Made by a program: the position numbers and the translations under genes
DNA from: Verrucomicrobiota bacterium
Lineage (GTDB): Bacteria > Verrucomicrobiota > Verrucomicrobiia > JADLBR01
Assembly: GCA_029560585.1 (NCBI GenBank)
Contig: JAKQKQ010000329.1
Location: forward strand, 1-46,467
Length of the DNA: 46,467 nt
Reading direction: 5' to 3'
The notes under the pieces: generated by a model
What the model was told of the DNA's origin: nothing
Seen by the model: the letters and a program-made list of their open reading frames with translations, nothing else
The model's database searches: none
Shown here: positions 1-46,467 of the stretch, piece after piece
How positions within the stretch are numbered: the first letter of the stretch is position 1
Layout: every line of letters begins with the position of its first letter

Positions 1-2
1 CC

Positions 3-2474
3 ATGCCCGCGGCACCGGCCCCCACTCCCCCATCCTCCCCCCAGCAGGCCTCGGACTCCGATCTCCAGACTCTTCAGTTCCTCGACGTCGATGCCACCGA
101 GATCCTCGCTGTGTACGAGCAGCTCACCGGCAAAATCCTCATCCGCGACCAGGGCCTCGCGGGCGTCAAGCTCTATGTCGACTCGCGCCGCCCCATCTCC
201 AAAGACGACCGCATCCACCTCATCGAGGCCACCCTGTTCCTTAACGGATTCACCCTCCTCCCCGACAAGGGCAATATGGTCCGTGTCATCGGTCCGTCCA
301 AAGGCCCCAACGTGGCCAACCAGGCCATCCTTCTCCTCTGTCGCGAAGAGGATGTTCCCCAGACCGATGATGTCGTCAGCTATTTCATGCCCCTCGAGTT
401 CCTCGATCCCACCGCAACCCAGCAGCTCTTCACCCAGTTGCTCCAGCCCCCAAACCCCTTCGCCAAAGTCGTCGCCGCCCCCAATGCCTCCGCCCTCATC
501 ATCACCGACAAGGGCAGCATCATCCACGAGCTGATCAAACTCCGCCAGCTGGTCGATGTCCCACCCTCTCGGCTCGCCACCGGATTCGTCCAGCTTGAAC
601 GCGCCGACGCGGAGCGCGTCACCCAGATTCTCAACGAGGTCATCGAATCGCGCAATACGGCCACGCAGGCCGCCATGCGCAGCGGAGGCGGCAGCATCGG
701 CCAGCCCCCGCCACAACCGCCCCCACAGAACGCCCCCGAAGCCCTGATCCAGGCTCTCAGCCGCGCCCGCGGCGGCGATCAGGCCACCGCGCGCGCAGGC
801 GCCGGCGCCAGCCAGGACTTCAACGTCCTCTCCCGCGATACGACCCTCGTCGCCGATCCCCGCACCAATCGGATCCTCGTCATCACCCACCCCGCCAATT
901 TCGAATATATACAACAACTCATCATGGAGTTCGACGTCGCCGTCGAACTCACCAAGCCCTTCATCCGTCCGCTCCGCTATATCCAGGCGTCCGAGGTCAT
1001 GCCCATCCTCTCCGAGGTTCTCACGGAGGAAGCCGACACACAGATCCGCACTTCCGAAGGCGGAGGCGTCTCCGCACCCAGCGCCGTCGGCGGCACCGGC
1101 ACCTCCCGCTCTGGCCTCAGCGGTTCGCGCACCGGCTCCTCCCGCACTTCCACGTCCGCTCGTTCACGCACCTCCTCCAGTGCCAGTTCCCGCGGCGCCT
1201 CCTCCTCGTCCTCCCGCGGTGGCAGGTCAGGCGGCCTCAACTCCGGTCGCTCCGGCGGTGCCGGTGGCCTCGTCTCAGAAGGAGGCCCCATGTCGATGTC
1301 CATCGGCAAGATCCGCCTCATCGCCGACGACCGATCCAACACCATCATGGTCATGGGCCCGCCAGAGTCCGTCACCAAGGTCGAAACCATCCTCGAGCAA
1401 CTCGACCAGCGTCCCAAACAAGTCTACCTCGCCGTCGTCATCGGACGGCTACGGCTCACTGAAAACCTCGATTACTCCGTCGATGTCTACCAAAAGTACT
1501 ACCCTGGCTCTTTCGTGGACCACAAACAGCCATGGAGGCAGAAGTCCTTCGGCGCCGCCGGCAGCTCGCGCGGTCGAGGCCTCGACCGCATGCTAGTTGA
1601 TCCGGATACTCTCACCTCGATGGCGGACTTTGCTAAAGCCGCCGCGGGCTTCAGCATCTACGGCTCCATCAGCAAGTCGATCGACGCCTTCCTCGAGGCC
1701 CTCGAATCCACAGGTCGCTTCGAGATCATATCCCGCCCGTCGGTCTACACCGCCAACAACCGCACCGCCTCCATCATCAGCGGCGATCGCGTCGCCGTCC
1801 CCGCCTCCACCTATCAGAGCGACACCGGCGACAACTTCCGCACCAACATCGAATACGAAGAGATCGTCCTCCAGATCGAGGTCACACCCCTCATCAATTC
1901 CCAAAACGAGATCACGCTCCAAGTCTACCAGCTCAATGAAACCCAGAACGGCTTCACGACTATCGACAATAACAAGATCCCCAATATCGCCACGCAAGAA
2001 CTCTCCACCGAGATCACCGTCGCCAATCGCGCCACCGTCTTGCTCGGTGGCCTCATTACCACCGATGTCTCAGACCTCTCCTCTGGCTTCCCCTTGCTTC
2101 ACCGCATACCCATCCTCGGCGCTCTCTTCGGCGGCAAGAGCAACACCGGCGATCGCAAGGAGCTCGTCGTCCTCATCCAGCCCATCGTCCTCGATAGTGA
2201 CGCCGACACCATGCGCAACACCACCGTCGAACTGGATCAGACGGATCTCGGCAACAAGTGGCTCGAGGCCAGCGGGATAACGAATGCAGCCCGCGGGGTC
2301 AGCACCGAGGTCGAAACCAGAAACTTTGAACTCGAACAGGCCAGGCGCCAGCGCCTCCTCCAACAACAGGCGCAGGAACCCGCCTTGCTCCCCTCGCAGT
2401 ACCCCGAGGCCCTGCCCGCCCTTGAACCCCAGCCAGCGACCAAGATCCCGCCAAAAGGTAAACCCCGCCGATAA
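3..2474 (+). CDS. Type II secretion-type secretin (GspD-like), 5' truncated
   Basis: Outer-membrane secretin that would form the export channel of a type II secretion (or related pilus) system. The readable 823 residues begin with an N0-like domain (LQFLDVDATEILAVYEQLTG, about residues 23-42) and continue through repeated N1-N3 modules. The C-terminal secretin domain follows at about 550-745, with VPASTYQSD, VLLGGLITT and LLHRIPILGALFGG as family hallmarks. A Ser/Arg/Gly-rich low-complexity stretch interrupts the N3 region at about 353-426. The tail is Gln/Pro-rich. No signal peptide is visible and the frame is open to the window edge, so the true start is probably upstream. No other secretion genes are in the window, so the system type is inferred from the secretin alone. 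Confidence 0.88.
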   Translation: MPAAPAPTPPSSPQQASDSDLQTLQFLDVDATEILAVYEQLTGKILIRDQGLAGVKLYVDSRRPISKDDRIHLIEATLFLNGFTLLPDKGNMVRVIGPSKGPNVANQAILLLCREEDVPQTDDVVSYFMPLEFLDPTATQQLFTQLLQPPNPFAKVVAAPNASALIITDKGSIIHELIKLRQLVDVPPSRLATGFVQLERADAERVTQILNEVIESRNTATQAAMRSGGGSIGQPPPQPPPQNAPEALIQALSRARGGDQATARAGAGASQDFNVLSRDTTLVADPRTNRILVITHPANFEYIQQLIMEFDVAVELTKPFIRPLRYIQASEVMPILSEVLTEEADTQIRTSEGGGVSAPSAVGGTGTSRSGLSGSRTGSSRTSTSARSRTSSSASSRGASSSSSRGGRSGGLNSGRSGGAGGLVSEGGPMSMSIGKIRLIADDRSNTIMVMGPPESVTKVETILEQLDQRPKQVYLAVVIGRLRLTENLDYSVDVYQKYYPGSFVDHKQPWRQKSFGAAGSSRGRGLDRMLVDPDTLTSMADFAKAAAGFSIYGSISKSIDAFLEALESTGRFEIISRPSVYTANNRTASIISGDRVAVPASTYQSDTGDNFRTNIEYEEIVLQIEVTPLINSQNEITLQVYQLNETQNGFTTIDNNKIPNIATQELSTEITVANRATVLLGGLITTDVSDLSSGFPLLHRIPILGALFGGKSNTGDRKELVVLIQPIVLDSDADTMRNTTVELDQTDLGNKWLEASGITNAARGVSTEVETRNFELEQARRQRLLQQQAQEPALLPSQYPEALPALEPQPATKIPPKGKPRR

Positions 2475-2620
2475 TCCCCTTTGACAGGCCGTCCGCCACG
2501 CCAGTTCACAGACGCGCTTCCAAGAAATATCCGATCACGGGCTATTGATGCGAACCCGCAGGATCGAGAGAATACGGCCCCAGCTACTGACTCGAAAATA
2601 GGGCGTATCGATCGGGTAGC

Positions 2621-2699
2621 GAAGGGCTTGCGCCCTTCGGCGTGGGACATGGGCAAGATGCCCATGCCACGGTTCCGTGGCACGGGCGTCCCGCCCGTG
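2621..2699. repeat. Cluster of four back-to-back hairpins (REP-like)
   Basis: Four perfect short inverted repeats lie end to end: GAAGGGC/GCCCTTC (2621-2638), CATGGGC/GCCCATG (2648-2666), CCACGG/CCGTGG (2667-2680) and CACGGGC/GCCCGTG (2681-2699). They fill the gap between two convergent genes, so they may also act as a bidirectional terminator. The spurious peptide MGILPM...TGGTPVP read from this element on the minus strand resembles peptides I remember from dispersed repeats of Verrucomicrobia and Planctomycetes; this is memory, not a search. Confidence 0.7.
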
Positions 2700-2808
2700 G
2701 CGCTGGCTGAGCGAACACCGAAGCCGAAGCGTCGGCCGTAATTCGAGTGACGAAAAACGCTCCAGGGGCCGTGTTTCAGAGCGCGGTCTTCCTTTGAGCC
2801 TGCATATT

Positions 2809-4005
2809 TCACGCGCGCAGCGCCATCGCGACAGGGAGACTCGCGGCCCGGACGGCCGGAAACACCCCGCCGATCAGCCCGATCATCAGCGCGCCGGCCA
2901 CCCCCCCGAACAGCAGCCCCGGCGTCACGTCGAGCTGGAAAGCAACTTGGCTGAAGCTCTGCCAGTTCATCGTGGCGGCCTGGAAGCCATCAAAGATGAC
3001 GTAGCCCAACCCGCCCCCCACACCCCCTCCGATAAGGGCGAGACATAGCGATTCCGCCAGCACCGAGACCATGACCGCCCCACCGCCAAAACCCAGGGCC
3101 CGGAACGTGGCGATCTCCCGCGTCCTCGCCGACACCGCCGTGTACATCGTGTTCAGCGCCCCGAAGACCGCGCCCACGGCCATCAGCGCCGCAATGGTCA
3201 CGCCAAGCCCCGTGACAACGCGGTAGACCGTTCTCGACTGCTCGATGAAGTAATCCGTCTGCCTCACCACCTTCACGTTCAGCCTCGGATCGGCCTCCAG
3301 CACTTCGCGGAATCGCCCAAAGGCCTCCGGCGATTGCAGCCTCGCGAGCACCGACTGGTAGGAATTGCCGCGCTCGTACGCGCCCTGCAACACCACGGCG
3401 TCCGTCCAGATCTCCGATTCCGGCAACCCCCCGTTGGCCTCGAAAAACCCCACGATCTTCCACTGGTGCCGACCGACATGCAGCGTGGCCCCCAGGTCGA
3501 GCCCCGCGAATGCGCGGGCCGCCCCGACCCCGACGATCACCTCGCCACGACCCGGCTGAAAGCGCCGACCCGCCACGATCCGGACCGCGTCGCTCACGCC
3601 AAAGGCCCTGGCGTCCACCCCGCGCAATGGCACGTTCGCGTCGGTGCCGCTGGACCGCTTCGGGAGATTAATGATCACGAAGAGCTGCGCCGACACCAGC
3701 GGGCCCTGGTCAGACCGGGCGATGCCCGGCGCATCGGCGATCCAGTGGACCGATCGCCCCCCAAAGATACTCATCATCTCCGTGTCCGAACCCGCCCGCA
3801 TCACCATCGCCACGCCGGGATCGCCGGACACGACCATCGTCCGGCGAAACCCTTCTCCTATCGACAGGACCGCAACGAAGACCAGCACCACCCCCGCGAT
3901 GCCAAACATCGTCGCCACCGACGAGCCCTTCCTCTCCATCACGGTCGAGAGGCCCATCCGCGTCATCGCACCGACCTGCGAGATCCAGTTGGCCCACCCG
4001 CGCAT
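2809..4005 (-). CDS. ABC transporter permease (FtsX/MacB type), second permease
   Basis: Inner-membrane permease of a MacAB-like exporter, 398 residues. An N-terminal membrane helix (about 33-50) is followed by a large extracytoplasmic MacB-PCD-like domain. Three C-terminal helices carry the FtsX signature (VSARTREIATFRALGFGG, about 290-307). It is the last gene of a four-gene leftward operon and starts 2 bases after the preceding permease stops. Two different permease genes imply a heterodimer rather than the MacB homodimer with fused ATPase. The substrate is unknown; related systems export lipoproteins, peptides or drugs. Confidence 0.87.
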   Translation of the reverse strand: MRGWANWISQVGAMTRMGLSTVMERKGSSVATMFGIAGVVLVFVAVLSIGEGFRRTMVVSGDPGVAMVMRAGSDTEMMSIFGGRSVHWIADAPGIARSDQGPLVSAQLFVIINLPKRSSGTDANVPLRGVDARAFGVSDAVRIVAGRRFQPGRGEVIVGVGAARAFAGLDLGATLHVGRHQWKIVGFFEANGGLPESEIWTDAVVLQGAYERGNSYQSVLARLQSPEAFGRFREVLEADPRLNVKVVRQTDYFIEQSRTVYRVVTGLGVTIAALMAVGAVFGALNTMYTAVSARTREIATFRALGFGGGAVMVSVLAESLCLALIGGGVGGGLGYVIFDGFQAATMNWQSFSQVAFQLDVTPGLLFGGVAGALMIGLIGGVFPAVRAASLPVAMALRA

Positions 4006-4007
4006 GG

Positions 4008-5162
4008 TCAGGTCCTCCTCAACGCCTCGGCGATCTGCAGCCGCATCGCCTCCGCCGCCGGCAGAATCCCCGCGGCAAGCCCTAGCCCCAGCGCCCAGGC
4101 TATGCCGCTGAAAACGTCGCGCCTCGGAAAATAGAACATGGGCAGCGCGCCCCCGGTCGGATCACCCCTCGATATCATCACCCACGCGGTCGCCAACCCA
4201 AGGCATCCGCCTAGCACCGCAAGGAAACACGACTCCCCCAGCACCAGCATCATCACCCGCTCGTTCGAGAACCCCATCGACTTCATCACGCCCCATTCCT
4301 CCGTGCGCTCGCGCACCGATTGGGCCATGGTGTTCCACGCCACCAGCAAGATCGTGAAAAATACGGCGCTCAGGATTCCGGCGATAATCGCCGTGATGTC
4401 CCCAATCTGCCTCGCCCATCCGGCAAGGAATGCCCCCTCCGTTTCCGACTTGGTCTCCGTCGGCGCGTTCCGGAACTCCTCGTCGATGCGCCGCGCCACA
4501 TCCGCGGCGGCCTTCGGATCCCGCACGCGCACCATGTACCATCCCACGAGCCCACGCCCGTACTGCCGCGTCTCATCCAGATAGTCGTAGTGCAGCAGAA
4601 AATTCGTCGTGTCCGTCCCCGGGTCGGCGGCGTCGTAGATGCCCACGATATCGAACTCCCAGTGGAACTCGCCGCCCTTCTTGGGCCAGACCGTGGCCTG
4701 CAGCGGGATCCGATCACCCACCTTCCAACCAAACCTCTCCGCCGTGCGGCGCCCCACGATCGCCCCCGTCCGCGTCCTGAACCACGCCTCCCTCTGCGCC
4801 TCCGGCAGCAGATACTCCGGGTATATATGGAGGTATTGCTCCGGCATCACGGCCATCTGCGCAAAAAAATTCTTCGGGTCCCGATAAATACCCCCGAACC
4901 ATGTCGCGTGCGAGACGTGCCGCACTCCCGGGATCCCCGCGATCCGCCTCAGATAGCTCTGCGGCAACACCTGCCCGATCGATACCCGATGGCGCACCAG
5001 CAACCGATCGGCACCGGCTAGGCTCACGCCCTGATCCAGGGCCCGCTCCACCGCACAGAGATAACCATAGAGGAGGAATGCCACGAGGATCGACAGCAGC
5101 GTCAGGACACTCCTGGCCTTCTTGCGCAAAATGTTGCTCCAGATGAGCGGCAGGAACCTCAT
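4008..5162 (-). CDS. ABC transporter permease (FtsX/MacB type), first permease
   Basis: A 384-residue permease with one N-terminal helix (about 18-38), a roughly 220-residue extracytoplasmic domain and three C-terminal helices. The FtsX-type loop SVRERTEEWGVMKSMGFSNE lies between the second and third helices. Its ATG overlaps the stop of the ATPase gene by 4 bases (5159-5162), so translation is probably coupled. It differs clearly from the other permease in its periplasmic domain, which supports a heteromeric channel. The partner ATPase and adaptor are encoded immediately upstream. Confidence 0.87.
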   Translation of the reverse strand: MRFLPLIWSNILRKKARSVLTLLSILVAFLLYGYLCAVERALDQGVSLAGADRLLVRHRVSIGQVLPQSYLRRIAGIPGVRHVSHATWFGGIYRDPKNFFAQMAVMPEQYLHIYPEYLLPEAQREAWFRTRTGAIVGRRTAERFGWKVGDRIPLQATVWPKKGGEFHWEFDIVGIYDAADPGTDTTNFLLHYDYLDETRQYGRGLVGWYMVRVRDPKAAADVARRIDEEFRNAPTETKSETEGAFLAGWARQIGDITAIIAGILSAVFFTILLVAWNTMAQSVRERTEEWGVMKSMGFSNERVMMLVLGESCFLAVLGGCLGLATAWVMISRGDPTGGALPMFYFPRRDVFSGIAWALGLGLAAGILPAAEAMRLQIAEALRRT

Positions 5163-5872
5163 GCGGTCGCCTCGGCCGAGAGCTGCCCTTTGTCGAGGTG
5201 CACCACGCGCGTCGCCCGCGCCGATGCGTGGGGATCGTGGGTCACCATGATGATGGTCTTGCCATGATCCCTATTCAACGCCTGGAGGAGCCCCAGGATC
5301 TCATCGCCCGACTTTCGATCTAGGTCGCCCGTCGGCTCATCGCAGAGGAGCAGCGTCGGATCGGTCACGATGGCGCGGGCGATGCCCACTCGCTGCTGTT
5401 CCCCGCCGGAGAGCTGCCGCGGGTAGTGGTTCACTCGATGGGACAGCCCGACCATCGAAAGCGCGATCGCGGCCTGCCGCCGGCGGCGCGCCCGGGCCAG
5501 CGGCGTCAGGAGCAGCGGCAATTCCACGTTTCGCTGCGCGCTCAATACCGGCAGGAGATTGTAGAACTGGAACACCAGGCCCACGTGCCGCCCCCGCCAC
5601 TCCGCCAGTTTCCGATCCGCAAGCCGATCGATCCGCTCGCCGCCGATCATGATCTCGCCCCGCGTCGGACGATCCAGGCCCCCGATCAAATTCAGCAAGG
5701 TGCTCTTCCCTGAACCAGACGGCCCCATGAGCGCCAGGAACTCGCCCCTGCCAACCTCGAGATCCAACCCGTGGAGAATGCGCAACACCTCATCGCCGCG
5801 CCGAAAGACCTTGTCGACCCCTCGAACGCATACCAGCGCCCGCTCTCCCGATGTGCCCAGCACCGCACTCAT
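5159..5872 (-). CDS. ABC transporter ATP-binding protein (MacB/LolD type)
   Basis: Cytoplasmic ATPase of the exporter, 237 residues. It has Walker [10 protein letters not shown] at 50-58, Q-loop VFQFYNLLP at 100-108, signature LSGGEQQ at 154-160, Walker B LLLCDEP at 174-180 and an H-loop in VTHDP. Length and motifs match the LolD/MacB ATPase family. Its ATG overlaps the end of the adaptor gene and its stop overlaps the start of the first permease, both by 4 bases, so adaptor, ATPase and permeases are one translational unit. Confidence 0.93.
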
Positions 5873-7086
5873 GGTGACACTTGACGCACCCGCTTCCCGG
5901 GAACGAGATCGAGCGCCCCATCGAGCACGATCACATCGCCCAGCGCCAGTCCCTCGATCACCGACGCGCCGTCGGTGCCGAACATGCCGACGGCCACGGT
6001 CCTCGCCTCCAATCGACCGCCCGACACCAGCCAGACGGTATCTCTCCCATCCTTTCGGAACAGGGCCGACCGCGGTATGAGCACGCCGGCCTTCGCACCA
6101 GCGCCACCCTCGGCCTCCAGAAAAGCAACTTTGACGCCCATCTCCGGCAATATCCTCGGATCAAGTTTGTCGAAACCGATGCGGACCTTGACCGACGCCT
6201 TCTGCCGGTCCGCCGTCGGGATGATCGCGATCACCTTGCAGGGTATTTTCCAGTCCGGATAGGCGTCCAGCGATGCCTCGACTTCTTGGCCGGAGCGCAC
6301 CCGCTTGATGTAGCTCTCGTTCACATCGACTTCGATCTCCAACGAACCCATGTCCACGATCGTGCCGATGCCCGTCCGCGTGAACCCGCCCCCCGCCGAC
6401 ACCGGCGAGATCATCTCCCCGGGCTGGGCGTCCTTCGAGACCGCGACGCCCGCAAAAGGTGCGCGCACCACCGTGTCCTCAACCTGCCGCTTCCACACCG
6501 CCACCTGGCGCTCCGCAACCGTGCATTCCGCCGTCTGCCGCTCGAGCCGCGCCTGCAACGACTTGGCCTCGGCCTCCGCGGTGTCTAATTCTGCCGCGCT
6601 CACGACCTTGTCCGATGTCAGCCGCGTCGTTCGGCTCAGTTGCTTCTCGGCCTCGATCAGCCGGACGTGCGTCTCCGCCAGGGCGGACCTCGCCGAGGCC
6701 ACCTCCGCCTCCGCCAGCTCCAGGTTCGCCCGCGCATTGGAATCATCCAGACGCGCCAACACCTGCCCCGCGCCGACCCGCATCCCCTCCTCGAATAGGA
6801 CCTCCATCACTTTGCCCGTGATCTTTGAGGACACCGTTGTCTGAAGGCGCGCGACCACGTATCCCGAGGCATCAAGGACCGATCGTCTCTCCCCTGCCGC
6901 GACGGACTCGCTCACCGCCATCGTCTTCAATTCGATCGGCTGCCCCACGGACCACCAGATCGCAATCGCGACGCCGCCCACGGCCACCGCAATCCAGACC
7001 GCCCAGCTCCAGCCACGCGCCAATGCCCCGCCCTCGTCGTCCCGGTCAATCCGCAGATCTCCCAAGCTCACGTCACCCTGATTCAT
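5869..7086 (-). CDS. Periplasmic adaptor (HlyD/MacA-like membrane fusion protein)
   Basis: Adaptor protein of 405 residues anchored by one N-terminal helix (about 27-47). A split biotinyl-lipoyl domain (KITGKVMEVLFEEGMRVGAG and APFAGVAVSKDAQPGEMISP) brackets a long coiled-coil hairpin rich in Ala, Glu and Arg. Beta-barrel and membrane-proximal domains follow. I chose the ATG at 7086, preceded by AGGA, rather than an upstream start at 7284 that adds 66 residues without family character. It is the first gene of the exporter operon. No TolC-like partner is in the window, so the outer-membrane component must be elsewhere. Confidence 0.87.
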   Translation of the reverse strand: MNQGDVSLGDLRIDRDDEGGALARGWSWAVWIAVAVGGVAIAIWWSVGQPIELKTMAVSESVAAGERRSVLDASGYVVARLQTTVSSKITGKVMEVLFEEGMRVGAGQVLARLDDSNARANLELAEAEVASARSALAETHVRLIEAEKQLSRTTRLTSDKVVSAAELDTAEAEAKSLQARLERQTAECTVAERQVAVWKRQVEDTVVRAPFAGVAVSKDAQPGEMISPVSAGGGFTRTGIGTIVDMGSLEIEVDVNESYIKRVRSGQEVEASLDAYPDWKIPCKVIAIIPTADRQKASVKVRIGFDKLDPRILPEMGVKVAFLEAEGGAGAKAGVLIPRSALFRKDGRDTVWLVSGGRLEARTVAVGMFGTDGASVIEGLALGDVIVLDGALDLVPGKRVRQVSP

Positions 7087-7296
7087 GCGCTTATCCTGCT
7101 CGACGCCCGACAATTTGAAAGTCCGATAAATGCCCGTAACGGCTGCCACCATCCGATGGGCGTGGGAGGGACGCCGACCTGAGTCTGCCTCAAAACGTAA
7201 TTGTCCCGTGAGAACAACAGATTTCAACGCCCAACAAACATCATCGATGTCCCGTGGCTCATGGCCCTTCGATGGATGCGCCATGCGGGCATCCTG

Positions 7297-7372
7297 GGGA
7301 GGGCCCGCGGCCTCGCGGACCGGGTTGGCCCGGGCGTTTCGCGGCTGGTGACGTCCTTCAACGGGCTGCTAG
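7297..7372 (+). repeat. Dispersed repeat, copy A (shares core with 18300 and 42281)
   Basis: The core around CCTCGCGGACCGGGTTGGCC and the end TTCAACGGGCTGCTAG match, in opposite orientation, the longer element near 42234-42428. A third relative is at 18300-18421. The repeat covers the intergenic stretch between the exporter operon and the larA-like gene. Its terminal CTA forms the stop codon of the larA-like gene on the minus strand, so insertion or spread of the element may have reshaped that gene's 3' end. Confidence 0.6.
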
Positions 7373-8682
7373 CCCTTCGCCCAGGTCGGGGGGCTCTTGA
7401 GCCTATAGAGCATCTCGCCGGCCTTTGGAACGAGCAGGACGCCCTCGCCTTCGCGCCCGGCGTAGTCCTCCTGGCGGATCGATGCCGGATCGCGGTATCC
7501 CATGTTGATCTTCCGGCACGTCGCCTCCGGGATCCCCGTGGCGAGCGTCACCTTCGCGCGGCAGCGCTCGATCCCCGCAACCGCGTCGTACTCGCCAATC
7601 CCACGCACGTGCGTGCTGTGGGCCACGACGCCCCACGGATAGCCCTTGAACTTGTCCCACTGTTTCAGGAAATAGTCTCGGCAGTGGTAGCCGATCTCCT
7701 CAATGAGGCGCCCGTGCGTCACCGAAATCTCATGTATGTGGGGGGCATAGATGATCAGTTCGCCGCCGTCCGCCAGCACCGGCTCGAGCTTGTACATGCA
7801 CTTCCCGCCCACCCAGAGCTCGTCATACATCGGGGGCGCGCATGAGAGTATCGTGTGGAAGGGCCGATCCTTGTAGATGATGTGCCGTCTGTCGGACATG
7901 TCCGATGCCGCGTCCCACGCCGCCTCGGGCGTGCCGAAGTAAAGCCCCGCGAGCCCCGTGCCCTCCACCACCATCGCGAAGCATCGCCGCTCCACGGGGA
8001 TCAGCGCCGCCGCGCGATCCACCACCTTCCGCACCGGTGTCCACTTCGTCCCGATGATCTTCGGGTTGGTCACCACCGCCCCCAGCCAATGGAAAAAGTT
8101 CAATAGATCTGGCCCGCTGATTCCCGGGAAAAAATACTTGTTCCCCCCGGAGAAGCCCACGACCTCGTGCGGAAACACCGGCCCCACCACGATCAGTTCG
8201 TCATACTCCAGCGCGTGCCTGTTGATCTCGACGCGGACCTCCATCTCGAACAGCCCCCCCGAAAGCTCGCGTATGTCGCCGGCCGGGATGCGCCCGATCT
8301 CGCGCAGCTCGGACGGGTCGTCCCAGGCGTGATTCAGAAACTTCACCTTCCCGTACCCGCCCGAACGCTCGGCCGACGTTAGCTCAAGCCGCTTCTGGAT
8401 CGCAGACTCCTCCATCGGCGGGTGGGTGCCGAGCGCGATCATGACATCCAGCGCCTTCGCGACCCCGCCGATCTGATCGAAGATCGCCTTGAACATCATC
8501 CCCACCGGCGCCGTCCGCGTATGGTCTGGCACGACCAGTAGCACGCGCCTCCCCGTGTACCGCCCCACGGGCAGCGCCACGCCCACGAGCCCCCGCGCCT
8601 TGGCGTCCCCCACCACCGCGCCCGGAAGCGCCTCCACCCTGAGCGCCTTCTCCAATCCAGCCCCTGCCGTTTCGATTGCCAT
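7369..8682 (-). CDS. LarA-like DUF2088 protein (nickel-pincer racemase family)
   Basis: A 437-residue homologue of LarA, the lactate racemase that uses the nickel-pincer nucleotide cofactor; other members racemise or epimerise different alpha-hydroxy acids. Family motifs are PDHTRTAP (near 57-64), ALGTHPP, NHAWDD and GPVFPHEVVGFSGGNKYFFP, whose Lys matches the LarA residue that carries the cofactor. I chose the ATG at 8682 because GAAGGAG lies just upstream; an alternative start at 8835 adds 51 residues without family character. It follows a LacI-type regulator on the same strand after 88 bases, so that regulator probably controls it. No larB, larC or larE genes are visible. The substrate cannot be read from the sequence. 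Confidence 0.83.
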   Translation of the reverse strand: MAIETAGAGLEKALRVEALPGAVVGDAKARGLVGVALPVGRYTGRRVLLVVPDHTRTAPVGMMFKAIFDQIGGVAKALDVMIALGTHPPMEESAIQKRLELTSAERSGGYGKVKFLNHAWDDPSELREIGRIPAGDIRELSGGLFEMEVRVEINRHALEYDELIVVGPVFPHEVVGFSGGNKYFFPGISGPDLLNFFHWLGAVVTNPKIIGTKWTPVRKVVDRAAALIPVERRCFAMVVEGTGLAGLYFGTPEAAWDAASDMSDRRHIIYKDRPFHTILSCAPPMYDELWVGGKCMYKLEPVLADGGELIIYAPHIHEISVTHGRLIEEIGYHCRDYFLKQWDKFKGYPWGVVAHSTHVRGIGEYDAVAGIERCRAKVTLATGIPEATCRKINMGYRDPASIRQEDYAGREGEGVLLVPKAGEMLYRLKSPPTWAKG

Positions 8683-8770
8683 TCGAATCTCCTTCACAGC
8701 CTTCAACCGCCGACAGGCCCAAAAGTCAAGCGGCCCAACGCCGGTGTCGCCCCCCCAAAAAAAACACGGT

Positions 8771-9874
8771 TCACGAGACAACCGGCTGCCCGGCGGCCAT
8801 CGGCCCCGCGCGCATCCGTCCCGCGTCATCGCCATGGCCTTTGCACGTGGTCCGGTCGATGACGGTCTCCCCGTCCACCCAGTCGCCCCCGATCAGCACG
8901 GTCTTTGGATGATCCGGCAACCCGCGCTCGTTGTGCTCCAGTTGCTCGACGACGAGGTCCACCGCCGCGGCCCCCACCAGCCTCGCGTTCTGACGGATCC
9001 CGGTGTACTCGGACTCGTCCTCGCCCCACTCCAGGCACACAAACCCCACATCGGTCGGAATGCGCAGCCCCATCCTCCCCAGCCAATGCACCACCCTCGA
9101 ATCCGTGCTGATCACCACCTCCGGCCGCCGCAGCCTGCACCATTCGGCGAACGCGGCCTCGTGCCACGCCTCCGTCACCAGCATCGGCCACTTCTGCTCG
9201 GACGACATCTGCTCCTGGTGAAACAGAAAACTGGCCGCCCAGTTGTGATCCGCCCGGGCATCGCTTTCCATCGGCATCGCCAGCCCGATCCGCCCATACC
9301 CCATCTTCACAAGCCGCCGCACCGCCATGGACAGGCTCTGCATCTGGTGGTTCGCCGCTCGATGCAGATTCGGCCGCACCACGGAAAAATTGATCGTCGC
9401 CGCCGCAATCCGATCCCACTGCATGTGCACGTGGCCCCGCCCGTGCGGCAATGGCGCCAGAATCGCCCCGTCGATCGATCGCGTCCAAAAAATCTTCCCC
9501 AACCGCTCGCCGTTCATCCCAGGCTCCTTCAGCCAGAACTCCTCCAGCTTATAGCCCAGCTCGGTGGCCCGTTTGCTCGCCCCCTCAAAATACCGCCGGA
9601 AAATCCCCCTCTTCCGCCACCCGTCCTTCTCCAAATGCGATGTCACATACGCAATCGTCGGCCGCTCGATCACCCGCCGCCTTCGCCGCACCTGCTTCAT
9701 CAGCGCCGCAATGTATGGATTCGGCCGGTACCCCACCTGCTCCGCTATCGCCTTGATCCGTTCCCTCGTCGCCTCGGGAATGCTCGGATGATTCCGGAGC
9801 GCTAAAGATACCGCCGTCTGTGACACCCCCGCCGCTTTCGCGACGACCGATTGACTCGCTTGTCCAATTGCCAT
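8771..9874 (-). CDS. LacI family transcriptional regulator
   Basis: A 367-residue DNA-binding regulator. The N-terminal helix-turn-helix is SQSVVAKAAGVSQTAVSLAL (about 7-26), followed by the hinge helix region PEATRERIKAIAEQVGYRPN and a periplasmic-binding-protein fold sensor with GLAMP and IPTDVGFVCLEW segments. The style (YRPNPYIAALM followed by a basic stretch) is typical of LacI regulators from Verrucomicrobiota. It lies directly upstream of the larA-like gene on the same strand, suggesting control of hydroxy-acid or sugar-acid use. No clear Shine-Dalgarno sequence precedes the ATG; the upstream DNA is unusually AT-rich. Confidence 0.9.
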   Translation of the reverse strand: MAIGQASQSVVAKAAGVSQTAVSLALRNHPSIPEATRERIKAIAEQVGYRPNPYIAALMKQVRRRRRVIERPTIAYVTSHLEKDGWRKRGIFRRYFEGASKRATELGYKLEEFWLKEPGMNGERLGKIFWTRSIDGAILAPLPHGRGHVHMQWDRIAAATINFSVVRPNLHRAANHQMQSLSMAVRRLVKMGYGRIGLAMPMESDARADHNWAASFLFHQEQMSSEQKWPMLVTEAWHEAAFAEWCRLRRPEVVISTDSRVVHWLGRMGLRIPTDVGFVCLEWGEDESEYTGIRQNARLVGAAAVDLVVEQLEHNERGLPDHPKTVLIGGDWVDGETVIDRTTCKGHGDDAGRMRAGPMAAGQPVVS

Positions 9875-9942
9875 TAAATATTACTTTTACACAGCGAGAC
9901 GCCATGCGGAACCCATTTCGCCCGTGAATGTAAAAACAAACC

Positions 9943-9968
9943 GTGATCGGAAATCACTAATAATTAGT
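9943..9968. promoter_or_regulatory. Paired palindromes upstream of the LacI gene (candidate operator)
   Basis: Two touching inverted repeats sit 70-95 bases upstream of the regulator's start: GTGAT-N5-ATCAC (9943-9957) and the 13-base palindrome ACTAATAATTAGT (9956-9968). They are in an AT-rich island that contrasts with the surrounding GC-rich DNA. LacI regulators often bind their own upstream region, so this is a candidate operator; it could equally be part of a terminator for the upstream gene. The assignment is inference. Confidence 0.35.
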
Positions 9969-10070
9969 AATTAACGGCGGACGGCGCGACCCGTCCACTC
10001 ATCGATAACAGCCATTTTGATCCGGTGGAATCCACGAACCCCGCCTTCGAGTTTCTGGCAGTGATAATCG

Positions 10071-10177
10071 TGGCGGGCACCACCGGGGGTGAGAACGCCT
10101 CGTAGGAGCGCGCTTGCGCGCGATTCCAATCGCCTGCAAGCAGGCTCGTACTTCCCGGCATCTGAATTCTCGAGCTA
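10071..10177 (-). repeat. Dispersed double-hairpin repeat, copy 1 (second copy at 29544)
   Basis: The reverse complement of this stretch matches 29544-29651. The shared order is CTAGCTCGA-AATTCAGA, then a hairpin of type GCCTGCTTGCAGGC, then CGCGCGCAAGCGCG followed by CTCCTACG, then CCCGGTGGTGCC. A fragment of the same unit is near 13456-13480. The paired hairpins are REP/BIME-like. It fills much of the roughly 380-base gap between the LacI gene and mtgA, where I see no gene. Confidence 0.65.
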
Positions 10178-10212
10178 GGAATCTGTCGGACTTTGCCCGA
10201 CAGGCTGCTCGC
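10176..10212. repeat. Hairpin repeat CTGTCGGACTTTGCCCGACAG, copy 1
   Basis: An inverted repeat with arms CTGTCGG and CCGACAG, flanked by CTAGGAAT on one side and GCTGCT on the other. The same unit recurs inverted at 11402-11445, so the two copies bracket the mtgA-Dabb gene pair. This copy is shorter in the stem than the second. Confidence 0.6.
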
Positions 10213-10254
10213 ACCGCATGACTGATGGGGCAACTTCTGCTTATGTGGCATTGA

Positions 10255-10956
10255 TCAGTGACGGTCGGGCTCGACGAGCGCCTTGATATCGGCGTCGTCA
10301 GCGAGGTTGCGCATCTGACCAAGCACCCAGCGCTGGCGTTGTCGCAGCCATGGACCAGGTTTTGCCACAAGGTAGGCGCGCGGCGCAGGCAGCGCCGCGG
10401 CGATGAGCGCAGCCTCCTCGGGATTGAGCGCGGCGGCGGACTTTCGGAAATACTGTTGGGCGGCCGCCTCGATCCCGAAGATGCCGCGTCCCATCTCGGC
10501 GCAGTTCAGGTAGACCTCGAGGATCCGCCGCTTGCCCCACAGCGCCTCGATCAGCGCCGTGAACCACGCCTCCAGGCCCTTGCGAAGCCATGTCCGCCCC
10601 TGCCAGAGGAAGACATTCTTCGCCACCTGCTGCGAGATGGTGCTGCCCCCGCGCAACCTGCGACCGGCCTCCTTGCGGTTGTGCTCCATGGCATCGCGTA
10701 TCGCCCCCTCATCAAAACCGCGATGCCGCGCAAACTCCTGATCCTCGGCGGCGATCACCGCCAGCCGTGCGCACGACGCCACCCGATCCAACGGCACGGG
10801 CCGCCAGCGCACCACTGTCCCCCCGGCCTGGCGCGCCTCCACCCCCGCGCGCCAGATGGTCCACGTGACCGGCGGATCCACCCATCGCAGCGTGAGGACG
10901 ACGGCGATCTGGGCCACGATGAATAGCCCGGCCGCCCACGCAATTGCCCGAAGCAT
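10255..10956 (-). CDS. mtgA: Monofunctional peptidoglycan glycosyltransferase MtgA
   Basis: Polymerises lipid II into glycan strands at the inner membrane (GT51 family). The 233-residue protein has one N-terminal membrane helix (about 3-22). The catalytic motif is [12 protein letters not shown], with Glu71 the expected catalytic base, followed by [12 protein letters not shown] (103-114) and [20 protein letters not shown]. There is no transpeptidase domain, which separates it from class A PBPs. I chose the ATG at 10956 because GGGGGGAG lies at the right distance; an alternative GTG at 10992 would overlap the upstream gene by 4 bases. Confidence 0.92.
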
Positions 10957-10988
10957 GCCCACTCCCCCCGGAAGGCCCGCCGGCCCTG

Positions 10989-11375
10989 TCACTTCTCAGG
11001 CACTTGCGCCACGTAGTCCACCACCACGGCCTTCTCGAGATGCGGCTTGATCAGGCCCACGAACGCCTCGTGTGCCGGGTGGTGCAGGTATCCCTTCTCG
11101 ATTTCCTCCTGGCTCGCGAAGGTCAGCACGTAACAGTGCGTCAGCTTCGGGTTCAGGTTCTCCGGGCTCACGTTCTTCCCCCACTCGAAGGACTTGACCG
11201 CCTTGATCTTCCTGGGCAGCTCGGCGAACGCCGCCTCGATCTCGCGGATCTTGTCCGCGGCCGTGCCCTCCTTGAATTCGAAAATCACCACGTGACGGTA
11301 CGCGCCCGCCTCGCCCGCAGACAGCCGAACGCACGCGCACACCAGCAGAAACACCAACCACGCCAACTTTCTCAT
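10989..11375 (-). CDS. Secreted Dabb-family (stress-responsive alpha/beta barrel) protein
   Basis: A 128-residue protein with a signal peptide ([20 protein letters not shown]) followed by one Dabb domain of dimeric ferredoxin-like fold. Family hallmarks are [33 protein letters not shown] and [29 protein letters not shown] precedes the ATG. Exported Dabb proteins are frequent in Planctomycetes and Verrucomicrobia, but their substrate is unknown. It is directly upstream of mtgA, with the possible GTG start of mtgA overlapping its stop; no functional link is evident. Confidence 0.85.
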
Positions 11376-11401
11376 CGGTATCCTCCTATGCTGAAACGTT
11401 A

Positions 11402-11445
11402 GGCTAGCAGCCTGTCGGACTTTGAAAAGTCCGACAGATTCCTAG
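11402..11445. repeat. Hairpin repeat, copy 2 (inverted relative to 10176)
   Basis: The stem CTGTCGGACTTT pairs with the complementary AAAGTCCGACAG, with the arms nearly touching, and the flanks GGCTAGCAGC and ATTCCTAGC match the copy at 10176-10212 in reverse orientation. It lies between the start of the leftward Dabb gene and the rightward GH5 gene. Confidence 0.65.
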
Positions 11446-11533
11446 CATGCCTCATGGCTTTGGGAAGGGCACATCAAAACTCGTGCGCCTCGCCGGACGC
11501 CCGTTTACCCTCCGTTACAGAAACAATACCAGT

Positions 11534-13033
11534 ATGAAATGGAATGCATTCCGGCTCATCGCGGCCCTAGCCCTCGCCACCGGCGCAGCCACTGCCTCAG
11601 ACAACCAGATCGTCGCGGGGGTCGATGTCTCCAGATGGCGCGGGTTCAACCTCACCGAAAAATTCACCAGGGCCAAGAACTCGCCTTTCCTAGAGGACGA
11701 TTTCCGCTGGATCGCCGAACTCGGCTTCAATTTCGTCCGGCTCCCGACCGACTATCGCTGCTACACGGAGGCGTCCGACTGGCTCAAGTTCCGCGAAGAT
11801 ATCCTCAGGGAAATCGATCAGGCCGTCGCGTTCGGCGATCGGCACGGCATCCACGTCTGCCTCAACCTCCACCGCGCGCCAGGCTTCTGCATCAACCCGC
11901 CCGAGGAACCGACGAACCTGTGGACTGACGCCAAGGCCCTAGACGCATTCGTGGCGCACTGGCGAATGTTCGCCAGGCGCTACCGCGGCGTCCCCCCCAC
12001 CCGCCTGTCCTTCAACCTCCTCAACGAACCCTGCCGGACTTCCCGCGAGGACTACCTGAAGGTCTTCCGCCGAACGATCGAGGCCATACAAGAGGAGGAT
12101 CCCGGGCGCCTCATCGTCGTGGATGGCCTCAACGTGGGCAAGGAGCCCATCCCCGAGTTCCTCGCCTACTCCAACATCGTCCAGGCCACCCGCGGCTACA
12201 CCCCGGGCCAGATCTCGCACTACCGGGCCAGCTGGGCCAAGGGCTCCGACAAATGGCCCGAGCCCAATTGGCCAATGCCCAAGATCATCGGCACCCTCTA
12301 TGGCCCCGCCAAACCAGACCTCCGCTCTCCCATGACGCTCGCGGGCGACATTAAGGCCAACACGCAATTCTCCCTGCGAATCTCCGCCGTCTCCGTGAAG
12401 GCCACGCTCGTCGCCAGGGCCGGCGCCAAGGTGATCGCCCAGCTCGAGCTCGACCCCGCCGCCAAGCCCGGCGACTGGAAACCCGTCAAGTCCGGCAAGT
12501 ACACCCAGCACGAGCCCGCCGAACCCCTCGCGTTCATCGCGTCGCCGGCGCAAGATGTCCGCGAGATCTCGTTCGAGAATGTCGGCGGCGACTGGGTGCG
12601 CTTCAACGAGTTCGCCGTGACGCCACCCGGCCTCCGCACGCGCGCGTACGGGCCCGACACCTCCTACGGGAAAAGACAGGTCCCCATCCAGATTGCCCCC
12701 GACGGCCGCATCCTCCCGCCCCCGGGCACCGACCCAGATTTCCAATTGGCCGAATACCTCGCCCCGTGGATCGATATCGCCAGCAAAGGTGCCCCCGTGT
12801 TCGTTGGCGAATGGGGCTGCTACAATAAGACCCCCCATCCTGTCGTCCTCGCCTGGATGAAGGACTGGCTCAACCGCTGGAAACGCGCCGGCTTCGGCTG
12901 GGCCCTCTGGAACTTCCGCGGCAGCTTCGGCATCCTCGACAGTGACCGCACCGACGTCCCCTACGAGAATTGGCACGGCCACAAGCTCGACCGCAAAATG
13001 CTCGACCTCCTCCTCAAGTACCGAGAGTACTAG
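11534..13033 (+). CDS. Secreted glycoside hydrolase family 5 protein with inserted domain
   Basis: A 499-residue secreted glycosidase with signal peptide (MKWNAFRLIAALALATGAATA). The TIM barrel opens with GVDVSRWRGFNL; the motif FNLLNEP carries the acid/base Glu and FVGEWG carries the likely nucleophile Glu near the end. Between them (about residues 255-380) sits a beta-rich segment that does not look like barrel, plausibly a carbohydrate-binding module inserted in a loop. I chose the ATG at 11534 because it begins the signal peptide; an upstream start at 11447 adds 29 residues overlapping a repeat. Substrate is probably a beta-glucan or mannan, by family only. Confidence 0.85.
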   Translation: MKWNAFRLIAALALATGAATASDNQIVAGVDVSRWRGFNLTEKFTRAKNSPFLEDDFRWIAELGFNFVRLPTDYRCYTEASDWLKFREDILREIDQAVAFGDRHGIHVCLNLHRAPGFCINPPEEPTNLWTDAKALDAFVAHWRMFARRYRGVPPTRLSFNLLNEPCRTSREDYLKVFRRTIEAIQEEDPGRLIVVDGLNVGKEPIPEFLAYSNIVQATRGYTPGQISHYRASWAKGSDKWPEPNWPMPKIIGTLYGPAKPDLRSPMTLAGDIKANTQFSLRISAVSVKATLVARAGAKVIAQLELDPAAKPGDWKPVKSGKYTQHEPAEPLAFIASPAQDVREISFENVGGDWVRFNEFAVTPPGLRTRAYGPDTSYGKRQVPIQIAPDGRILPPPGTDPDFQLAEYLAPWIDIASKGAPVFVGEWGCYNKTPHPVVLAWMKDWLNRWKRAGFGWALWNFRGSFGILDSDRTDVPYENWHGHKLDRKMLDLLLKYREY

Positions 13034-13099
13034 CCAGAACCTTCGGGCGCTGTTCGCGGGCGCGGCTCGTGCCCCGACCCCGGATCCGGGCCGGGAGGG

Positions 13100-13244
13100 T
13101 TTTGGACTGCGGTGGCGCCGTCCGGCAACCGCCGGACGGCGCCACCGCTTTGGCAGCGCGCGAAGCGCGAGCCGGGGCCATCGGCTTCGGCTCCGCCGGA
13201 GGCAAAAGCGGTGCCGTCGCTCCGCTCTGCACCGCAGTCCAAAA
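13100..13244. mobile_element. MITE-like element with perfect 14-bp terminal inverted repeats
   Basis: A 145-base element bounded by TTTTGGACTGCGGT and its exact complement ACCGCAGTCCAAAA. Inside is a long hairpin, GCGGTGGCGCCGTCCGGC paired across the loop AACC (13109-13148), and smaller palindromes follow. It encodes nothing. Peptides read from it (for example FWTAVQSGATAPLLPPAEPK) recall spurious proteins I have seen from verrucomicrobial repeats; this is memory. It occupies part of the 560-base gap between GH5 and the PEP-CTERM gene; the rest holds repeat fragments, including part of the 29544 repeat near 13456. Confidence 0.7.
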
Positions 13245-13644
13245 CGGCCCCGCCCCCAGAAGTCTCATCATGAATAATCTGGCGCGTGGACGTTTCTGGC
13301 TAGCCCCGCCCCGCCGTGCGCCGGGGACGGCGCTAACTCGGAAAGATGGCGTAACGACCTAGCGGCGAATGGCTTGTGCCCTTCGGCGTGGGCCAGACGG
13401 TCGCCGAAGCCAGAATGTTGGTGAAATCGCCTCTGGCGATCGGCTTCGCTACGATTTTCCGCCCCGGTGGTGCCGCCCTACGGCGGCATGGGATCTGACC
13501 CGCAATCCAGCGATTCCCCCTGTGGGCCACCTGTGCCAGACGGCAAACCGGGGGTAGGCACGGCCGACCCGTGCCCGACGTAGCACGAAAAATATGCGCC
13601 GCGCCATTGGACAAGATACCCTAATATGCCTAAAAGGTACCGTT

Positions 13645-14541
13645 ATGCTTAGGACTTCGACGGGCGCACCCGGAATTCAGGCGGACCGGCGGCCCACCGG
13701 GATGGCCGTGGTCGCGCTGATTGCCGCCTCGCTACTCGCCACCGCCATCTGCCAGGCGCAGGTCACGAACGTCGTCAACCTGACGAGCGCCACGTTCGAT
13801 GGTGAAGCCGTGGATACCACCACGATCAGTTCTATCACGGTCACCGGCGCATTCATCGGCGATGCCTTCTTCCGGTTTGGCCTCGGCGGCTCGGGGTCGG
13901 GGGTCTACCGAAAGATGTACAACGAGTCGGACAGCACGGTCTCCACCAATGACCCGCAGGAGGGCTACAACCGGCCCAACACGATGGACGTCGGCAACCT
14001 GCAGGGCTTCGACTATGACATCCACATGTCGAACCTGATCACCGACAAGAGCGGCGAATACTACGTCTTCGCGCTGGACATCAATCAGGTCGGCGGCACG
14101 GCCCGATTCCTGTCCCTCGATGACGTCCAGATCTTCTCCGGCCCGGGCACCGGCGACCCCAGCCCCCTCCCCACTAACACCGCGGGAATGGTATCATCCT
14201 TCGGCGCGCCGATCTACGCGATGAACAACTCGAGCACGCAGAGCTACGTCATCATGGATTCGAGCCTCTCGTCCGGCAGCGGCGCCCAGGATCTCTTCCT
14301 GTTCGTCAAGAAGAGCCTGTTCAACGGGGTCAGCGCGGGCGACCACATCTACCTCTACAGCGCGTTCGGGACGTACAGCCTCTACGACCCGGCCCGCACG
14401 CAGACCACCCCCAACGACGGCTTCGAAGAATGGGCCCTGCCGATCGCCTCGGACGTTCAGGTTCCCGAACCACCGGCGTTCGCCTTCGCCACTCTTGCGG
14501 CGGTCGCCGGCCTCGCCCACCGGTGTCGTCGGCGACGCTGA
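13645..14541 (+). CDS. PEP-CTERM sorting domain protein
   Basis: An exported protein of 298 residues. It has an N-terminal hydrophobic export signal (about 20-40, ending near AICQAQ), a beta-rich, Ser/Gly/Thr-rich central region and a classic C-terminal sorting signal: VPEP, a hydrophobic helix and the basic end RCRRRR. Such proteins are processed by exosortase and are linked to extracellular polysaccharide and the cell surface. No exosortase gene is in the window. I chose the ATG at 13645 because AAAGG lies just upstream. The central region gives no recognisable function. Confidence 0.85.
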   Translation: MLRTSTGAPGIQADRRPTGMAVVALIAASLLATAICQAQVTNVVNLTSATFDGEAVDTTTISSITVTGAFIGDAFFRFGLGGSGSGVYRKMYNESDSTVSTNDPQEGYNRPNTMDVGNLQGFDYDIHMSNLITDKSGEYYVFALDINQVGGTARFLSLDDVQIFSGPGTGDPSPLPTNTAGMVSSFGAPIYAMNNSSTQSYVIMDSSLSSGSGAQDLFLFVKKSLFNGVSAGDHIYLYSAFGTYSLYDPARTQTTPNDGFEEWALPIASDVQVPEPPAFAFATLAAVAGLAHRCRRRR

Positions 14542-14548
14542 CAAACAC

Positions 14549-14580
14549 CAGTGGCCCGCGTCGGAATAGTGCGGGCACTG
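14549..14580 (+). terminator. Hairpin after the PEP-CTERM gene
   Basis: CAGTGGCCCGC (14549-14559) pairs with GCGGGCACTG (14571-14580) with one bulged G and an 11-base loop. It begins 8 bases after the stop codon. The following TATTT is only weakly T-rich, so this may be a terminator or an mRNA-end hairpin. Confidence 0.45.
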
Positions 14581-14752
14581 TATTTCATGAGACAAATTGG
14601 CGAACGACTGCGCCCATGGATGCACCAAGAACCCTTTTTTTCTGCCAATCTGCTGTCAACAGAGAGCATCGCTCCACTTGACCCCCCCCGGCCTCACCAT
14701 TACGTTGTGTTCAGGTTCCCGACGGTCCCATCACCCACACTCCGAGGTACCG

Positions 14753-16153
14753 ATGCACGACCCCCGCTCACGCTCCTCCAACTCCTTCGGCACCTGTCCC
14801 CAGGGCCCGCATGTATATTTTTGCTTCCCGGCCTCCACCTGCACCGGCGGCTTTCTCAAACGCTCTCCGTATCCCATCGGCTGGCCCGGCACAACGCCAT
14901 GGAGCCCTCCACCATGCCCACCCTTTCCCCCGCATGCCGAATCATCTCCCGCGCACACCCCTCAGCCCCCCACCAACGTGCGCCTGCTCCTGGATGCCTT
15001 CTATGAGGACCACAGGAAGACGCTCGACTCCCTCCTGCTCAACCACCCCCTTTCCTCCCTCTTCTGGGAGTGCACGCGCAATTGCAATCTCAGGTGCGGA
15101 CACTGCATGGCCCCAAGGGAGACGTGGAAGAAGGAAAAGGAACTGAGCACCGGGCAGATCAAACAGGTGCTCAAGCAGTTCACCGAGGATTTTCCCGCCC
15201 ACACCTTGTCCACCCTGGCCATCAGCGGAGGCGAGCCGCTGCTTCGCAAAGACATCTGCGAGATCATTGCCTATGCCACGCAACTCGGATTTGACATTTC
15301 CCTCAGCACCAACGGCTGCCTCATGGGCAAGAATACGGGGCTGATCGACGCCCTCGTGAAGGCCGGCCTCACCCGGTCCTGCTTTTCGTTCGACGGGCCC
15401 GAGAATCACCACGATTTCGCACGGGGCGCCAAGTGCTTCGGGGACGTCGTCAATGCAATCCAATATTTTGTCAAAAGATATCCCTATTGCGGCCTGCAGA
15501 CCGGGACCATGGTGACCCGGTACAACCTCTCCATGCTGGACGAGACCTTTTCGCTGCTCGAGGAATTGGGAGTGCGCGAGGCCCAATTCGGAAGGGTGCT
15601 CCCGCTGGGGCGGGCGCCGGCGGACCCCATGAATTTCCTATCGGCCGGAGAACTCGGCTCCTTGCTCCAGTGGATCGCGGAGAAGAAGCGGCTCTTCCAT
15701 GCGGGCAAGACCCGTCTCTCCATCAATTTCACAGATGATGGGTGGTGCGGGCGCGCCTGCGACGGCATAGGACTCGAGGGGCTCGTCCAAGACGAGCCCT
15801 TCATCTGTACTGCCGGCCTGACCATGGCGACTATTCATTATGATGGGATGTTGGGCGCTTGCTTGAGCCTTCCGCACAGCTTGAGCCATCAGGGCAACCT
15901 GCTCGTCAGGCGTCCGGGAGATATATGGCGGAATGAGTTCAAGAAGTTCAGAAATAGAAGCTGGCTTCACCAGGGTCCCTGCCTCCAGTGTGGCGAATGG
16001 GCCTACTGCAGGGGTGGCGGCATCCACCAGCGCGATGATAATGGGGGCCTCCGGGAATGCCCGTATCTCAAACTGCGGGAGTCGTTCAGTGGCGCGAAAG
16101 AACATGGAGGCATCACTGGGAGCGTCGCGCCGATCAAAGCCGCCCATAACTGA
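14753..16153 (+). CDS. Radical SAM/SPASM protein with Cys/Pro-rich N-terminal extension
   Basis: A 466-residue radical SAM enzyme. The SAM-cluster motif CNLRCGHC (Cys111, 115, 118) is followed by the glycine-rich SAM-binding motif SGGEPLL, and a C-terminal SPASM-type region CLQCGEWAYCRGGG would hold auxiliary iron-sulfur clusters. SPASM enzymes often modify peptides. Residues 1-75 are unusual: Ser/Pro-rich with Cys at 15, 24, 30 and 55. The ATG at 14753 has GAGG upstream, but a GTG at 14978 would remove the extension entirely, so the true start is unsettled. No separate precursor peptide is evident nearby. Confidence 0.83.
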   Translation: MHDPRSRSSNSFGTCPQGPHVYFCFPASTCTGGFLKRSPYPIGWPGTTPWSPPPCPPFPPHAESSPAHTPQPPTNVRLLLDAFYEDHRKTLDSLLLNHPLSSLFWECTRNCNLRCGHCMAPRETWKKEKELSTGQIKQVLKQFTEDFPAHTLSTLAISGGEPLLRKDICEIIAYATQLGFDISLSTNGCLMGKNTGLIDALVKAGLTRSCFSFDGPENHHDFARGAKCFGDVVNAIQYFVKRYPYCGLQTGTMVTRYNLSMLDETFSLLEELGVREAQFGRVLPLGRAPADPMNFLSAGELGSLLQWIAEKKRLFHAGKTRLSINFTDDGWCGRACDGIGLEGLVQDEPFICTAGLTMATIHYDGMLGACLSLPHSLSHQGNLLVRRPGDIWRNEFKKFRNRSWLHQGPCLQCGEWAYCRGGGIHQRDDNGGLRECPYLKLRESFSGAKEHGGITGSVAPIKAAHN

Positions 16154-16372
16154 AGTTCGCTCAGCGTCCTAGCAGGCGCTTGCGCTTGCCACCCTCGCGG
16201 CAACCTTCTATAATCCATCGGAAGTTCTTTGAGTGCCTGTACCGGACCGCGCGCAGCTTGGGCGACCGCATGTCCCAAGATGCGCGCATGTCTGCTTGGT
16301 GTTGGCAGACAGTCAACACGGGTTGAAACTCAATGACCTACACACACGCAACGCATTGCGTATAAATGACTT

Positions 16373-16445
16373 GGCCCCGTAGCTCAGGGGATAGAGCGGA
16401 GGTTTCCTAAACCTTAGGTCGGGCGTTCGAATCGCCCCGGGGCCG
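16373..16445 (+). tRNA. tRNA-Arg (anticodon CCU)
   Basis: A complete 73-base cloverleaf: acceptor GGCCCCG/CGGGGCC, D arm GCTC..GAGC, anticodon stem GAGGT/ACCTT around loop TTCCTAA giving anticodon CCT, and T arm GGGCG-TTCGAAT-CGCCC. No CCA is encoded. TATAAA at 16361-16366 is a plausible -10 element, just downstream of the palindrome CGCAACGCATTGCG (16347-16360). Confidence 0.95.
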
Positions 16446-16634
16446 AATCTCATCCCGTTGCAACACACAATCGCAAGGGGATTTGGCAAAAATCAACTCT
16501 GCCGATTCCGGGTCAAAACAGCAATTCTCTGTGAACTGAACTGGGTCTGCTCTTCACTCCCAAACTGCCTGCCAATCCACCCCTGGTCCACAGAACGGGA
16601 ACGCGCCAATGACACCAAATCTCTCACAGCTACC

Positions 16635-18266
16635 ATGAAATCGACCCGTTGTGAAATCATTGGGCTTCTGGCTTTGGCTGGCGGCATGCTGGCTCCCCTG
16701 GCCGCCCACGCGGATGCGCCGCCGCCGCCCAATCCCGCCGTGGATGCCGGAGCCAAATGGCCGACCCGTCGGGCGCAAATCAAGCAGGAATGGCTGAAAC
16801 TACTGGGACGTTTTCCCGCAAGCAAACCCCCGCTGGACGCGGAAATCCTAAGTTCGGAACTCCTCCATCCCCACCCGCCCGCGATCGACCCCAGTGATCC
16901 TGCGCACAGCGCAGATATCACACGCCATAAGGTGAAGTTCCGCTCGGAAGCCGAATCCAGCGGCGGTTCGCAGTCGGACAAATGGATCTATGCCTGGCTG
17001 CTGGTGCCCAAGAGCGTGACGGAGGCCCATGCCAGGCACGGGCACAAATCCCCCGCCATTATCTGCCTGCACAGCACCACCTATGGCGCGGGAAAAAGCA
17101 GCACCGTCGGACTCGCCGGCCGCTTTGCTTCGGAGGCCAGTATCGGATTCGTCGGCCGCCCGGACCTTGTCGGCGTTGATCCGCGCTATAACAACAACCT
17201 GCCGGACCCGGCTGATCCCAAGGCAATGGCGGATTTTGAAGCGGGCGGACGGGCCAGCGCACTCATCCTGGCCAAACAGGGCTTCGTGACTCTCAGCCCC
17301 GATCTGATCGCCGACGGAGAGAGGATCGAGCCCGGCCAGAGACCGCTAGACACCCGGCAGTTTTACAAGCGTTATCCCGACCCGATGGCGGAGGACGCCT
17401 GGTCGGTGATGGGCAAGAACATCTGGGATGTGATGCGCTCGGTGGATTTCCTCCGGACACTTCCTTACTTGAATGACCAGCTTGGGTGCACCGGATGGTC
17501 GCATGGCGCCCACACCGCGCTATTTGCCGCCGCCTTCGACGAACGCATCACCGCTACGGTCTCCAACGGAGCCGTGCTCGACTGGCATCGCCCGACCTAC
17601 CCGCCGGGCTATGCCGGACCGCCCAAGGCCAATGCCTGGTGCCGCAATCCCTCCAGCTGGGAGCCTTGGACGGCCGACGGGCCGGAGAAGCCTTCGCGCG
17701 GCGAGGCCACCTTGCGCCGCTGGGGTTTCATCCAAAACAGCGGTCCGGTCATCTATATCCCGAAGTTCTCCAAATATGTTTTGCCCGCGAATAGGGATCT
17801 GCAGATCCCGGTGGGGTTTGAGAGTCTGATGATGATGGTGGCGCCACGGCCCCTCCTGATCATTTCCAGCGAGATCGAATTCCGCCAGCACGAAATTCTC
17901 CCCAAATGCATGGCAGCCTTGCATGTCTATTATCGATGGCATGACGTTGAGAATTCGGGGCTCCCGAGCCCGCTTCAGGCGAGGAGAGAACGAACAGGCT
18001 ATCAGGAGACGGTGGATTATTATGTCCGGAACAACGAATACGCCCCGGAGGGAGTCGATCTTTATCTCAAGAGCCTGAAGGCTGGCGACTGCTTCAGTTG
18101 GTTTTCGTTCCCAGGCGGCCACAGTTACCCGCCCGCGGCTCAATTGCTCACCGCCGGATGGTTTGGCCGCTGGCTCGGTCTCTCTCGCCCGGCCCCGGTC
18201 CCGCCGCTGCCAAACATCCCCGCAAATAAGGCGCTCGATATCGGGCCGCCTTGGAACGGCTCGTAA
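16635..18266 (+). CDS. Secreted alpha/beta hydrolase (acetylxylan esterase/dienelactone hydrolase-like)
   Basis: A 543-residue exported hydrolase with a signal peptide ending at AAHA (about residue 26). The nucleophile elbow is GWSHGAHTA, and the catalytic His is probably in GGHSYPP near the C-terminus. The arrangement resembles large acetylxylan-esterase-like proteins of Verrucomicrobia and Planctomycetes, which deacetylate plant or algal polysaccharides; the substrate here is inferred. I chose the ATG at 16635 because it starts the signal peptide. It lies about 190 bases after the tRNA gene. A stretch at about 360-420 is unlike the core fold and may form a lid. Confidence 0.75.
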   Translation: MKSTRCEIIGLLALAGGMLAPLAAHADAPPPPNPAVDAGAKWPTRRAQIKQEWLKLLGRFPASKPPLDAEILSSELLHPHPPAIDPSDPAHSADITRHKVKFRSEAESSGGSQSDKWIYAWLLVPKSVTEAHARHGHKSPAIICLHSTTYGAGKSSTVGLAGRFASEASIGFVGRPDLVGVDPRYNNNLPDPADPKAMADFEAGGRASALILAKQGFVTLSPDLIADGERIEPGQRPLDTRQFYKRYPDPMAEDAWSVMGKNIWDVMRSVDFLRTLPYLNDQLGCTGWSHGAHTALFAAAFDERITATVSNGAVLDWHRPTYPPGYAGPPKANAWCRNPSSWEPWTADGPEKPSRGEATLRRWGFIQNSGPVIYIPKFSKYVLPANRDLQIPVGFESLMMMVAPRPLLIISSEIEFRQHEILPKCMAALHVYYRWHDVENSGLPSPLQARRERTGYQETVDYYVRNNEYAPEGVDLYLKSLKAGDCFSWFSFPGGHSYPPAAQLLTAGWFGRWLGLSRPAPVPPLPNIPANKALDIGPPWNGS

Positions 18267-18299
18267 TACCACCTCCACGATGGCGCCTCAGTATCAGTT

Positions 18300-18421
18300 G
18301 GGAGGGACGCCGTCCCCGGCGTCCGCGTCCCACCAGGCACCAGGATTCGCGGCGGCCTGGCCGACCCGGCCCGCGAGGCCGCGGGCCCTCCCGTCGGAAT
18401 CGGGCCACGCGCGCCATCACA
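18300..18421 (-). repeat. Dispersed repeat, copy C
   Basis: It shares GGGAGGGACGCCG-CCCCGGCGTCCGCG and the block CGGCCCGCGAGGCC...CGGGCC...AATCGGGCCACGC with the element at 42281-42428, in the same orientation; the central part differs. It occupies most of the gap between the hydrolase and the ArsG-like gene, where no gene is visible. Confidence 0.6.
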
Positions 18422-18511
18422 GATGCCCAGACGCCTTGAAGCTGAACCAGCCCTCGGGATACGGGGTTGAGGGGGCGCCGACGGCCGCGGTGGCCCACGA
18501 AGGGGGCCGGA

Positions 18512-19198
18512 TCATGACGCCATCAGACTCACGCAAAGGTACAGCCCGACGGCGATGAAAACCGCGCCGGTGATCTCGCGAGAATGGCGTTCGATCTTAG
18601 CCATCGCGCCCGATGCCCTGGCGGCCCTCTGGAGACCGACGGCGATGAGCGCGGCGAACAGAAGCACCGGCAGCCCCGTGCCAATGCCATAGAGCGCGGG
18701 GAGGAAAAAGGGCGATCCGACATTGATGGCGAGGGTGACCATGCTAAAGAACTGCACTGCCCCGAGCGGGCACAGTGAGAGCCCGAAGACGATGCCCAGG
18801 AGCAGCGCCGCGGCCATGCCCCTTCCCTCGCCCCGCCTTTCGAATACGCGCGCGGGGGCGCACAGGAACCGCGCGTCGATTCTCAGGAGCCCGACCATCA
18901 GCATCCCAGACAGAATGAGAACCGGGCCCAGTAACATGTTAGCGTACTTCTGAAGAAGGGCGGCCGCGGCGGGAGCGGAGAGCGCGCCGGCGCAGATCGC
19001 GGAACCCAGGGCGGCATAGGTCCCGGCGCGACCGAGGGTATAGCAGGCGCCACCCACGAGGGTACGGCGGGGCGTGCCGGCCGCCTGCGCGAGATAGAGA
19101 AGGGCCGCGGCGTTGGCCGCCAAGCCGCAAGGTCCGGCGGTCGTGAGGATCCCCAGCCAAAGGGCGGTGGCCGCGGCGATGCCTGGACCCGGTGTCAT
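18512..19198 (-). CDS. ArsG/CcdA-like membrane protein (DsbD transmembrane family)
   Basis: A 228-residue inner-membrane protein with about six helices. It carries the paired membrane cysteines of the CcdA/DsbD fold: GPCG (Cys24) and LCPLG (Cys143). The family includes transmembrane thiol-disulfide carriers and the ArsG-type permeases reported for aromatic arsenicals. Its ATG overlaps the stop of the upstream G3E-ArsF gene (ATGA, 19195-19198), so the two are translationally coupled. That partner carries an ArsF-like CxxC domain, which favours the ArsG reading, but a pure thiol relay is a real alternative. I excluded a longer upstream reading that only overlaps the partner gene. Confidence 0.78.
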   Translation of the reverse strand: MTPGPGIAAATALWLGILTTAGPCGLAANAAALLYLAQAAGTPRRTLVGGACYTLGRAGTYAALGSAICAGALSAPAAAALLQKYANMLLGPVLILSGMLMVGLLRIDARFLCAPARVFERRGEGRGMAAALLLGIVFGLSLCPLGAVQFFSMVTLAINVGSPFFLPALYGIGTGLPVLLFAALIAVGLQRAARASGAMAKIERHSREITGAVFIAVGLYLCVSLMAS

Positions 19199-20796
19199 TG
19201 GCGCCCGCCCAGGTATCCGGCGACCTCGTCCGCGATGTACCGCTTGAATCCGTCCCCTTCGCCCAGCAGATCCCACACGCGATCCAACTTCTTCCAGCTC
19301 CGCACCGTGCCGTCGCGCGTCCTCACGACAACCACCGTGCGGGTGACGAGCTGGTACTCTTCGGTGAAATGCGCGTTCCCGGCGATGTCTGTGTTGACGC
19401 TGCGCCACGCGACCGCGCCGCTGGCCATCTGTGCCCGGAAGTTCTCGGCGATGGCCTCTCGGGTGAATTGCTCGATGCGGTCGCAGCTGTCGCAGCGGTA
19501 ATGGCCGTGGAAGTAGAATACCACCACGCCGTCCGCAACGAGTTGGCCAGGGAGCGGGGCGATGGTGCTGCGGATCCCCTTCTCTTTCGAGATCATGACA
19601 CCCGCGTAGGCCACGAGGAAAAGCAGCAAAGCCGCCGTCAGCCACCAGCGCCATCCTCGGGCGCGATGTGGTGGCGGCGCCGCCGGGGGCGTGAACACAT
19701 CGCGGTAGCGGTGTGTCGGATTTGGGCGCCCCGGCCGCAGGGCCCGCATCTCCAAAGGCGACACCACGATGCCGGTGCCGGCCGCCCCCGTGACCGCCGC
19801 CCCCACGACCTCCCTCAAACGTTCCGGGGGCATCTCGACCCGCGCGTTGATGGTGAGCCTGGCCCGCTCCGGCGCACCCCTTATGGATCCGCGCACGGAC
19901 GGCTCCTCGCCCGAGCGGGTCATGTTGGCGGCGAGATGATCGGAGCCGGCCTCAAGCAACAGCTTCACGTGCCCAATAGTGGCCCGTTCCTCTGCAAGCG
20001 CGAGGCCCAGACGGCCCATGATATCGACCGCGAAGATGTCCCACGCGGGCGCCCCACCCGCCCGGTTCAGCGCGTAGGTCCCATTGAGCCAGCCGAGGGC
20101 GGCCTCGCCCTCGGCGTATATGTCGTAATCCACGTCCACGATATGGGTCCCGGCATCGACGCCGGACAGGACCCGATCAAGCCATGGTTCGACGCCGTCA
20201 CCGCGCGCCGCCGAGATGAATCGCGCGCAGGTTTCAGGTAGCTTCTGCCGCAGGAGCCCCTGGAGCCGCGCCCTTTCCTCGGGGGTGATGAGGTCGCTCT
20301 TGTTAACCGCGATGAGGTCTGCCTCCTCAAGCTGTTTCCAGTAAATGTATGCGGCGCTCGGGTGGAGCCCCCCGCGCCCGTCAGACAGCACCGCGGCAAG
20401 CCGCACCGGGTCGGCCAAGATGGTGAGGGGCGCGAGGCGAAAGTCCTCGCGGAAGTTCTGCTTGAGCGGTTGGAGGATCGTGGCGGATAGGTCGGTGCAG
20501 CTTCCCACGGGCTCGGCGATCAGGGCGTCCGCCCGCACCGAGTGCCGGAGGTCCTGGGCCTCGCGCACCAGACCCGCGAAATCGCAGCAGAAGCAACTCC
20601 CCGCCACCTCCCCAACGCTGACACCCTGGAGCCTCAGGAATCCGGTGTCGACGAGCTCGGGGGCCTGGTCATTGGTGATCAGACCGACCCGTTTGCCCCG
20701 AGCGATGAGGAGCTTTGCTGCCTCCCACAGGAGCGTGGTCTTGCCCGCCCCGAGGAACCCGCCGACGAAAATGATGGGGACGATTTTAGTGGCCAT
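19195..20796 (-). CDS. G3E GTPase fused through a membrane helix to an ArsF-like CxxC domain
   Basis: A 533-residue fusion. Residues 1 to about 370 are a G3E (CobW/HypB/UreG-class) GTPase: Walker A GGFLGAGKTT (12-21), the metal-binding motif CFCC (68-71) and NKSD (165-168). G3E proteins load metals or cofactors using GTP. A helix follows (about 386-403). The C-terminal 110 residues are a thioredoxin-like domain with YRCDSC (Cys435, Cys438) and a VNTDIAGNAHF segment, matching ArsF-family proteins by recall. The expected topology is GTPase inside, CxxC domain outside. The start at 20796 has AAGGG upstream and begins right at the P-loop strand; a longer reading to 20940 only overlaps the aquaporin gene. 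Confidence 0.8.
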   Translation of the reverse strand: MATKIVPIIFVGGFLGAGKTTLLWEAAKLLIARGKRVGLITNDQAPELVDTGFLRLQGVSVGEVAGSCFCCDFAGLVREAQDLRHSVRADALIAEPVGSCTDLSATILQPLKQNFREDFRLAPLTILADPVRLAAVLSDGRGGLHPSAAYIYWKQLEEADLIAVNKSDLITPEERARLQGLLRQKLPETCARFISAARGDGVEPWLDRVLSGVDAGTHIVDVDYDIYAEGEAALGWLNGTYALNRAGGAPAWDIFAVDIMGRLGLALAEERATIGHVKLLLEAGSDHLAANMTRSGEEPSVRGSIRGAPERARLTINARVEMPPERLREVVGAAVTGAAGTGIVVSPLEMRALRPGRPNPTHRYRDVFTPPAAPPPHRARGWRWWLTAALLLFLVAYAGVMISKEKGIRSTIAPLPGQLVADGVVVFYFHGHYRCDSCDRIEQFTREAIAENFRAQMASGAVAWRSVNTDIAGNAHFTEEYQLVTRTVVVVRTRDGTVRSWKKLDRVWDLLGEGDGFKRYIADEVAGYLGGRQ

Positions 20797-20849
20797 GGTG
20801 CTCGATCCCTTGGAAGCCCATTTGTCCGGTGATGCTCGCTGGAAACTCT

Positions 20850-21752
20850 TCAGTCGCGATAGGCCGACTCGAAGAACGCCCGGTAGATGCCACCTCCAAG
20901 CAGTCCCCCGAGCAACGGCGCAAGGATGTAAACGGTCCACCAGCCGTGGCCGTTGGCCTCGAACGGGATCGCGCCCCAGCCAACCAACGACGAGAATACG
21001 CGCGGCGCCAGGTCGCGCGCCGGGTTGAAACAGGCCATGGTCAGGGGCCCCAGCAGCGAGATCAGCAGCGTCACCGCCAGGCCGATCGTCGCGGCGACCA
21101 GGATCTGCGGGCGCGACCTATTGCGCTCGTCGGTGGCGCAGAAGATCACCAGGAGAAGCACGGCTGTCCCGATGGCCTCCGCGACGAATGCCGACGTCCC
21201 GCTCATCCGGGCGCGCAGGGCCTCGGTCAGCGGCGCCCCGCCCGGCGACGGGAAGAACTCGCCGAAAACCATCGCGGTGGCCTCGCTGCCCTGCGCCCCC
21301 CTGACGATGCCGTGCGCCCCCTCGTAGGCCCGCAGCGCGTCGCCAAAGATCAGGTAGAGAACCGCCGCCCCGGCGAAAGCGCCCAACATCTGCGTGGTAA
21401 TATAGGGCAGCACGCGCGACTTGGGAAAGTCCGACCACACCGCCATGCTCACCGTCACCGCCGGGTTCAGGTGCGCGCCACTCAATGCGCCCGTCAGATA
21501 AATGGCGGTCGCGATGCCAAGGCCCCACACGATCGCAACCTGAAAAACCCCGACCTGCGCGCCGGTCGTGACCGCCGCGCAGACGCTGCCGCAGCCAAAG
21601 AATACGAGCAGGAACGTCCCGAAGAATTCGCCCGTCCACCACTTGGGAAGCCATTTCATCGCCACCGCGGCCGTGGCCTTGCCCGCCCCGAGAAAACCGC
21701 CGATCATGATGCATCGCGCCTTTCCGGCCAGGTCACATGGCGCCAGTTTCAT
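20850..21752 (-). CDS. GlpF-like aquaporin (MIP family) with G3E P-loop remnant at the N-terminus
   Basis: A 300-residue channel protein. The MIP pore motifs are HLNPAV (first NPA, 96-98) and FNPARD (second NPA); the Asp after NPAR is typical of glycerol facilitators, which pass arsenite and antimonite as neutral hydroxides. Residues 1-31, before the channel proper at Met32 (MKWLPKWWTGEFFGTF), contain RCIMIGGFLGAGKAT, a recognisable G3E GTPase Walker A. This looks like the truncated start of a lost second GTPase. If translation begins at Met32 (21659), the remnant is untranslated. It lies between arsR and the G3E-ArsF gene, a context like that of AqpS-type arsenite channels. Confidence 0.85.
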   Translation of the reverse strand: MKLAPCDLAGKARCIMIGGFLGAGKATAAVAMKWLPKWWTGEFFGTFLLVFFGCGSVCAAVTTGAQVGVFQVAIVWGLGIATAIYLTGALSGAHLNPAVTVSMAVWSDFPKSRVLPYITTQMLGAFAGAAVLYLIFGDALRAYEGAHGIVRGAQGSEATAMVFGEFFPSPGGAPLTEALRARMSGTSAFVAEAIGTAVLLLVIFCATDERNRSRPQILVAATIGLAVTLLISLLGPLTMACFNPARDLAPRVFSSLVGWGAIPFEANGHGWWTVYILAPLLGGLLGGGIYRAFFESAYRD

Positions 21753-21755
21753 AGC

Positions 21756-21772
21756 ATGTTTGCGCAAACGTG
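21756..21772. promoter_or_regulatory. Palindrome in the arsR-aquaporin gap (candidate operator)
   Basis: The perfect 12-base palindrome GTTTGCGCAAAC (21758-21769) extends imperfectly to CATGTTTGCGCAAACGTG. It sits just upstream of the aquaporin start, in the 100-base gap after arsR, where an ArsR-type repressor would be expected to act. TTGACG further upstream on the minus strand could be a -35 element. Function is inferred from position only. Confidence 0.35.
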
Positions 21773-21854
21773 CAGATATCGAATACCCACGTCAAACGGT
21801 TCTTTTGCCAAGCGGGCGGGCCGGGGCCAGGCCCTAGCGGCCGGCCATGGGGGG

Positions 21855-22160
21855 CTATTTCGGAAGCTTGTCGAAGCGGAACGTGCAGCACTTCAGCTCC
21901 AGCACGTTCCGGTTGGCGGCCAGCTCACTCTTCAGGCGAGGGGTCACGCCATAGAGCCGGCATTTTCCCGATTTCTCCATGTCCAGGAGGCCTGCCTCCT
22001 TCAGGATCCGCAGGTGCTTGGACACGTTGTACTGCGACATCCGGAGCCGGGCGGAAATGGTGCCCACGCCAAGCCGCTCCTTGAGCAGCAGGCGCATGAT
22101 CCGCAGGCGATTCATCTCGCCCAATGCCCTGAGCACCGCGAGGCAGTTTACCCCTTGCAT
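21855..22160 (-). CDS. ArsR/SmtB family transcriptional regulator
   Basis: A 101-residue winged-helix repressor. The recognition helix region is MSQYNVSKHLRILKEAGLLD (about 41-60), followed by the wing KSGKCRLYGVTP. Cysteines at 6, 67, 91 and 92 are candidate trivalent metalloid ligands; a vicinal CC near the C-terminus is known from some arsenic-sensing ArsR proteins. The N-terminal start is at the first ATG giving a normal ArsR length; the frame runs further upstream only as an antisense reading of the ABC-F gene. It heads the aquaporin, G3E-ArsF and ArsG-like cluster and probably represses it. Confidence 0.87.
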   Translation of the reverse strand: MQGVNCLAVLRALGEMNRLRIMRLLLKERLGVGTISARLRMSQYNVSKHLRILKEAGLLDMEKSGKCRLYGVTPRLKSELAANRNVLELKCCTFRFDKLPK

Positions 22161-22259
22161 CGGGGCCACGATACACGCGAGGCGAGATCCCTTGCAAGCG
22201 GCGCGGGACGGGCGCTTTCCCCGTGACGGACGCCTCGATTCCCCTAGGTTGGCGGACCC

Positions 22260-24095
22260 ATGGCCCTGCTCCAACTCAAAGGCATCACGCTTCAATACGG
22301 CTCCGTTCCGCTCCTCGACGCCGTCGATCTCGGGATTCAGGCCGGGGAACGGGTCTGTCTCCTGGGCCGGAACGGCTCGGGAAAAACCAGTCTGATGCGC
22401 ATTCTCACCGGCGAAGAAACTCCCAATTCGGGGGACATCATCCGGCCCCCGGGCCTCCACATGACGCGCCTCGACCAGGAAGTCCCCGGCGACGTGGCGG
22501 GAACCGTGGAAGCGGTCATCCACGCCGGCCTCAGCGCCGACCGCCACGAAGAGGAGTGGGAAAGCGATCACCGCATCCGCCTGCTCATGGACGCGATGCA
22601 ACTTCCCGCCCTCTCGGAGTTTGCATCCCTCTCCGGCGGACTGAAACGCCGCACCCTCCTTGCCCGCGCCCTCGCCGGCCAGCCCGACCTTCTGCTCCTC
22701 GATGAACCCACCAACCACCTCGACCTTGCCTCTATCCTCTGGCTGGAGGAATTCCTGCTCGCGCAGCGCACCACCCTTTTCTTTGTCACCCACGACCGGG
22801 CCTTCCTCCGAAAACTGGCCACGCGCATTGTCGAACTCGACCGCGGCCGCCTGCAGAGCTGGGACTGCGACTACGACACCTACCTTGTGCGCAAGGCCGC
22901 ATGGCTGGAAAATGAGGAGAAGCAGTGGGCGCTCTTCGACAAGAAGATGGCCCAGGAGGAAGTCTGGATCCGCCAGGGGGTGAAGGCCCGGCGCACCCGA
23001 AACGAAGGCCGCGTCCGCGCCCTGGAGCAACTCCGGCGCGAACGCCGCCAGCGCCGCGAGCGCATCGGCACCGCCCGCATCGAAGTCCAGGAAGGCCCCG
23101 CCTCGGGACAGAAGGTCATCGAACTCGACAATGTCTCCTTCGCCTGGCCCGCCCGGACCGTGCTGGAGCATTTCTCCACCACAATCTGGCGCGGCGACAA
23201 GGTCGGCATCATCGGCCCCAATGGCAGCGGTAAGACCACGCTCCTCCAGATACTCCTCGGCCGCATCGAACCCCAGGGCGGCACGGTCAGGCTCGGCACC
23301 AACCTCCAGGTCGTCTACCTCGACCAGTTGCGCGACCAGATCGACGACGAAAAGACCGTCATCCAGAATGTGGCCGGTTCCGCCGAGATGGTCACGTTCC
23401 AAGGCCGCTCCATGCACATCCTCGGTTACCTTCAGGATTTCCTCTTCTCACCAGACCGCTCGCGCATGCCGGCCGGGAAGCTTTCCGGGGGTGAACGCAA
23501 CAGGCTTCTCCTTGCCCGGCTGTTCCTCCAGCCGGCGAATGTGCTCGTGCTGGACGAGCCAACCAATGACCTCGACGCCGAAACGCTGGAGCTGTTGGAG
23601 GCCTTGCTCGTGGAATTCAGCGGGACGTTGCTTCTGGTTTCGCACGACCGCGTATTCCTGGATGAAGTGGTGACCAGCACCCTCGTGCTGGAAGCCGAGG
23701 GCGTCGTGACGGAAGTCACCGGCGGCTACTCCGACTGGGAGAAGTTGGAGTCGCGCAGGGCGGCGGCACCCATCGCCATGGCACCTGCCGGAAAGGTTGC
23801 GGGGTCGGAGCCAGAGCCGGCCCCGCCGAAGGGCAGGCCCCCGAAACCAAGGAAGTTTCTCAACCGCGAGCAGGCGGAACTCGACGCGATGCCCCAGCGC
23901 ATCGAGCGGCTGGAGGCCGCGGTGCACGCGCTCGCGGAAAAACTGGCCGACCCCCAAACGTACACCGATTTCCCCGAAAGCATCCCGGCCATCCACGAGG
24001 AGATGAAGAAGATCCAGAACGACATCGCCCGGCAGTACGCGCGCTGGGAGGAGTTGGAGGCCCTAAAGCGAGAGTTTGGCGCTGGGCGGGGATGA
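22260..24095 (+). CDS. uup: ABC-F family ATPase (Uup-like)
   Basis: A soluble, ribosome-associated twin ATPase of 611 residues. Domain 1 has GRNGSGKTS, LSGGLKRR and LLLLDEPTNHLD; domain 2 has GPNGSGKTT, LSGGERNR and VLVLDEPTNDLD. The linker between them is Arg/Glu-rich (P-site tRNA interaction motif region), and the last about 80 residues form a coiled coil after a Pro-rich stretch, as in Uup. Uup affects ribosome function and transposon excision; Uup rather than EttA is suggested by length and the C-terminal coiled coil. It is divergent from arsR with about 100 bases between. Confidence 0.88.
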   Translation: MALLQLKGITLQYGSVPLLDAVDLGIQAGERVCLLGRNGSGKTSLMRILTGEETPNSGDIIRPPGLHMTRLDQEVPGDVAGTVEAVIHAGLSADRHEEEWESDHRIRLLMDAMQLPALSEFASLSGGLKRRTLLARALAGQPDLLLLDEPTNHLDLASILWLEEFLLAQRTTLFFVTHDRAFLRKLATRIVELDRGRLQSWDCDYDTYLVRKAAWLENEEKQWALFDKKMAQEEVWIRQGVKARRTRNEGRVRALEQLRRERRQRRERIGTARIEVQEGPASGQKVIELDNVSFAWPARTVLEHFSTTIWRGDKVGIIGPNGSGKTTLLQILLGRIEPQGGTVRLGTNLQVVYLDQLRDQIDDEKTVIQNVAGSAEMVTFQGRSMHILGYLQDFLFSPDRSRMPAGKLSGGERNRLLLARLFLQPANVLVLDEPTNDLDAETLELLEALLVEFSGTLLLVSHDRVFLDEVVTSTLVLEAEGVVTEVTGGYSDWEKLESRRAAAPIAMAPAGKVAGSEPEPAPPKGRPPKPRKFLNREQAELDAMPQRIERLEAAVHALAEKLADPQTYTDFPESIPAIHEEMKKIQNDIARQYARWEELEALKREFGAGRG

Positions 24096-24148
24096 CGAGA
24101 GGCAAGAGGATCGAAAACAGCGGCTCGCGCAGGGCGCGTCGGGAAATA

Positions 24149-25450
24149 TCAATCCTTCACCGAGGCGCACACGAATTGCAGCACGCGCCACAGGGTGTCG
24201 CCGCCGAAACCGCCTTCGTCGAACGGCGTGCGCGGGATGGGTGTCCAGTTGTCGCGCGCGTGACTTGGCTCGGGTTGCGGGATCCCCGTCAGCGCCGGAT
24301 CGTACTGATTGTCTTTGCCGCCCAGTTTGTAGATCACCACGTCGAGCGACGGCACGATGTAGAGGCAGAAGCCGCCCGCGCCAGACTTGAAGAACGCATC
24401 GCGCGGCGCGCCGATCACGTGGCCATCGGCGTTGTGCTCGAATTGCAGGCTGAACGGCGCGTGCGGATTGTAGGGCGACGGCGAGCGGCAGAGCTTGATG
24501 TAATCCGCTGGCACGAGCTGCTGGTCCTTCCACTTGCCCTGGTGCAGCAGGCAATAGGCAAAACGCAGCGCATCGGTCGCGTGGAGCGCGATGCTGCCCG
24601 CGCCGTTCGCGTGGGGCATCTTGAAATCCCCGCGGTGGAGGCAATAACCCCACGGGCCCCAACCCATCGGCTTTGCGAGCCGCTCGCGGATATAATCCTG
24701 CAACTCCATTCCCGTGACGTGTCGCAGCACGATGGACGCGATGTGCGGTGACGGCGACGAATAGGAGTAACCCCCGCCCGGCTTGGTCCACAGCGGCACG
24801 TGGAGCGACGACTGGTCGAGATCGCGGATGTCCTGCCCTTTAACCGGCTTGAGGGGGGCAACCTTGCCCAGCACGATGCCGGTCGGCGTCTGGCCTTCGC
24901 CCCAGTAACCCGCCGACATGCAGAGCAATTGGCCGAGCGAAATGTCGGCCTTGCGCGGGTCGTCGAGCGGGAACGCCTCGGGCAGGTATTTCTGCGTAAA
25001 TACTTTGGTGTCGAGGCCCGCCGAAAGTTTCGCGCGAAACTCGTTGAGCATGATGCCGCAGGCGATGCTCGTGAACGCCTTGCCGGTGGAGGCCATGTCG
25101 GGATTCGCCTTGCGGCTGGCGCGGCCAAAGTATTTCTCGAACACGAGAAAGCCGTGGCGCACGACGAGCAGGCCGCCGTTGGCCGTGCTGCGCTCCGTGA
25201 TGGTGTACGCGTCCTCCAGACGCGAGAGATCCATCCCGGCCTTGGCGCGAATCTCCTCGGCCGTCTTCAGCGTCCGCCAGCCACCGTCGCTGTCGGGGGG
25301 CGGAAAATACTCGGCCGCGCAGACGATCGGCGCGGCGCCGAGCAACGTGAAAAGAACGGACAGGGATTTCCTTCCGGCGGTCGCGCCGACGGGACCTGTC
25401 CGCATCGGCCGCCCGGGAGCCAGCGGCCCACACTCGACCTTGCGCACCAT
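24149..25450 (-). CDS. Serine hydrolase of the beta-lactamase/class C fold
   Basis: A 433-residue exported serine hydrolase. The SxxK motif is STGK in ASTGKAFTSIACG, the Tyr motif is in GYSYSS, and a KSGAGGF segment replaces the usual KTG/HxG triad. Such proteins act as esterases, D-aminopeptidases or peptidases, seldom as real beta-lactamases. A hydrophobic segment (SVLFTLLGAAPIVCAAE) is the export signal. The start is uncertain: ATG at 25450 has AGG upstream, while ATG at 25405 gives a more normal signal peptide. It is convergent with the ABC-F gene. Confidence 0.83.
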   Translation of the reverse strand: MVRKVECGPLAPGRPMRTGPVGATAGRKSLSVLFTLLGAAPIVCAAEYFPPPDSDGGWRTLKTAEEIRAKAGMDLSRLEDAYTITERSTANGGLLVVRHGFLVFEKYFGRASRKANPDMASTGKAFTSIACGIMLNEFRAKLSAGLDTKVFTQKYLPEAFPLDDPRKADISLGQLLCMSAGYWGEGQTPTGIVLGKVAPLKPVKGQDIRDLDQSSLHVPLWTKPGGGYSYSSPSPHIASIVLRHVTGMELQDYIRERLAKPMGWGPWGYCLHRGDFKMPHANGAGSIALHATDALRFAYCLLHQGKWKDQQLVPADYIKLCRSPSPYNPHAPFSLQFEHNADGHVIGAPRDAFFKSGAGGFCLYIVPSLDVVIYKLGGKDNQYDPALTGIPQPEPSHARDNWTPIPRTPFDEGGFGGDTLWRVLQFVCASVKD

Positions 25451-25599
25451 GCAACCTGTTTAGCAGACCCGCCCCGGGGGTCGAGCGGTACAGCGAGGAC
25501 TGAAAGCCGCGGGACCGACCGTCCTGCCGTCGTCGGGGGGGGCGCAGCTCAAGGTCGCCGCCAGGGCGAGAGCCGTGCCACGTTACCCAATGCCACCCC

Positions 25600-26646
25600 T
25601 CAGGCGAGTGCCTCCTTGCAATACTGAACGCACTTGCCCACTTCCGCCACGGCGTCTGAGCCTTCCGGAATCTTGTATTCAAGCTCGATGTCGGCCGGGA
25701 ACGTCCACTTCTCTTTCCTCATCAACTGGAGAATCTCCCTGATCGGCGTCTTCCCTTGTCCCCAGGGCAGGTTGCCGCCATCCGCGGTCCGGTCCTTCAG
25801 ATGAAGGCTGACGATGCGATCGTGGTATTTCTCGATCACCGGAATAGGAGATAGCCCCTTGGTGCCGGCGAAATAGTGACCCACATCCAGGTTGAAGCCA
25901 ATGTATTGGCCATAGGCCAGAATGGGGTCGGTCTTATCCATCACCGGGTAGTTGCTGGTATGATTGTGGAAGGCGACCCATATCTTGTGCTTGTCGGCGA
26001 ACGGCGCGAGCTTCTGTGCGAGGGTTTCGTTGCGCTCGGTGGTGATGCCGATGCAGCCCAGCGCCTTGGCGATCTCGAAATTGAAGTCAATCTCCTCATC
26101 CGATGACCCAAACCCGGTCTTGTGGATGTGGATGTTAACGCCAGCGTCATTGTACATTTTCCGCAACTCCCTGCACTTGGCCAGTTGCGCGGCGCGCTGT
26201 TCGTCGGTCGGTCTTGTCGGCGGCGCCTCGGGAGCGCCTTTGGCGCGACGGCCACCCCCAGCGGCAATGCCGGCATACGCCTGAATCGGCCCGCCCATCA
26301 GTTCCACTTCGCTCAGTCCATCCCGAAGAAGGGCATTGAGCGTATCCTCGGCGGAGGTGGCGACGCTGCGGTAGCTGTAGGTAATGCACCCGATGCGCAC
26401 GCCGTTGAAGACGGAGCTGGGCCTGCTCGATCCGGCTGCCGACAAGCGCCGCGGAATTGCAAGACAGGCTGCCATGGCCGCCGCACTGCCCAGAAACTCG
26501 CGCCGGGTTGTGGATTTGCCCATCCCGTCGCGGAAATCCGCACAATGTTTGCCGGAAGGCGCCGCGCCATCATTTCCCTGCATCTCCTCGCCATGACGTT
26601 CCATCAGGCGAGGATTTGAGTTCTTCTCGAAGGGTTGTATTCTCAT
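25600..26646 (-). CDS. Tat-exported sugar phosphate isomerase/epimerase-like TIM barrel
   Basis: A 348-residue protein of the xylose isomerase-like (AP endonuclease 2) barrel family. A twin-arginine signal, TTRREFLGSAAAMAACLAI, lies about 45 residues in. Barrel hallmarks are HIHKTGFG, FHNHTSNYP, FNLDVGHYFAG, VSLHLKDRT and a C-terminal ELEY. The His, Glu and Asp positions fit the usual metal site. Start at 26646 because AAGGA lies upstream; a reading to 26796 lacks any family character. It follows another Tat-exported TIM barrel on the same strand after about 80 bases, so the two are probably an operon acting on periplasmic sugars. Confidence 0.82.
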   Translation of the reverse strand: MRIQPFEKNSNPRLMERHGEEMQGNDGAAPSGKHCADFRDGMGKSTTRREFLGSAAAMAACLAIPRRLSAAGSSRPSSVFNGVRIGCITYSYRSVATSAEDTLNALLRDGLSEVELMGGPIQAYAGIAAGGGRRAKGAPEAPPTRPTDEQRAAQLAKCRELRKMYNDAGVNIHIHKTGFGSSDEEIDFNFEIAKALGCIGITTERNETLAQKLAPFADKHKIWVAFHNHTSNYPVMDKTDPILAYGQYIGFNLDVGHYFAGTKGLSPIPVIEKYHDRIVSLHLKDRTADGGNLPWGQGKTPIREILQLMRKEKWTFPADIELEYKIPEGSDAVAEVGKCVQYCKEALA

Positions 26647-26726
26647 GTTTTCCTTTGGGTGTGGAAGGTGGGGCTGCGTCCAATCTGATTCATGGAAGTC
26701 TGTTGCTTCAGTGGCACCAGAATCAA

Positions 26727-27641
26727 TCACGAAGCGCGGGGCATGCGCGCGTGCTCGCGGAGGAACCCGTTGTTGCGTCGGGTATCTTCCACGCAATCCG
26801 CAATATTCTGATGGCTGGTCTCATACACGAACCAGCCCTCGTATCCAATTTCTCCAAAGGCGCGAAAGGCCTCTGCCCAATCGATGGGGCCGGGTTCCTC
26901 GATCAAGCTGTCGCCGTTCTTAACATGCACGGCACAGATGCGCTCCCTGCCGAGCAGTCTGATGCCGGGGATCGCCTGATCGCCATAGCCGTAGTAGGCC
27001 ATGTTGTGAACGTCGTAATAGACTTGGACTGCAGGGTGGGCCACCAGATCGACGAGTTTCTTGTTGTCGGCTGGGCTCAGGGAGTTCTCAAGCCCGAGGA
27101 TGACTCCCGCCTCTGCGGCATCTCCCGCCGTCGCCTGCAACAGGGCGACGATCGGGCCAAAGGACGCCTCCTTGCCCATGTCGGGGGCGTTTTCCTTGAA
27201 GAAGGCCACTAGGATCACACCGCTCCCGAGCATCTCCGCAGCCCGAATCGATTGCCGGATATTCATTCCCGCATCGGGGCTGCCTATCTGAATCCCCCGG
27301 TCCCATATGCCCGAGAGGGACGGGACGCGCATGCCCCATCGATCAGCCTCCCGCTTGTAACGGAGCACCGTCTCTGGATCGCGCAGGTTGAGTGCGCCGC
27401 CCGTTACCTGCAATTCGACGCCCATCAGCCCAGGGATGGCCGAGGCGGCCCTGATGACGCCAATGTCCCCCACCATCTTCATGCTGGCGGCCCGAATGCC
27501 TATCTTGAGAGGTATCTGCTGCACGCCCCCGGTTTCCCCCACCGTGCGGGCACCGGGAACCGCCCCGCATGCCACCGCGGAAGCCCCCGAGGCCCCCAAC
27601 GCGATGAACTGCCGCCGGGTGAGTCCATGCGCCAATTTCAC
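26727..27641 (-). CDS. Tat-exported xylose isomerase-like TIM barrel protein
   Basis: A 304-residue protein with GTG start at 27641, preceded by AAAGGA. The twin-arginine signal is LTRRQFIALGASGASAVACG, and the barrel shows GVELQVT, LGLENSLSP, YYDVHNMAYYGYG, CAVHVKNGDS and WFVYETS, consistent with a metal-binding sugar isomerase or epimerase. It is the first gene of a probable two-gene operon. Exported proteins of this type often accompany Gfo/Idh/MocA oxidoreductases in Verrucomicrobiota; one is encoded 10 kb away. Confidence 0.82.
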   Translation of the reverse strand: MKLAHGLTRRQFIALGASGASAVACGAVPGARTVGETGGVQQIPLKIGIRAASMKMVGDIGVIRAASAIPGLMGVELQVTGGALNLRDPETVLRYKREADRWGMRVPSLSGIWDRGIQIGSPDAGMNIRQSIRAAEMLGSGVILVAFFKENAPDMGKEASFGPIVALLQATAGDAAEAGVILGLENSLSPADNKKLVDLVAHPAVQVYYDVHNMAYYGYGDQAIPGIRLLGRERICAVHVKNGDSLIEEPGPIDWAEAFRAFGEIGYEGWFVYETSHQNIADCVEDTRRNNGFLREHARMPRAS

Positions 27642-27849
27642 GTATCCGATTTCCTTTCTGTCGTTCCTGTTGCGTCGTGCGCCGCAGGCCCGGAGTGGTT
27701 CCGCAACGGCAGTTTACCCCCGCGTCCCCCACCGGTCGCAATCTCTTTTGTTCCTCTTCGCGGGGCTTGACTCATGCCGACCACAGGCAGCAAATTGAAA
27801 TAAGCGGACGGTGCGATGCCAACAGCACCGGCGCATAGAACGCTCGCCA

Positions 27850-29022
27850 ATGACGACCACGGGAACCGAGGTCCGCCCGAATCAGTTCGGGGCGCAGGAG
27901 ATTCTCGACTCGCTCGCGGATGGCATCTACATGACCGACCTCGATCGCAAGATCGTCTTCTGGAATCGCGCGGCGACCCGCATCACCGGCTGGCGGGCCG
28001 AGGAGGTCGTCGGCCGCACCTGTTTTGACGACATCCTGAATCACATCGATCTCGACGGCCACGCACTGTGCGGCAAGGAATTCTGCCCCCTCCACCGATC
28101 CATAATGACGGGCGTGACCAGCACCACATCGGTCATCGTCAGCGCACGGCACAAAGACGGCCGTCGGGTCCCCGTCGAGGTCTCAGTGGCACCCATAAAA
28201 AAACCGTCGGGCGAAATCGTCGGCGGCATCGAGGTGTTCCGAGACCTGACCCAGTTCGTCGACGACCTCCGCCGGGCCCGCATCATACAGGATGGCATCC
28301 TGTGCTGTCCCCTGCCGGACGACGGGCGCGTCGAATTTGATGTTCGTTACACGCCCGAGCAAATCATAGGCGGGGATTTCTATCGGGTCGAAAGGCTGGG
28401 GGACAATACCTACGCCATGATGGTGGCTGACGTGATGGGGCACGGCTCCGCGGCAGCACTCTTCACGATGCACCTTCGATCTCTCTGGGAAGAGTGCCGG
28501 GGCAAACTGGCGTCGCCCCCAGAATTCATGACCGCGCTGAACCCCCGGCTCCATCGATTGATCAGCGCCGAGGGATACTTCGCCACCGCGCTGTTCCTCG
28601 TGCTGGATGCCTCCACCGGCGCGATCCGATACGTGCGCGCGGGCCATCCTGCGGCGGTCGTCGCCCACGAGGGCGGCACGATCGATCAACTCGAGCGAGG
28701 CGGTCCCGCCCTCGGGCTCTTGTCGGATTCGGCGTACGAGGGTGCCGAAATCCACCTGGTCCCGGGAGACTCGCTGTTGCTCTTCACGGACGGTGCGGTC
28801 GAGCTGACCGACTCCAGGGGCAACGAGTTCGGGGAAGAGAGGCTCCTCAGCTTCATTCGGGACGAACTTTGCTCGGAGGGCCGGTTGACGACAGAGCGGA
28901 TCGAGCGGAGACTGCTTGAGTTCGGGGGTGGCCTCCGCCTGCCCGATGACCTCACGCTGGTGCTGGTGCGGTGGCGCGGCCCAACGCCAATCGCTGATCC
29001 CGATCACAAATCACTCATATGA
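27850..29022 (+). CDS. PAS-SpoIIE (PP2C-type) serine phosphatase
   Basis: A 390-residue cytoplasmic regulator. An N-terminal PAS domain (about 15-130) includes the Cys-containing stretch CFDDILNHIDLDGHALCGKE followed by FCPLH. A SpoIIE/RsbU phosphatase domain (about 150-375) has GGDFY, ADVMGHGSAAALF and LLFTDGAVEL, giving the Asp residues that bind Mn/Mg. Such phosphatases dephosphorylate a STAS-domain antagonist in partner switching, and the next gene encodes a STAS protein overlapping by 4 bases (29019-29022). The start is uncertain: ATG at 27811 adds 13 residues. The kinase partner of the switch is not visible. Confidence 0.85.
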   Translation: MTTTGTEVRPNQFGAQEILDSLADGIYMTDLDRKIVFWNRAATRITGWRAEEVVGRTCFDDILNHIDLDGHALCGKEFCPLHRSIMTGVTSTTSVIVSARHKDGRRVPVEVSVAPIKKPSGEIVGGIEVFRDLTQFVDDLRRARIIQDGILCCPLPDDGRVEFDVRYTPEQIIGGDFYRVERLGDNTYAMMVADVMGHGSAAALFTMHLRSLWEECRGKLASPPEFMTALNPRLHRLISAEGYFATALFLVLDASTGAIRYVRAGHPAAVVAHEGGTIDQLERGGPALGLLSDSAYEGAEIHLVPGDSLLLFTDGAVELTDSRGNEFGEERLLSFIRDELCSEGRLTTERIERRLLEFGGGLRLPDDLTLVLVRWRGPTPIADPDHKSLI

Positions 29023-29546
29023 ATGACACACCCATCCTCGTCGCGGTGCTCCACGACATCGCCCACATCAAGGTCGTCGGCCGCGCCAACTTCGAGACCG
29101 CCACGCATTTCAAGACCGCATTCGATGCGCTGCAGAAGCGCGGGTTCCGCCACTTCGCCATCGATCTCGCCGATTGCGCACAGATGGACAGCACGTTTCT
29201 GGGTGTACTCGCCGGTTCGGCCATGAACCTGAGCCGAGGCACAGGGGGAAAGGGTGGGCCCGCTATCGAGCTCTTCCGCCCCAATGATCGCATTGTGAAA
29301 CTGCTGTCCGACCTTGGGGTCGGCCACCTTCTCAAGACCACGCGGAAAACCGACCAGGCCATGCCGTACGAGGCCGCCCCCGCCGCTGAAACCACGCCCA
29401 CGACGATGGCGCAGACCAGCCTTGAGGCGCACGAGACCCTGATGGCGCTCAATCCGAACAATCGTGTGAAGTTCAAGGACGTGGTCACCTTCCTCAAAGA
29501 GGATCTCGCCAGGGTCTCGCCAAACGCGCCGCCACCGGAGCACTAG
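29019..29546 (+). CDS. STAS domain protein (anti-anti-sigma factor-like)
   Basis: A 175-residue protein whose first about 115 residues form a STAS domain. The helix start IDLADCAQMDSTFLGVLAGS contains the Ser (in MDSTF) that is phosphorylated in SpoIIAA/RsbV relatives. The remainder is Ala/Pro/Thr-rich and probably flexible. The ATG overlaps the phosphatase stop (ATGA), so the two are co-translated and likely substrate and enzyme. Its target anti-sigma factor or other partner is not in the window. Confidence 0.85.
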   Translation: MNDTPILVAVLHDIAHIKVVGRANFETATHFKTAFDALQKRGFRHFAIDLADCAQMDSTFLGVLAGSAMNLSRGTGGKGGPAIELFRPNDRIVKLLSDLGVGHLLKTTRKTDQAMPYEAAPAAETTPTTMAQTSLEAHETLMALNPNNRVKFKDVVTFLKEDLARVSPNAPPPEH

Positions 29547-29651
29547 CTCGAAAATTCAGACACAGACTCGTGGGAGCCTGCTTGCAGGCGATCCGAATCG
29601 CGCGCAAGCGCGCTCCTACGTCCCAGTTTCCGCCCCGGTGGTGCCCCGCAG
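29544..29651 (+). repeat. Dispersed double-hairpin repeat, copy 2
   Basis: The partner of 10071-10177 in opposite orientation. It contains GAGCCTGCTTGCAGGCG and CGCGCGCAAGCGCGCTC hairpins followed by CCCGGTGGTGCC. It begins at the stop codon of the STAS gene (shared TAG CTCG sequence), so it may also form the transcript end. The spurious frame starting inside it at 29570 is not a real extension of the next gene. Confidence 0.65.
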
Positions 29652-29719
29652 CGCGGCCCGCCGCGGCATTGCGCGAGTGGATGGCGGCCAGGGCCTCCAA
29701 CACGCCTCCGACCCGCCGC

Positions 29720-29749
29720 TTTACCGGATGCCCGCGCCTGCGTTATAAT
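29720..29749 (+). promoter_or_regulatory. Candidate promoter, perfect -10 TATAAT close to the start codon
   Basis: TATAAT (29744-29749) with TTTACC (29720-29725) 18 bases upstream as a weak -35. The ATG of the TauE/SafE-like gene follows 6 bases after the -10, so any transcript would have almost no leader. That is seen from the sequence; leaderless translation is inference. Confidence 0.4.
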
Positions 29750-29755
29750 GCCGTG

Positions 29756-30448
29756 ATGGACTTGGGTTCAGTGACAACGCCCGCGACGGCACTCGTGGCC
29801 GGCCTGCTGACAGGCATCCACTGCTGCGGGATGTGCGGTCCGTTGACCTGCGCCGTTTTCGGGGGCGGGGGCGCGGGCGCGACCGGCGTCCTGCCATCGC
29901 TTGCTTCATACCACTCCGCGCGCCTCGTTTCGTATGCGGTGATCGGGGGCCTGCTCGGCATGGTGGGCGGATCGCTGGCCGGATTCTTTGCGGGCTCGGT
30001 CACCAAACTGCTGCCATGGGCCTTCGCAGTTGTTTTCCTCTTCATCGGCCTGGGGTTGGAGAAGCGAATCCCGGTGCCAAGGGTGTTTTCGGCATTCTTC
30101 GGGCGCATCAGGATCCGGGCCGGGGGTGGGGCCAAGATGGCGGGGGCGATCGGTCTCGCAACCCCGTTTCTGCCCTGCGGTCCTCTTTACATGGTGTTCG
30201 GCGTTGCCCTGTTCTCGGGCTCGTTTCTCAGGGGCGCGGCGCTGATGGCGGCATTTGCGCTGGGAACGGCGCTGATCTTTGCATTCTTCCAATCGCAGGT
30301 TTTGCGGCTGCAGGGGCGGTTCTCGCCAAAGGTGATGGGATGGATCCGGCAGGGCTTTGCGCTCGTGGCCGCGGTCGTCCTGGCCTTGCGGGCCGCGGCG
30401 GACATTTCGCTGGTCGGGTCTGGCGGTTCTTGCCCGATGTGCCATTGA
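29756..30448 (+). CDS. TauE/SafE-like membrane protein (CcoI-associated type)
   Basis: A 230-residue inner-membrane protein with about six helices. The N-terminal motif GIHCCGMCGPL and the mid-protein PCGPLY are hallmarks of the DsbD/TauE-like proteins encoded beside copper P-type ATPases and cytochrome oxidase biogenesis genes. The C-terminal CPMCH could bind metal. The next gene is a CcoI-like copper ATPase, supporting a role in copper handling or oxidase assembly. I chose the ATG at 29756 because a TATAAT box and family N-terminus fit it; the longer frame lies in a repeat. Confidence 0.8.
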   Translation: MDLGSVTTPATALVAGLLTGIHCCGMCGPLTCAVFGGGGAGATGVLPSLASYHSARLVSYAVIGGLLGMVGGSLAGFFAGSVTKLLPWAFAVVFLFIGLGLEKRIPVPRVFSAFFGRIRIRAGGGAKMAGAIGLATPFLPCGPLYMVFGVALFSGSFLRGAALMAAFALGTALIFAFFQSQVLRLQGRFSPKVMGWIRQGFALVAAVVLALRAAADISLVGSGGSCPMCH

Positions 30449-30512
30449 TACGGTTGTGCCCGTCGCCGAGCTATCCGAATCGCCAGCCCCCGCCTCCCGC
30501 GGGGCCAGCGAG

Positions 30513-32957
30513 ATGCCGTGCAGGCATTGCGGCACGCCCTTTCGCCCCACGGGCGACCATGACGGGTTCTGCTGTGCCGGTTGCGAGTTTGTCTTCCACC
30601 TGATCCGGGACAAGGGCCTGGATAGGTTTTACGAGCTCCGCGGGCGCGAGAGGTCCGCCCCCGTCAAGCCGCTGGTCTTCCGCCGCCGCGATTGGTCTTG
30701 GGTACAAGACATGGTTAGGAAGGCGGAGTCCGGCGTGGTCGGTGGCGCGGTGGCCTCGACCGAAATGGAGGTGCAGGGGATCTCCTGCATCGGCTGTGTC
30801 TGGCTGATCGAACGGCTCATGCGCCGGGCACCCGGGGTTCTCGAGGCGCGCGTGCATCCGGCCCTGGGCCTCGCGAGAATCCGATGGCAACCGGGATGCT
30901 TCAACGCCGAGGCCCTGGCGAGCGAACTCCAGTCCTTCGGTTATCTCCTGGGTCCGGCGCGGGCGGGCGGGCGCCCGACGGGTGGCCTGGGGCTCCGTCT
31001 GGGGCTCTGCTGCGCATTCGCGCTCAACACGATGCTGTTCACCATGCCCCGCTATCTGGGAATGCGTCCGGACTTCGAATTCGCGGGCCTATTCGGGTGG
31101 CTTGCGGCGGCGTTCAGCTGCCTGAGTTTCGCGGTGGGCGGCAGCCACTTCATATCGCGCAGTTTGAACGGCCTGCGCCAAGGTGTGATTCACATCGACC
31201 TCCCAATATCCTTGGGTCTGATCGCCGCGTTCGCCGGCTCATGGGCATCGTGGTTCTTGGGCCGCGAAAGCCTGCTCTACTTCGATTTTGTCTCGGTATT
31301 TGTGTTTCTGATGCTCCTCGGCCGATGGCTGCAGGAAAAGGCCATCGGAGAGAACCGGCGCCTGCTCCTCAGCTCCAATCCGGCGCTGGCAAACCTGAGG
31401 CTGGCCGACGGCACGCCCGTCTCGGCAGCCGACGTGTCCCCCGACCTCGAATATCTCCTCTCGCCGGGCGAACCCGTGCCGGTGCGTTCGCGGCTCGTTT
31501 CCGAGTCGGCGGCACTGGCGATGGATTGGATCAGCGGGGAAGCCGACGTCCGCAATGTCGCAGTCGGGCAGGTGGTCCCTTCGGGAGCCGTGAACGTCGG
31601 GCCGTCCGCCCTCTATCTCCGCGCGATGGAGGCGTGGGCATCCTCGGCACTCGCATCCCTGGTTCAGGTCACCCCCCGCGACGCGGTGCGCTACGTGCCG
31701 CTTGAGAGATTCATTCGCGGCTACACCGTGGCCGTGCTCATCGTGGCCACGATCGGCATGGCGTGGTGGTGCTGGTCGACCGGCAACATGACCATCGGCC
31801 TCCAAGTCTTCATATCTGTCCTTGTCGTCTCGTGCCCGTGCGCATCCGGCGTCGCGCTGCCACTGCTCGATGAACTCGCGGTATCGGGCCTCCGCCGTTT
31901 CGGGGTTTTCATCAGGAATTCGGCGATCTGGGCCCGGCTGCGGGGCATCCACACGATCGCCTTCGACAAGACGGGCACCCTCACGGAAGAAAACCTCCAA
32001 CTCTCGGACACTCTCCCGCTGCTCGCCCTCGAGCCCGAAGCCAGGGAAGCCCTCCTCAGGATGGCCTCGGAGAGCTGGCATCCCATATGCGATTGCCTGC
32101 GCCGCGAACTGCTCACCCGCGGCTATAGGCCAACAGCCGCCGCCGGCGAAATCGACGAGACGCCGGGAAAGGGAATCACCCTGAGGGCGGGATCCGTCAT
32201 GTGGCGATTGGGTCGGCCGGGCTGGGCAGAGGGCGGGACGCCCCCATCCGACACCACCGATTCGGTCACTGGCTGCGACCTCGCTCGCGACGGAAGGGTC
32301 GTCGCCTCTTTTCGGTTTCACGAATCCATCCGCGAGGATGTCGCCGAGGAGGCCGAGGTATTGCGTAGCCTCGGTCACCGACTGGTCGTGCTGAGCGGAG
32401 ATCGCACCGAAAGACTGCGGGCGGTGGCCGGCCGCCTTGGCATGGGCGACTCGGATTGGAAGGGCGAGATGACGCCCGAGGACAAGGCGGCATGGATCAG
32501 GAAGAACGGACCCGATGACACGATGATGGTGGGCGACGGCGCGAATGACAGTCTCGCGTTCGACTCCAGCCGATGCTGCGGGACGCCGGTGATCGACCGC
32601 GGCCTGTTGGAGCGGAAGGCCGACTTCTATTACCTTGGGCGCGGCGTGAGCGGCGTCCGCCTCCTCATCGAGATGGGGCATCGCCGGGATCGCATCGCCC
32701 GCGCCGTTATCGGGTTTGCCACAGCGTATAACCTGGTCATGGTGGCCATCAGTCTCTCGGGCCACATGAATCCCCTCGTCGCCGCGATCGTGATGCCGCT
32801 AAGTTCCCTGGCGTCGCTCGCGATCGTCGTCGCCGGAATAGGTCTCCCCGGCCGACCGCAGCCGCCCCCGGCGGCAATTCTCGTGCCGCCCGCCCAAAAT
32901 CTTGTTGAGGGAAGTGCCGCGATGCGCGAGTGTCCCCGCGTTCCAGAAAGGGCATGA
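30513..32957 (+). CDS. Heavy-metal (copper) translocating P-type ATPase, CcoI-like
   Basis: An 814-residue CPx-type ATPase. The N-terminus carries a Cys-rich domain (CRHC, FCCAGC) typical of CcoI/FixI, then a heavy-metal-associated domain with CIGC. The transport motif is SCPCASG, the phosphorylation site DKTGTLT, and the hinge [11 protein letters not shown]. CcoI proteins supply copper to cbb3 oxidases, but no oxidase gene is in the window. The start could also be GTG at 30456; I preferred the ATG directly before the Cys domain. The carA start overlaps its stop (ATGA, 32954-32957). Confidence 0.9.
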
Positions 32958-34096
32958 AAGAGGCGATCCTGGCACTCGAGGACGGGTTCGTGCTGCGCGG
33001 CAAACCATTTGGTGCCAAGGTGCGCGGCACGGGCGAGGTCTGTTTCAACACCTCGATGACCGGCTATCAGGAGATCCTCACCGATCCCTCCTATCGCGGC
33101 CAGATCGTCGCAATGACATACCCGCAGATCGGCAACTACGGCATCAACGACCTCGATGTCGAATCGGATCGGCCTCAGGTGGCGGGCTTTGTCGTGAGAG
33201 AATTGTCCCCGGTCGCGTCGAACTGGCGCTCCCGCCTCACCCTTGACGAGTATCTGCGGCACAACGGCATCCCTGGAATCGAAGGGATCGACACGCGCGC
33301 CTTGACCCGTCGGCTGCGCGTGCATGGCGCCCTGCGCGGTGTGCTCACGGCCGAAAACCTGTCCGATGCGGCGGCGGTCGATCTCGCGCGCAAGGTCCAA
33401 TACGTCGGAGTCGACCTCGTCAAAGATGTCTCCACGAAGCAGGCCTACGACTGGGATCCGGACGACCGGCTCAGCGCCGAATGGACCCTCGATCGGAGCG
33501 CGGGCTACAGGCGCCCCCTTCCGCCCGCGAAGTATCGGATCGTCGCATACGACTTTGGCATCAAGCACAACATCCTGCGGCGCCTTCGCCAGGAGGGATT
33601 CCGGGTCCGGGTCTTGCCGGCCGCGACCCCGGCCGCCGAAGCCCTCGCCCACGACCCGGACGGCATCTTCCTTTCAAACGGCCCGGGCGATCCCGAAGTG
33701 CTGACCTACGCGCACCAGGCGGTCCGGGACCTGCTGGGCAAGAAACCCCTTTTCGGCATCTGTCTCGGGCACCAAATACTCTCCTTCGCTCTCGGCGGCC
33801 GAACATTCAAACTCAAGTTCGGCCACCGCGGCGGCAACCAGCCCGTCAAAGATCTGACCACGGGTGCGGTCGCCATCACCTCCCAAAATCATGGCTTTGC
33901 CACCGATCCGGAAAGCCTTAAAGGGGCCAACGTCGAGTTCACTCACGTCAACCTCAACGACGGCACGTGCGAGGGACTCCGGCTGCGGGACGGCAGCGCG
34001 TTCGCGGTCCAGTACCACCCGGAGGCCTCCCCCGGCCCGCATGACGCCAACTATTTCTTCCGGCAATTTGCGGAGTCCATCGAACGCGGCCTTTGA
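32954..34096 (+). CDS. carA: Carbamoyl-phosphate synthase small subunit CarA
   Basis: The glutaminase subunit that delivers ammonia to CarB for arginine and pyrimidine synthesis. The 380-residue protein begins with the typical [11 protein letters not shown] and [17 protein letters not shown]. The class I amidotransferase domain has the nucleophile Cys in [10 protein letters not shown] and the His/Glu pair in [11 protein letters not shown]. The start is fixed by overlap with the copper ATPase stop (ATGA). An upstream ATG at 32930 would add 8 residues. No carB is visible. Confidence 0.95.
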
Positions 34097-34146
34097 CGGC
34101 GGGGAAAAGTGTTGAAGCGGCCGAAGGATCGGCTTAATTACCCCAC

Positions 34147-34650
34147 ATGCCACGGCTCATCGTGCAATCCCCCGAATTTGAGGGGCGTGTGTTTGAACTC
34201 CTGAAACCCCAGGTATCCCTCGGTCGCCTTCCCGACAACGATATCCACATCGACCATGGCAGCGTCTCGGGGCACCACGCCGTCCTGACCCTCGACGGCG
34301 AGGACTTCGTGCTTCAGGACCTGAACTCCACGAACGGCACGCGCGTAAACGGGGCGAAGATCAGTCAGCACAAACTCACCCGGGGCGACCTCGTGCAGGC
34401 GGGCAATATCCAATTGTCATATGAATCCGAGGCGGTCGGTGCGGCGCAACCGCTCCCAGAAGTGGCCGCCGGACTCGATATCGGCGCGGCGCATGGCAGC
34501 GTCCGCCCGGCAGATTTCAAGAATGCTTCGCCCTACGGCCGACGTCACCAGGGGTCCGCGGGAGGCGCGGGCGCCCTCGTTTTGCTCTCCCTCCTGCTGG
34601 CCCTAGGCAGCCTCGGGTATCTTGGCTATCGGCTGTTCGGCGGGGGCTGA
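34147..34650 (+). CDS. FHA domain protein with C-terminal membrane helix
   Basis: A 167-residue protein with an FHA domain at about 15-95 (SLGRLPDNDIHID, SGHHAVL, LNSTNGTRVNG), which binds phosphothreonine peptides. A linker of about 45 residues leads to a C-terminal membrane helix (GALVLLSLLLALGSLGYLGY), so the FHA domain probably faces the cytoplasm. It converges with a Ser/Thr kinase gene, the stops being only 8 bases apart, which makes the kinase its likely partner. Confidence 0.85.
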   Translation: MPRLIVQSPEFEGRVFELLKPQVSLGRLPDNDIHIDHGSVSGHHAVLTLDGEDFVLQDLNSTNGTRVNGAKISQHKLTRGDLVQAGNIQLSYESEAVGAAQPLPEVAAGLDIGAAHGSVRPADFKNASPYGRRHQGSAGGAGALVLLSLLLALGSLGYLGYRLFGGG

Positions 34651-34658
34651 GCCGAAAC

Positions 34659-36605
34659 CTAAGGCTTTGGCTCCTTGGGCGGACGCGATTCTCCGCCAGA
34701 CGTCGTCCCCGCAGCCCCTCCCTGCCTTTCGGGGCCCAGTCGTCCATCGCCGCCCTTGCGACCGCCAGGAGATTGATCGCCCTTGGGGGGCTTCATCGAC
34801 CCTGCCCCAGGCGGCGCCATGCGTTTTGGTGAATCGGGGCGCGTTCCGCCGGGGCCTCGGCGAAATAGCCACCAGCCACTGCGTTCCCGGTTCTGCGGAT
34901 TGAGCATGAACACCTCGATTCTCGGCCCGAGCAACCGGTCCGTTGCGGCCACTTCGGCCAGCACCGCGCTTCCCCGATGGCCCTCCTTGGGCGTGAATCG
35001 GACGAGCCAACTACCTTCCGTCTGCTCCATCAGGATACTTTTGAAACGATCCGTGATATTCAGGCTGACGACCTGTGCCCTCCCCGGCTCAACTTTCACG
35101 ATGACGACCGATTCTTCATTGGGCAGGTCGACGGTCGGCTTGCCAGAGCTGAAAAACACCTCCAATTGCCCGGGGGCGGTGATCGCTCGAAATACCAGGA
35201 CCAGTTGCGCCCGCTGCAAGAGGACCTGCGGCAACAGCGTCTTGTACCATCCGGCGCCCATGCCCTCCGGCAGCTTCTCGAAGGCCTTGCGCAAATCCGC
35301 GAGATCCCAGTGCAGCCAGATGCCGTTGTCTTCCCTCAGCGCCGGTTCATCGTCGGTGCCGCCGCGCAGCCACTCGCGTTTGAGACCCCGGGGATCAAAT
35401 GGCACCCTCACCTCCAGACCATCTTGGGCGGCCATCTTGTGGCGATTCTCAAAAATGGCTTTGATCTGGGGGCCCTCGTCGAGCGTGAGGGGGTGGACCC
35501 CGACCGGTGCGGTGTCCGCCGGTGTCGTCCTGGCCACGGCCGCCCACGTCGATTGGGACGAGGGCTGGGTCGCCAGACGAATCAGAAACCATGCGCCAAG
35601 ACCCACCACGGCCAAAACGCCGACCGCGGCAGCGGCGCCGACAGCGCGCCAGAGCCAGCCCATCCCACGACGGGACACCGGCACATCCGTGCCGACCTTG
35701 GTCGAAATGCCGCCGCCCGGGCGAGGCGACGACGCCGCCTGCCCCAGTTCGCACTGATCGAGTTCCGCGAGGATCTCCTCGTGACTGGCAGGGCGTTCGG
35801 ATGGCGACTTGGCCATCAGCCTGTGGAGGAATGCAGAGAAACCGTCGCTTAGGGTGGGATTGATGTCGCGCGCCCACGGGATCGGATCGTGCATGTGCCG
35901 GGCCATGACCACGGCGCTGGTCTCCCCCTCAAAAGGGACCTGGCCCGTCGCCAGATGGAACAGCGTGGCCCCCAAGCCATAGAAATCAGTCCGATGGTCC
36001 ATGTCCCGTTCGCCCCGGACTTGTTCGGGCGAGATGTAAAACGGCGTCCCAATGCTCACTCCCGTCATGGTCAGGGATTTGTCGTTTTCAAAATCCATCA
36101 CCCTGGCCAAGCCCAGGTCGCTGAGCTTGATCTGGCCAACCTGGCTGAGCATCAGGTTGTCTGGCTTGACGTCCCTGTGGATGATTCCGGACTTGTGCGC
36201 CGCCTGCAGCGCGGCCACCGCCTGCCGGCAGATCCCCAAGCATTCGGATTCCCCGAACTTCTCTCCGCGCCGCAGGTACTCGCCGAGACTCAATCCCTCG
36301 ATGAGTTCCATCACGTAAAAATACGTGCCGTCGGCCTCTCCAAAGTCGTACACTTGGACCAGGTTGGCGTGGCTGATCGATGCCGCCGCCTTGGCCTCGC
36401 GGAAAAAGCGCGCCAAGAGTTCCGGCTGGGATGCCAGATAAGGGATCAGGAGCTTTATCGCCACCGCCCGATCCAGCGAGATCTGGCGCGCGCGATACAC
36501 GTTGCCCATGGCACCACGTCCGATGAGGCGCTCGATCTCGTAGCCTCCCAGCCGGGTCCCCAGCAGCTGATCATCCTGCTCGGACTCCTGTTGTTCAGTG
36601 CCCAT
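34659..36605 (-). CDS. Membrane-anchored Ser/Thr protein kinase (PknB-like)
   Basis: A 648-residue kinase. The catalytic domain (about 22-285) has the glycine loop GRGAMG (29-34), Lys51 in VAIK, HRDVKPDN (143-150) and SDLG (162-165), where DLG replaces the usual DFG; the Asp is kept. A membrane helix at about 318-340 separates it from a C-terminal extracytoplasmic domain of no recognised family, with a Pro/Gly-rich tail. The start is ATG at 36605; a TTG at 36623 is also possible. Convergent with the FHA gene. Confidence 0.9.
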   Translation of the reverse strand: MGTEQQESEQDDQLLGTRLGGYEIERLIGRGAMGNVYRARQISLDRAVAIKLLIPYLASQPELLARFFREAKAAASISHANLVQVYDFGEADGTYFYVMELIEGLSLGEYLRRGEKFGESECLGICRQAVAALQAAHKSGIIHRDVKPDNLMLSQVGQIKLSDLGLARVMDFENDKSLTMTGVSIGTPFYISPEQVRGERDMDHRTDFYGLGATLFHLATGQVPFEGETSAVVMARHMHDPIPWARDINPTLSDGFSAFLHRLMAKSPSERPASHEEILAELDQCELGQAASSPRPGGGISTKVGTDVPVSRRGMGWLWRAVGAAAAVGVLAVVGLGAWFLIRLATQPSSQSTWAAVARTTPADTAPVGVHPLTLDEGPQIKAIFENRHKMAAQDGLEVRVPFDPRGLKREWLRGGTDDEPALREDNGIWLHWDLADLRKAFEKLPEGMGAGWYKTLLPQVLLQRAQLVLVFRAITAPGQLEVFFSSGKPTVDLPNEESVVIVKVEPGRAQVVSLNITDRFKSILMEQTEGSWLVRFTPKEGHRGSAVLAEVAATDRLLGPRIEVFMLNPQNRERSGWWLFRRGPGGTRPDSPKRMAPPGAGSMKPPKGDQSPGGRKGGDGRLGPERQGGAAGTTSGGESRPPKEPKP

Positions 36606-36689
36606 CCAGATTGGATAAACCAATTTTTACCCTAGCGGTTGCGGGGAACCCCTCCAAGTCGAAACGGAGACGCCACCGCCATAACGAAG

Positions 36690-36713
36690 AAGGCCGCCCA
36701 CGCGGGCGGCCTT
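36690..36713 (-). terminator. Strong hairpin terminator of the oxidoreductase gene
   Basis: A perfect 10-bp stem AAGGCCGCCC/GGGCGGCCTT with a 4-base loop, 23 bases after the stop of the leftward oxidoreductase gene. On the minus strand the stem is followed by a moderately T-rich run (TTCTTCGTT). Confidence 0.7.
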
Positions 36714-36735
36714 CCCCTATCGCTGCGACAAGATC

Positions 36736-38064
36736 TCAGTTGCGCTTCTTCTTGCCCTTCTGCGGCTTGGCCTCGCCCTTGAGGTGGATGTCGCCCTCTT
36801 TGCCGGGGTGCGCGATCACGTCGTCGGCAGGTGCCTTCACCGTGCCTTTTTCGAAATCCTCCGGGTTCGGAGAAAGCACCATGTCGTACAGCGGCGATTT
36901 GGCCGTCGGCTCCATCAAATCCACCCAGCGTACTTTCTGGCCGGTGTAGGCCGAGATGCGCCCCATGATGGCCGTCAGGGTGGATTCCGCAACCTGCTTT
37001 GCCTCGTTGAGCGGCTTCTTGTCAAAGATGCTGTTGATCAGGTCGATGTGCTCCTGAACGTAGGGGTTGTCGTGCCCCTTGAACTCCGGCACCGAAACGT
37101 CCTTGCCCGTGAGCTTCCCACCGGGGATGACCTCGCCCTCGGTGCCGCGGAAGAACTCGGTCACGGCATTCGCGCAGCCCGCGATCTGACGGCACTGACC
37201 GTGGATATGGACCCCGTCGCCGAAGTCATAATCTATGCTGAAAAAGTCGTACTGGTTGCCAGTGACGCGGCGGTGCCGCCCCCCGAATCCGAGTGCCGAC
37301 TCCGGCGGCCTGCCGAGCAACCAACAGGCCACGTCAAGATTGTGGACATGTTGCTCGACAATATGATCGCCGGAAAGTTCCGTGAAATTGAGCCAGTTGC
37401 GCGCCATGTAGTCGGCGTCGCTCTCGCCATCCTTGCGCTTGTAGATCCACGGGATCTGGCCGTTCCACTGGACCACGCCCCCGAGGATTTTGCCGATCGC
37501 CCCCTTCGCGATCCTCGCCGCATTCTCAAGATACACGTTCTGGTGGCGACGTTGCGTTCCCGCCACGATCGACAGGCCCTTCTCCTTGGCCTTCTCACCC
37601 GCCGCGATAATCCGTCGGATTCCCGGCGCATCAACGCCCACCGGCTTCTCCGCGAACAGGTGCTTGCCCGCGTTGATGATCGCCTCGACATGCACCGGAC
37701 GAAACCCTGGCGGTGCCGCCGTCAGCACCAGCTCCGCCTCGGTCGATGCCAGAAGCTTCTTGTAGGCATCCCATCCCACGAAGGCTTTCTTCGGATCGAG
37801 GCCGAATTTCTGCACGACCGAATCAACCCGGTCCTGAAAGGCGTCCGCCGCGCCAACCAGCTGGACGTCGACGCCGATGGCCTTGCCGGCATCGATGCAG
37901 TTCTGAAGGGCGCCCGTGCCACGGCCGCCACAGCCGATCACGGCCACCTTGATGGTCTTGCCCGCCGGGGCGGCGGACAGGATGCCGAACGACGATGCGC
38001 CGATGGCGGCGCTCGCCGCCGCCGAACTCTTGATGAAATCACGTCGGGATAGATCTGGTTTCAT
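36736..38064 (-). CDS. Tat-exported Gfo/Idh/MocA family oxidoreductase
   Basis: A 442-residue NAD(P)-dependent oxidoreductase with a twin-arginine signal (SRRDFIKSSAAASAAIGASS). The dinucleotide motif is VAVIGCGGRGTGAL, the EKP(V) motif is AEKPVGVDAPG, and the C-terminal half is the usual sugar-binding alpha/beta domain. Such proteins are abundant in Planctomycetes and Verrucomicrobia. The start at 38064 has AAGGAGG upstream. The Lys-rich C-terminus is unremarkable. Substrate unknown. Confidence 0.9.
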   Translation of the reverse strand: MKPDLSRRDFIKSSAAASAAIGASSFGILSAAPAGKTIKVAVIGCGGRGTGALQNCIDAGKAIGVDVQLVGAADAFQDRVDSVVQKFGLDPKKAFVGWDAYKKLLASTEAELVLTAAPPGFRPVHVEAIINAGKHLFAEKPVGVDAPGIRRIIAAGEKAKEKGLSIVAGTQRRHQNVYLENAARIAKGAIGKILGGVVQWNGQIPWIYKRKDGESDADYMARNWLNFTELSGDHIVEQHVHNLDVACWLLGRPPESALGFGGRHRRVTGNQYDFFSIDYDFGDGVHIHGQCRQIAGCANAVTEFFRGTEGEVIPGGKLTGKDVSVPEFKGHDNPYVQEHIDLINSIFDKKPLNEAKQVAESTLTAIMGRISAYTGQKVRWVDLMEPTAKSPLYDMVLSPNPEDFEKGTVKAPADDVIAHPGKEGDIHLKGEAKPQKGKKKRN

Positions 38065-38250
38065 TTGGGATTCCTCCTTGGGGTTGGCTAACGCGAACTT
38101 GGACACAATCGGGTGATGATGCCCATCTCCACCGATTTGTTAAGGGGGAAATCCGCGCTCCGGTCATCGAGGCCGACGATCCTTCGCCGGAGTTTGGCCT
38201 TCTGGCTGATCGGAAGATGCGTTAGGCTACAGTCTGAACTCCAACGAGTT

Positions 38251-39435
38251 ATGGCACAAGAGACATCTGGTGGCACGCGTCCGGCGGCGACGAAGACATT
38301 TCGCGCCATCCTGCACATGGACATGGACGCATTCTTTGCGTCGGTCGAGCAGCGCGATCACCCGGAATGGCAAGGCAAGCCCGTGATTGTCGGCGCCGCC
38401 CCGGACCGGCGCGGGGTTGTCTGCGCCGCGAGCTACGAGGCCCGCAAGTTCGGCGTTCATTCCGCCATGCCGTCTCGCACCGCCGGCAGGCTCTGCCCGC
38501 ACGGCATCTATGTCCGACCGGATTTCACCCGCTACAGCGCGGCCTCCGAACAGATCATGGCCCTGCTGCATGACGTCACGCCCCTGGTCGAGCAACTCTC
38601 GATCGACGAGGCCTTCCTGGACGTCTCCCCGGCCGCCCGAGACATCGATGCGGCCATCGCGCTCGCGCGAGACCTCAAGGCCCGCATCCGCGAACGCCTC
38701 AGGCTGACCGCGAGCATCGGCGTGGCTCCCAACAAATTCCTCGCAAAGCTCGCCAGCGATTTTCAGAAGCCCGATGGTCTCACCATCATCCGGGAGGAAG
38801 ACAAGGTCGCCGTCCTGCGCCCGCTGCCGGTCGGTCGCATCTGGGGCGTCGGCCCCAAAACCGAGGCGGTCCTCCACGAGGCCGGCATCCTCACGATCGC
38901 CAATCTTCAGGATTTCACCGGTGACCTCCGCCACCTCATGGGCGGCTACGCCGAAGACCTCCGGGCCCTTGCCTTTGGCGAGGACGACCGGCCCCTTGAA
39001 ACCGAATACGAGCGCAAGTCCATCAGCAGCGAGGAGACGTTCGATCGCGATACCCGCAGCGTCCCCCTCATCCGTCGCACGATGCTCGACCAGGCCGCAG
39101 AGGTCGCCGCCGAATTGCGCAAAAGGCATGTCGCCGGTCGCACCGTTCACATCAAGCTCCGCTTCGCCGATTTCACGACCCTCACCCGCCAGAAAACCCT
39201 CGGCCATGCCACGCAGGACGAGGGCGAGATCTTCCGCGTCGCATGGGCCCTCGCAGAACGCGAGCGCGGCACGGGCAAGGCAGTCCGCCTCATCGGCACC
39301 GGGGTCGCCTCCCTCGAGCCAGAGGGGCTCCAGCCCGATTTATTCGACGAGGCCGCGCGCCGCCGTGCCCAACTCGCCAAGGCAGCCGACGCCATCAATG
39401 CCCGGTTCGGGCCCGGGAGCGTACGGCGGGGCTAA
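38251..39435 (+). CDS. dinB: DNA polymerase IV (DinB, Y-family)
   Basis: A translesion polymerase of 394 residues. The catalytic acidic residues are in HMDMDAFFASVEQ and SIDEAFLD; finger and thumb motifs include GVAPNKFLAKLASD and VGRIWGVGPKT. A C-terminal QPDLF fits the beta-clamp-binding motif. Start at 38251 because the family N-terminus begins here; a frame from 38113 lies in intergenic DNA. It is divergent from the oxidoreductase gene. I do not see a LexA-type box in the roughly 185-base gap. Confidence 0.92.
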   Translation: MAQETSGGTRPAATKTFRAILHMDMDAFFASVEQRDHPEWQGKPVIVGAAPDRRGVVCAASYEARKFGVHSAMPSRTAGRLCPHGIYVRPDFTRYSAASEQIMALLHDVTPLVEQLSIDEAFLDVSPAARDIDAAIALARDLKARIRERLRLTASIGVAPNKFLAKLASDFQKPDGLTIIREEDKVAVLRPLPVGRIWGVGPKTEAVLHEAGILTIANLQDFTGDLRHLMGGYAEDLRALAFGEDDRPLETEYERKSISSEETFDRDTRSVPLIRRTMLDQAAEVAAELRKRHVAGRTVHIKLRFADFTTLTRQKTLGHATQDEGEIFRVAWALAERERGTGKAVRLIGTGVASLEPEGLQPDLFDEAARRRAQLAKAADAINARFGPGSVRRG

Positions 39436-39514
39436 GTCAAGGCGCAGAGGATCAAGAGAATGCTTGAGATTTGGCTTGAGGTTCTGCCGTTCGGGTTTTG
39501 ACCTTTGACTCCCG

Positions 39515-42175
39515 ATGAAATTCGCCCTCGCCATCTTCGCCATGCTGGCATCGCTGACCTGCGAGTCCGCCCCTCCGATCCGCCTCTTCGATTTTCGAGG
39601 CAACGCGCACGGCTGGAAGGGCAATCACGATGTCGCTGATTTCGTGGCCACCCCCGATGGCATCGCTTTCCGTGCGGCCGAGCACGATCCGTGGATCGAG
39701 GGCCCACCGGCTCCCGACATGCCCGTGGGCACGCGTGTGAAATTGCGCGTGCGCCTCAAATGCTCGAAGGCCACCGGAGGCCAGGTCTTTTTCGGCCCGC
39801 AGTTTAAGGGCGGCAATGAGGTGGGACTGCCGATCCGGAAAGCGGGCGAATGGCTTGAGACGGAGGTCATCCTCCCACCCCAGGAAGCCCACAGTCGCCT
39901 CCGCATCGATCCGCCCGGGGACGCCGAATGCGTCATCGCCTGGATCGATGCCCAGGCGCTGCGCCCGCTTCTGGACCTCGCGCTGCCGGCACCAAAACCC
40001 GTCCCCGCATGGCCCGCCGATGCCCCCTCAGTGGCCGCCGGAGACATCGCGATATCGCAACACCCGACAATCTGGAGCGCGTTCCGCGTCACCATAAACG
40101 GCACGATCCTCGCCGACGCGCACCCGGCCGAACGGATCGGCGCCATGATCGGCGATCGGCCCGAATGGATCGATGCAACATCGGCCAAACCCTCCTGCCG
40201 CGGCCTCGCGGACGGCTCTCTTGAATGTTCGCTCATGCTGCGCGACTCCGGCGGCGCCACGTGGCGATGCATGCGCCGATTCCGTTCGCTGCCCGATCAG
40301 GGAGCGATCGCGGTCGAGACAGAGTTTTCCGTCGATCGGGATCGCAATGTCTCCCATTTGCCGTGGGTCACCCTCTTTCCCGGCCTCGGAACGTTTGGCA
40401 CGAATAAGGCGCAGGCGCTGGTGCCCGGAGTCGAATACCTCGAAAACGAGCCCTCGAGCAGCGAGGCCGAAATCGAGGGCGAGCAGGCGAACCGGCGCAT
40501 CACGGACGACTTCCGCCTCTGTTACCCGATGATGGCCATTGCGCACGGCGGCCAATACCTCGCGCTCGCCTGGGATCGCCGCGATCACCCCGCCCCCGTG
40601 TTCGATTCGCCAGACCGTATCTTCAATTCGGGGGGGCATCTCCTGGCGCTCTGGGAACCGCCCGTGGGGCCCTGCCGCATCGAGCACGACATCAATGTCT
40701 ATGACTCCTTCCGGCTCCCGGCCAACCACGTCCGCCGATTGAAATTCACGCTGTTCGGGGGCGAAGGGGCCACCATCGTGCCCGCGATCCAGCACTACGT
40801 CCGGTCACGCGCCCTTCCGCCGTTGCCCCAACTCGAAGGCGGATTCGATGCCGCCGTGCGATTGCTCGCGGCCGGATGGGCACGCTCGAGAATCCGCGAG
40901 GGCGGCGTCGTCCGCCACGCCGCCTGGGGTGATCATTTTCGCCCGCAGCCGGCCGCCGATGCCCCGGCATTCATGCGCTGGCTCGCCGCCCAGTCTCCCG
41001 ATTCCGCCCTGCGCGCCGAACTCGCCGACGCCGAGAAAATGACCCTCGACGCCTTGCCCAAGAACACCGTTTACGCGGAAGGTGTCTCGCACGTCCGCCC
41101 TCCGGTGCCCCCCCTGCTATTTGGGAGACTCTCAGAATATCTGGATCACCGCCTGGCGGCAGCCACCCAGATGATCAAGGGATTTGACGCCGACGGCATC
41201 CATCATTATCGGCCCGCACCGGACAAGCCTGACTTTGCCCGCACGCTTGGCAAGGATCACGCCAACGGCCTCTCCGCCACGCCCCTGGAGAACATCCTCG
41301 AGACCGCAACGCTCAACACCGACCCAAGCCTCGTCCGCGAAGCCCTCGGGCTGCTGGACAAACAAACGGCCCTTTACGCCGGTACCGTCCCCCGCGGTGC
41401 GCAGCCCTGGGAAATGCCGCTCCATACCCCGGACATACTCGGTTCCGCCCGCCTCACCCGCTGCTACACGCTCGGCTTCCTCCTCACGGGAGAACCCAAG
41501 TACCTGGAACAGGCCCGTTACTGGGCATGGACCGGACTCGCCATGGTCTATCTCGACCCGCCCGTGGATGGCCCCGTCGGCAACTACGCCACCATCGGCG
41601 TCATCGGCGCCACCCACTGGCGCGCACCCAACTGGATAGGCCAACCCGTCCAGTGGTGCGGCCTCGTCTATCGCTCCGCCCTGCTGGACCTCGCCGATAT
41701 CGACCCCGACAACGCCCAGCTCTGGCGACATGTCGCGAATGGCATCACCCTCGCCGGACTGCAAATGACGTTCCCCCTCACCGATCCCGAGCGCCAGGGC
41801 CTGCTCCCAGACTTCTTCCTGCTCCGCGACCAGATCTCCGATGGGCCAGCGATCAATCCCGGCACGGTCGGCGCCGGACTCCCCGAAGCCTTTGGCAAAG
41901 GACGGCTTTACGCCGCAGCCCGCCTCCCTGGCGGCGCAATCGCCCACGCCCCCGGCGCGATCTCCAATCCCCACAAAGAGGCAGGCGCCGTCCGCTTCCA
42001 CGTCGATGGCTGGCCCCAAACACCCTACGCCATACTCATCTGCGGCATCCCCCAACCCCCGTCCTCCTTCGACTGGACCGGCGACCGCACCGGACTGGCT
42101 TCCCACGGTGACCCCCCACACCGAGCGTTCATCCTCACCGTGCGCGGCACCGGCGAAGTCATTCTCCGATTTTGA
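39515..42175 (+). CDS. Large secreted protein of unknown function
   Basis: An 886-residue protein with a signal peptide (MKFALAIFAMLASLTCESA). The first about 160 residues look like a beta-sandwich of galactose-binding type (LFDFRGNAHGWKG, then WIEGPPAPDMPVGTRVKLRV). A beta-rich centre follows, and from about 430 the C-terminal half reads as an all-alpha barrel with repeated aromatic motifs such as GWARSRIREG, DADGIHHYRP and TGEPKYLEQARYWAWTGLAM, the arrangement of several polysaccharide lyases and glycosidases. I cannot name a family or catalytic residues. It lies about 80 bases after dinB. Confidence 0.75.
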   Translation: MKFALAIFAMLASLTCESAPPIRLFDFRGNAHGWKGNHDVADFVATPDGIAFRAAEHDPWIEGPPAPDMPVGTRVKLRVRLKCSKATGGQVFFGPQFKGGNEVGLPIRKAGEWLETEVILPPQEAHSRLRIDPPGDAECVIAWIDAQALRPLLDLALPAPKPVPAWPADAPSVAAGDIAISQHPTIWSAFRVTINGTILADAHPAERIGAMIGDRPEWIDATSAKPSCRGLADGSLECSLMLRDSGGATWRCMRRFRSLPDQGAIAVETEFSVDRDRNVSHLPWVTLFPGLGTFGTNKAQALVPGVEYLENEPSSSEAEIEGEQANRRITDDFRLCYPMMAIAHGGQYLALAWDRRDHPAPVFDSPDRIFNSGGHLLALWEPPVGPCRIEHDINVYDSFRLPANHVRRLKFTLFGGEGATIVPAIQHYVRSRALPPLPQLEGGFDAAVRLLAAGWARSRIREGGVVRHAAWGDHFRPQPAADAPAFMRWLAAQSPDSALRAELADAEKMTLDALPKNTVYAEGVSHVRPPVPPLLFGRLSEYLDHRLAAATQMIKGFDADGIHHYRPAPDKPDFARTLGKDHANGLSATPLENILETATLNTDPSLVREALGLLDKQTALYAGTVPRGAQPWEMPLHTPDILGSARLTRCYTLGFLLTGEPKYLEQARYWAWTGLAMVYLDPPVDGPVGNYATIGVIGATHWRAPNWIGQPVQWCGLVYRSALLDLADIDPDNAQLWRHVANGITLAGLQMTFPLTDPERQGLLPDFFLLRDQISDGPAINPGTVGAGLPEAFGKGRLYAAARLPGGAIAHAPGAISNPHKEAGAVRFHVDGWPQTPYAILICGIPQPPSSFDWTGDRTGLASHGDPPHRAFILTVRGTGEVILRF

Positions 42176-42233
42176 CTCGCGACTCCAGAGACGCGAATCG
42201 CGCCCGATGTGTCTGAGGGGCGCGCAAGGGAGC

Positions 42234-42428
42234 GGGCTATCCGCCCGTTGAAAAACCCACACAACAGCCGATTTGGGAATGGGAGGGACGCCGGCCCCGG
42301 CGTCCGCGATCCACCAGCCGCGCAACGCCCGGGCCAACCCGGCCCGCGAGGCCTCGGGCCGTCCCGCCTGAATCGGGCCACGCACGCCATCAGCGGAATC
42401 CATAACGTTTTTCAACGGGCTGCTAACC
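42234..42428. mobile_element. MITE-like element with 13-bp terminal inverted repeats
   Basis: Perfect terminal repeats CCCGTTGAAAAAC (42244-42256) and GTTTTTCAACGGG (42407-42419) with flanking GGGCTA/TGCTAACCC bound an element whose interior matches 7297-7372 and 18300-18421. No coding capacity. It makes up most of the 490-base gap before the ech cluster; the remaining part (42430-42663) holds a TAGTA/TACTA inverted repeat near 42550-42577 and no gene. Confidence 0.6.
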
Positions 42429-42663
42429 CACCCCAACTCTGTCGGCCCAACCACCTTGCCAAATTGCAATCAACGGGCCCCCGCCCCGAGATTGCCCGTT
42501 CCATTTGGCACCACAACGATCTGTAAGAAAATGTGTTACATGAGTAGTATTTTGTGAAGAAACTCTACTATTTTGATTGCGCCGGGTGCAGCAATGCCCT
42601 AGCATCGGAGCCCTGTAGAAACGCAAACGAGCCCCCGATGGCCACATTTCTGGACACAAGACG

Positions 42664-44553
42664 ATGGAGTTGCTGCTGTTCCTGATACTATTTCCGCTGT
42701 TGCCGGCTGGCCTCATCGTCCTGATCCCCCACTTCACCACACGGAAGATCGTCGCCCGCTCGTCGGCCGCGATCATGGCGGCCACCTCGATTTGGCTCGC
42801 CTGGCGATGCCTCGTGGGCGGTCCCGAATACTTCCATTTGGAGGCGGGCACGATCGACGCGACGATGTTCGGGCTGGAGATTCTGATCGCGGCATATCTC
42901 CTGTATCGTTGTCGAGGGCTGCCGCCGCGACGGCTCTGGATCCCCGCCCTGGTCGTGGTCCAGTTGCTGGCCATGGTGGGTCTGGAGTTTGGCGGCCAAC
43001 TGCCCCATGTGGATCGGCCTCTGTACGCGGATCACTTCTCGGTGATCATGGCGCTCATCATCGGCATCATTGGGAGCCTCACGGCGGTGTACTCGATCGG
43101 GTACATGACCGAATATCACAACCACCACCCCGAGATCCCGGTGCGCCGGCGGCGGTTCTTTTTCACGGTCTTCGTATTTCTCTCGGCGATGTTCGGCATC
43201 GTCTTCTCGAATAGCCTCTCGTGGCTTTTCTTTTTCTGGGAGGTCACGACGGTCTGTTCTTTCGTGCTGATCGGGTACGCGCGGACGGAGGAGGCGAAGT
43301 TCAGCTCGTTCCACGCCTTGGGCCTGAACCTGCTCGGGGGCATCGGGTTCCTGATGGCCATCGGCTTCGAGGCGTATTTCGCCGGTGAACCGACGCTGGA
43401 CGTCGATCGTCTGATAGCCGCGGGTCCCGCGCTGGCCATGGTGCCCGCGGCGGGCATCGCCTTTGCGGGGTTGGCCAAGGCGGCGCAGTTGCCCTTCTCC
43501 CGCTGGCTGCTGAGCGCGATGGTCGCACCGACTCCTGTCTCCGCGCTGCTGCATTCCAGCACGATGGTCAAGGCGGGGGTGTTCGTGCTGGTGAAGTTCG
43601 CCCCAGTCTTTCGTGGCACGACGGAGGGCCTGCTGCTGGCGCTCGTGGGCGGCATCACGTTCCTCGTCACATCGCTGGTCGCCGTCAGCCAGAATAACGC
43701 CAAGCGCGTGCTGGGCTGCTCGACCGTCGCCAACTTGGGGCTCGTCGGGATGTGCGCCGGCGTGGGCACGCCCGAAACGGTCTGGGCCGCCGTGCTCCTC
43801 ATCATCTTCCACGCCGTCGCCAAAGCCCTCCTCTTCCTCGGCGTCGGCCCCATCGAGCACCGCATCGGGAGCCGCAACATCGAGCTCATGGAGGGTCTGA
43901 TCACGACGCGCCCGGCGCTCGGCGCGATCATGATCATCGGCATCTGTGGCATGTTCCTCGCCCCCTTCGGCATGCTCATCAGCAAGTACGCCGCCCTGAA
44001 GGCGCTGATGGACAGCAACGTCCTGCTCGCGGGCCTGCTGGCCTTCGGCAGCGCCCCCACCCTCTTCTTCTGGGCCAAATGGATGGGCAAGATCGTGTCG
44101 ATACCGCACAGGCCCTCCGATGTCGTGGGTCCCATCAGCCTCGACAAGTGGGTTGCCCTCGGGACTCTCGCCCTGGGCACGCTTGGCGCATGCGTGTTCT
44201 TCCCATGGGCGGCGCGCTGGTTCGTGGAGCCCTGCGTACGCCACGCCTACGGCGCCACCCCGGGGCTGGCCACAGGCGGCACGGCGGTGATGGTCGGCAT
44301 GCTCCTGGTGCTCTTTCTGCTCCCCCTGCTCTACGTTGTCTTGCCCGTGCCGGCCGTCCGGGCCGAGGGTTATCTCGCGGGCATCGGCGTCGAACGCGGG
44401 GCGGCCTTCCGGGGGGCGATGGGGAAGGTCCACGAGGTCGACATGCGGAACTACTATCTCTCTTCGTTCTTCGACGAGCACGTGCTCATGCGCTGGGGCA
44501 TCCGCGTCTGCGCGGCCCTGGCCTTTGCCATGGTGGTGGTGTCATGGATATGA
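42664..44553 (+). CDS. echA: Ech-type complex subunit A (NuoL/MrpA-like antiporter subunit)
   Basis: A 629-residue proton-conducting membrane subunit with about 16 helices. The NuoL/Mrp core includes FFWEVTTVCSFVLIGYARTEE, and LSAMVAPTPVSALLHSSTMVKAGV, with Lys and His residues of the ion path. It is the first gene of a cluster in the order A-B-C-D-E, as in energy-converting hydrogenases. Adjacent genes overlap or are close. The ion may be protons or sodium. The ATG has only weak upstream purines. Confidence 0.9.
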   Translation: MELLLFLILFPLLPAGLIVLIPHFTTRKIVARSSAAIMAATSIWLAWRCLVGGPEYFHLEAGTIDATMFGLEILIAAYLLYRCRGLPPRRLWIPALVVVQLLAMVGLEFGGQLPHVDRPLYADHFSVIMALIIGIIGSLTAVYSIGYMTEYHNHHPEIPVRRRRFFFTVFVFLSAMFGIVFSNSLSWLFFFWEVTTVCSFVLIGYARTEEAKFSSFHALGLNLLGGIGFLMAIGFEAYFAGEPTLDVDRLIAAGPALAMVPAAGIAFAGLAKAAQLPFSRWLLSAMVAPTPVSALLHSSTMVKAGVFVLVKFAPVFRGTTEGLLLALVGGITFLVTSLVAVSQNNAKRVLGCSTVANLGLVGMCAGVGTPETVWAAVLLIIFHAVAKALLFLGVGPIEHRIGSRNIELMEGLITTRPALGAIMIIGICGMFLAPFGMLISKYAALKALMDSNVLLAGLLAFGSAPTLFFWAKWMGKIVSIPHRPSDVVGPISLDKWVALGTLALGTLGACVFFPWAARWFVEPCVRHAYGATPGLATGGTAVMVGMLLVLFLLPLLYVVLPVPAVRAEGYLAGIGVERGAAFRGAMGKVHEVDMRNYYLSSFFDEHVLMRWGIRVCAALAFAMVVVSWI

Positions 44554-45404
44554 CCGGCGTCGGTGGCGCATTGCTTTTCCTCATCGGGGCACCCTTCGCC
44601 GGAGGCCTCCTCGCGGGCGCGGATCGCATCGTCACCGCCCGCATGCAGGGCCGGATAGGGCCGCCCCTGCTCCAACCGTTCTACGACGTCGGCAAGCTGT
44701 TCCAGAAGAGCCGCCTCGTCGTCAACCCATTCCAGCCCTTTTACCTCTGGGGCTTCCTGGCCTTCCTGCTCGTGGCCGGGGCGCTATTCTTCTCGGGCGG
44801 CGACCTCCTGCTCACCGTCTTCGCCCTCGCGGTCGCCGGCGTGTTCTTGGCCCTCGGCGCGTTCTCCGCCAACACCCCCTACAGCCATATCGGCGCAGAG
44901 CGCGAACTGCTCCAGATGATGGCCTACGAGCCCATGCTGCTCATCGCCGTCCTCGGCCTGTACCAGTCCACCGGCAGCTTCCTGGTCCGCGACATCCTTG
45001 GCTCCGACCGCCCGCCGCTCGTGGAGTTGCCCGGCGTCTTCCTCGGCTTCCTATTCATCCTGACGATCAAGCTGCGCAAGTCGCCCTTCGATCTATCCAC
45101 CTCGCACCACGGTCATCAGGAAGTCGTCAAAGGCATCACGACCGATTACTCCGGCCCGGACCTCGCGCTGATCGAGGTCGCGCACTGGTACGAGAACGTG
45201 CTTCTCCTGGGTTTCGTGTGCCTCTTTTTCGTGCCGCTGCACCCCGCACTCGGCATCGCCCTCGCGATCGCCACCTACCTGCTCGAGGTCTTTGTCGATA
45301 ACACCCACGCGCGCCTCCGCTGGCAGCACACCGTCAAACTCTCCTGGTGGACCGGCGCCGCACTCGGACTCGCGAACCTCGCGATCCTGGACCTGATCCG
45401 ATGA
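44544..45404 (+). CDS. echB: Ech-type complex subunit B (NuoH-like)
   Basis: A 286-residue membrane subunit that links the ion pump to the hydrophilic arm. The NuoH signature is ARMQGRIGPPLLQPFYDVGKL, followed by several helices and FSANTPYSHIGAERELLQMMAYEP. Start at 44544; a second in-frame ATG at 44550 overlaps the echA stop as ATGA. Either way the gene is translationally coupled to echA. Longer frames upstream are antisense or out-of-frame echA readings. Confidence 0.9.
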   Translation: MDMTGVGGALLFLIGAPFAGGLLAGADRIVTARMQGRIGPPLLQPFYDVGKLFQKSRLVVNPFQPFYLWGFLAFLLVAGALFFSGGDLLLTVFALAVAGVFLALGAFSANTPYSHIGAERELLQMMAYEPMLLIAVLGLYQSTGSFLVRDILGSDRPPLVELPGVFLGFLFILTIKLRKSPFDLSTSHHGHQEVVKGITTDYSGPDLALIEVAHWYENVLLLGFVCLFFVPLHPALGIALAIATYLLEVFVDNTHARLRWQHTVKLSWWTGAALGLANLAILDLIR

Positions 45405-45425
45405 GCCCTTGCCGGACAAACTGAT

Positions 45426-45893
45426 ATGTCCCTCTTCAAGAAATCCCCCTGGCTGCTCCACTACAACTGCTCGAGTTGCAACGGCTGCGACATCGAGGTG
45501 CTGGCGGCCCTCACACCGATGTATGACCTCGAGCGCTTTGGCATCATCAACACCGGCAATCCGAAGCACGCCGATGTCCTTTTGGTCACCGGCTCCGTGA
45601 ACGATCAGAACCTCGAGGTCATCCGAAGCCTCTACGCCCAGATGCCCGACCCCAAGGTCGTCGTCGGCGTCGGCATCTGCGCGCTGAGCGGCGGCATCTT
45701 CGCCCAGTGCTACAACGTGCACGGGGGAGCCGCGGCCGCCGTGCCCGTTGACCTCTATGTCCCGGGTTGTGCGGCACGACCCGAATCGATCATCGATGGC
45801 GTGATCAAGGCGGTCGAGATCCTCCAGCAAAAGGCCGATGCCATGCGCGGACGACGGCGCACCGCGACCGCCGCTGCCAGGGAGGCCGCATGA
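45426..45893 (+). CDS. echC: Ech-type complex subunit C (small subunit, NuoB-like)
   Basis: A 155-residue iron-sulfur subunit. The proximal 4Fe-4S cluster ligands are expected in CSSCNGCDIE (Cys18 and Cys21), GVGICALSG (Cys85) and VPGCAARPE (Cys115). Cys15 and Cys95 are extra. It carries electrons between the ferredoxin-like side and the NiFe large subunit. It begins 22 bases after echB and its stop overlaps the start of echD (ATGA). The Ala/Arg-rich tail is beyond the family core. Confidence 0.92.
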   Translation: MSLFKKSPWLLHYNCSSCNGCDIEVLAALTPMYDLERFGIINTGNPKHADVLLVTGSVNDQNLEVIRSLYAQMPDPKVVVGVGICALSGGIFAQCYNVHGGAAAAVPVDLYVPGCAARPESIIDGVIKAVEILQQKADAMRGRRRTATAAAREAA

Positions 45894-46264
45894 CAACGGT
45901 GCAATCCATCGAGCCCGTCGGCCCGTCCGAGATGCCCGCCCGCGCCGCTGCGATGCGCGCCAGCGGATGGCGCCTCATGCAGATCTGCGCCACCGCCGTG
46001 GGACCGGACTTCGAGATCCTCTACAGCTTCGCGAAGGGGCGCGACCTCCAGAACTTCCGCGCGACCGTGCCGCGCGAGGGCGCCAGACTCCCGAGCATCA
46101 CCGGCCCCTATCTCTGCGCGTTCCTATACGAGAACGAGATCCACGACCTCTTCGGCGTCGAGGTCGAGGGGAACGTCCTCGACTTCAAGGGCACCTTCTA
46201 CAAGACCGCCGTACCCCATCCCTTCGTCAACGACGCGCTTCCGGCGCCTGTCTCGAAGAAGTGA
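45890..46264 (+). CDS. echD: Ech-type complex subunit D (NuoC-like)
   Basis: A 124-residue hydrophilic subunit of the NuoC/30-kDa family. The hallmark YENEIHDLFGVEVEG is near the middle, with FKGTFYKTAVPHPF after it. GGAGG lies just upstream and the ATG overlaps the echC stop. It is shorter than NuoC of complex I, as is usual for Ech complexes. Confidence 0.9.
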   Translation: MTTVQSIEPVGPSEMPARAAAMRASGWRLMQICATAVGPDFEILYSFAKGRDLQNFRATVPREGARLPSITGPYLCAFLYENEIHDLFGVEVEGNVLDFKGTFYKTAVPHPFVNDALPAPVSKK

Positions 46265-46272
46265 GGCGACCC

Positions 46273-46467
46273 ATGGCCAAGCGCAGCATCGTTCCTTTCG
46301 GTCCCCAGCACCCGGTCCTCCCGGAGCCCATCCACCTCGACCTGGTCGTCGAGGACGAGAAGGTCGTCGAGGCGGTGCCCTCGATAGGCTTCATCCACAC
46401 CCGTGAAAAGGTTGTAGGCCTCCTCCTGACCCTCAAAGCGGGTGATGGCGCTCATCGCCACCCATTT
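46273..46467 (+). CDS. echE: Ech-type complex subunit E (NuoD-like large subunit), 5' fragment
   Basis: The first 65 codons of the large subunit, cut by the window end. VPFGPQHPVLPEPIHLDLVV matches the family N-terminus, up to GFIH at 39-42. Residues 43-65 (TREKVVGLLLTLKAG...) do not fit the expected RGLEK-type continuation, though the frame stays open. The NiFe-binding cysteine motifs lie beyond the window, so whether this is a true hydrogenase cannot be told here. It starts 8 bases after echD. Confidence 0.75.
   Translation, partial: MAKRSIVPFGPQHPVLPEPIHLDLVVEDEKVVEAVPSIGFIHTREKVVGLLLTLKAGDGAHRHPF

Follow-up and report, generated by a model that had tools for sequence, protein, structure and literature searches.

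The closest described systems fall into several groups. The arsEFG operon has been linked to the detoxification of roxarsone and nitarsone (Chen, Zhang, Rosen 2019, as cited in PMC9144182). MIPs occur in ars operons (PMC4435449), and an AqpS-ArsC fusion has been reported from Salinispora tropica (PMC6205960). ArsL and ArsM alone make arsinothricin in E. coli (PMC8552651), and within COG0523, the family of G3E GTPases, a Zn-linked subset has been described (PMC2770081).

The window analysed here, a stretch of 46,467 nucleotides from a Verrucomicrobiota bacterium, contains four leftward genes at 18512-22160 (- strand) for an ArsR regulator, a GlpF-type aquaporin, a G3E GTPase-TM-ArsF fusion and ArsG (Table 1). 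A preliminary description of this DNA had assigned the same four identities, which the coordinates and the profile matches to each product bear out. The reading frames of the fusion and of arsG share 4 bp, and a promoter and terminator scan of the locus gave results near chance level.

Table 1. Features of the four-gene locus in the window, with the evidence for each
Feature	Coordinates	Strand	Evidence
ArsR/SmtB metalloregulator, 101 aa	21855..22160	-	NF033788 68.7 bits, cut-off 55
Candidate ArsR operator, imperfect palindrome CACGTTTGCGCAAACATG	21755..21772	.	between arsR and aquaporin gene; sequence conservation with sister species
Vestige: putative start of second G3E GTPase, KARCIMIGGFLGAGKATAAV	21660..21752	-	translation compared with L140-L146 sequences
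Aquaglyceroporin (GlpF-like)	20850..21659	-	Pfam MIP 162.2 bits (over cut-off); alignment to 1fx8
G3E GTPase-TM-ArsF fusion protein, 533 aa	19195..20796	-	cobW and NCBIfam ArsF matches
G3E (COG0523-type) GTPase domain	19672..20796	-	cobW 71.8 bits, cut-off 20.7, residues 7-183; motifs
Single transmembrane helix, about residues 383-404	19585..19650	-	hydropathy; helix 2-24 of AlphaFold2 model
ArsF domain, thioredoxin fold, C435xxC438	19219..19527	-	NF040494 98.2 bits, cut-off 60, residues 424-526; AlphaFold2 model pLDDT 91.6; Foldseek matches mostly thioredoxins
ArsG, CcdA/DsbD-like membrane protein, Cys24 and Cys143	18512..19198	-	NF040495 203.4 bits, cut-off 200

The GTPase part is a member of the G3E family, its cobW domain containing the P-loop GFLGAGKTT, the CxCC motif in the form GSCFCC (Cys68/70/71) and the NKxD motif NKSD; it also has EPVGSC (Cys100). 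The two cysteine motifs are invariant in alignment A1, and among 100 GTPase relatives G[SG]CFCC was present in 97 and EPVGSC in 99. The CobW_C domain, found in many but not all G3E members, was not matched in the fusion at E<=0.001. The P-loop part of the GTPase profile also matches ArsA; an ArsA domain was not detected in the fusion, so that the protein does not class as an ArsA-type arsenite ATPase. The C-terminal part is an ArsF by its family model, is predicted to lie outside the cytoplasmic membrane and carries a CxxC motif that is invariant across 29 sequences. Searches of PHROGs, and of the PDB by phmmer with the whole fusion as query, yielded no match. A whole-fusion MAFFT alignment placed ArsF rows on the GTPase; structures were modelled separately for the ArsF part and for a natural aquaporin-G3E fusion. 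The junction of a G3E GTPase with ArsF and a membrane cysteine pair in ArsG had both been pointed out in the preliminary description. The former is upheld by an ORF that matches both families and by a sister species in which the GTPase ends in the same TM, the latter by conservation of Cys24 in 51/51 and of Cys143 in 52/52 ArsG homologues.

ArsR contains Cys 6, 67, 91 and 92, the last two forming a C-terminal pair; the sister-species protein (locus L045) is 81% identical and likewise has Cys6 and Cys91-Cys92. Downstream of arsR, a sequence block that is palindromic in both species (CGATATnTGC...TGCGCA) has been kept, and we infer from this conservation that the palindrome is a candidate ArsR operator. 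The reading frame of the aquaporin stays open back to 21752 or further, but homology to L045 sets in only with the ATG at 21659; the in-frame vestige ahead of this ATG resembles the clade-2 G3E sequence KARYIMIGGFLGAGKTT. The aquaporin itself has both NPA motifs, including NPARD, as befits a MIP aquaglyceroporin; its best solved relative is E. coli GlpF, and its aromatic/Arg filter W-I-A-R recurs identically in 67/73 partner aquaporins.

The aquaporin and the GTPase are adjacent same-strand genes, the latter with G[SG]CFCC and EPVGSC, and pairs so defined are common. An aquaporin gene lies directly upstream of the G3E gene at about 62/80 loci of the closest G3E homologues, distributed over many phyla, the chance expectation for such adjacency being about 0.04 (an estimate from 1-2 aquaporins per 4000 genes). 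In one genome (L212) both are fused as one ORF, the GTPase of which scored 11 bits against the ArsA domain (cut-off 24.3); the model of the natural fusion had a pTM of 0.67, and its domain placement was not counted as evidence.

Arsenic islands are home to relatives of the GTPase. A Priestia plasmid carries ArsL-aquaporin-G3E-VcpD followed by ArsN1, ArsR and pump genes, VcpD being related to ArsD, and plasmids of Pantoea, Klebsiella and Enterobacter share the order ArsM-G3E-aquaporin-GNAT-ArsR. The order in Alicyclobacillus is ArsM-ArsL-G3E-ArsN1, and in Clostridium drakei ArsS and an arsenosugar peroxidase-like protein adjoin the GTPase. An arsenosugar-type ArsM neighbours the Sporomusa relative, AsSugarArsM adjoins the aquaporin in L178/L183, and an ArsM-like gene lies near the G3E relative in L227/L159; L154, grouped with the ArsM neighbours by clustering, was dropped as no such gene is present there. 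The metalloid, and specifically arsenic, role suggested in the preliminary description is thus strengthened by neighbours that include ArsL, ArsM, ArsN1, VcpD and ArsS, and at the level of gene neighbourhoods the arsenic link is well supported. Counting against it, a recognised arsenic gene is missing from most Bacteroidota aquaporin-G3E loci, apart from an ArsR in about ten, and clade-2 G3E relatives are found beside DUF116/prenyl synthase genes, mostly without an aquaporin. The window's own genome encodes Acr3 elsewhere and no ArsM above the cut-off; neither ArsL nor ArsS lies beside the locus, so that it lacks what defines a cluster for arsinothricin or arsenosugars, an ArsM close to ArsL or ArsS. 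ArsL and ArsM suffice for arsinothricin formation in E. coli, and the aquaporin-G3E pair is therefore not needed for C-As chemistry.

The usual context of ArsF-ArsG is ArsR-permease-ArsE-ArsF-ArsG, with ArsE at 48/58 ArsF loci and ArsE-ArsF fusions at 11 loci. In the window, aquaporin and G3E stand in place of permease and ArsE; the domains of all four products are identified and ArsE is not among them, so that the locus is not an arsEFG operon. Since ArsE and a permease are the normal company of ArsF-ArsG, and fusion of ArsE to ArsF is recurrent, the GTPase can be said to occupy the slot of ArsE in the fusion. ArsF and ArsG profiles matched none of 100 aquaporin-G3E or G3E loci, and by genome G3E and ArsF did not co-occur in a phylum sample (2 of 388 observed vs. 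3.3 expected); on these samples, the recurrent four-part system envisaged at the outset is rejected. As judged from gene neighbourhoods, the general unit is aquaporin plus G3E and its junction with ArsFG is lineage-specific. Of the two findings the general pair matters more, as a widespread partner of arsenic chemistry in bacteria that seems not to have been described. CcdA-type relays do not, to our knowledge, require a nucleotide, and most ArsFG loci have ArsE instead of a GTPase; a GTP-powered transmembrane thiol relay, also put forward earlier, is left unproven.

In the sister genome both modules are present and split inside the fusion, at the TM and next to a dispersed repeat. An assembly error is an unlikely source of the fusion, because the sister GTPase terminates in this very TM, a feature absent from free-standing GTPase homologues, and the homologous halves meet at it. 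The TM-bearing sister GTPase likewise suggests that the fusion is older than the split, at a DNA identity of about 77%. The GTPase tree was read only for neighbours of the window sequence; its cobW outgroup was a wrong ORF. We consider it doubtful that the fusion arose as a neutral accident while the locus was rearranging, with two modules under one regulator and GTPase and ArsF lacking a working connection. Occurrence of the four-gene set in the window genome only, the split beside the repeat, the vestigial G3E start ahead of the aquaporin and the missing genome-level co-occurrence all agree with such an accident, whereas 533 codons without a stop, intact catalytic motifs on both sides, the suggested age of the fusion and the ArsE-ArsF fusions, in which a partner repeatedly joined the N-terminus of ArsF, argue against it.

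Our preferred reading, to which we give an even chance, is that of an ArsR-controlled operon handling trivalent arsenic, possibly also antimony, and composed of two modules that are separate elsewhere. The gene set probably serves arsenic handling, and we regard arsenic or a like metalloid as the likely substrate. In the first module, the aquaglyceroporin would be permeable to neutral species of the As(OH)3 type. The G3E protein, a SIMIBI-class NTPase like ArsA, would bind As(III) through its CFCC/EPVGSC cysteines where the channel opens to the cytosol and then hand it on, or gate the flux, in a GTP-dependent manner; direct action of the GTPase on metalloid or channel could equally well hold or fail. 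In the second, ArsG as a CcdA-like carrier would draw electrons from thiols in the cytosol and deliver them to the CxxC domain of ArsF outside the membrane, a CcdA-thioredoxin relay that we regard as fairly likely, and ArsF may in turn reduce either a thiol site or arsenicals in oxidised or pentavalent/nitro-aromatic form. The GTPase is tethered to ArsF via the single TM, in place of ArsE, the small thioredoxin of arsEFG-type operons. In this scheme we infer As(III) as ligand, its ligation by cysteines, the directions of flux and electron flow, the regulation and the role of GTP. Quite tentatively, the pair might represent a novel form of nucleotide-coupled metalloid transport or delivery in many phyla, with a SIMIBI GTPase loading or gating an aquaporin in analogy to ArsA-ArsB but with another NTPase and a membrane component of separate origin, and in the window's genus fused to a CcdA-thioredoxin relay such that redox and GTP state would act on the same metalloid pool.

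Characterised G3E proteins, as far as we know, handle Zn, Co or Ni, which counts against the arsenic reading. An ordinary COG0523 chaperone supplying zinc or another divalent metal to a metalloenzyme, with ArsR as zinc or cadmium sensor and incidental proximity to arsenic genes, would fit YjiA as the nearest solved relative, the resemblance of the conserved CxCC to the COG0523 GTPase metal site and the many metals sensed by ArsR family members. We nevertheless find it unlikely, given that relatives recur among ArsL/ArsM/ArsN1/VcpD/ArsS genes in at least four lineages, and given a frequent partner, the aquaporin, that passes neutral solutes and not Zn2+, and NCBIfam zinc-chaperone models that all stayed below cut-off for the GTPase. 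Equally improbable in our view is a function of ArsF-ArsG in envelope thiol-disulfide or copper homeostasis, merely fused to an independent aquaporin-G3E half. In its favour, ArsG homologues match Pfam DsbD_2 (the window ArsG does not), the permease usual beside ArsF-ArsG shows a likeness, below cut-off, to the SO_0444 Cu/Zn efflux family, and the window ArsG, barely above the cut-off of its model, belongs to its family by a narrow margin. Against this stand the ArsR common to the whole operon, the physical fusion of ArsF to a GTPase whose relatives occur in arsenic islands, and the naming of ArsEFG for roxarsone/nitarsone resistance (Chen 2019, cited in PMC9144182). Least probable is a substrate other than arsenic, either a different neutral metalloid hydroxide (antimonite, selenous, germanic, boric) or a small organic. 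Aquaglyceroporins let several of these through, and among NCBIfam GTPase models the best score, 55.8 bits against a cut-off of 180, belongs to a CobW-related selenoprotein; but in most of the plasmid relatives examined, the neighbours that can be recognised are arsenic genes.

The conserved two-gene unit thus accompanies the arsenic organification enzymes ArsL, ArsM and ArsS. A literature search for G3E proteins with an aquaporin or arsenite found none, and the arsinothricin, ars-operon and COG0523 literature searched does not mention the unit, in agreement with the earlier view that GTPase-aquaporin coupling is undescribed. Should the unit act on arsenic, it would be the first case known to us of a GTPase coupled to an aquaporin and would add a metalloid branch to COG0523, a large family whose members are mostly uncharacterised; it may also account for the way in which bacteria that metabolise arsenic supply or contain As(III). 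In the window's genus, the fusion suggests the membrane and redox partner with which the GTPase works.

Compared with the arsEFG operon, the locus shares ArsF (thioredoxin fold, CxxC) directly ahead of ArsG and a cytosolic partner adjoining or fused to the ArsF N-terminus, but ArsE and the permease are replaced by an aquaporin and a G3E GTPase, the latter fused to ArsF. In ars operons of the AqpS type (Sinorhizobium meliloti), an aquaglyceroporin and ArsR are likewise combined in an arsenic gene set; their partner is the arsenate reductase ArsC, whereas in the window it is the G3E GTPase, and the window aquaporin has a W-I-A-R filter and a GlpF-like sequence. In plasmid versions of arsinothricin islands (ArsL, ArsM, ArsN1), an aquaporin accompanies a related G3E GTPase, in Priestia together with VcpD, while the window lacks ArsL/ArsM and its aquaporin is of another subfamily; the published arsQML cluster (PMC8552651) has no GTPase. 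With the ArsA/ArsD/ArsB arsenite pump the locus has in common a P-loop NTPase of the SIMIBI class next to a channel in the membrane, and the ArsD-like VcpD adjoins the Priestia G3E; the window protein, however, is a G3E GTPase with NKxD and not an ArsA ATPase, the similarity being confined to the P-loop region, and the channel is an aquaporin and not ArsB. COG0523/G3E metallochaperones (YjiA, ZigA) share the nucleotide-binding domain and the CxCC motif, while the window GTPase differs in a C-terminal half without a CobW_C match, in EPVGSC, in its aquaporin partner and in the TM and ArsF domain to which it is joined.

All four genes named in the preliminary description lie where it had placed them. 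The GTPase part of the fusion protein retains an intact P-loop as well as intact CFCC, EPVGSC and NKSD motifs, and the ArsF part carries a CxxC and reaches 98 bits against the NCBIfam ArsF model (cut-off 60). The fusion gene overlaps arsG by 4 bp; ArsG itself scores just above the cut-off of its model. The stretch separating arsR from the aquaporin gene contains a palindromic block that is conserved in the sister species, and a short in-frame remnant of the first codons of a G3E GTPase of a second clade precedes the aquaporin start, indicating that the locus formerly contained a second GTPase gene. Acr3 is encoded on a different contig of the same genome, in which no ArsM was found above the model cut-off. 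The vicinity of the cluster also encodes a radical SAM/SPASM protein, a relative of TIGR04133 scoring 212.9 bits against a cut-off of 425, and a large alpha/beta hydrolase matching a fungal glucuronyl esterase (39.7 bits) adjoins ArsG.

Positions of the features discussed (window coordinates unless a locus is named)
Feature	Position	Strand	Remarks
ArsR	22160-21855	-	
GlpF-like aquaporin	21659 (ATG) to 20850	-	
G3E GTPase-TM-ArsF protein	20796-19195	-	533 residues
ArsG	19198-18512	-	
Start remnant of clade-2 G3E GTPase	21660-21752		
Radical SAM/SPASM protein	14597-16153	opposite to cluster	
Alpha/beta hydrolase	16458-18266	opposite to ArsG	
Dispersed repeat	G002:C444:4187-4333 (sister genome) and many own-genome contigs		core ~40 bp; 63 matches in own genome, 41 in sister genome
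Aquaporin-G3E GTPase fusion	L212:7029-9107 (Sedimentisphaerales MAG)		one ORF, ~15 residues between domains
VcpD	L239:5126-5509 (Priestia arsinothricin island)		NF047871, 188 bits, cut-off 90

A recurrence of the four families as one system elsewhere was not supported: ArsF/ArsG were found beside an aquaporin-G3E pair in the window genome only, and occupy a separate contig in its sister. Within the phylum sample, the G3E group and ArsF share a genome in two cases versus 3.3 expected, i.e., no more often than by chance. The cluster is thus a lineage-specific join of two independent modules, aquaporin-G3E and ArsF-ArsG.

The sister genome, Verrucomicrobiia bacterium SJ186 (G002), belongs to the same genus. 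There, ArsR-aquaporin-GTPase is found on contig C444, whose homology with the window spans 22160 to 19603, and ArsF-ArsG on contig C139, with homology from 19635 to 18591; the two stretches join within the transmembrane helix of the window fusion, a helix absent from free-standing G3E relatives. The GTPase on C444 ends just past this helix and adjoins a dispersed repeat that matches numerous sites in either genome, one copy of which sits at the break point of the sister's fusion. The simplest reading is that the GTPase-ArsF fusion predates the split of the two species and was later broken in G002; alternatively, the separation may be an assembly break in G002.

In a search of 84,980 species genomes, the GTPase domain had its closest relatives among Bacteroidota, Bacillota, Planctomycetota, Lentisphaerota, Kiritimatiellota, Armatimonadota, Thermodesulfobacteriota and others, with the G[SG]CFCC and EPVGSC cysteine motifs almost invariant. 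An aquaporin is found near 63 of the 80 best loci at E<=1e-4 (62 at a stricter threshold), nearly always within ~200 bp, on the same strand and ahead of the GTPase gene, and one natural aquaporin-GTPase fusion occurs. The selectivity filter reads W-I-A-R in 67 of 73 partner aquaporins; plant NIP channels with a W-V/I-A-R filter are permeable to arsenite. In a quick-method tree the window GTPase groups with the sister species and next, with moderate support, with aquaporin-linked proteins from planctomycetes. The second G3E clade (L138-L147), mostly without aquaporin, has ferredoxin, DUF116/polyprenyl synthase, terpene-cyclase-like and radical SAM neighbours in several genomes, apparently a different cluster.

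Arsenic genes accompany the family repeatedly. By NCBIfam models over their cut-offs, ArsS and an arsenosugar peroxidase-like protein adjoin the GTPase in C. drakei, and in Sporomusa and a related Bacillota MAG an arsenosugar-type ArsM is the neighbour of the aquaporin. In Gemella and a Desulfobacterales MAG, ArsM-like genes come after the pair. Plasmids contributed 17 records of relatives (29-39% identity), and arsenic islands make up seven of eight neighbourhoods examined, three from Priestia and one each from Alicyclobacillus, Pantoea, Klebsiella and Enterobacter, the exception being Leptolinea. The three Priestia records share the order ArsL-aquaporin-GTPase-small protein, followed by ArsN1, ArsR and a pump; in one of them models confirmed ArsL and identified the gene after G3E, annotated only as hypothetical, as 'ArsD-related vicinal cysteine protein VcpD'. 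The aquaporins of these islands belong to a different subfamily, so that more than one type of channel has become, or stayed, paired with this GTPase family; this speaks for a functional link between GTPase and aquaporin. As ArsL and ArsM suffice for arsinothricin formation in E. coli (PMC8552651), the pair is accessory to the chemistry and may serve As(III) supply, containment or export. A BioB-like radical SAM protein without named family recurs beside G3E (L150, L152, L160, L162, L168, L175, L224; 43 bits against BioB for L150, cut-off 225), in several loci together with a C-GCAxxG-C-C protein and in C. drakei near ArsS; it is possibly another arsenic enzyme.

ArsF is present in 56 of 388 genomes of the phylum sample. 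Its 58 fetched loci contain an adjoining ArsG (53), an ArsE-like thioredoxin (48; TIGR00412 'MTH895/ArsE family') and a permease (46), giving ArsR-permease-ArsE-ArsF-ArsG as the usual order, and 11 of them encode open-frame ArsE-ArsF fusions (L048-L050, L055, L058-L063, L100). The modelled ArsF domain combines a transmembrane helix with a thioredoxin fold (pLDDT 91.6), and its PDB matches are mostly thioredoxins. Cys24 and Cys143 of ArsG are invariant in more than 50 homologues, and homologues match DsbD_2; this fits a predicted CcdA-type carrier.

From these features we infer a mechanism in which As(III) or an organoarsenical would relieve ArsR, the aquaporin would offer passage to neutral trivalent species and the ArsF helix would hold the GTPase at the membrane. 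As(III) would be bound by the CFCC motif, perhaps also by Cys100, and the GTP cycle would time when it is let go, either to an acceptor or to the channel again. ArsG would move electrons outward to ArsF, keeping arsenic or its thiol partners reduced at the outer face. For the window genome, the favoured direction of net transport would be downhill efflux serving detoxification, a mode proposed for AqpS; for the arsinothricin and arsenosugar islands it would be supply for organification.

Phrase searches of openly accessible papers found no description of the aquaporin-G3E pair; the COG0523 survey (PMC2770081) contains neither 'arsen' nor 'aquaporin', and the arsinothricin cluster paper (PMC8552651) neither 'GTP' nor 'aquaporin'. 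Where the usual arrangement has permease and ArsE, the window instead has aquaporin and GTPase. As a whole, the four-gene set is a variant ars operon.
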